Origin: Acholeplasmataceae bacterium
Lineage (GTDB): Bacteria > Bacillota_I > Bacilli_A > Acholeplasmatales > UBA5453
DNA length: 39,883 nucleotides
NCBI GenBank assembly: GCA_012522345.1
Contig: JAAYKO010000061.1
Coordinates: 1 to 39,883 of the forward strand
Reading direction: 5' to 3'
The notes beneath the pieces were generated by a model, which saw nothing but the letters and a program-made list of their open reading frames with translations, had not been told where the DNA came from and did not search any database. Both the position numbers and the translations under genes were made by a program. Positions 1 through 39,883 of the stretch are shown here, piece after piece; the first letter of the stretch is position 1; every line of letters starts with the position of its first letter.

Positions 1-134
1 ACTTTAGGAGCAGTCGAAATTCATGGTGAGGCGTTTTGCTACCCTAAAGATTTTTGCTACTTATAAACTATATACCTATATCGGTAGCGCACCAACCTGT
101 TTTGCTACCCTAAAGATTTTTGCTATTAAAAGAA
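1..134 (+). CRISPR. 3' (leader-distal) end of a CRISPR array, type II-like repeat: tail of a repeat (1-2), spacer (3-32), full repeat (33-68), spacer (69-98), degenerate terminal repeat (99-134)
   Basis: 36-nt repeat GTTTTGCTACCCTAAAGATTTTTGCTACTTATAAAC at 33-68. Its first 27 nt recur exactly at 99-125, followed by a diverged 3' end. Both intervening spacers are exactly 30 nt. Bases 1-2 'ac' match the repeat's 3' end. GTTTT...AAAC termini and 36/30 geometry are typical of type II arrays. Confidence 0.88.
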
Positions 135-165
135 GAGATTTTGATTCGTTTAACTCTCTTTTTTT
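133..165 (+). terminator. Putative intrinsic terminator downstream of the CRISPR array
   Basis: AAGAGA...TCTCTT imperfect stem (with TT/AA extension across a bulged C) followed by a T-run. Confidence 0.5.
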
Positions 166-182
166 GTTTGCTTTAAAATTTG

Positions 183-209
183 TTGGCACTTAACAGTTGA
201 CAGTGCCAA
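183..209 (+). promoter_or_regulatory. CIRCE-like HrcA operator
   Basis: TTGGCACTT-N9-CAGTGCCAA, a 9-9-9 inverted repeat resembling the CIRCE consensus TTAGCACTC-N9-GAGTGCTAA. It overlaps the -35 box. Confidence 0.75.
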
Positions 210-225
210 TTTGATATGATATACT
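197..225 (+). promoter_or_regulatory. Sigma-A type promoter of the hsp20 gene
   Basis: TTGACA (197-202), 17-nt spacer, TATACT (220-225). Confidence 0.75.
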
Positions 226-254
226 ATAGTTGAATCTGGAAGGGAGAGAGAAAA

Positions 255-665
255 ATGTACAGAATTCAAAGAAGACGTAGAAGTCCTTTTAACATTTTTG
301 ATGACCTTTTTGATAATGCTTTTACACCTACAAGGCATTCTTTGTTGAAAACCGATATTAAAGAGAAAGACAAGGGTTATGAACTGATTGTTGATGTTCC
401 TGGAATGGAAAAAGAAGATATAAAAATAACCTTAGAAAATGGTTATCTATGTATAACTGCAAAAAAGACTAAAGAAGAAGAGGTTAAAGAAGAATATTAT
501 CTTCGCAAAGAACGCACTCAAACAGGTGCAACAAGACGCTTTTATGTCGGTGAAAGAATTAGTGAAGAAGACATTAAAGCTAAATTAGAAAATGGTGTAT
601 TAACATTAGAGGTTCCAAAAGAAGAGGAAAAGGTTTCTACAGAAAAAGTAATTGAGATTCGTTAA
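255..665 (+). CDS. Small heat shock protein, Hsp20/alpha-crystallin family
   Basis: 136 aa with an alpha-crystallin domain (ELIVDVPGMEKEDIKITLENGYLCITAKK...LENGVLTLEVPK); RBS gggagaga upstream. Confidence 0.93.
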   Translation: MYRIQRRRRSPFNIFDDLFDNAFTPTRHSLLKTDIKEKDKGYELIVDVPGMEKEDIKITLENGYLCITAKKTKEEEVKEEYYLRKERTQTGATRRFYVGERISEEDIKAKLENGVLTLEVPKEEEKVSTEKVIEIR

Positions 666-670
666 AAGAT

Positions 671-702
671 TAAGGGCTCTAAAAAGGGCCTTTTTTCTTT
701 TG
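671..702 (+). terminator. Putative intrinsic terminator after hsp20
   Basis: AAGGGCTC-TAAAAA-GGGCC hairpin followed by TTTTTT. Confidence 0.6.
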
Positions 703-795
703 CAAAAGACTCAAAAAGGTTTTGTTTTAGATGTTTTTATGATATAATTTCATATAGTAATGAGTTTTTTACTTTGATGAAAGAAGGTTAAATTT

Positions 796-2214
796 ATGAA
801 AAGAAAAACAAAAATAGTTGCAACCATTGGTCCAGCTTCCAATTCACCAGAAATTATTGAAAAACTGATGCTGGCTGGAATGGATGTTGCCAGAATTAAT
901 TTTTCTCATGGAACATTAGAAGAACACTCAAAAACAATCCTTTTAATTCGGGAGATTTCTAGTCGCTTAGGAAAGCATGTAGGTATTTTAGCAGATACAA
1001 AAGGACCTGAAATTAGAACGGGTGATTTTGAAAATGGTAGTATAAGTTATAAAAGAGGTCAACAAATTAAAATTTACCGTGAAGCGATGTTAGGCAATAA
1101 AACAGGTTTTCACATTCCTGTTGCAGAATTATATGATGATGTCTCAATTGGTAATTATTTATTAATTGATGATGGAAAAATGCGGCTCAATATAATTGAG
1201 AAGCGCGATGAGTATCTGCTGGTAGAAGTGATGAATTCGGGAACAATTAAAAATAAAAAAGGGGTTAATGTTCCAGGCGTTCATGTCTCAATGCCTTTTA
1301 TTTCAAAAAAAGATAGTGAAGATTTAGCCTTTGCGGTAAAGATGAATGTCGATGTAATCGCATTATCTTTTGTGAGAGGACCAAATGATTTGATTTCTGT
1401 CAGAAGTATTTTAGATTTTTTAAATGGTGAAGATATTGAATTAATTGCTAAAATTGAATCGCAAGGAGCAATGGATGAGCTTGAAAAAATTTTAGATGTT
1501 TGTGATGGGATTATGGTCGCAAGAGGCGACTTAGGAGTTGAAGTTACAAATGAGGTTGTCCCGCTTTATCAAAAACAAATGATTACAAAAGCGATTGAAA
1601 AAGGAAGACCTGTTATAACTGCGACCCACATGTTAGAATCGATGATGGCTAACCCGAGGCCAACAAGAGCGGAAACAAGTGATGTTGCAAATGCTATTTT
1701 AGATGGTTCTGATGCGATTATGTTATCAGGTGAAACAGCAGTTGGCGAATATCCTGTTGAATCGGTTGAAACAATGGTTGCGATTGCCAAAGCGATTGAA
1801 CCAGCAGTTGATTATGATGCAATTTTACAAAAGTCATTTCACAATTCACAACCAACAGTCAATGATGCGATTGGAGTGAGCGTCAGCCAAATCGCACTTA
1901 CGCTTCCAAATGTAGCAGCAGTTATCGCTTTTACAGAAACTGGCGGGACACCAAAAAGATTGTGTAAATTTAGACCTTCTGTACCAATTGTTGCAATTAC
2001 TAACCGTCCTAAAACTTGTACAAAATTATCATATTATTGGGGTGTGTTTTCAGTCTTTAGAAAAGACTATACTGATTTTTTGAGTTATGATAGAGTTGGA
2101 ATGGAAGTGGCTAAGGAATTAGGCTATCAACCAGGCGATAAAATAATTATTACAAGTGGCTACGCACAACAACATGGATCAACAAATACAGTTAGGATAA
2201 TTGAGGTTAAATAA
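796..2214 (+). CDS. pyk: Pyruvate kinase
   Basis: 472 aa; MKRKTKIVATIGPAS, MVARGDLGVE, ATHMLESM, SGETAVGEYPVE motifs; TATAAT at 743-748. Confidence 0.97.
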   Translation: MKRKTKIVATIGPASNSPEIIEKLMLAGMDVARINFSHGTLEEHSKTILLIREISSRLGKHVGILADTKGPEIRTGDFENGSISYKRGQQIKIYREAMLGNKTGFHIPVAELYDDVSIGNYLLIDDGKMRLNIIEKRDEYLLVEVMNSGTIKNKKGVNVPGVHVSMPFISKKDSEDLAFAVKMNVDVIALSFVRGPNDLISVRSILDFLNGEDIELIAKIESQGAMDELEKILDVCDGIMVARGDLGVEVTNEVVPLYQKQMITKAIEKGRPVITATHMLESMMANPRPTRAETSDVANAILDGSDAIMLSGETAVGEYPVESVETMVAIAKAIEPAVDYDAILQKSFHNSQPTVNDAIGVSVSQIALTLPNVAAVIAFTETGGTPKRLCKFRPSVPIVAITNRPKTCTKLSYYWGVFSVFRKDYTDFLSYDRVGMEVAKELGYQPGDKIIITSGYAQQHGSTNTVRIIEVK

Positions 2215-2222
2215 GTAAAAGA

Positions 2223-2255
2223 AAAATCACTGGAAATTTCAAGTGATTTTTTTTC
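2223..2255 (+). terminator. Intrinsic terminator after pyk
   Basis: AATCACT-ggaaatttca-AGTGATT followed by a T-run. Confidence 0.85.
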
Positions 2256-2262
2256 GCTATAG

Positions 2263-2291
2263 TTGTTAGAAACTAAATAAAATGATACAAT
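2263..2291 (+). promoter_or_regulatory. Promoter of tRNA-Arg (possibly also of pepC)
   Basis: TTGTTA, 17-nt spacer, TACAAT, 11 nt before the tRNA. Confidence 0.55.
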
Positions 2292-2302
2292 ACAAACAAG
2301 AC

Positions 2303-2379
2303 GCTCCGATAGCTCAACTGGATAGAGCTGTACCGTCCTAAGGTAAGGGTTAAGGGTTCGAATCCTTTTCGGAGCGCCA
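2303..2379 (+). tRNA. tRNA-Arg (anticodon CCU), CCA encoded
   Basis: Acceptor GCTCCGA/TCGGAGC, D-stem GCTC/GAGC, anticodon loop GTCCTAA (CCT), T-loop TTCGAAT, G73 + CCA. Confidence 0.93.
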
Positions 2380-2401
2380 CTATTTTACAAGGAGAAAAAA
2401 A

Positions 2402-3730
2402 ATGAAAGAACTAACAAAAAAGGCTATTAAAGAATTTCAAGAAAATTACCAACAAAACCCGGTTCAAAAAGTCTTAAGAAAGGCGCTCGTTAAAAACCCA
2501 ATTAAAGATATCGCAACAGTCTTTGAAGCTCAACAAAACGTTAATTATAAGTTTTCAATTGACTTAGATACTTTGAGCCCAAATAATCAAAGATCAACAG
2601 GCAGATGCTGGCTTTTTGCGGGTCTTAACGTGCTTCGGGAACAGGCTGCTAAACGCTATAATTTGAAAAATGTTGAGTTTTCACAAAATTATCAAGCTTT
2701 TTGGGATAAATTTGAAAAGATTAATTTCTTTTTACAAGCAATGGATGATTTTTTAAGTTGTGATGATGATGATGATAGAACTTTAAAATATTTGCTGAGA
2801 CAAGGAATTCAAGATGGCGGTCAGTGGGATATGTTTGTTAGTTTAGTCAATAAATATGGTGTTGTCCCTAAAGATGTAATGCCAGAAACACACAGTTCAA
2901 GTAACACTTATTTCTTAAATAGGTTAATCAATATCCGACTTCGAAAATATGCTAAAGAAGCACGAACTCTCTACGCTGAAAACAAAGAAAACCAAATCGC
3001 CACTTTAAAAGAAACCACTTTAAAAGAACTCTATGGCTTGTTATGTACAGCGCTTGGAATACCACCTAAAAACTTTAATTTTGAATATGTTGATAAGGAT
3101 AAAAAATATCATTTACTTAAAGATCTCAATCCAATTAGTTTTTATCAAGATTTAAAGATTGATTTAGATGAATATGCATCTGTGATTCACGCTCCAACAA
3201 AGGATAAACCATTTATGAAGAACTATACAGTAGCCTATTTAGGAAATGTTGTTGGCGGGAAGTTAATCAATCATTTAAACTTACCGATGGAGCGGGTCGA
3301 AGAGCTTATTTTGGCCCAATTAAAAGCCGGGGAAGTTGTTTGGTTTGGTTGTGACGTTTCATTTTATAATGATCGTGAAACAGGGATTTGGGATGATCAA
3401 AGTTATGATTATGATTCGACATTTCAAATTGATTTTCAAATGAGTAAAGAAGATCGGCTTGATTATCTTCAAGGAGCTATGAATCATGCAATGGTTATAA
3501 CTGGTGTGAATCTGATTGATGAAAAACCTACTAAGTGGAAAATCCAAAACTCGTGGGGCGAAGAAAAGGGAGAAAAAGGTTATTATTTAATGAGTCAAAG
3601 TTGGTTTTTAGAACATACTTATCAAGCAGTAGTTCATCAAAAGTATTTAACAAAAGAAGAACTAGCAGCTTATAATCAAAAACCAGTTGTTTTAAAACCT
3701 TGGGATCCGATCGGTTCACTAGCGAAATGA
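2402..3730 (+). CDS. pepC: Aminopeptidase C (bleomycin hydrolase family, C1B)
   Basis: NNQRSTGRCWLFAGLN catalytic Cys motif; NHAMVITGVN His region; WKIQNSWG Asn region; RBS aaggag. Confidence 0.95.
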   Translation: MKELTKKAIKEFQENYQQNPVQKVLRKALVKNPIKDIATVFEAQQNVNYKFSIDLDTLSPNNQRSTGRCWLFAGLNVLREQAAKRYNLKNVEFSQNYQAFWDKFEKINFFLQAMDDFLSCDDDDDRTLKYLLRQGIQDGGQWDMFVSLVNKYGVVPKDVMPETHSSSNTYFLNRLINIRLRKYAKEARTLYAENKENQIATLKETTLKELYGLLCTALGIPPKNFNFEYVDKDKKYHLLKDLNPISFYQDLKIDLDEYASVIHAPTKDKPFMKNYTVAYLGNVVGGKLINHLNLPMERVEELILAQLKAGEVVWFGCDVSFYNDRETGIWDDQSYDYDSTFQIDFQMSKEDRLDYLQGAMNHAMVITGVNLIDEKPTKWKIQNSWGEEKGEKGYYLMSQSWFLEHTYQAVVHQKYLTKEELAAYNQKPVVLKPWDPIGSLAK

Positions 3731-4251
3731 AACTAATTTTAATCCGCCACGGAGAACCAAGATATGATGAAGTAATCGCTAGAGGTTATCCAAATCAAGG
3801 TTATGATTTAGGAAAACTCACCGATTTAGGTGTTAAACAAGCGATTGCTGTTAGTAAAGATAAAAGATTAAAAGGAGCAACTTTAATTATTAGTTCACCC
3901 TATACAAGGGCGCTCCAAACAGCGGCAGTTATTTCCCGCTTATTAAATATTGAGTTAGTTGTGGAAAATGATCTTCACGAATGGATGCCAGATGTTGATT
4001 TTTCTGGCCAAGATGTTAGCGGAGCATATGAAGAGTTTATTAAGTATCGCGGTCTAAATATTCCTAATAAAACTGTCAATTGGGAAAACTATGATGATTT
4101 GCAAAAAAGAGTGAGAAATGCTTTGCTGCCATATGTAGATAAACATGAAAAGATAATTGTTGTTTGTCATGGGATTGTAATGACAACTTTAACTCATTTC
4201 GATGATGTCATCGAGCATTGCGGAGTTAGAGAAGTCGAGTTTTCAAAATAA
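3727..4251 (+). CDS. Histidine phosphatase family protein (phosphoglycerate mutase-like)
   Basis: MKLILIRHGEPRYDE; ATGA overlap with the pepC stop suggests the start is 3727 rather than the track start 3700; second His in VVCHG. Confidence 0.88.
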   Translation: MKLILIRHGEPRYDEVIARGYPNQGYDLGKLTDLGVKQAIAVSKDKRLKGATLIISSPYTRALQTAAVISRLLNIELVVENDLHEWMPDVDFSGQDVSGAYEEFIKYRGLNIPNKTVNWENYDDLQKRVRNALLPYVDKHEKIIVVCHGIVMTTLTHFDDVIEHCGVREVEFSK

Positions 4252-4276
4252 AAAAGCGCCTTTTAAGCGCTTTGTG
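4251..4276 (-). terminator. Terminator of queT (minus strand), in the convergent intergenic region
   Basis: On the minus strand AAAGCGC-ttaaaag-GCGCTTTTTTATTTT. Confidence 0.7.
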
Positions 4277-4279
4277 AAG

Positions 4280-4765
4280 TTATTTTTCGGGGAAGTAGAT
4301 TTTTTCAAAATCAGTTTTTTTCAATAAATAATATGTGGGTAAACCAAAAATATAAGTGACAGTAAACTGACCGATAAAAACACCCAATGTACTATATAAA
4401 AAAGGGAGTTTAAGTGCTAAAAATAACATAAAGCCAATTATTGGAGCATTGATTAAACTTGGAAATAGTAAGGCGAGATAAGGCTTTTTACGGAAAATAA
4501 GCATCAAAATAATCGTTAAAATGCTTGCCAAAAGGCCAAAGCCTAAATCGTAAAGTACTATTGGTGAAAATAAATTTGCAATTAAAGTTCCCACAAGAAT
4601 CCCAATGCTACTTTTGGGATCAAATAAGACTAAAACTAATAGTATTTCCGCAACTCGGAATTGAATGTCATCAAAGCTAATCATTTGAAAAATTAAGACA
4701 AGCACAACATAAATACTTGCAATAGTGGCTTGTCTAACTAAATCTAAAATGCTAAATTTTTTCAC
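4280..4765 (-). CDS. queT: QueT-family ECF transporter S component (queuosine precursor uptake)
   Basis: 161-aa hydrophobic protein with a QueT-like pattern (QFRVAEILLVLVLFDPKSSIGILVGTLIANLFSP); GTG start; preceded by a preQ1-I riboswitch. Confidence 0.88.
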   Translation of the reverse strand: MKKFSILDLVRQATIASIYVVLVLIFQMISFDDIQFRVAEILLVLVLFDPKSSIGILVGTLIANLFSPIVLYDLGFGLLASILTIILMLIFRKKPYLALLFPSLINAPIIGFMLFLALKLPFLYSTLGVFIGQFTVTYIFGLPTYYLLKKTDFEKIYFPEK

Positions 4766-4775
4766 TTAAAACACC

Positions 4776-4814
4776 TCGTAGTTTTGATTTCGCAGGTTAG
4801 ACTAGAACTGCGGG
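4776..4814 (-). ncRNA. PreQ1-I riboswitch upstream of queT
   Basis: Minus strand: CCGCAG-TTCTAGTCTAAC-CTGCG-AAATCAAAACTA-CGAGG. P1 hairpin with TTCTAG loop and A-rich tail ending in CTA that can pair with UAG, matching the preQ1-I pattern. The SD-like GAGGTG follows directly. Confidence 0.88.
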
Positions 4815-4829
4815 ATCTGACCACTTTTC

Positions 4830-4858
4830 ATTTTAGCATCTTAGTTATTTTTTGGCAA
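4830..4858 (-). promoter_or_regulatory. queT/riboswitch promoter
   Basis: Minus strand TTGCCA (4858-4853), 17-nt spacer, TAAAAT (4835-4830). Confidence 0.65.
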
Positions 4859-4872
4859 GTAAAGGAGTAAAA

Positions 4873-5982
4873 ATGGCAATTAAATTTGAAGTTAAACATA
4901 CTTGTAGTCAATCTGGTGCTCGTTATGGAATTTTACAGATTGGCGAACAGCAGTTTGAAACCCCAATGTTTATGCCAGTCGGGACAAATGCTACAGTTAA
5001 AACTTTATCTGTTGAAGAACTAAAACAAGTCTCAGATGGACTTATTTTAGCCAATACATATCATTTATGGCTAGAACCAGGCCCGGAAGTTATAGAGCTT
5101 CACGGTGGGGTGAAAAACTTTATGAACTGGGATGGTGCGCTTTTGACAGATAGTGGCGGTTTTCAAGTTTTTAGTTTGAGCAGTTTGCGCAAAATTACTG
5201 AACAAGGAGTTCATTTCACTAATCCTATTAATGGTGATAAACTATTTTTATCGCCAGAAAAAGCCATTGAAATTCAAAATATTTTAGGCGCAGACATCAT
5301 GATGTCTTTTGATGAATGTCCGCCGATTGACTTACCAAAAACACAATTAAAAGAGTCGATTGAAAGAACACTAAGATGGGCTAAAAGAGGGAAAAACAGT
5401 CATCAAACTGAGCAAGCATTATTTGGCATTGTGCAAGGAGGTCTTGATTTAGAACTTCGTGAGTATAGTGCTTTAAAAACGATTGAGATTGGCTTTCCTG
5501 GTTATGCGATTGGGGGACTTTCTGTCGGCGAGACAAAACAGGAGATGTATGAGGTTGTAAAATTTTTAAAACCAATTTTGCCTCAAGATAAACCACGCTA
5601 TCTAATGGGGGTGGGAACTCCAGATGATATTATTAATTCGGTAATTCATGGGATTGATATGTTTGATTGTGTTTTACCGACAAGAAATGCAAGACATGGA
5701 CAAGCAATGACCACAAGTGGTAAAATCCAAATTAGAAATAAAATTTATCAAACCGATTTAAGTCCACTTGATCCAGGTTTGGATACGCATGTAAATAATT
5801 ATTCAAAAAGCTATCTTCGTCACTTATTTCGCCAAAAAGAGATTTTGGGGATGAGGTTATTATCATATCAAAATTTAGCATTTCTAAAGGATTTTATGGC
5901 AAAAATTCGCCAAGCGATTTTGGAAAATCGCTTGTTAGATTTTAAAAAAGAATTTTATCAAAAATATTACTTTAAGAAATAA
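4873..5982 (+). CDS. tgt: tRNA-guanine transglycosylase
   Basis: FMPVGTNATVK, LANTYHLWLEPG, LLTDSGGFQVFSL, ALFGIVQGG, YLMGVGTPDDI, FDCVLPTRNARHG. ATG at 4873 has RBS aaaggag, so the track start at 4852 is too early. Confidence 0.96.
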   Translation: MAIKFEVKHTCSQSGARYGILQIGEQQFETPMFMPVGTNATVKTLSVEELKQVSDGLILANTYHLWLEPGPEVIELHGGVKNFMNWDGALLTDSGGFQVFSLSSLRKITEQGVHFTNPINGDKLFLSPEKAIEIQNILGADIMMSFDECPPIDLPKTQLKESIERTLRWAKRGKNSHQTEQALFGIVQGGLDLELREYSALKTIEIGFPGYAIGGLSVGETKQEMYEVVKFLKPILPQDKPRYLMGVGTPDDIINSVIHGIDMFDCVLPTRNARHGQAMTTSGKIQIRNKIYQTDLSPLDPGLDTHVNNYSKSYLRHLFRQKEILGMRLLSYQNLAFLKDFMAKIRQAILENRLLDFKKEFYQKYYFKK

Positions 5983-6074
5983 ACTTAAAAAGCAGAAAAC
6001 AACTTTATTTTATAAAGTTTATAGTGTATACTTAATATAGTAGTTTTTTTTAAAACTTTGAGGAGGAATCGCAA

Positions 6075-7196
6075 ATGGTATTTGGAGAAAATGACCAATT
6101 CAATCAAAAACCAGTAATTAAAGTTATCGGAGTTGGCGGTGGTGGTGGGAATGCGGTAAACCGGATGATTGAAAATGATGTCAAAGGAGTCGAGTTTGTT
6201 GCTGTAAACACCGATGCTCAAGTCTTAAGAATTTCCAAGGCACAGACAAGACTTCAAATTGGAAAACACTTAACAAGAGGCTTAGGAGCAGGTGCAAAAC
6301 CTGATATCGGTAAAAAAGCGGCGTTAGAATCAGAAGATGAGATTAGAGCGCTTTTATCTGATGCAGATATGGTATTTATTACAGCAGGAATGGGAGGCGG
6401 AACAGGAACTGGAGCAGCGCCTATAATCGCGAGAATAGCGCGTGAAATGGGATGCTTAACTTTAGGAATTGTTACAAAACCGTTCGCTTTTGAAGGTCCT
6501 GCCCGAACCCAAGTTGCAATTCAAGGTCTCGCTGAATTAAAAGAGTTTGTTGATACTTTAATTGTTATTCCAAATGAAAGATTGCTTTCAATTATTGACC
6601 CTAATACACCGATGCTTGATGCTTTTAGAGAAGCAGACAATGTTTTAAGACAAGGTGTTCAAGGAATTGCTGAAATAATTGCTGCCCCAGGTCTAATCAA
6701 TGTTGATTTTGCTGATGTGCGGACAGTTATTGAAAATAAAGGTACAGCTTTAATGGGAATTGGAATTGCCGAAGGTGAAAATAGAGCGGTTGAAGCAGCG
6801 CGAAAGGCAATTCATTCAAAATTGCTTGAAGTTTCTATCGATGGCGCAACTGACGCAATCGTTAATATTACAGCATCAACTAATGTGACTCTTTTTGAAC
6901 AATCACAGGCTTTGGATGAAATTAGAAATGCTAGCGATCATAGCTTAAATGTCATCTATGGAACAACGATAAATGTTGATGTTGGCGATGAGATGATTGT
7001 AACAGTTATTGCGACAGGTTATGAGTTAAAAGCGAAGGATGCTATCGAGGATTTTGCAAGTCAAATTTTCCGTAAAACAACCGATGAGCAAGTTAAATTA
7101 ACTCCAACTGGGTTTCAACCAGCTAGTTATGAAGAAGTTCAACCTGAGACGAAAAAACCACGCAAGTTACCACCGTGGTTACAAAAGAAAAAATAG
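6075..7196 (+). CDS. ftsZ: Cell division protein FtsZ
   Basis: [30 protein letters not shown] tubulin signature; basic/hydrophobic C-terminal peptide [12 protein letters not shown] gaggagg. Confidence 0.97.
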
Positions 7197-7254
7197 GCTG
7201 GAAATAGCCTTTTTTCATTTTGGAGCTAGACCAATTAAATAATGAGGGATAATA

Positions 7255-8355
7255 ATGTTATATGTTGGGATTATAGGCTTACCTAATGTCGGTAAATCAA
7301 CGCTATTTAATGCGCTTACTAACAATAATGTTTTAAGCGCCAACTATATGTTTACAACACTCGAACCAAATAGAGGAGTTGTCATAATCAATGATCCGCG
7401 TCTTACCGCATTAGCTGAAATAAATAAATCAAAACGAGTTGTGCCTACAAGTATTGAATTTGTCGATATTCCAGGTCTTGTTGAAGGAGCAAGCAAAGGA
7501 GAAGGTTTAGGCAACCAGTTTTTAGATAGTATAAGAAATGTTGATGCAATCTGTCATGTTGTAAGATGCTTTGAAGATCCTAATATTTCCCATCCTTATG
7601 ACCTAATTAATCCATTAAGAGATTTAGAAACTATTGAATTGGAGTTAAATTATGCTGATTTGGAGTCAATTGAAAGGCGTATTAGTCGTTTAGAAAAAAA
7701 GGTAACAGTTGGAGCAAGTAGTGAAGAAAGACTTGAATATCAAACAATTAAAAAACTCAAAGAAAATTTAGAAGACGAGATTCCGATTAGAAATATAATA
7801 CTTACTGAAGATGAGGTAAGAATAATTAAAAGCTATAATTTTTTAAGTCAAAAACCAGTTTTATATCTTGCCAATGTTGATGAAGCTGATCTCGCTAATT
7901 TAACGACCAATAAAAACTATCAAAAACTACTTGAATATGGCTTGAAAAATGAGTTAAAAGTTATTGCAATTTCAGCAAAACTCGAGTCTGATTTACAGAC
8001 ATTCAGTGCAGAGGAAAAGCAGTTATTCCTTGAAGAAATCGGTATAACACAATCCTCTTTAGATGAATTAATCAGTGCTTCATATGAATTATTAGGCTTG
8101 GAAACCTTCTTTTCTATTGTTTCAGATGAAACAAGGGCATGGACCTTTAAAAAAGGGATGACAGCTAGAGAGTGTGCAGGTTTAATTCACAGTGATTTTA
8201 TGCGAGGGTTTATTCGTGCTGAAACAGTTAAATTTACAGATTTAGTCTTATGCGGTTCTTATCAAAAATGTAAGGAGGCAGGCAAAGTACGACTAGAAGG
8301 GAAAGATTATTTAGTCCAAGATGGTGATATTTTGCTATTTAGGTTTAATGTCTAA
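7255..8355 (+). CDS. ychF: Redox-regulated/ribosome-binding ATPase YchF
   Basis: GIIGLPNVGKSTLFNALT, FVDIPGLVEGASKGEGLGNQFL, C-terminal TGS-like domain ending QDGDILLFRFNV. Confidence 0.96.
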   Translation: MLYVGIIGLPNVGKSTLFNALTNNNVLSANYMFTTLEPNRGVVIINDPRLTALAEINKSKRVVPTSIEFVDIPGLVEGASKGEGLGNQFLDSIRNVDAICHVVRCFEDPNISHPYDLINPLRDLETIELELNYADLESIERRISRLEKKVTVGASSEERLEYQTIKKLKENLEDEIPIRNIILTEDEVRIIKSYNFLSQKPVLYLANVDEADLANLTTNKNYQKLLEYGLKNELKVIAISAKLESDLQTFSAEEKQLFLEEIGITQSSLDELISASYELLGLETFFSIVSDETRAWTFKKGMTARECAGLIHSDFMRGFIRAETVKFTDLVLCGSYQKCKEAGKVRLEGKDYLVQDGDILLFRFNV

Positions 8356-8968
8356 TTTAAAGTTAAATGTTGAAAAATTAAAACAAGAAATAAAAGATTA
8401 TCCAGTAACTGTTGTCTGTGCTTCAAAATATTTAACAGTTGAACAGATGAGAAAGCTCTACGACTTGGGAATTCATCATTTTGGGGAAAATCGAGCAGAT
8501 GAGCTGTTAAAGAAACAACAACAATTAACTGATTTAGCTATAAAATGGCATTTTATTGGTTCTTTACAGTCAAATAAAGTAAAATCAATTATCAATAGAA
8601 TCGATTATCTACATTCTCTTGATCGGCTTAAATTAGTTAAAACTATTGAAAAATATCGAATCGAACCACTTTCATGTTTTGTTCAGCTAAATTTTACAAA
8701 AGAAATAACTAAATCTGGTTTAGATGAACGATATTTAGAAGATTTTTTAAAAAAAGTGAAAAACTATGATAAAATTAACTTAATCGGATTAATGGCGATG
8801 GGTAAGTTAGGCAATCACCAAGAGACCGACTACATTTTTAAACGAGTTAAATTGCTAGCGAAATACTATGATTTAAAAGAGCTTTCCATCGGAATGAGCG
8901 ACGATTATTTAATCGCTTTAGAAAATGGCGCAACATTTATTAGAATCGGAAGAGTTTTTGTTAAGTAA
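8348..8968 (+). CDS. YggS-family pyridoxal 5'-phosphate homeostasis protein
   Basis: VVCASKYLTVEQMRKLYDLGIHHFGENRADELLKK, WHFIGSLQSNKVKSI, LSIGMSDDYLIALENGATFIRIGR. Start 8348 (track 8321 overlaps ychF). Confidence 0.93.
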   Translation: MSNLKLNVEKLKQEIKDYPVTVVCASKYLTVEQMRKLYDLGIHHFGENRADELLKKQQQLTDLAIKWHFIGSLQSNKVKSIINRIDYLHSLDRLKLVKTIEKYRIEPLSCFVQLNFTKEITKSGLDERYLEDFLKKVKNYDKINLIGLMAMGKLGNHQETDYIFKRVKLLAKYYDLKELSIGMSDDYLIALENGATFIRIGRVFVK

Positions 8969-8983
8969 AGGAGGACATCTGTT

Positions 8984-9328
8984 TTGTTTAGAAAAAGAAA
9001 AAAAGAAGCCCAAGCTGAGCTTCCGCGCTATCAAGATTTTAGTGTGCAAACAGCATTTGATCGGATTATATTTGAAGATTTAGTAACTGATGAAGATGCT
9101 TATATAGTTGAATTAGCTCGCGAGCTTTTAGATGGCAGTCCGCTTGTTATTAATTTCGAACAACTCGGTGTTGATGAAGCTAATAAAGTTGTCGCATTTT
9201 TATCAGGAGTTATTTATGCTTGTGATGGGCAAGTTGAAAAAATTAACTCAAGAGTATTTTTATTTGCTCGCAATCAAGAGTTTAAAGACGGCACGTTAAA
9301 AAAGTTTGTTGAGGAGTATCAAGAGTAG
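8984..9328 (+). CDS. sepF: SepF-like cell division protein (YlmF family)
   Basis: 114 aa with SepF core pattern (ELLDGSPLVINFEQLGVDEANKVVAFLSGVIYACDGQVEKINSRVFLFA); TTG start after aaaggagg. Confidence 0.85.
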   Translation: MFRKRKKEAQAELPRYQDFSVQTAFDRIIFEDLVTDEDAYIVELARELLDGSPLVINFEQLGVDEANKVVAFLSGVIYACDGQVEKINSRVFLFARNQEFKDGTLKKFVEEYQE

Positions 9329-9384
9329 AGTCATTATTATATACAATATAGTGAGTTTATGCTATAATAATCAAGTAAAGAAAC

Positions 9385-9585
9385 TAAATAATTGCGATGA
9401 TTTGGACACGTTAAGTGGATTAACTTTATTAACAGCGAGTTAGGGATGGTGTAAGCCTAATATAAAGCCTCATTTAATATCACCAAGGAGTAATATTAAA
9501 TAATAATTGAGTGCCGTATTTATACGGAACTAAGGTGGTACCGCGAACAATTCGCCCTTAGATTTTTGTCTAAGGGTTTTATTTT
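9385..9585 (+). ncRNA. T-box leader of ileS, with intrinsic terminator
   Basis: T-box AAGGTGGTACCGCG at 9532-9545; preceding CCGTATTTATACGG hairpin; terminator CCCTTAG-atttttgt-CTAAGGG-TTTTATTTT (9555-9585); candidate Ile specifier ATC at 9479-9481. Confidence 0.93.
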
Positions 9586-9601
9586 AGAGAGGAAGAGATA
9601 T

Positions 9602-12295
9602 ATGGACTATAAAGACACGTTACTGCTCCCGAAAACTAATTTTCCAATGCGGGGCAATCTCGGCAAAAGAGAGGAAGAATTTAAAAAACGTTGGGAAGAA
9701 ATTAAACTTTATGAAAAATCATTAAAACTCAATCAAAACAATCCTTCGTTTGTTTTGCATGATGGTCCGCCTTATGCAAATGGCCCAATTCATATCGGTC
9801 ATGCTTTAAACAAGTTGATTAAGGATTTTATTGTGCGCTATAAAACTTTACAAGGCTTTTATTCCCCTTATATTCCGGGTTGGGATACTCATGGTCTGCC
9901 AATCGAGTCAGCTTTGCAGAAAAAGGGAATTAGCCACAAAAACATGAGTATAATTGAGTTTCGTAAACAATGTGAAATCTATGCGCTTGAGCAAGTCGAA
10001 ATTCAAAAAGAACAATTCAAAAGATTAGGAATTTTAGGTGAGTGGGATAACCCTTATATTACTTTAAAGCCTCAGTATGAAGCAGACCAATTACGGGTTT
10101 TCGCGACAATGGTTGACAAAGGTTTAATTTATAAAGGTTTGAGACCTGTTTATTGGTCGCCATCAAGTGAATCTGCTTTAGCAGAAGCAGAAATTATTTA
10201 TCAAGATGTTAAATCACCTTCAGTTTATGCTGCTTTTGAAGTTGTTAGCGGAAAATTTGCTGGAGAAAAACTAATTATTTGGACTACAACCCCGTGGACA
10301 CTTCCAGCTAACCTTGCAATTAGTGTCCATCCAAACTTGGAATATGTTTCTGTAAAAACCGCTGAAGCAACGTATATTGTCGCGAAATCACTTTATAAGC
10401 AAGTAATGGAGCGATTAAACATTAAAGATTATCGCGTTGTAGCAGTTTATTCTGGAGAGGAGTTAGAAAACACTTTATATAATCATCCGCTTAACGATAA
10501 AACACTGCCAGTAATTTTAGGTGAACATGTCAGTGCTGATGATGGAACAGGTTTAGTCCATACCGCTCCTGGTCATGGTGAAGATGACTTTATTGTCGGA
10601 AAAAGATATAATCTTGATGTTTTAGTTCCAATCGATGAAAAAGGTTATTTTACTGCTGAAGCAGGAAAATATGAAGGTTTGTTTTATCAAAAAGCCAACA
10701 CTGTTATTGTTGAAGATTTAAAAGCTTTGGATGCCCTTTTAGATCTTTCATTTATTGAACATAGTTATCCGCATGACTGGCGAACAAGAAAACCAATTAT
10801 CTTTCGAGCTACTCCACAATGGTTTGCTTCAATAGAACCAATTAGAACTCAACTTTTAGCTGAAATAGAAAAAACAGAGTGGGTTCAAAGTTGGGGAAAA
10901 CTTAGAATTCATAATATGATTGTTGATCGCGGTGATTGGTGTATCAGTAGACAGCGTTTTTGGGGAGTGCCAATTCCTGTCTTTTATGCTGAGAATGATG
11001 AAGCGATTATCGATGGCGATTTAATTCGTCATGTGGCGGATATCTTTGCAGAAAAGGGGTCCAATTCATGGTTTGAGCTTGATAGTAAAGAGCTTTTGCC
11101 AAAAGGCTATACCCATCCAGGGAGCCCTAATGGTATCTTTAGAAAAGAAACAGATATTATGGATGTCTGGTTTGATTCTGGTACAAGCCACTCAATTTTA
11201 AAACACTACAACATCAATTATCCAGCTGATATTTACTCAGAAGGCTCAGACCAATATCGAGGTTGGTTTAACTCGAGTTTGACAACTGGTGTTGCTGCTA
11301 CCGGCAAAGCCCCTTATAAAATAGTTAATTCTCATGGTTTTGTTTTAGATGAAAAAAACCGAGCGATGAGTAAATCAATGGGTAACGCAATCGATCCGCA
11401 ACAATTAGTACGTCAAAGCGGAGCGGATATCCTAAGGTTATGGGTCTCCAGTGTTGACTATTCAAGTGATGTGAAAATAGGTCCTGAAACAATTAGACTT
11501 GCTACTGAGACTTACCGTAAAATTAGAAATACATTTAGATATATGCTAGCAAATCTCTTTGATTTTGATCCCCAGACAAATCTAATCGATTATACTGATT
11601 TAAATAAAATGGATCAAGTGATGCTAATTAAACTTGAGCAGTTAAAAGAAGAGGCCTTTAAACACTATGACCACTATAGATTTGATTTAGTTAATCGCTT
11701 GATAACAAATTATGTGATCAATGACTTATCAGCATATTATCTGGATTATTCAAAAGATATTTTATATGTCGAAGGAAAAAACAGTTTTAAGCGTCGAAGC
11801 GCCCAAAGTGTTATTTATTATCATTTGTTAGAGCTTTTACTCTTACTAAATCCAATTATTCCTTTTACGACAAGTGAAGCTTATTGGGAACTACCATTTT
11901 TGCGTGAAGAAGATATCTTTTTAGAGCGTTTTAGCAAGCCGAAAGAAAATTTAGATAATAATCTTTTAAATTATTTTAAAGATTTTACAACTTTAAGAAA
12001 TGCAGTTTTAATCGAACTTGAAAAACTTCGCAAAGAAAGTGTTATCGGCAAATCTTTAGAAGCAGACCTTGTAATAAAAGCGCCTCAAAAGATCAAAGAT
12101 GCGATTGATAAACTAGAAGTCAATTTAAGACAAGTATTGATGGTCGCTCACGCTAAAGTTGAAGTAGACGAAACCCTAAGTGTCAGTGCAACATTGGCAA
12201 AAGGCTTTAAATGTGAAAGATGCTGGAATATCGTTGATGAGGTCGATGAAAATAATCTCTGCAAACGGTGCCAGGAAGTATTAAAGGGAATGTAA
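9602..12295 (+). CDS. ileS: Isoleucyl-tRNA synthetase
   Basis: PPYANGPIHIGHALNK (HIGH), RGWFNSSL, KNRAMSKSMGN (KMSKS), C-terminal zinc motif CERCWN..CKRC. Start 9602; the track start 9566 lies in the T-box terminator. Confidence 0.97.
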   Translation: MDYKDTLLLPKTNFPMRGNLGKREEEFKKRWEEIKLYEKSLKLNQNNPSFVLHDGPPYANGPIHIGHALNKLIKDFIVRYKTLQGFYSPYIPGWDTHGLPIESALQKKGISHKNMSIIEFRKQCEIYALEQVEIQKEQFKRLGILGEWDNPYITLKPQYEADQLRVFATMVDKGLIYKGLRPVYWSPSSESALAEAEIIYQDVKSPSVYAAFEVVSGKFAGEKLIIWTTTPWTLPANLAISVHPNLEYVSVKTAEATYIVAKSLYKQVMERLNIKDYRVVAVYSGEELENTLYNHPLNDKTLPVILGEHVSADDGTGLVHTAPGHGEDDFIVGKRYNLDVLVPIDEKGYFTAEAGKYEGLFYQKANTVIVEDLKALDALLDLSFIEHSYPHDWRTRKPIIFRATPQWFASIEPIRTQLLAEIEKTEWVQSWGKLRIHNMIVDRGDWCISRQRFWGVPIPVFYAENDEAIIDGDLIRHVADIFAEKGSNSWFELDSKELLPKGYTHPGSPNGIFRKETDIMDVWFDSGTSHSILKHYNINYPADIYSEGSDQYRGWFNSSLTTGVAATGKAPYKIVNSHGFVLDEKNRAMSKSMGNAIDPQQLVRQSGADILRLWVSSVDYSSDVKIGPETIRLATETYRKIRNTFRYMLANLFDFDPQTNLIDYTDLNKMDQVMLIKLEQLKEEAFKHYDHYRFDLVNRLITNYVINDLSAYYLDYSKDILYVEGKNSFKRRSAQSVIYYHLLELLLLLNPIIPFTTSEAYWELPFLREEDIFLERFSKPKENLDNNLLNYFKDFTTLRNAVLIELEKLRKESVIGKSLEADLVIKAPQKIKDAIDKLEVNLRQVLMVAHAKVEVDETLSVSATLAKGFKCERCWNIVDEVDENNLCKRCQEVLKGM

Positions 12296-13066
12296 ATGAA
12301 CATTTTAATAATTAATGATGATGGAATTAAAGCGCAAGGTCTAGAAATTTTGGTCGACCAAATGCGCAGTTTAGGCAATATTTATATTTTTGCTCCTGAG
12401 CATCATCAAAGTGGCAAATCGCAATCACTAACAATTAGGAAAGCCTTGAAAGTTAAAAATTATCGCAATCTTTATGGCAGTAAACAGGCTTACTCTGCAG
12501 CTGGAACACCTGCTGATTGTGTCCGTTTGGCGCTTCATATATTTAGAGATATCAAATTTGATTTTATGGTCTCTGGTATTAATAGAGGAGCCAATCTCGG
12601 TGCTGATGTGCTTCATTCAGGTACAGTTGGAGCAGCTAGCGCTGCAGCCAGCTTAGGAGTTCCTGCTGTTGCGGTCTCAAGTAATTATTTAAATTTTTCA
12701 ATGGCAAAGAAGTATACGACAAAAATTATTAAACACTTGTTTGAAAGAAACATAATCTCAAATGAATATGTTATTAATATTAATTTTCCTCACCATAAAT
12801 TTATTGAACCACAAGGAATTAGTTTTACTACTCAAGGTTTACATAAACATAAACCAGTCTTTAAACAGGTAGGCAGAAACAAATACTATGCTCTTTATGA
12901 ACTTTATGATTTAAAAGAAACAGAGGATAGCGATGTTTATTGTTATCAAAATGGGATAATTTCCTTAACGCCTATTTTTGAAGACCGCTCTAAAAAGTCT
13001 TTTTTAAGCGAACTTGAAGATAAAACACAATTGAATGAAATTGTTTTTTATGATAAAATCAAATAA
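12296..13066 (+). CDS. surE: 5'-nucleotidase SurE
   Basis: MNILIINDDGIKAQGLEIL, FAPEHHQSGKSQSLT, VSGINRGANLGADVLHSGTVGAASAA. Confidence 0.96.
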   Translation: MNILIINDDGIKAQGLEILVDQMRSLGNIYIFAPEHHQSGKSQSLTIRKALKVKNYRNLYGSKQAYSAAGTPADCVRLALHIFRDIKFDFMVSGINRGANLGADVLHSGTVGAASAAASLGVPAVAVSSNYLNFSMAKKYTTKIIKHLFERNIISNEYVININFPHHKFIEPQGISFTTQGLHKHKPVFKQVGRNKYYALYELYDLKETEDSDVYCYQNGIISLTPIFEDRSKKSFLSELEDKTQLNEIVFYDKIK

Positions 13067-13080
13067 ATAGGGGAAAAGAT

Positions 13081-13947
13081 ATGAATAATTTTATTTTGCA
13101 CTTTTTTAAAGCTAAAACACGCCAATTTGATTATGAAAAACTGCTTTCCTTTTTTGATGAGATTCCAGAGACTGAAGTTGAAGAAGCAACGGAAGATTCT
13201 ACTGAATTGAGAATTTTATATCGCAATCCTGTTTTGAAAAGCGAAGCTAACTTTGTGATTTCTCGAAAATCGACAGTTCGAGAAATTCATAAATTAGATC
13301 CGCAATACTTAGATGTAAATTTTCGCTTAGAAGTTCCGCTTAGAACACCGAACTTCAACGCAAAGTTTATTTTTAAAATTGCCCGAGATTTAGCAGAAGA
13401 ATTTGAATTTGCAGTTTTTAACTCACTATTTGAAGACGTGCTTAATTTCCGCATGGAAGTTGTTGAGCGCGTTTTTGAATTGACTAAGGAACATTATAAA
13501 GAAAAGCATGGCTACAAATTTGAAAATGTCTATTTTTATCCCGAAGAAGAATTAAATGATTGCTTAAAATATGTCAATGAACAATATGATCTTCAACGCT
13601 ACTATAAGGAACAAAACGTTTATGTTCCTAATTATTATATTGTAGTCGATGAAAGCAAGAAAGTTTATTTCGCAATTGAATGGGAAGAAAACAAAAGAAC
13701 GGTTTTCCCGCCCCATATTAAATATATTTATTATCATACAGGATTTCAAACAGTTATCCTCCCCTACGATGAGGTGATGGCAAAGATAGAAAAATTTACG
13801 ACAAATGTCCCAGGATTTATCCAAAATACAAAAGTTATAGCGAAAAAGCAACATAACAGAGTTAGCAAAGCAATTAGGAGGACTAAATTTAGTCAAGTTG
13901 AAAAGACCTTAATCAGAATTGATTTAAGTCAAATTATAGATTTTTGA
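13081..13947 (+). CDS. Hypothetical protein, 288 aa
   Basis: Intact ORF with RBS (gggg) between surE and deoC on the same strand; no family recognised. Confidence 0.8.
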   Translation: MNNFILHFFKAKTRQFDYEKLLSFFDEIPETEVEEATEDSTELRILYRNPVLKSEANFVISRKSTVREIHKLDPQYLDVNFRLEVPLRTPNFNAKFIFKIARDLAEEFEFAVFNSLFEDVLNFRMEVVERVFELTKEHYKEKHGYKFENVYFYPEEELNDCLKYVNEQYDLQRYYKEQNVYVPNYYIVVDESKKVYFAIEWEENKRTVFPPHIKYIYYHTGFQTVILPYDEVMAKIEKFTTNVPGFIQNTKVIAKKQHNRVSKAIRRTKFSQVEKTLIRIDLSQIIDF

Positions 13948-13963
13948 AAAGGGGGATTTAATA

Positions 13964-14641
13964 ATGAATTTAAATAGATTAATTGATCACACAAAACTCG
14001 GTCCCAAAGTGAGCAAACAACAAATAGATCAACTCATAGAAGAGGCAAAGAAACATAATTTTAAAAGTATTTGTGTTGATCCAATATATGTTTCGTATGC
14101 CAAAAAGGCATTAAAAGGTAGCACAGTATTAGTTTGCACAGTTGTCGGATTTCCCGCAGGAACTCATTTGAAAAGTGTTAAAGTGTTTGAGACAGAACAA
14201 GCAATTAAAGATGGTGCTGATGAAATAGATATGGTCATCAATCAAAATGCTTTAATCAATGGCGATCAAGATTTAGTTTACGAAGAGATTAAAGCGGTTA
14301 AAGAGGCTTGCGGCAATCGGGTTTTAAAAGTTATTATTGAAACCGCTAATTTAACCGATGACCAAAAAGAAATAGCCTGTAACTTAGCAGTAAAGGCGAA
14401 AGCTGATTATGTTAAAACTTCAACAGGTTTTTCTGGCGGCGGAGCAACGATTGAAGACGTTAAATTAATGCGTCAGACTGTTGGTTCAAAGCTTGGAGTT
14501 AAAGCAAGTGGTGGAATTGGCACTTATGAAAAAGCTAAAGAAATGATTGATGCTGGAGCAACAAGAATTGGGGCTTCTAAAGGCGTCGCAATAGTCCAAA
14601 AAACAGAGGAGAAGAAAAATGATACCGACACCACATATTAG
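13964..14641 (+). CDS. deoC: Deoxyribose-phosphate aldolase
   Basis: LNRLIDHTKLGPKVSK, VCTVVGFPAGTHL, ADEIDMVINQNAL, YVKTSTGFSGGGATIEDVKLM, KASGGIGTYEKA. Confidence 0.97.
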   Translation: MNLNRLIDHTKLGPKVSKQQIDQLIEEAKKHNFKSICVDPIYVSYAKKALKGSTVLVCTVVGFPAGTHLKSVKVFETEQAIKDGADEIDMVINQNALINGDQDLVYEEIKAVKEACGNRVLKVIIETANLTDDQKEIACNLAVKAKADYVKTSTGFSGGGATIEDVKLMRQTVGSKLGVKASGGIGTYEKAKEMIDAGATRIGASKGVAIVQKTEEKKNDTDTTY

Positions 14642-15329
14642 TTTGACTGACAAATCACTAATTGCGAAAACAGTTTTAATGCCAGGCGATCCACTTCGTG
14701 CTAAACATATTGCAGAGACTTACCTTACTGATCTTGTAAAATTTAATGATACGAGAAACATGTTTGGTTATACTGGATTTTATAAGGGAAAAAAAGTCTC
14801 CGTGATGGGAAGCGGAATGGGGATGCCCTCGATTGGAATTTATTCGTATGAACTTTTTAAATTTTATGATGTTGAAAAAATTATTCGTGTTGGTTCATCT
14901 GGTGCCTATACAGACAAATTAGATCTTTATGATGTGGTTTTGGCTGTTGATGCTTACAGTGAATCAACTTTTGCTGAAGTTTTAGGTTTAGGCAAGACCA
15001 AGCGACTTAAAGCTGATGAAAAGCTTAATCAAGAACTTGAGAAGGCGGCTTTAAAACTTGGCGTTCCGCTTCACAAAGGAACGATTCATTCAAGCGATGT
15101 GTTTTATCATCCGCAAGGCTCTGTTCATGAAAAAATGTATCAAGAACATGGTTGTCTCTGCGTTGAGATGGAAGCTTTTGCTTTATTTGCTAATGCTCAA
15201 GTTTTAAATAAACAAGCTGCCTGCATTTTAACTATTTCAGATTCACTTGTGACCCATGAAGTTACATCTGCAAAAGAAAGACAAAAATCATTTACAAAAA
15301 TGATGGAAGTAGCTTTAGAGGTCATCTGA
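14619..15329 (+). CDS. deoD: Purine-nucleoside phosphorylase, DeoD type
   Basis: TPHISLTDKSLIAKTVLMPGDPLRAKHIAETYL, GSGMGMPSIGIYSYELF, CVEMEAFALF. Overlaps the deoC 3' end. Confidence 0.96.
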   Translation: MIPTPHISLTDKSLIAKTVLMPGDPLRAKHIAETYLTDLVKFNDTRNMFGYTGFYKGKKVSVMGSGMGMPSIGIYSYELFKFYDVEKIIRVGSSGAYTDKLDLYDVVLAVDAYSESTFAEVLGLGKTKRLKADEKLNQELEKAALKLGVPLHKGTIHSSDVFYHPQGSVHEKMYQEHGCLCVEMEAFALFANAQVLNKQAACILTISDSLVTHEVTSAKERQKSFTKMMEVALEVI

Positions 15330-16540
15330 TGATAATTCATAATACTAATAAGTTTAAAACAATTCGTGTTTCAATTTATTTTAAAGAAGAAATTAAAAAG
15401 GAAAACATTGGGCTTCGAGCAATTTTGCCAAATTTAATGATTAGTTCAACACCAACTTATAAAACAAGAAAAGCATTAACTTTGGCCCTTGAAAATTTAT
15501 ATGGAGCAACAATAGACGCTAAAACAACTAAGCAAGGAAAACTCTCAGTTATGGAGTTTTCTTTAGAGTTTATTAACCCCGCGTTTACTACCCTTGCGAC
15601 ATTTAATGAGGCTTTGACACTTTTACATGAAATTATTTATGGTCATCCTAACTTACCTAAAAAAGAGTTTGAAATTGAAAAACGGCTTTTAATTGAAAAG
15701 ATTAAAGCTTATGAAAACGATAAAACAACTTTTGCCCTTGGTAGGATGTTTGAAGAGATGTTTAAAGAGGAGCGTTATGGCTTGAGAGTTAATGGCAAGA
15801 TTGAAGATGTTGAACCGCTAACTTACCAAAATGTTAACAGTTATTATAAAAAATCAATTGCTAGTAATGATTGTGACGTTTTATTATCTGGCGATCTCAG
15901 TCCAGAAATTATTAAGCTCGTTGAAAATCATTTTAAAGGGCGCAGCAACAAACAATTAAATTCAATAGATTTTGAGACAAAGCTTGTAGAAACAGTTAAA
16001 AATATTTCTGAATACGATAAAATTAGCCAAACAAAATTAAATATTGGTTATCGTTTTCCTGTTTTATTTAGTGATCAAGATTATTACACAGCAGTCCTTT
16101 TTAATACTACTTTAGGTGGGGCAGTTCATTCGCGTTTATTTACTAATGTCCGGGAAAAACATTCGCTTTGTTACTATATTGCATCGAGATACGATGCTAA
16201 TAAAGGAATTAGTTATATTTATTCTGGTGTTGACAAAGACAGGGTGGATTTGGCTCTAAAAGTAATCAATGAACAAATTGCTGATTTAAAAGAAAATATT
16301 GTGACTGAAGAAGAACTAAACTTATCTAAAAAAAGTATTATTAACCGTTTAAAAGAGCTTGAAGACAATCAGCGATTTGCAGTTAATAATCTATATCAAC
16401 AGGTGTTAAGTGATGAAATAATCTCTTTAGAAGAGCGGATTTTACTAATTAATCAAGTTAAACCTGAAGAGGTGTTAAAGGTTGCAAAAAAACTTGAAGA
16501 AGATACAGTCTATTTACTTTGGCCGGAGGAAAAACAATGA
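15329..16540 (+). CDS. M16 family peptidase-like protein, inactive-type (YfmF-like)
   Basis: M16 fold pattern (NTTLGGAVHSRLFTNVREKHSLCYYIASRYD) but no HXXEH motif; starts at the deoD stop (TGATG). Confidence 0.88.
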   Translation: MIIHNTNKFKTIRVSIYFKEEIKKENIGLRAILPNLMISSTPTYKTRKALTLALENLYGATIDAKTTKQGKLSVMEFSLEFINPAFTTLATFNEALTLLHEIIYGHPNLPKKEFEIEKRLLIEKIKAYENDKTTFALGRMFEEMFKEERYGLRVNGKIEDVEPLTYQNVNSYYKKSIASNDCDVLLSGDLSPEIIKLVENHFKGRSNKQLNSIDFETKLVETVKNISEYDKISQTKLNIGYRFPVLFSDQDYYTAVLFNTTLGGAVHSRLFTNVREKHSLCYYIASRYDANKGISYIYSGVDKDRVDLALKVINEQIADLKENIVTEEELNLSKKSIINRLKELEDNQRFAVNNLYQQVLSDEIISLEERILLINQVKPEEVLKVAKKLEEDTVYLLWPEEKQ

Positions 16541-17823
16541 AACATACCTATTATAAAAAATTTAATGAACACCTCTATTACCAAAAATTAGATAATGGTT
16601 TAGATGTTTATTTAGTCCCTAAACCAGAGTATCATAAAGTGTTTGCGACTTTTACAACTAACTATGGCGCGATCGATTTATCATTTATTCCTCACGGCAG
16701 TGAGAGAAAGGTTACACAACCAGCGGGGATTGCTCATTTTTTAGAACATAAAATGTTTGCGATGCCAGATAAGACTGATGCTTTTGAAACACTCAGTAAT
16801 TTTGGTGTTAGCGCCAACGCATTTACCAGTATGGATAAAACAAGTTATTTATTTAGTGGGACAGAAAACATTAAAGAGGCAGTAAACTATTTACTTGATT
16901 ATGTTCAAACACCTTATTTTACTAAAAGTAGTGTTATTAAAGAACAAGGCATTATTGCGGAAGAACTTTTAATGTATTTAGATAATCCTCCACGAAGGAT
17001 TAGAAGTGGACTACTGAGAAACCTCTACAAAAAACATCCAATTAGAATTGAAGGAATTGGTACGATGGATTCGATTTATAAAATTACACCTCACCGACTC
17101 TATCAAGCCTACAATAGCTTTTATCATCCTTCAAATATGAATTTTATTTTAACGGGAAACTTTGATCAAGAAGAGATGTTTGAATTAATCAAAGCTAATC
17201 AAGCGAGCAAAAATTACGAAATTCAAAAACCAGTTGAAAAAATCTTCCCCAAAGAACAGCTTAAAGTGGCTAATTCCGAAGAGACAATCGAAATGTCAAT
17301 TGGAATGCCTTATGTTGGCGTTGGAGTTAAATTACCGCCCAAAGGAGATTTAAAAGAACAATATCGAACTTCGCTTGTTTTACAAATTTTGCTTGATTTA
17401 TATTTATCAAACAGCAGTGATGATATTCAAAAACTACTTAAAGCAGGAATTATTAATCAAAGCTTTTCTTATTATCCGCTTGTTGTACCTAACATTAAAG
17501 CGATAATCATCTCTTCAATGACGGCTAATCCAGAAGCATTTAAAACTGAAATCAGTAAACTTCTTGTCAATCTTAAACGTCGAAAAATAAGTGAAACTGA
17601 ATTTGAAATTTATAAAAAAAGCTATTATGGCAGTTTTATTAGAAGTTTAAATTCATTAGAAAATATTAGTTTTGGACTCATCAACACAATCCCTTATGGA
17701 ATAAACCTTTTTGAGATTCCAGAATTAATTCAAACAATTGAAATAGCTGATTTAGTCGAACAAGCAAAAGAGATTAAAAGAGACCGAATAGCGACTTTTA
17801 CGATTATGCCAAAAAAAGTCTAA
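16537..17823 (+). CDS. M16 family zinc peptidase (YfmH-like)
   Basis: GIAHFLEHKMF (HXXEH), downstream acidic region EQGIIAEELLMYLDNPPRRI; ATGA overlap with the preceding gene, so start is 16537 rather than 16519. Confidence 0.92.
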   Translation: MKHTYYKKFNEHLYYQKLDNGLDVYLVPKPEYHKVFATFTTNYGAIDLSFIPHGSERKVTQPAGIAHFLEHKMFAMPDKTDAFETLSNFGVSANAFTSMDKTSYLFSGTENIKEAVNYLLDYVQTPYFTKSSVIKEQGIIAEELLMYLDNPPRRIRSGLLRNLYKKHPIRIEGIGTMDSIYKITPHRLYQAYNSFYHPSNMNFILTGNFDQEEMFELIKANQASKNYEIQKPVEKIFPKEQLKVANSEETIEMSIGMPYVGVGVKLPPKGDLKEQYRTSLVLQILLDLYLSNSSDDIQKLLKAGIINQSFSYYPLVVPNIKAIIISSMTANPEAFKTEISKLLVNLKRRKISETEFEIYKKSYYGSFIRSLNSLENISFGLINTIPYGINLFEIPELIQTIEIADLVEQAKEIKRDRIATFTIMPKKV

Positions 17824-17867
17824 AACAGTTAAATTTTAGAAAAAATAAAATAAATAAACAATCAAGA

Positions 17868-17900
17868 AAAAGAACTATGACTAAAATAGTTCTTTTTTTA
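17868..17900 (+). terminator. Intrinsic terminator after the M16 pair
   Basis: AAAGAACTAT-gactaaa-ATAGTTCTTTTTTT. Confidence 0.88.
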
Positions 17901-17945
17901 TATAAAATCTTGCAAAAGGCCTCAAAACGGCTTTGTTCGGCGATT

Positions 17946-17973
17946 TTGAATATCTGGGAGAACAAGTTATAAT
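17946..17973 (+). promoter_or_regulatory. Promoter of ssb
   Basis: TTGAAT, 16-nt spacer, TATAAT. Confidence 0.55.
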
Positions 17974-17993
17974 GGCTTTAAAAAGGAGGAACT

Positions 17994-18332
17994 ATGTTAA
18001 ATCAAGTGCTATTAATTGGCAGGTTAACTGCAGATCCACTAGTTAGAGAATTAGAGAGCGGAAAAAAAGTTTGTGATATCAATTTAGCTGTTCAAAGATC
18101 ATTTAAAAACCAAGATGGCTTATATGAAACAGACTTTATTCCAATTACATTGTGGCAAGGTTTGGCTGAAACATTGAGTCAGTTTTGTCAAAAGGGTACT
18201 TTAATCGCTGTTAGGGGTAGAGTCCAAGTAAGAACTTCATTTATTCACGATAAATCAATCCCCACCTTAGAGATTATCGGAGAGCGAATCACTTATCTCT
18301 CAGCAGGCAAAAAAGAGCTAGAGACAGAATAA
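17994..18332 (+). CDS. ssb: Short single-stranded DNA-binding protein
   Basis: MLNQVLLIGRLTADPLVRELESGKKVCDINLAVQRSFKN OB-fold; 112 aa; ends KKELETE with no DDDIPF-like tip. Confidence 0.92.
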   Translation: MLNQVLLIGRLTADPLVRELESGKKVCDINLAVQRSFKNQDGLYETDFIPITLWQGLAETLSQFCQKGTLIAVRGRVQVRTSFIHDKSIPTLEIIGERITYLSAGKKELETE

Positions 18333-18372
18333 AAATGAAATTGAGTTTAAAGAACAATTAGTTAGCGAATTA

Positions 18373-18419
18373 AACTAAGACAACTTACACCTTTATTGTG
18401 AGTTGGATTAGTTTTTTTC
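18373..18419 (+). terminator. Intrinsic terminator after ssb
   Basis: AACTAAgaCAACTtACA-cctttat-TGTgAGTTGgaTTAGTT followed by T-run. Confidence 0.8.
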
Positions 18420-18554
18420 TTTTAATTAACAACGATTTTCTTAGCAATTAAAACGAGAATTAAACAAAAATTGGTAATTAAAAGCAAATTGAAACTTTAA
18501 AACTACTGAAAAGCGAAAAGATTAAACCATAATTTTAGATAATTGGTTTGCTTG

Positions 18555-18583
18555 TTGTGAATAAAAATAAAAGTTGTTATAAT
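18555..18583 (+). promoter_or_regulatory. Promoter of the pepV-thyA-folA-plsC-like operon
   Basis: TTGTGA, 17-nt spacer, TATAAT, 17 nt before the ATG. Confidence 0.65.
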
Positions 18584-18600
18584 AATTGTTAGGTGATGTT

Positions 18601-19974
18601 ATGAAAATCAATTTTACAGAAGAAGTTTTAAAGCGAAAAGCTGAAATTATTGAAAAGACAGTCGAACTATTAAAAATTAATTCTGAAATGACTGGTTTTG
18701 ATCTTGAAAGTAAAGCTCCTTTTGGGCCAGGAATCAATGAAGCATTGCAGTTAATGCTCAATTTAGGGGCTCAAGATGGTTTTGCGACGCTCAATGCTGA
18801 TGGTTATGCAGGTCATATTGAATATGGGAATCAAGACGAGTATATCGGAATGATTGGTCATTTAGATGTTGTTCCTGCAGGATCAAACTGGGATTATCCG
18901 CCTTATGAAGCTAAAATAGTTGATGGAAAAATCTATGCAAGAGGCGCGATGGATGATAAAGGGCCAACAATGGCGGCCTATTTTGCGATGAAAATTATTA
19001 AAGAGCTCGATTTGCCGCTTTCTAAAAGAATAAAGTTGATTTTAGGAACTGATGAAGAAACCGCTTGGCGCTGTGTTGATTATTATTTTAAAAAATTTCC
19101 TGAACAACCAGTTTTTGGTTTTATTCCTGATGCTGGCTTTCCTTTGACTTATGCAGAAAAAGGAATTTTAAATGTCAAAGTTAATGTTCAAGTTGAAAAA
19201 AACAATATTTTAGATTTTAAAGCAGGTCTTAGAGCTAATATGGTTCCTGATCAAGCAACTGTAACATTAGCAGATTTAAAATTAAAAGATAAGTTTTTAA
19301 GGTATTTAAGTCAAAATAAGTATCAAGGATTTGCTGAGATAAAAGATGAACAACTTAGTTTGACAATCTCTGGTCAAAGCGCTCATGGCTCAAAACCTGA
19401 AAAAGGTGTTAATGCAGCTTATCTTCTAATTAACTTTTTAATTGAAAATGAAACTACTAATGAATTTACTGATCTTGTTAACACTTATTTAATTGCTGGT
19501 TTAGATGGCAAGAAAATGGGTGTGGACCATTATGATAATGAAACAGGTTCGGTAACAGTTAATGCTGGTGTTTTTAATTTAGTTGATGATGTCTATGAGA
19601 TAGTTTTAAATATTCGATATCCAAATGGAGTTGATCCGGAAGATTTTATTAAACGATTGACTCAGGCGTTTAATTCTTTAGATGCCGATGTTGAAGTCTT
19701 GTCCCATCAAAAAAGACTTTATATTAACCCTGACAATGAAAACATTCAAACAATTTTAAATGTTTATAAAAAACATACTGGAGACCAAGATGCAAAACCT
19801 CTTACAACAGGTGGAGGAACATTTGCAAGAGCGATGGAAAACAGTGTTGCGTTTGGTCCGGGTTTCCCCGGAAAACCATCCTATATTCACCAACCAAATG
19901 AATATCTTGAAATTGAAGATCTTTTAAAAATGACAATGATTTATGCAGAAAGTTTGTATGAGTTAGCGAAATGA
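18601..19974 (+). CDS. pepV: Dipeptidase PepV (M20 family)
   Basis: [57 protein letters not shown]. Start 18601. Confidence 0.94.
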
Positions 19975-20837
19975 AAACATATTTAGATTTATGTAGGTTT
20001 GTCCTAGAAAAGGGAAAATTTAAGAAAAACCGGACGAATGTTGGCACAAAAAGTGTTTTTGGTTACCAAATGCGTTTTGATTTAAGTGAAGGATTTCCGC
20101 TTTTAACGACTAAAAGGGTTTATTTAAAGGCGGTTATTCATGAACTTTTATGGTTTATTAAAGGCGATACAAATATTAAATATTTAGTTGATAATGATGT
20201 TAGAATTTGGAATGAATGGCCTTATGAAACTTTTAAGAAAGCAAGTATTTATAATGGAGAGACTTTAGCTGAATTTATTGAAAAAATTAAAGCTGATCAT
20301 CAATTTGCTGAGCAACATGGCAACTTGGGACCAGTTTATGGCAAACAATGGCGTGATTTTTTTGGTTATGATCAGTTTCTTACGGTAATTGAGGAAATTA
20401 AAACAAATCCAACTTCGAGACGTTTAATTGTCAATGCCTGGAATCCAAAAGAGCTTGACCAAATGGCATTACCACCCTGTCATATGATGTTTCAGTTTTA
20501 CGTAAACGATAATAAACTGTCATTACAGTTATATCAAAGAAGTGCTGATATCTTCTTAGGTGTTCCGTTTAATATTGCTAGCTATTCATTATTATTGTTG
20601 ATGGTTGCGCAAGTGACAGGACTTCAACCCGGTGAGTTTGTTCATACATTAGGCGATGCCCATATTTATACGAATCACTTTGAACAAATTCAACTTCAAC
20701 TCTCAAGAGAACCGCGAAAACTCCCTAAAATGGTTATTAATCCTGAAATAAAAAATATTTTAGATTTTACCTATGATGACTTTAAATTAGTCGATTATAA
20801 TCCCCATAAAAGAATTAAAGGAGTTGTTGCTGTATGA
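19971..20837 (+). CDS. thyA: Thymidylate synthase
   Basis: [44 protein letters not shown] (catalytic Cys), [20 protein letters not shown]. Confidence 0.97.
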
Positions 20838-21322
20838 TAAATTTAATTTGGGCAATGGACCAAAATTGGTTAATTGGCAAAGACAACCAACTTCCTTGGC
20901 GTTATCCTGAAGACTTAGCGTATTTTAAAGAAAAAACGCACAATAAAACTGTGCTGATGGGAAACAACACCTATCTTTCTTTAAAAAATCATTACTACAA
21001 AACAAGACCTCTACCCTTTAAAAAGATTTATGTCGCTTCAAGAAGTGCTGATAAGCACTACAGTGATGCCGAAGTGATTAACAATGTAGCGCAGTTTTTA
21101 GACTCCTTTGAGGGTGAGTTATGGGTTTTAGGTGGTGCAACTATATTTTCTTTAGCTCTCCCCTTTGCAGATCGACTTTATATTACTTGGATTTTAAAAA
21201 CCTATCAAGGAGATAGTTATCTTAAACGGTTTGATTTAGAAAAAGATTTCAAATTATTAAGCGAGAGACAAGGAATAAATAAAGCTTTAAAATTTTCAGT
21301 TTATGGAAGTGTTAAAAAATGA
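20834..21322 (+). CDS. folA: Dihydrofolate reductase
   Basis: [61 protein letters not shown] overlap with thyA. Confidence 0.94.
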
Positions 21323-22137
21323 TTATTTTTCTTTTCTTCACAATTTGGATTTTAGTATTTAATCTTCTTACCTTTTTAACTGGACTAACCTTTTGGTATA
21401 TTCCGCTATGGTTATTAAGTGGTTTTTTAAGCGGTTATTTATTTGTTGTGGCTAGTTTTATTTTGTTGTATCCATATGCAGTATTAACGAAGCCAACAAA
21501 TCGTTTCAAACATTATTATGTAAGAAGTTTATCAGATTTTCTCCGCATTTTCGCATTAAGAGTCCATATTGATCAAGTAATTGGAAAAGAAAATATTCCA
21601 AACGATACCAATTTTGTTGTTTATGCAAACCACAAAAGCGGTACTGATGCTTTTGTTGTTGAATCTGCGATCAGACAGCCGATGGCCTATGCAGCTAAGG
21701 ATAGTTTATTTAAAATTCCGATAGTCAGAGGCTGGATGAAGTCAATCGGAGCTTTAAGTATTGATAGAGAAAAAGACCGCAGAGCTTTAAGAGAGATAAT
21801 TCGCGGGATTAACATTATTAAAGGAGGCCTATCGATGGTTGTCTTTCCAGAGGGAACAAGGCAGGATCCAGAGACTTCTTTAATGTCAGACACAAAAGCA
21901 GGTTCTTATAAACTGGCTACCAAAGCAGAAGTTCCGATATTGCCGGTCGCAATTATTGGAACTCGCAACTTTCAAAAATATGGCATAAGAAGAAGAACCG
22001 TTACAAAAGTAATCATTGGAAAACCACTTCGATTTGCAGATTATCAAAATCTTACAACTAAAGAAATTTCTGACAATGTTCACAATACTATTAACAATAT
22101 GATTAAGCAGCATGATGATTTAAGAAAAAACTCATAA
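21319..22137 (+). CDS. Lysophospholipid acyltransferase family protein (1-acylglycerol-3-phosphate acyltransferase-like)
   Basis: YANHKSGTDAF (NHxxxxD), VVFPEGTRQ, VPILPVAIIGT; N-terminal TM segments; ATGA overlap with folA. Confidence 0.92.
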   Translation: MIIFLFFTIWILVFNLLTFLTGLTFWYIPLWLLSGFLSGYLFVVASFILLYPYAVLTKPTNRFKHYYVRSLSDFLRIFALRVHIDQVIGKENIPNDTNFVVYANHKSGTDAFVVESAIRQPMAYAAKDSLFKIPIVRGWMKSIGALSIDREKDRRALREIIRGINIIKGGLSMVVFPEGTRQDPETSLMSDTKAGSYKLATKAEVPILPVAIIGTRNFQKYGIRRRTVTKVIIGKPLRFADYQNLTTKEISDNVHNTINNMIKQHDDLRKNS

Positions 22138-22172
22138 TTACAAATTAAAACACTTCAAGAACCTTAAGCAAA

Positions 22173-22200
22173 ATAAAAAAAGCCAAATAAATGGCTAAAA
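22173..22200 (-). terminator. Intrinsic terminator for the minus-strand phosphatase gene
   Basis: Minus strand TTAGCCA-tttat-TTGGCTTTTTTTATTTT. Confidence 0.7.
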
Positions 22201-22222
22201 GTAATAGTTAAGGAAAGTCACT

Positions 22223-22810
22223 CTAGAAGTGTTTTTTTTTGGTGGTCAAGTTAAATTTTAACAGTTTAAGGTCTGTGCCATCATAAGCGAACTGATGAAG
22301 CGAACAATTATCAATAAAGGTTCGGTAAGTATAGTTTTTAGGTTCAGCTAAAATTAAAAATGATTTTATAACATGTGAATGACAAAATAATACAATATTT
22401 TTACCGGGATGTTTTTCATAAAGTTTTAGGAGTCCCGTTTCAATTCTTCCCAGCAACATCTGATCATCTTCGAAGCCGGGGTAAGTGAATCCTTCTTTTA
22501 AAACTTCTTTCAAAACGGGATGGGCTATTTTTGCTTCAAAAGGACCAAAATTCCGTTCCATGAAATGATAATCAATAATTATTGGCAGTTTGTCATTTAA
22601 ATATGATAAGGCAACCTCACCTGTTTTAACAGCCCTCACTAAAGGACTTGAATAGGCATAATCAAAACTATATTGCCCTTCTTTTAAGAAAATTCCAATT
22701 TCATGCGATTGTTTAATTCCTAATTCATTTAAGGGATTATCAGTCCAACCTTGAATAAGTTTTTCATAATTAGCTTCTGTTTGACCGTGTCTAACTAAAA
22801 CCAAATTCAT
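22223..22810 (-). CDS. Histidine phosphatase family protein (phosphoglycerate mutase-like)
   Basis: MNLVLVRHGQTEANYEKLIQGWTDNPLNELG, YSSPLVRAVKTGEVAL, LFCHSHVIKS. Confidence 0.93.
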   Translation of the reverse strand: MNLVLVRHGQTEANYEKLIQGWTDNPLNELGIKQSHEIGIFLKEGQYSFDYAYSSPLVRAVKTGEVALSYLNDKLPIIIDYHFMERNFGPFEAKIAHPVLKEVLKEGFTYPGFEDDQMLLGRIETGLLKLYEKHPGKNIVLFCHSHVIKSFLILAEPKNYTYRTFIDNCSLHQFAYDGTDLKLLKFNLTTKKKHF

Positions 22811-22978
22811 AAATTATCACCTTATCCATTATAACACAATCTAGCGTCAAAGATTTGGCAACCCCTTTTTTTAATAAATATTTGTTTTTTTGTGGTAAGA
22901 TTAAATTGCCAAGAATGATTTGTTTTTTTTATAAAAAAAGAGCTTACATGATATAATATGAATGAGGTGAATTTTGGA

Positions 22979-24274
22979 ATGAGAATGGTAGATTTGATTA
23001 TCAAAAAGCGCGACAAAGGGGAGCTTAGCAAAAAAGAAATTGAATTTATTATCAAAGGTTATACAAATAAAACCATCCCAGATTATCAAATGAGTGCCCT
23101 TCTAATGGCGATTTATTTTAATGGTATGAATGATCAAGAAGCGACTAATTTGGCACTTGAGATGATGCATAGCGGTGATGTTTTTAATTTAGCTGCGATT
23201 AAAGGGGTTAAAATAGATAAACATTCAACAGGTGGTGTAGGCGATAAAGTTACACTTGTGCTTGGGCCTTTAATGGCTGCGTGTGGAGCTAAATTTGCTA
23301 AAATGAGTGGTCGTGGTTTAGGTCACACAGGAGGTACTTTAGATAAACTTGAAAGCATTAACAAATTTAACATTGAAATGACAGAAAAGGCCTTTATTGA
23401 ACAGGTCAATAAGATTGGACTCGCAGTCATCGGACAATCGGAGAATATAACTCCTGCTGATAAACTACTTTATGCCTTAAGAGATGTTACCGGAACGGTA
23501 GCTTCAATACCACTGATTGCGGCAAGTATTATGAGTAAAAAACTCGCCAGCGGTTCAGATGCAATCTGCCTCGACATAAAAGTTGGTTCAGGAGCATTTA
23601 TGACTACAATCAAAGAAGCGAGAAAACTAGCTGAATTGATGGTTTCAATTGGGAAACTTGCAAATAAAAAAGTCTCAGCTATTATAACTAATATGGATGA
23701 ACCACTAGGCTATAATATCGGTAATGCTTTAGAAGTCAAAGAAGCAATCGCAGCCTTGAAAGGTGAAGGTCCAGAAGATTTGAAAATTGTTGTCTATGAA
23801 ATCGCAAAGCAATTATTAAAAGCGGCAAATATTGCTGATGATGACAACTATGAACAATTACTCGATCAAAAAATAACTAGCGGAGAAGCTTTGGAAAAGT
23901 TAGTTTTAATGGTGAAAGCCCAAGGAGGCGACCACAAACAAATTCTAAATCCAGAATTGTTACCGCAAGCAAACAAAATCATCCCTTTTCAAGCTTCAAA
24001 GACAGGTTATATTGAGAAAATGAATACCGAGAACATTGGGATTGCCGCAAGTCTTCTCGGTGCGGGAAGAGAAACTATTTTAGATGAAATTGATATGGCT
24101 GTCGGTTTAGAATTTAAGAAAAAGATTGGTGATTATGTTAAAAAAGGAGATGTTATCTGTTATCTTCATGCCAATGAAAAAGGCATTGATAGCGCCCTTG
24201 CAATTTTAGCCGATGCGATTACGATTGGTCCTAGGAAAAATAAAGTCAATTTAATTGAAGGAGTCGTTTTGTGA
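22979..24274 (+). CDS. pdp: Pyrimidine-nucleoside phosphorylase
   Basis: MVDLIIKKRDKGELSKKEIEFII, DKHSTGGVGDKVTLVLGPLMAACGAKFAKMSGRGLGHTGGTLDKLES. Start 22979 or 22985 preceded by gaggtga; the track start 22958 lies upstream of the RBS. Confidence 0.95.
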   Translation: MRMVDLIIKKRDKGELSKKEIEFIIKGYTNKTIPDYQMSALLMAIYFNGMNDQEATNLALEMMHSGDVFNLAAIKGVKIDKHSTGGVGDKVTLVLGPLMAACGAKFAKMSGRGLGHTGGTLDKLESINKFNIEMTEKAFIEQVNKIGLAVIGQSENITPADKLLYALRDVTGTVASIPLIAASIMSKKLASGSDAICLDIKVGSGAFMTTIKEARKLAELMVSIGKLANKKVSAIITNMDEPLGYNIGNALEVKEAIAALKGEGPEDLKIVVYEIAKQLLKAANIADDDNYEQLLDQKITSGEALEKLVLMVKAQGGDHKQILNPELLPQANKIIPFQASKTGYIEKMNTENIGIAASLLGAGRETILDEIDMAVGLEFKKKIGDYVKKGDVICYLHANEKGIDSALAILADAITIGPRKNKVNLIEGVVL

Positions 24275-25029
24275 AATATGCACTTATTACAGGCGGTGCA
24301 ACCGGAATTGGGCGGGGCTTTGCAAATGCTCTTTCTGATATCGGTTATAACTTAATCTTAACTTCAAGAAACCTTGATAACTTAGCGCAAGCTAAAAAAG
24401 AAATTGAAAAAAAATATAGTAATAAAGTCCAAATCTTTATTTGCGATTTAACACTGCCAGAAATGCGCAAAAAATTGTTTAATTACACCTCTAATTACAA
24501 TGTTAGTGTAGTTATAAACAATGCTGGAATTGGTTATTCAAGCGATTTTTATTCTGGCGACTTAGAAAGGGAAAAATATTTAATTGAGTTAAACCTAATT
24601 GCTTTACACGATGTTTTCAAACATTATTATCAAATTTTTTATGACCAAAAAAGTGGACGGATTATTAATGTTTCATCGTTAGGTTCACTCTTTCCAGGCC
24701 CAAATGCAGCAACCTATTTTGCAAATAAAGCTTATGTGACAAGCTTAACTAGATCGGTTGCCATAGAGGCTCGCAAACAAGGAGTTGAGGTCCAAGTCTT
24801 ATGTCCTGGAAGTACTAAAACACAGTTTTATAAAACAGCTGGTACAAAACCAACTTCTTATCGCGGAAATCCAAATGCTGTAGCCAGAAAAGCTGTTGAA
24901 TCCAAAAGGGTGATGATTGTTCCGGGCTTTAAAGCTAAAGCAATCCACCTTCTAACAAAAATTCTTCCAAGCGCTCTTATTGGTAGAATTGCATATTATC
25001 GACAAAGAAGAAAAAAAGTAAAAGAGTAG
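24271..25029 (+). CDS. Short-chain dehydrogenase/reductase (DltE/YqjQ-like)
   Basis: YALITGGATGIGRGFANAL, NNAGIG, INVSSLGSLFPGPNAATYFANKAYV (Y-x3-K: YFANK); GTG start overlapping the pdp stop. Confidence 0.9.
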   Translation: MKYALITGGATGIGRGFANALSDIGYNLILTSRNLDNLAQAKKEIEKKYSNKVQIFICDLTLPEMRKKLFNYTSNYNVSVVINNAGIGYSSDFYSGDLEREKYLIELNLIALHDVFKHYYQIFYDQKSGRIINVSSLGSLFPGPNAATYFANKAYVTSLTRSVAIEARKQGVEVQVLCPGSTKTQFYKTAGTKPTSYRGNPNAVARKAVESKRVMIVPGFKAKAIHLLTKILPSALIGRIAYYRQRRKKVKE

Positions 25030-25062
25030 AAAAAAGATTATAAAATGATATAATGAAGATGG

Positions 25063-25144
25063 TTACTACGGGGAGCATTATGCTGAGAGGATTAATAATC
25101 GACCCGCAAACCTGATCTGGATAATACCAGCGGAGGAATAGTAA
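25063..25144 (+). ncRNA. TPP (THI-box) riboswitch
   Basis: TTACTACGGGGAGC...GCTGAGAGG...GACCCGCAAACCTGATCTGGATAATACCAGCGGAGGAATAGTAA; P1 TTACTA/TAGTAA; TATAAT at 25049-25054. Confidence 0.97.
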
Positions 25145-25214
25145 TAATAGTTTTGTAAATATTATTCTTTTGGGTAAATCCAGAGGAATTTTTTCATTTT
25201 TAAAGGAGGTCCAA

Positions 25215-25763
25215 ATGAACAAAGAAGTATTAAAATTAACTGAAACTTCGATTTTAGTTGCATTAGCGATATTACTACATATGATTGGTCTTTTCGTTCC
25301 ACTATTTCAAATGCCACAAGGTGGTTTTATTTCCCTCGTTTTATTACCATTAGTTATTGTTAGTTTAAGACATGGCTATTTATATGGTTTTTTATCAGGA
25401 ATTGTTGCTGGTATTATTATTACAACCTTTGATGGGTTTGTCATTCATTGGGGATCGTTAATCTTTGATTATATTTTAGCTTTTGGTTTAGTGGGCATTA
25501 CTGCAGCATTTAAAAAAGATGCTCTTGATAAGAAGATAAGTAAGTTCATCTTAGCCTTAACAGTCGCATCCGTTATAAGATATTTAATGCACAGCCTCTC
25601 AGGAGTTATCTTTTTCTCTGAGTTTGCTGAAGGGAAAAATGTTATTTTATATTCATTTGTCCTCTATAATTTGCCTTATTTAGGAATCTCTTATTTAGTC
25701 AGTCTAATTGTGGGAATTTTAATTTATCCAAGTTTAAATGTAATTTTGAAAAAAACCAAATAA
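25215..25763 (+). CDS. ThiT-like thiamine ECF transporter S component
   Basis: Hydrophobic 182-aa protein (LTETSILVALAILLHMIGLFVPLFQMPQGGFISLVLLPLVIVSLRHGYLYGFLSGIVAG) directly downstream of a TPP riboswitch; start 25215 after aaaggagg. Confidence 0.87.
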   Translation: MNKEVLKLTETSILVALAILLHMIGLFVPLFQMPQGGFISLVLLPLVIVSLRHGYLYGFLSGIVAGIIITTFDGFVIHWGSLIFDYILAFGLVGITAAFKKDALDKKISKFILALTVASVIRYLMHSLSGVIFFSEFAEGKNVILYSFVLYNLPYLGISYLVSLIVGILIYPSLNVILKKTK

Positions 25764-26348
25764 TTATTTTTTAAGCTTAGGAATAATGTGATGATCAATA
25801 ACAGTTAAATAATCAATTCGAGGATTAAGAGAGAAGCTTATTAAATGAGCTTCTTTTTGAAATGTCTTGTAGCTAATGGATTTCCTGCCACCTTTCAAAG
25901 AATTGTTATAACATCTTTCAAGAACTTCAAAAGGTAAATAATAGTATTCGTTATGAGCTTTAAAATAAACAATTAAAAAGCCAATTCCGCCTGCTTCAGT
26001 AATTTGTCTTAAATGTTTAACCTGATGGTCATGAACATTGGCGAGTGGAATTGAAGTCGCACTTTGAGTTTCTTTACAATCAAAATCAACATAATAACCG
26101 CGATAAATCCCATTAAAGTCAGTTGTTGAAGGGGTTTTGTAGTAGGCCTCAGTAATCTTAGCTTTATTTCGGCTTGGATAGGAGACATTTACAACTTGAA
26201 CTGGTGTTGGTTTTTTGTAAATAACCGCTCTTTTTGTTTCGAGGTAAAACTGATTTGTAATTTCAATATCAGACTCTAAAGTCATTCCTAAGTTAGACAT
26301 CGAAGTCTTTTTAACAACTCTTTTTTTGGGAATTGGATGTTTTATCAT
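25764..26348 (-). CDS. recU: Holliday junction resolvase RecU
   Basis: GMTLESDIEITNQFYLETKRAVIYKKPTPVQVV, DFNGIYRGYYVDFDCKETQSATSIPL. Start 26348 with aggtggtga RBS. Confidence 0.94.
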   Translation of the reverse strand: MIKHPIPKKRVVKKTSMSNLGMTLESDIEITNQFYLETKRAVIYKKPTPVQVVNVSYPSRNKAKITEAYYKTPSTTDFNGIYRGYYVDFDCKETQSATSIPLANVHDHQVKHLRQITEAGGIGFLIVYFKAHNEYYYLPFEVLERCYNNSLKGGRKSISYKTFQKEAHLISFSLNPRIDYLTVIDHHIIPKLKK

Positions 26349-26466
26349 AATATCACCACCTTTATTATACACGATTTTAAACTTTAGAAAAACAAACTAA
26401 AAAAGAATAAGTGTCAAAAAATCTTAAAATAATGTTATAATATAATAGATAAAGCCACTTTGAGGA

Positions 26467-28158
26467 GTGATTAAAGTGAAGTTACAAGTTTACGCTTTAG
26501 GTGGTCTTGGCGAAAATGGTAAAAATTTATATGTTATTGATGTTGAAAAAGAACTTTTCGTTTTAGATGCTGGAATTAAATACCCGACTAGAGAACTTTA
26601 TGGAATAGATGAAATCATTCCTGATTTTAAAGTTTTATTGAGTAGAAAAGAGCAGATTAGAGGCTTTTTCTTATCCCATGCACATGAAGATCATATCGGA
26701 GCTTTACCGCATATTTTACAAGAAATTAAAGCACCGGTTTATGCTACCGATTTTACAATGGAACTGATTAAAGACCAATTAAAAGAGAAGGATGTTCCGT
26801 TAGAAGATTTAAAATTAATAACTGTTGATCAAAACTCAACAATTAAATTTGGCAATGTAAAAGTAACTTTTTTTAAGACGACTCATTCAATTCCTGAGAG
26901 CATTGGAATTGCAGTTCAAACATTTGATGGAACAATCGTTTACACTAGTAACTACACTTTTAATCAAACCGGGGATCAGCGTTATCAAACAGATTTTCAA
27001 AAGATTAATGAAATTGCGGAAAAAGAAGTTTTATTATTGATGAATGAATCGCTCGGTAGTAATAAGGTTTTAAATGGAAATAAAAATCAAATGTTAGAGA
27101 TTGAGTTAAACAAAGCGATTTCAAGTGCGACTGAACGGATAATTGTTTCTCTTTTTTCAAGTGATTTGCAAAAGATTCAAAAAGTTATTGATATCGCCTT
27201 AAGTTATGAAAAACGGATTGCGATAATTGGAAGAAGGGCGCAAAGAATTGTCGATATCGCACTTAAGATGAACTATTTATCAATACCGCCAGACCGGCTA
27301 ACAAACTTAAGATTTATAGATGAGAAAAATAAAAACGATGACCCTGATTTGGTCTGTTTAGTCACTGGAGAGCGGCATGAACCATTTTATATGCTCCAAA
27401 GAATGGTTAAAAAAATTGACAGACTGATTCATGTCAATGAATATGACACAATTATTATCGCTACAGCACCGATACCAGGGACTGAGAAAATGGCTGCGCG
27501 AACATTTGATTTGCTATATCGTAGCGAAGCAAATATCGTGATGATTGATCAAGAATATTTAACTGCCAATCATGCGACAAGTGAAGAGATTAAAATGATG
27601 ATTAGTATGTTAAAACCAAAATATATTATGCCAGTAATAGGTGAATATAGAATGCAATATCAAGTTCTCAATATTGCTAAACAAATGGGATATACTGACC
27701 AAGAAGTTTTTTTGCTCAATAATGGCGATGCACTCCGACTCGATGATCAAAAGCCACTGATTCAAAAGGGACGCTACCGGACCGGAGACATTATGATTGA
27801 TGGGATTAGTTTAGGGGATATAAATGAAATAGTTATTCATGACCGAGAACTCTTGAGTGAAGATGGTGTTTTAATTTGTATTGCTCACCTTAATCCGGTA
27901 ACTAAAGAGATTAAAGGTGAGATAAAAATAATAACCAAAGGATTTATAACTGAAGAAGATAAAGAGAGTATTAAAGTTGAATTAAAGAAGATTTGTCGGG
28001 AACAAATAAATCTTCATTTTGGTAATAAATATGTTAATTGGAATGAACTTAAAAACACAATCCGTGATGAATTCAATAAATATCTTTACAAAGAATTGCG
28101 ACGTAGGCCAGTTACAATTCCAGTTTTAATAGCGGTTGATAATGATGAAAAAAATTAA
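26467..28158 (+). CDS. RNase J family protein (metallo-beta-lactamase/beta-CASP) with diverged catalytic motifs
   Basis: YALGGLGENGKNLYV, LSHAHEDHIGALPHIL, TTHSIPESIGI, APIPGTEKMAAR, PVIGEYRMQ. GTG start at 26467 or 26476. Confidence 0.92.
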   Translation: MIKVKLQVYALGGLGENGKNLYVIDVEKELFVLDAGIKYPTRELYGIDEIIPDFKVLLSRKEQIRGFFLSHAHEDHIGALPHILQEIKAPVYATDFTMELIKDQLKEKDVPLEDLKLITVDQNSTIKFGNVKVTFFKTTHSIPESIGIAVQTFDGTIVYTSNYTFNQTGDQRYQTDFQKINEIAEKEVLLLMNESLGSNKVLNGNKNQMLEIELNKAISSATERIIVSLFSSDLQKIQKVIDIALSYEKRIAIIGRRAQRIVDIALKMNYLSIPPDRLTNLRFIDEKNKNDDPDLVCLVTGERHEPFYMLQRMVKKIDRLIHVNEYDTIIIATAPIPGTEKMAARTFDLLYRSEANIVMIDQEYLTANHATSEEIKMMISMLKPKYIMPVIGEYRMQYQVLNIAKQMGYTDQEVFLLNNGDALRLDDQKPLIQKGRYRTGDIMIDGISLGDINEIVIHDRELLSEDGVLICIAHLNPVTKEIKGEIKIITKGFITEEDKESIKVELKKICREQINLHFGNKYVNWNELKNTIRDEFNKYLYKELRRRPVTIPVLIAVDNDEKN

Positions 28159-28591
28159 ACCAAAAAACCCAACATTTAAAACAGAATTTTTTGTCAATCC
28201 AATCTTAAGCGTAATCTTTTTAGTTTTATTTATTTTAAATGCTTTAGAAATTAATTTTCTTGAATTGACAATTAATCTTCGCGTTCTTTATGGAATCTTA
28301 CTTTTTGTTTTATTTCTGTTTTTCGTCTTTAAGTCAATTGTAAATCTAATGTATAAAGTCGAAATAACTGCTAATTTTATCGCTTTTTTCTATCCAACAA
28401 AAAAATACAATCGACGACTTTTAATCGCTGACATTACAGAATATCGTTTTAAAACAAACCGGACAAAGGACGACACTCTAATTTTATTTTTAAAAGGAGC
28501 AGAGGTTGCAAAGCTAGGTTTGAAAAGATATTCATCTGAACAAAGAAAAGAAATTATTCAAGAAATAAAAGCCCGCGGTGGACTTAAATAA
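28142..28591 (+). CDS. Hypothetical membrane protein with two predicted TM segments
   Basis: Overlaps the RNase J 3' end; hydrophobic LSVIFLVLFILNALEINFLEL and LRVLYGILLFVLFLFFVFKS, then a soluble C-terminal part. Exact start uncertain (28136 TTG, 28142 or 28145 ATG). Confidence 0.72.
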   Translation: MMKKIKPKNPTFKTEFFVNPILSVIFLVLFILNALEINFLELTINLRVLYGILLFVLFLFFVFKSIVNLMYKVEITANFIAFFYPTKKYNRRLLIADITEYRFKTNRTKDDTLILFLKGAEVAKLGLKRYSSEQRKEIIQEIKARGGLK

Positions 28592-28617
28592 AAAGCAACT
28601 CAAGTGGTTGCTTTTGC
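28591..28617 (+). terminator. Intrinsic terminator overlapping the 3' end of convergent rarA
   Basis: AAAAGCAAC-tcaagtg-GTTGCTTTT, then gctttttc. Confidence 0.75.
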
Positions 28618-29829
28618 TTTTTCAAGGGCTTCTAAACGCTTTTTTAAGGCGGTTTCATAACTCGACTCCGCTTTTGGTTGATAGTAAATATCCCCTTTAA
28701 TATTATCTGGCAAGTATTGTTGGTTGACAATACTGTTTTTATAATCATGAGGTAGTTTATAAATTGTTGGATCTTTTAAAATTTCCCGATTTAAAATCTG
28801 CTTTGGAATTGGACCACAACCACCACTTTTATAACGTTCTAAAGCTTGCTCGATTGCCATAAACGCAGTATTAGATTTTGGCGATAAAGCAGCGTCAATC
28901 ACGGCTACCGAAAGGGGAATTCTCGCCTCAGGAAAGCCAACTTGTAAAGCCGCATCACAACAAGCCTTAACTTTGACTCCTAAAAGCGGATTTGCAAGTC
29001 CGATATCTTCATAAACTATTACTAATAGTCTTCTTACAATTGAAGCTAAATCTTCTAAAGCGATTAAACGTGCTAAATAATGAAGGCTGGCATTGACATC
29101 AGAGCCACGAATTGCTTTTTGAAAAGCTGATAAAATATCATGTAAATCTTCTTTTCCCAACACTAAAGAGCGATCTCCTAAAGCTCTTTTGGCAATTGGT
29201 AGTGTAATTTGATCGCTTTTTTCGGCGTAGATAACAATAATTTCTAACATATTGATTGCACTTCTTAAATCACCAGCAGCAATCATCGCAAGATAGTTAT
29301 AAACATTGTTTTTAATTACCCCATCGTAATCAATTAAGTTATTATTAACAAGATTGATTAAAGCTTTTTCGATATCAGCAGTTTTTAAGTCAGCAACCTC
29401 ATAAATGTGACATCTTGAGCGAATCGCCGGATTAACTGCGACATAAGGATTTTCAGTAGTAATACCAATAATTTTAACTTTACCTGACTCTAAAAAAGGC
29501 AATAAATAGTCTTGCGTATCAGATTTCATTCTCTGAATTTCATCAACAATTATTAAAATATCATGAAAAATTGTTTTATCACAAATCTCTTTTAATTGCG
29601 CTTTATTATCTGTTGAAGCATTGAAATGGTAGTAATCAAGATTTAAAAGTTTTGCAGTGATGATTGCGATTGTCGTTTTACCTGTTCCGGGGTTACCAGC
29701 TAAAATAAAACTAACAATTTTTTTTGCAGCGATAAGTTTTGTTAATGCTCCTTCTGGACCGACTAAATGATCTTGACCGACAACATCTTTAAAACTTTGC
29801 GGTCGTAATTGAAAAGCTAATGGTTTCAT
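28600..29829 (-). CDS. rarA: Replication-associated recombination protein A (AAA+ ATPase, MgsA family)
   Basis: MKPLAFQLRPQSFKDVVGQDHLVGPEGALTKLI, GNPGTGKTT, VDEIQRMKSDTQDYLLPFLE, SGGCGPIPKQI. Confidence 0.95.
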   Translation of the reverse strand: MKPLAFQLRPQSFKDVVGQDHLVGPEGALTKLIAAKKIVSFILAGNPGTGKTTIAIITAKLLNLDYYHFNASTDNKAQLKEICDKTIFHDILIIVDEIQRMKSDTQDYLLPFLESGKVKIIGITTENPYVAVNPAIRSRCHIYEVADLKTADIEKALINLVNNNLIDYDGVIKNNVYNYLAMIAAGDLRSAINMLEIIVIYAEKSDQITLPIAKRALGDRSLVLGKEDLHDILSAFQKAIRGSDVNASLHYLARLIALEDLASIVRRLLVIVYEDIGLANPLLGVKVKACCDAALQVGFPEARIPLSVAVIDAALSPKSNTAFMAIEQALERYKSGGCGPIPKQILNREILKDPTIYKLPHDYKNSIVNQQYLPDNIKGDIYYQPKAESSYETALKKRLEALEKAKATT

Positions 29830-29955
29830 AGTTTCACTTCCTAAGTATTATATAGTATAATTATAACATACTGCTTAAATTAATTTTCAACTTGATTGAG
29901 TTGTTTTAGGTGCGAAGAAACAAAAAAAAGATTTAGCTAGTTTTCCGCCTAAAGA

Positions 29956-29984
29956 TTGAAAAAACATTGCATTTGGAGTACAAT
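29956..29984 (+). promoter_or_regulatory. Promoter of apt
   Basis: TTGAAA, 17-nt spacer, TACAAT. Confidence 0.55.
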
Positions 29985-30011
29985 ATTTTTATATGAAAGG
30001 AAGAGTAAAAA

Positions 30012-30524
30012 ATGAACTTTAAAGATTTTGTAGCAACAATTCCAGATTTTCCAACTAAAGGAGTTCAATTCCGCGATATTACACCATTAATGCTTAACGG
30101 GAAGGCATACAAAAAGGCTTGCGATCAGATGATTGAATTTGCTAAAGAGGTTAAAGCGGATGTTATTGTTGGACCAGAGGCTCGGGGGTTTATTTTTGGT
30201 TGTCCTGTATCTTATGCTTTACAAATCGGTTTTGCTCCAGTTAGAAAACCGGATAAATTACCGCGCGAAACTGTCAGCGTGAAATATGATTTAGAATATG
30301 GTTCAAATGAACTTACCATTCATTCTGATGCGATAAAAAAGGGAGACAACGTTTTAATTGTTGATGATCTTTTAGCGACAGGAGGCACTGTAGAAGCAAC
30401 CGTAAAACTTGTTAAAAAGTTAGGCGGTAATGTCGTTGGTGCAACTTTTTTCATTGAACTTGAAGACTTAAAAGGAAGAGAAAAACTCAAAGGTATTCCT
30501 CTGTTTGTGCTCTTGAAATATTAA
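30012..30524 (+). CDS. apt: Adenine phosphoribosyltransferase
   Basis: [52 protein letters not shown]. Confidence 0.97.
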
Positions 30525-30539
30525 AAAAGGAGGTTTTTT

Positions 30540-32723
30540 GTGGATCTAATCAGTTTTCCGGTTTTAAAGGAGAAAATCCAAACCTACATTCATAAAAAAG
30601 AAGATTTAAAACGCATTGATGAAGCATATCAACTTGCGCTTTTTAAGCATGAAGGTCAATATCGGCGAAGCGGTGATCCCTACATTACCCATCCTGTTGC
30701 GGTCTGTTATATCTTGGCAGAACTTTCAAGTGGTCCAAATACGTTAATTGCGGCATTATTACACGATTTAGTCGAGGATACAGACACAACCTTAAAAGAA
30801 ATCGACCAAAAATTTGGTGATGATGTTAAAATTTTAGTTGATGGTGTAACAAAAATCTCAAAATTAAGCTATACCCAAGAGATTTCGCAAGCAGAAAATC
30901 ATCAAAAGATGTTGCTGGCGATGAGTAAAGACATTCGAGTTATTTTAATTAAAATTGCTGACCGTCTTCATAATATGCGAACAATCGATCATCAAGTTTT
31001 CGACAAAAGAATTAAAATTGCCAATGAAACGTTAGACATTTATGCACCACTCGCCCATCGTTTAGGTCTCTTTAATATTAAAGCCGAACTAGAAGATATC
31101 AGTTTAAAAGCGATTAATCCCCCTTATTTTTATCGAATAAGGAGTTTGGTCGAAAATGAAGAAAAAATCCAGACAATCGCTGTTGAACAAATGACGGAGA
31201 CAATTAAAAAATATTTAAAAGAACACAAAATTAATAAATATGAAATTAGCGGTCGGACAAAATCAATTTACTCAATTTATAAAAAGATGGTCTTTCAAAA
31301 CCGGGCATTTGAAGATATTTACGATATTTTAGCAATGCGAATTATTGTTGATAAAATTGAGACTTGTTATCAAGTTTTAGGAATTATTCACGCTAACTTT
31401 GTCCCAATCCCAAAACGCTTTAAAGACTATATTGCCGTGCCAAAGCCTAATATGTATCAGTCTTTACATACGACAGTTTTAACTGATAATGGTTCGATAT
31501 TTGAAATTCAAATTAGAACTGAAGAGATGGATAAAGTTGCTGAGTTTGGAGTAGCTGCTCATTGGGCATATAAAGAGGGAAAAGCTTATTCAAAAGAAAA
31601 AGAACAATTTGAAATTGCCCAAAAACTAAAATGGTATAGCGAACTTCTTAAAATGAGTGAAGATAACAGCCTTTCTGATACTGAGACAGCGAGTGAGTTT
31701 GTTGAATCGGTTAAAGCAGATATCCTTTCTGCAAATGTTTATGTTTTTACCCCGCGTGGTCAAGTTATTGAATTGACAAGAGGCTGTACTCCAATAGATT
31801 TTGCTTATCGAATTCATACCGACATTGGCGATAAAGCTGTTGGGGCAATAGTCAATAACCGGATTGTCCCTTTAGATTATGAACTCCAAACAGGGGATGT
31901 TGTTAATATCCGAACAAACAAAAACTCACCGGGACCATCTGAAGATTGGTTAAAAATAGTTAAATCAAATCATGCTCGCCATAAAATTAGAAACTTTTTA
32001 AATCGGGCGAATCGCGATAAATTATACCAAATGGGAAAGGATGCTTTAGAGCGAGAAGCGATCTCCCAAAAAGCAGAACTAACAAAACTCGATGATGAAT
32101 TTGTTAAAAAGCATTTCTCCAAAAATAAAATCTTAACTGTTGAAGCCTTGTATGTGGAGATCGGTAAAGGAATCTTATCAGAGAAAACGGTTATCGCAAG
32201 GCTATTAGGAAAAGAGCTTGACAAAGAACAGATGTTGCAACGTCAAATTGAAAAAGCTCAAAGAATTTTAACAACAAGCCATGAAAGCGGAATTGTTGTT
32301 GAAGGACTTACGATGCCTCAAATTAAAATTGCTAATTGCTGCCTTCCGGTTTTAAATGACCCAATTGTTGGCTTTGTAACAAGAGGATCCGGAATTGCAG
32401 TTCACCATAAAAATTGTCCCAATTTAAATGCTTTACCGCAAAAGCGTTTAATCGATGTATTTTGGGCAACCAATGTTGAAAGAAGATATCCAACAAGAGT
32501 TCAAATTGTAGCAGTGAACAGAGAAAACATTGTTGCTGATGTGATATCTTCAATTAACGCTTTAAGTATCTCAATCGCAGAAATCAATGCGGTTGTGACA
32601 CCAAAACTTGAAAATATTATTGTTTTAAAAGTCTTAGTGAAAAATTTAGATGAACTAGAAAAAATGATGTTAAGACTAATGAATGTAAGTGATGTCTATA
32701 CCATCGAAAGGAAATATATTTAA
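30540..32723 (+). CDS. RelA/SpoT homologue, bifunctional (p)ppGpp synthetase/hydrolase
   Basis: HD domain ALLHDLVEDTD, synthetase GRTKSIYSIYKKM, YDILAMRIIV, TGS domain FTPRGQVIELTRGCTPIDFAYRIH, C-terminal ACT; GTG start after aggagg. Confidence 0.96.
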   Translation: MDLISFPVLKEKIQTYIHKKEDLKRIDEAYQLALFKHEGQYRRSGDPYITHPVAVCYILAELSSGPNTLIAALLHDLVEDTDTTLKEIDQKFGDDVKILVDGVTKISKLSYTQEISQAENHQKMLLAMSKDIRVILIKIADRLHNMRTIDHQVFDKRIKIANETLDIYAPLAHRLGLFNIKAELEDISLKAINPPYFYRIRSLVENEEKIQTIAVEQMTETIKKYLKEHKINKYEISGRTKSIYSIYKKMVFQNRAFEDIYDILAMRIIVDKIETCYQVLGIIHANFVPIPKRFKDYIAVPKPNMYQSLHTTVLTDNGSIFEIQIRTEEMDKVAEFGVAAHWAYKEGKAYSKEKEQFEIAQKLKWYSELLKMSEDNSLSDTETASEFVESVKADILSANVYVFTPRGQVIELTRGCTPIDFAYRIHTDIGDKAVGAIVNNRIVPLDYELQTGDVVNIRTNKNSPGPSEDWLKIVKSNHARHKIRNFLNRANRDKLYQMGKDALEREAISQKAELTKLDDEFVKKHFSKNKILTVEALYVEIGKGILSEKTVIARLLGKELDKEQMLQRQIEKAQRILTTSHESGIVVEGLTMPQIKIANCCLPVLNDPIVGFVTRGSGIAVHHKNCPNLNALPQKRLIDVFWATNVERRYPTRVQIVAVNRENIVADVISSINALSISIAEINAVVTPKLENIIVLKVLVKNLDELEKMMLRLMNVSDVYTIERKYI

Positions 32724-33167
32724 ATGCGAGCTTTAGTCCAAAAAGTTGATTATGCAAAACTTGAGTGTGAAGGTCATTATGCGGAGATTAAAAAAGGCTA
32801 TGTTGTTTTTTTAGGAGTAAAAAATGATGACACTTTAAAAGACTATGAGTTTATTTTGCGAAAAATTAAAAACTTACGAATTTTTCATGACCAAAAAGGC
32901 AAAATAAATCTCTCTTTAAAGGCTGTTAAGGGAGAAATTTTATTGATTAGTCAATTTACCCTTTATGGCGATGTAAAAAACAACAATCGACCATCATTTA
33001 GTGATGGAGCAGACAAAGAAAAAGCAGAATTTTACTATGAAAAAATGATTGAAGATTTAAGCCGTGAGTTTCCAGTTAAAACAGGTGTCTTTGGTGCTCA
33101 TATGCATGTAACATATTTAAATAACGGTCCTTTTTCAATTATGATCGATTCTGAAGTAATTAGATAA
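32724..33167 (+). CDS. dtd: D-aminoacyl-tRNA deacylase
   Basis: MRALVQKVDYAKLE, ILLISQFTLYGDVKNNNRPSF, FGAHMHVTYLNNGPFSIMID; canonical motif NxGPxT reads NNGPFS here. Confidence 0.95.
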   Translation: MRALVQKVDYAKLECEGHYAEIKKGYVVFLGVKNDDTLKDYEFILRKIKNLRIFHDQKGKINLSLKAVKGEILLISQFTLYGDVKNNNRPSFSDGADKEKAEFYYEKMIEDLSREFPVKTGVFGAHMHVTYLNNGPFSIMIDSEVIR

Positions 33168-33202
33168 TAATCAATTAACTTGTTTTAATACAGTGATAAA
33201 AC

Positions 33203-33231
33203 TTGACAATAAATTAGATAAAATATAAAAT
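33203..33231 (+). promoter_or_regulatory. Promoter of the His T-box operon
   Basis: TTGACA, 17-nt spacer, TAAAAT. Confidence 0.65.
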
Positions 33232-33239
33232 TAGTTATA

Positions 33240-33437
33240 AGTTAATAGTCTGATGAAGGACACGAGTTATAAGCAATTTTTAACTAGCGAAGGCGGATGG
33301 TGGAAGCGCCTAATAAATCTTATAAAAGACACGTCTGGAAGACAGTTTTAAAAAATGAGAGCTAGTGAAAATTAGAATTAAGGTGGCACCGCGTTTATGA
33401 CGTCCTTAAAAATGTTTTTAAGGGTGTTTTTTTTTGA
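33240..33437 (+). ncRNA. T-box leader (histidine specificity) upstream of GNAT-hisS-aspS
   Basis: T-box AAGGTGGCACCGCG at 33380-33393; candidate specifier CAC at 33330-33332; terminator CCTTAAAAA-tg-TTTTTAAGG followed by long T-run. Confidence 0.93.
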
Positions 33438-33447
33438 AGGTGAGAAA

Positions 33448-34020
33448 ATGTCATTACCAGAAAGATCTTTTAATGGATTTAAACTACGAGTATTAACAAT
33501 TAAAGATGCTAAAGATTATTATCAAATCGGCAAAAATAGTAAAAATATTGAATACTTAACATGGTATCCTTTTAAAAGCGTAAGGGATGCAAAAAAACAG
33601 CTCAATCAAATGTATTTAAGAAAAGCCAATTATGGCCAGCTAGATGGCTATGCAATAGTTGATGTTAAATTAAAAAAGATGATTGGAATTATTGAGTTTC
33701 ATACGATAAACAGTTTTGCGAAAACAGCCCATATCGGTTATTTACTGCATCAAGATTATTGGAATCAGGGGATTACAAGCCGAGCTTTAAAAGAACTAAT
33801 ACAAGTTGGTTTTGAGTATTTCATGTTTAACAAATTATTTATTACAACTGTCAAAGAAAATATTGGTTCAAGAAAAGTTTGTGAAAAAAACGACTTTAAA
33901 TTGATTGAAATAAAACCGCATTTTCATTACTATGAAAAGCATAATACATACCATGACTTATATATTTACACTTTAGAGAGGAAAGACTACTATGATTCAA
34001 AAACCAAAGGGAACTTATGA
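33448..34020 (+). CDS. GNAT family N-acetyltransferase (RimJ/RimL-like)
   Basis: GYAIVDVKLKKMIGIIEFH, AHIGYLLHQDYWNQGITSRALKELIQVGFEYFMFNKLFITTVKENIGSRKVCEKNDFK; start 33448 with aaggtgag RBS (track start 33397 lies in the T-box terminator). Confidence 0.9.
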   Translation: MSLPERSFNGFKLRVLTIKDAKDYYQIGKNSKNIEYLTWYPFKSVRDAKKQLNQMYLRKANYGQLDGYAIVDVKLKKMIGIIEFHTINSFAKTAHIGYLLHQDYWNQGITSRALKELIQVGFEYFMFNKLFITTVKENIGSRKVCEKNDFKLIEIKPHFHYYEKHNTYHDLYIYTLERKDYYDSKTKGNL

Positions 34021-35251
34021 TTTATTGCCGGAAGAGACAATTAAATATCGGGCGCTAGAAAATCACTTAATTAAACTTTTAGAAAATTATGGTTACGAGG
34101 AGATTAGAACTCCGATTTTTGAGCATTCGAACGTCTTTCATCGTGAAAGTGAACTTTCTGATATGGTCGTTAAGGAAACTTATAACTTTTTAGATAAAGC
34201 TAATCGCAGTTTAACTTTAAGACCAGAAGGCACAGCTGGTGTTATTAGAAGCTATATTGAAAACAAACTCTACGCTAATCGCGGTATTACAAAACTATTT
34301 TATTTAGGACCTAATTTCCGCTATGAACGACCACAAAAGGGACGCTATCGCCAGTTTTATCAATTTGGCGTTGAAGCCATTGGAGCTAAAAGTGCTTCGC
34401 TTGATGCTGAGATAATCGCTTTGAGCTACAAAATTATAACCTCACTAAACTTAAAACAAGTTAAAGTTAAAATTAACTCCTTAGGCGATATCGCTTCAAG
34501 AACTGAATATAAAAAAATTTTAACCAACTATTTCCTTCCCTATAAAGAAAAACTTTGTCCGGATTGTCAAAATCGAATTACTCAAAATCCAATTAGAATT
34601 TTGGACTGTAAAATCGACCAAGGACAGACTTTTGTTAAAAATGCACCGCGACCGCTTGAGTATTTAACACCGGAAGCGTTGGCTTATTTTAATGATGTAT
34701 TGGGATATTTGGATAGCATGGACATTATCTATGAAATCGATGATCGCCTCGTTAGAGGACTTGATTATTATGGTCATACAGTTTTTGAAGTTGAAGCTCA
34801 TATCAAAGGCTTTGGCGCCCAAAATATTTTAGGAGGCGGTGGTCATTATGAGTCACTAGTTAGCGAATTAGGTGGTCCTGAGATTTCAGGAGTTGGCGTC
34901 GCTTTTGGTATGGAGAGACTAATGCAAGCTATTGACGCAGAAAAAATAGTTATTGCCAAAGAACAAAGACCAGACTTTTATTTGTTGTATTTTGATGAAA
35001 CTACGAAAAAAGCTGCCCTATCTCTCCTAATAGAATTAAGAGATTTAGGATTTAAGGGTGATATTGACCACTTAGAGCGCAGTTTTAAAAATCAGCTTAA
35101 ACAAGCTATTAACTACAATCCTAAATACTTAATTATAATCGGTGAAGATGAATTAAAAGAAGACTATTATACTGTTAAAGACGTCTCCACGGAACAACAA
35201 GAAAAACTAACTTATGAACAATTGATTAAAAAACTAGGAGCTGTGAAATGA
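33992..35251 (+). CDS. hisS: Histidyl-tRNA synthetase
   Basis: IQKPKGTYDLLPEE, LRPEGTAGVIRSYIENK, FYQFGVEAIGA, RGLDYYGHTVFE, GGGGHYESL, GVAFGMERL. Confidence 0.97.
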   Translation: MIQKPKGTYDLLPEETIKYRALENHLIKLLENYGYEEIRTPIFEHSNVFHRESELSDMVVKETYNFLDKANRSLTLRPEGTAGVIRSYIENKLYANRGITKLFYLGPNFRYERPQKGRYRQFYQFGVEAIGAKSASLDAEIIALSYKIITSLNLKQVKVKINSLGDIASRTEYKKILTNYFLPYKEKLCPDCQNRITQNPIRILDCKIDQGQTFVKNAPRPLEYLTPEALAYFNDVLGYLDSMDIIYEIDDRLVRGLDYYGHTVFEVEAHIKGFGAQNILGGGGHYESLVSELGGPEISGVGVAFGMERLMQAIDAEKIVIAKEQRPDFYLLYFDETTKKAALSLLIELRDLGFKGDIDHLERSFKNQLKQAINYNPKYLIIIGEDELKEDYYTVKDVSTEQQEKLTYEQLIKKLGAVK

Positions 35252-36969
35252 AAAAGTATACTCACAACAACAATTCGTTGACGATTGCCAATTTACAAGA
35301 AAAGGTCTATTTAAAAGGTTGGGTCGCAAAAAAACGAAATTTAGGTGGACTTGTTTTTGTCGATCTTAGAGACCGTTTTGGAATTACGCAATTAGTTATT
35401 AAACCGGACAACAAGTATTATGAACTCGCTTTAAACCTAAAAAGTGAATATGTTATTGAAGCAAAAGGAACAGTAATTGAACGGGAGAGCAAAAACAATC
35501 AGCTTAAAACTGGAGAAATTGAAATCTTAGTTGAAGAGTTAGTTCTACTAAATGATGCTAAACAAATTCCAATCGCAGTTTCCTATGATGATAATTCATT
35601 AGAAGAAACGAGATTAAAATATCGCTATTTGGATTTAAGAAGACCTCAGCAGCAACGCTATTTAATTAAACGAAATGAGATTACACAAGCAATTAGAAAA
35701 GAACTTTTAAGACAAGGCTTTTATGAATTTGAAACACCTATTTTAGGTAAAAGCACTCCCGAAGGGGCGCGGGATTTTTTAGTGCCTTCAAGACTTTATC
35801 ACGGTCAGTATTATGCTTTACCACAAAGTCCCCAAATTTACAAACAACTCTATATGGTAGCCGGTTTTGAGAAGTATTTTCAAATCGCAAAATGTTTTCG
35901 CGATGAAGATTTAAGAAGCGATCGTCAACTTGAATTTACCCAAGTTGATATTGAAGCATCATTTGTTAGCGAAGAAGATATTATAAAACTAACTGAAGAT
36001 ATTTTAAGAACGACATTTAAAACTGTTTTAAATATCGATGTTAGAGTACCTTTTAAACGTTTAACATATCAAGAAGCGCTTAGAAAATATGGTAGCGATA
36101 AGCCTGATTTAAGATACAATTTAGAACTTTTTGATTATGATAAAAAACTCAATATTGACTTTTTAGAAGCTAAAGTTGTCCGCTTTTTAAAAGTTGAAAA
36201 TGGTGCTAAGCTTTCAAGAAAAGAACTTGCTGAATTGACGGATACTGCTAAGAAAAACCATGGCGAAGGACTCGCTTTTTTAAAGTGCGAGACTGATAAA
36301 TTAACTGGTTCATTAAGTAAATATTTCAACTATGAAACTGCAGTAAAAGACTTTAAATTAAATGTTGGTGATCTTTTATTAGTCGGGTTTGCTGATCAAT
36401 ATGAAAAGGCCTCAATTTCACTTGGAGCTGTAAGAAAGGAATTAGCAGCTAAACTTAACTTAATTCAAGCTGATCAGTTTGAGTTTTTATGGGTTGTTGA
36501 CTTTCCGCTTTTTGAATATAGCGAACATCAACAGCGCTTAGTCGCAAGACATCATCCCTTTACTTCAGCGAAAAAAGATGCAGATTTTACTGGCCCATTG
36601 ACCGAGATTCTCGCAAATGCCTATGATGTTGTTATTAATGGTTATGAAATCGGTGGCGGCTCAATTCGAATTCATAATAGTAATGAACAACAAAAGATGT
36701 TTAAACTTTTAGGTTTAGAAGAAAAAACAATTAAAGAAAGATTTGGCTTTTTAATTGAAGCTTTAAGTTATGGCACCCCACCTCACGGAGGAATTGCCTT
36801 AGGTCTTGACAGACTCGTGATGATTATGACAAACACCTTAAATATTCGTGATGTAATAGCCTTTCCTAAAACTCAAAATGCTCGCGATTTAATGATGGGC
36901 TCACCAAATTATGTCGATCTTGAGCAAGAACTTGAATTAGGCTTAAAGAAAGGCAATAAAGATGAGTAA
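35248..36969 (+). CDS. aspS: Aspartyl-tRNA synthetase
   Basis: VYLKGWVAKKRNLGGLVFVDLRDRFGITQLV, RYRYLDLRR-type, FRDEDLRSDRQLEFTQVDIEASF, GGIALGLDRLVMIM. Confidence 0.97.
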   Translation: MKKYTHNNNSLTIANLQEKVYLKGWVAKKRNLGGLVFVDLRDRFGITQLVIKPDNKYYELALNLKSEYVIEAKGTVIERESKNNQLKTGEIEILVEELVLLNDAKQIPIAVSYDDNSLEETRLKYRYLDLRRPQQQRYLIKRNEITQAIRKELLRQGFYEFETPILGKSTPEGARDFLVPSRLYHGQYYALPQSPQIYKQLYMVAGFEKYFQIAKCFRDEDLRSDRQLEFTQVDIEASFVSEEDIIKLTEDILRTTFKTVLNIDVRVPFKRLTYQEALRKYGSDKPDLRYNLELFDYDKKLNIDFLEAKVVRFLKVENGAKLSRKELAELTDTAKKNHGEGLAFLKCETDKLTGSLSKYFNYETAVKDFKLNVGDLLLVGFADQYEKASISLGAVRKELAAKLNLIQADQFEFLWVVDFPLFEYSEHQQRLVARHHPFTSAKKDADFTGPLTEILANAYDVVINGYEIGGGSIRIHNSNEQQKMFKLLGLEEKTIKERFGFLIEALSYGTPPHGGIALGLDRLVMIMTNTLNIRDVIAFPKTQNARDLMMGSPNYVDLEQELELGLKKGNKDE

Positions 36970-37453
36970 AGAAATCTATTTAGCTGGAGGTTGTTTTTGG
37001 GGAGTTGAAGCTTATTTTTCTAATTTGAAAGGGGTTCTTGAAACAGAAGTTGGTTATGCCAATGGCAATATTTTAAATCCAACTTATCAAGATTTAATAA
37101 ATGGAGTTGCGACCCACGCAGAAGTTGTTAAAGTAAAATATGAAATTAAACTTGATAAATTGTTAGAGCATTTTTTTCGAATTATTAACCCTTTTATTTT
37201 ACATCGCCAAGGCAATGATATTGGGATTCAATATCGAACAGGAATCTATTATCTAAATCAAGATGATTTGCCAATTATTAAAAAGGTTATAAGAGAATTT
37301 GAAGCCCAACATTCAAAAAAAACAGTAGTTGAAGTTTTGCCACTAAAAAATTATACCAAAGCTGAAGAATATCATCAGGATTATTTAGTCAAAAATACAA
37401 GAGGCTATTGCCATGTTGATTTGTCGCTTTTAAGACCGGAGGAACGAAAATGA
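36962..37453 (+). CDS. msrA: Peptide-methionine (S)-S-oxide reductase
   Basis: IYLAGGCFWGVEAYFSNLKGVLETEVGYANG, AEEYHQDYL. Confidence 0.95.
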   Translation: MSKEIYLAGGCFWGVEAYFSNLKGVLETEVGYANGNILNPTYQDLINGVATHAEVVKVKYEIKLDKLLEHFFRIINPFILHRQGNDIGIQYRTGIYYLNQDDLPIIKKVIREFEAQHSKKTVVEVLPLKNYTKAEEYHQDYLVKNTRGYCHVDLSLLRPEERK

Positions 37454-37914
37454 AAAGAAAAGACTATATCTCTTGGGATCAATATTTTATGGGAGTAGCA
37501 CTTTTATCAGCGAAAAGAAGTAAAGATCCCAACACTCAAGTAGGAGCAACACTAGTCAATAAAGAAAAAAGAATCGTTGGGATTGGTTATAATGGTTTTC
37601 CGCGTCACATTGATGACGATGTTTTTCCTTGGTCTGAAAGTGATAAGCTTTCTACTTCCAAATACGCCTATGTCGTTCACGCTGAAGCAAATGCGATTTT
37701 AAATGCGACAACACCATTAAAAGGTGCATCTCTTTATGTAACTTTATTTCCCTGTCATGAATGTGTTAAACTGCTCATTCAAAGTGGAATCACTGAAGTT
37801 GTATATTATGATGATAAGTATAATAACACTGAAAGTGGGATTGCTGCTAAAAAGATGTTAGATGCAGCTAAAATCTCTTATCGTAAATTTAATGGTATTG
37901 ATTTAAAATTATGA
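37450..37914 (+). CDS. Deoxycytidylate deaminase (ComEB-like)
   Basis: SWDQYFMGVALLSAKRSKDPNTQVGATLV, YNGFPRHIDDD, VVHAEANAILNA, LFPCHECVKLLIQSGI. Confidence 0.95.
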   Translation: MKRKDYISWDQYFMGVALLSAKRSKDPNTQVGATLVNKEKRIVGIGYNGFPRHIDDDVFPWSESDKLSTSKYAYVVHAEANAILNATTPLKGASLYVTLFPCHECVKLLIQSGITEVVYYDDKYNNTESGIAAKKMLDAAKISYRKFNGIDLKL

Positions 37915-38882
37915 AAACTTTAATTCAAAAAAGAAAAGGTCTATTTAGTTTATTAAGTGCAGTTTACCTTTTGTTAATACTTTGTTTCACAATTCCGATA
38001 AAACAAAGAGCAATCGAATTACCCGGGGGGATAAGTTCAATTGCTGCTGAAATAAAAATAACCGATAAAAAAAACTCAGAGGAGTTTTATAGCATTTATA
38101 TCTTGGATTATAAAAATCCAACTTTGTTTCAATTGTTTACGGCGAGATTATCAAAAGAAACCAGAGTTTATAAACCAGTTAAAACAGCTGATAAACTCGC
38201 ATTCAAGCGGGGGTCGCTCTACGAAGAGTTGAGTTACCAATACTCTTTGATTACGGCCTATCAAAAAGCAAGTTTAATTGATCAGACCATCTCGATTGAC
38301 TATGATTTAAAAGGTTTCACAATTATCGATAATACAAACAAAGACTTAAAAATTGCTGATCTTGTAGTTAAAGTTGATGGTCAAAACACAACAACATTTA
38401 CTTTAAGTACACTTGCTGATTATTTACGAGATAAACAAGAGGCACAACTTGAGATCTTAAGAGATGAGAAACTTAAACAAATCACAATAACAAAAGGTGA
38501 AGATGGTCTTTTTGGGATTAGTTTGCTTCCTTTTTATATTATCAATGAAGCTGCACCAAATTATAAAACCTATTATCAAGACGATAAAAAGGTTGGTCCT
38601 TCAGGCGGGCTTTTACAAACCTTAAGTATTTACTATACTTTAATTGAGGTTGAACATAACTTAATTATTAGCGGAACTGGGACAATAGATGAATATGGGA
38701 AAGTTGGTCCCATCGGTGGGATTAAACAAAAACTAATAACCGCAAACGGTAAAGTCGATTTGTTTTTCTGTCCCGAAGAGCATTATGAAGAAGCGAAAGC
38801 TATTTATGATAAATTGTCAAATCCAACTTTTGAGTTAGTAAAGGTAGGTGATGTCGATGAAGCTATTCTCTACCTTAGTTGA
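37911..38882 (+). CDS. PDZ/Lon-protease-domain membrane protein (YlbL-like)
   Basis: N-terminal TM, PDZ-like region (IADLVVKVDGQNTTTFTLSTLADYLRDKQ), Lon-type Ser in VGPSGGLLQTL and Lys in GPIGGIKQKLITA. Confidence 0.88.
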   Translation: MKTLIQKRKGLFSLLSAVYLLLILCFTIPIKQRAIELPGGISSIAAEIKITDKKNSEEFYSIYILDYKNPTLFQLFTARLSKETRVYKPVKTADKLAFKRGSLYEELSYQYSLITAYQKASLIDQTISIDYDLKGFTIIDNTNKDLKIADLVVKVDGQNTTTFTLSTLADYLRDKQEAQLEILRDEKLKQITITKGEDGLFGISLLPFYIINEAAPNYKTYYQDDKKVGPSGGLLQTLSIYYTLIEVEHNLIISGTGTIDEYGKVGPIGGIKQKLITANGKVDLFFCPEEHYEEAKAIYDKLSNPTFELVKVGDVDEAILYLS

Positions 38883-39213
38883 TCAGTATAAAAAATATAA
38901 TGAAGTTTTAGAAGCGATACCTAAAGCTCAAAGACTTAAAAGTTGGCTTAATGCCTCTCTCTTAAGTTTTATTATTTGCCTACCTTTTTTACTTCTAATT
39001 GTAAATCTTTTTATTTATTTGAAGTTATATTATTTTTTAATTGGATTACTTAACATAGTTGTTATTGGCTTTATCTTTTTACTAAATTATTTTCAGCAAT
39101 ATCTTTTAGCGTTGAAATTTTTAATGATTGTTATTGTTAAAACAATTCTTTATTCACTGATTGCTAGTTCAATTATTTGGCCAATAGCGTATATAATAGG
39201 AGGGCTGTTATGA
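38857..39213 (+). CDS. Hypothetical small integral membrane protein
   Basis: Overlaps the preceding ORF and lspA; two to three hydrophobic segments; start uncertain (38848-38857). Confidence 0.65.
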   Translation: MKLFSTLVDQYKKYNEVLEAIPKAQRLKSWLNASLLSFIICLPFLLLIVNLFIYLKLYYFLIGLLNIVVIGFIFLLNYFQQYLLALKFLMIVIVKTILYSLIASSIIWPIAYIIGGLL

Positions 39214-39749
39214 AAGGTTGGTTTGCAAGAGAAAGATTTTCTTTTATTACATCATCAATAATACTCGTTGGGATAATAGCTGATCAATTGACTAAATTAC
39301 TGACAACTCTCTACCTACCAAAACAGTTCGATAGCTTTTATGAAGATCCTTTACAAGTAATCCCAAAGTTTTTCTTTTTAGTCGAACACCACAACGAAGG
39401 GGTGGCTTGGAGTCAATTTGAAGGAGTGTTTTTTGTGCTTTATATTGTCCCAATATTCGCTTTAGCAATGTTTTTTTATCTCCTTTATAAAGGTAATTTA
39501 AAAACTATGAAGACCTATTCTATTGGTTTAAGCTTAATGATTGCTGGAACAATTGGCAATTTATTAGATCGAATCTTTCTTGGTTATGTAATCGATTTTC
39601 TCTCCTTTACTTTTGGGACATATGTCTACCCAACCTTTAATCTAGCAGATTCAAGCTTAGTAATTGGAGTCGCACTTTTTTGTATCGATATCCTTTTTCT
39701 AGAACCGAAAAGAAGTCAAAAATTAAAAGGACTTAAAAATGAATTATAA
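39210..39749 (+). CDS. lspA: Lipoprotein signal peptidase (signal peptidase II)
   Basis: ADQLTKLL, EHHNEGVAWS, GTIGNLLDRIFLGYVIDFLSF, FNLADSSLVIG catalytic Asp motifs; start 39210 with aggagg RBS. Confidence 0.95.
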   Translation: MKGWFARERFSFITSSIILVGIIADQLTKLLTTLYLPKQFDSFYEDPLQVIPKFFFLVEHHNEGVAWSQFEGVFFVLYIVPIFALAMFFYLLYKGNLKTMKTYSIGLSLMIAGTIGNLLDRIFLGYVIDFLSFTFGTYVYPTFNLADSSLVIGVALFCIDILFLEPKRSQKLKGLKNEL

Positions 39750-39883
39750 AATTACTTTTACTGAACAAGAGTCGAAACGAGTTGATATTTTTATTGCTGA
39801 TTATTTAGAAGATGTTTCTAGAAGTCAAGTTAAAAAAATGTTTCAAGAAGAACTTATTTTTGTTAATAGCCAAAAAGTTAAAC
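39739..39883 (+). CDS. Pseudouridine synthase, RluD-like, N-terminal S4 domain (truncated by window end)
   Basis: MNYKITFTEQESKRVDIFIADYLEDVSRSQVKKMFQEELIFVNSQKVK, typical S4 start of an RluD-type enzyme, overlapping the lspA stop. Confidence 0.8.
   Translation, partial: MNYKITFTEQESKRVDIFIADYLEDVSRSQVKKMFQEELIFVNSQKVK

What the first reader, a model, noticed from the sequence alone, without database searches (positions are those of the whole stretch)
1..134. Truncated end of a type II-like CRISPR array at the left edge
A 36-nt repeat (GTTTTGCTACCCTAAAGATTTTTGCTACTTATAAAC) is followed by an exact 30-nt spacer and a second repeat copy with its last ~9 nt degenerated. Bases 1-32 also fit as the last 2 nt of a previous repeat plus another 30-nt spacer. 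GTTTT...AAAC ends and 36/30 geometry point to a Cas9 (type II) system. The degenerate copy and following terminator-like hairpin mark the leader-distal end, so the rest of the array, and probably cas9/cas1/cas2 and tracrRNA, should lie to the left. Cas9 orthologues from AT-rich Mollicutes-like bacteria are compact and often have unusual PAMs, so this is the best lead to an undescribed system.
Basis: partly seen in the sequence, partly recalled or inferred. Interest (0 to 1): 0.78.

Follow-up and report, generated by a model that had tools for sequence, protein, structure and literature searches.

The report
Tail end of a Cas9 CRISPR array
The left edge of this window is the far end of a bacterial immune-memory array whose Cas9 genes and helper RNA were found intact on another piece of the same genome: an ordinary Cas9 system, new only in its host and its exact sequence.

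Summary
Window 1-134 holds repeat tail (1-2), 30-nt spacer (3-32), 36-nt repeat (33-68), 30-nt spacer (69-98) and a terminal repeat degenerate after 27 nt (99-125), then a terminator-like hairpin (128-165). The repeat occurs at only one other place in the 1.34-Mb draft genome: the end of contig C87. There it follows a complete type II-A operon: cas9 (1,095 aa, SaCas9-like, catalytic residues kept), tracrRNA with anti-repeat and terminator, cas1, cas2, csn2, leader, array. The two contig ends are halves of one locus: in the sister genome (Acholeplasma sp. MAG AS05jafATM_61) pyk-hsp20 and znuA-znuC-znuB-fur, which flank the two halves, lie side by side with no CRISPR between them. The sister carries a related system (63% Cas9 identity) between dnaE and a PFK gene, which are adjacent and CRISPR-free here. 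Repeat and anti-repeat co-vary across three genomes. It is a new member of subtype II-A with the gene order already described for Mollicutes, not a new kind of system. No spacer target was found, so the PAM is only a residue-based prediction (G at position 3, purine at 4).

The parts
1..2 (+). last 2 nt (AC) of a truncated CRISPR repeat at the contig end
   Evidence: sequence
3..32 (+). CRISPR spacer, 30 nt
33..68 (+). 36-nt type II-A CRISPR repeat
69..98 (+). last (leader-distal, oldest) spacer, 30 nt
99..134 (+). terminal repeat, intact for 99-125, degenerate in its last 9 nt
   Evidence: the same kind of decayed last repeat is seen in sister genome G001
128..165 (+). hairpin with T-run, probable terminator of the pre-crRNA
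   Evidence: fold -9.2 kcal/mol, z = -2.1; a stronger one occupies the same place in G001. The terminator scan did not list it; its stem is A-T rich and its loop long
183..209 (+). inverted repeat TTGGCACT-N11-AGTGCCAA in the hsp20 promoter (CIRCE/HrcA-like operator); marks the flank shared with the empty site of G001
   Evidence: CIRCE resemblance from general knowledge
255..665 (+). hsp20, right-hand flanking gene of the CRISPR locus
   Evidence: PF00011; the G001 orthologue lies about 0.2 kb from znuA

Best explanation
Window 1-165 is the leader-distal end of the single CRISPR array of a complete type II-A CRISPR-Cas9 locus that the assembly split inside the array. Full order: znuA (reading away) - cas9 - tracrRNA - cas1 - cas2 - csn2 - leader - array (unknown number of units) - decayed last repeat - terminator - hsp20 (reading away). 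Shown by sequence: the genes, the repeats, the anti-repeat, the co-varying pairing and the neighbourhood. Inferred from the family: the array is transcribed rightwards from a promoter in the leader; tracrRNA, made from its own promoter in the end of cas9, pairs with each repeat; RNase III cuts the duplex; Cas9 with crRNA:tracrRNA cleaves invading DNA next to its PAM; Cas1-Cas2-Csn2 with Cas9 add spacers at the leader end on contig C87, so the spacers in this window are the oldest.
For: Repeat only at two contig ends, 66-nt period. Cas9 TIGR01865 E = 4e-175; catalytic D9, E513, H597, N620, H759, D762 all present. Cas1 type II (TIGR03639, 5.8e-81) and Cas2 (2.6e-23). Csn2 (PADLOC, 7.6e-46). Anti-repeat between cas9 and cas1 with -37.1 kcal/mol cognate pairing; non-cognate repeat/tracr pairs from sister genomes only -22 to -30. 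tracrRNA terminator and TTGACA-17-TAAGAT promoter. Empty site in G001: queT-like - pyk - hsp20 next to znuA-znuC-znuB-fur, colinear with window and C87, which ties the two contig ends together.
Against: The middle of the array is missing from the assembly. No spacer of this genome matched any phage, viral contig (exact 20-22 nt) or Acholeplasmatales genome, so activity and target are not shown. No expression data.
Confidence: 0.97

Rival explanations
1. Two separate arrays: the window's fragment is an orphan array served in trans by the cas locus on C87.
For: The assembly does not join them; sister G001 does have a small second array upstream of cas9.
Against: C87 has the leader end and no distal end, the window has the distal end and no leader; the flanking genes of the two halves are direct neighbours in G001.
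Confidence: 0.02
2. A dispersed mobile or palindromic repeat, not CRISPR.
For: Only two copies are visible in the window.
Against: Only 4 copies genome-wide, 66-nt spacing, next to cas genes, matching anti-repeat in the tracrRNA.
Confidence: 0.005
3. A decayed, non-functional locus, like the degraded system reported in Acholeplasma palmae.
For: The last repeat is degenerate; the only Acholeplasma system described in the 2019 survey is degraded.
Against: All four cas ORFs are open, catalytic residues and the repeat:anti-repeat pairing are kept; decay of only the last repeat is usual at leader-distal ends and also seen in G001.
Confidence: 0.08

Closest known systems
Type II-A CRISPR-Cas of Mollicutes (Ipoutcha et al. 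2019, PMC6882279)
   Same: Order cas9 - tracrRNA - cas1 - cas2 - (csn2) - array, 36-nt repeats, SaCas9-like Cas9, tracrRNA with terminator
   Different: The host is an uncultured Acholeplasmataceae, a branch in which that survey found only a degraded system; repeat, tracrRNA and spacers are new sequences
SaCas9 (Staphylococcus aureus, PDB 5axw/7el1)
   Same: Best sequence match in the PDB over nearly the whole length (E about 1e-156); PAM residues N985, N986, E993, R1015 correspond to N1040, N1041, E1048, R1060
   Different: R991 is I1046 here; about 40 residues longer
Streptococcus thermophilus CRISPR1 Cas9 (PDB 6rj9, 6m0v)
   Same: Second-best PDB match (E about 1e-120); tracrRNA between cas9 and cas1 there too (own knowledge)
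   Different: Less similar Cas9; different repeat
CRISPR-Cas of Acholeplasma sp. MAG AS05jafATM_61 (G001)
   Same: Same operon, Cas9 63% identical, Csn2 56%, alignable repeat and tracrRNA
   Different: Sits between dnaE and a PFK gene instead of znuA and hsp20; about 29 visible spacers, none shared; extra mini-array upstream of cas9

Membership tests
CRISPR array (type II repeat) | Regularly spaced identical repeats with unique spacers of near-constant length | tested here: met
   36/30 nt at both contig ends
Type II CRISPR-Cas | Cas9 with RuvC and HNH nuclease domains | tested here: met
   catalytic residues D9, E513, H597, N620, H759, D762
Type II CRISPR-Cas | tracrRNA with anti-repeat complementary to the repeat | tested here: met
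   L007:2400-2275 minus strand; co-variation with the repeat in three genomes
Type II CRISPR-Cas | cas1 and cas2 of the type II branch | tested here: met
Subtype II-A | csn2 in the operon | tested here: met
   PADLOC Csn2 models, best E = 7.6e-46. No Pfam, NCBIfam or PDB sequence match; the structure model was too poor to use (pLDDT 41)
Functional immunity | Spacers match mobile DNA beside a consistent PAM | tested here: inconclusive
   No match for the 4 spacers of this genome; only weak chance-level matches for about 40 spacers of two relatives
Functional immunity | crRNA/tracrRNA expression and target cleavage | not testable with these tools
   needs RNA-seq or assay

The most novel reading that the evidence does not exclude
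In this small Acholeplasmataceae clade the complete cas9-tracrRNA-cas1-cas2-csn2-array cassette moves between chromosomal sites as a unit (reciprocal empty sites in two sister species) while its Cas9 changes the residue that reads PAM position 3 (Arg in two species, Gln in a third), giving close Cas9 relatives with different PAMs.
Probability: 0.3. Interest if true: 0.45.

Novelty: new member of a known kind. Interest (0 to 1): 0.3.

Why it matters
It adds an apparently intact, compact Cas9 system from a branch of wall-less bacteria where a 2019 survey saw only a degraded one, with both guide-RNA parts defined, so its PAM and activity could be tested directly. The paired empty sites show where a CRISPR-Cas locus entered or moved in closely related genomes. 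It does not change the classification of CRISPR systems.

Tried and rejected
Spacer targets: blastn against 50,697 phage records, exact 20-25-nt scans of IMG/VR, 160 genomes of the order: nothing beyond the arrays themselves; four 89-93% matches of AT-rich relatives' spacers at E 4e-4 to 4e-3 across 160 genomes were treated as chance. Rfam gives no match for the tracrRNA region. The Csn2 structure prediction with 3 sequences was poor (pLDDT 41), so no fold search was run. A regulatory role of G001's mini-array spacer against its own cas9 promoter was tested: best other match in 16 kb is 19/30 with a 3-nt seed, i.e. none. Plasmid-borne relatives of Cas9 are all distant, below 60% identity.

Full report
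WHAT IS IN THE WINDOW. Positions 33-68 carry a 36-nt repeat, 69-98 a 30-nt spacer, 99-125 a second copy identical for 27 nt and then diverged; positions 1-32 are the last two bases of a preceding repeat and another 30-nt spacer. A hairpin with a T-run at 128-165 follows (-9.2 kcal/mol, z = -2.1).

IS IT CHANCE OR A DISPERSED REPEAT? No. With up to 3 mismatches the first 27 nt occur four times in the 1.34-Mb, 91-contig draft genome: twice here (contig C41) and twice at the end of contig C87 in the opposite orientation, always perfect and 66 nt apart; the reversed-pattern control gives none.

THE REST OF THE LOCUS. C87 (locus L007) holds, reading towards its cut end on the minus strand: cas9 (5688-2401, 1,095 aa), tracrRNA (about 2390-2280), cas1 (2272-1376), cas2 (1386-1063), csn2 (1053-169), a leader with TATACT and the end ...TTTTTGAG, first repeat, spacer, second repeat, and a spacer cut by the contig end. 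Family models: Cas9 4e-175, Cas1 of type II 5.8e-81, Cas2 2.6e-23, Csn2 7.6e-46. The nearest solved structures are SaCas9, then S. thermophilus CRISPR1 Cas9. RuvC and HNH residues D9, E513, H597, N620, H759 and D762 are in place (the assignment of roles is from the SaCas9 literature, own knowledge).

THE GUIDE RNA PAIR. Between cas9 and cas1 lies an anti-repeat followed by nexus-like and terminator hairpins (GAACTCGCAGGTTTGCGGGTTC CTTTTTTT) and preceded by TTGACA-N17-TAAGAT. In two related genomes, G001 (same genus) and G002 (same family), the repeat and the anti-repeat differ from this one in step: each repeat pairs with its own tracrRNA at about -37 kcal/mol and with the others' at -22 to -30. 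That is direct comparative evidence for a working dual RNA.

THE TWO CONTIG ENDS BELONG TOGETHER. In G001, identified by its matching record as Acholeplasma sp. isolate AS05jafATM_61, hsp20 and znuA lie head to head in one contig, with a queT-like gene and pyk beyond hsp20 and znuC-znuB-fur beyond znuA. The window has hsp20, pyk and the queT-like gene after the array; C87 has znuA-znuC-znuB-fur before cas9. The CRISPR-Cas cassette therefore sits in this intergenic space in G000, and the window's left edge joins C87's left end. Conversely, G001's own system lies between dnaE (contig C32) and a PFK gene (contig C29), and these two genes are neighbours without CRISPR in G000 (contig C24). Neither empty site keeps a repeat remnant above chance. 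So the two sister species hold related systems at different places: separate acquisition or relocation. Which of the two cannot be told from two genomes.

POLARITY. The leader is on C87, so the window is the old, leader-distal end. G001's array ends the same way: a last repeat decayed from position 25 on, then a strong terminator hairpin.

HOW IT MOST LIKELY WORKS. As an ordinary type II-A system: the pre-crRNA is cut by RNase III after pairing with tracrRNA, Cas9 cleaves matching DNA beside a PAM, and Cas1-Cas2-Csn2 with Cas9 add new spacers at the leader. This is inference from the family; the components are shown, the activity is not.

PAM. No spacer target was found. In SaCas9, R1015 reads G at position 3, N985 contacts position 4, and N986 and R991 influence positions 5-6 (PMC8811835, PMC6361995). 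Aligned residues here are N1040, N1041, I1046, E1048 and R1060: R1015, N985, N986 and E993 are kept and R991 is lost, which suggests NNGR with relaxed positions 5-6. G001 has N, N, K, E, R; G002 has N, N, V, E and Gln at the R1015 place, so its PAM may differ. PMC8811835 also shows that these residues do not fully predict the PAM: orthologues with all five residues identical read different PAMs.

NOVELTY. The order cas9-tracrRNA-cas1-cas2 with csn2 and a SaCas9-like Cas9 is the standard Mollicutes arrangement (PMC6882279). That survey found only one, degraded, system in the Acholeplasma branch, so an apparently intact one is a useful new member and nothing more.

Noticed in passing
window 183-225: CIRCE/HrcA-like inverted repeat (TTGGCACT-N11-AGTGCCAA) overlapping a TTGACA-N17-TATACT promoter in front of hsp20; the same kind of element stands in front of hsp20 in G001.
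   Followed up: partly
window 25059-25155 and 2303-2376: TPP riboswitch and a tRNA gene, both above Rfam gathering scores.
   Followed up: no
L010:2564-4088 (G001): Mini-array upstream of cas9: one full repeat, one spacer and a truncated repeat, then a 464-aa ORF without Pfam match, then another truncated repeat; the ORF is flanked by partial CRISPR repeats.
   Followed up: partly
L010:10042-10213 (G001, contig C32 end): The array folds back on itself as an inverted copy of its last spacers at the contig end, which looks like a chimeric assembly artefact.
   Followed up: no
L007:5854-5895: Sequence TTTTGCGAATGGTTTGCA upstream of znuA is conserved with G001 and may be a zinc- or iron-responsive operator (a fur-like gene ends the operon).
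   Followed up: no
L037:2-1711 (G002): The Cas9 of a third genome has Gln where this one and G001 have Arg at the SaCas9 R1015 position, so its PAM may differ at position 3.
   Followed up: partly
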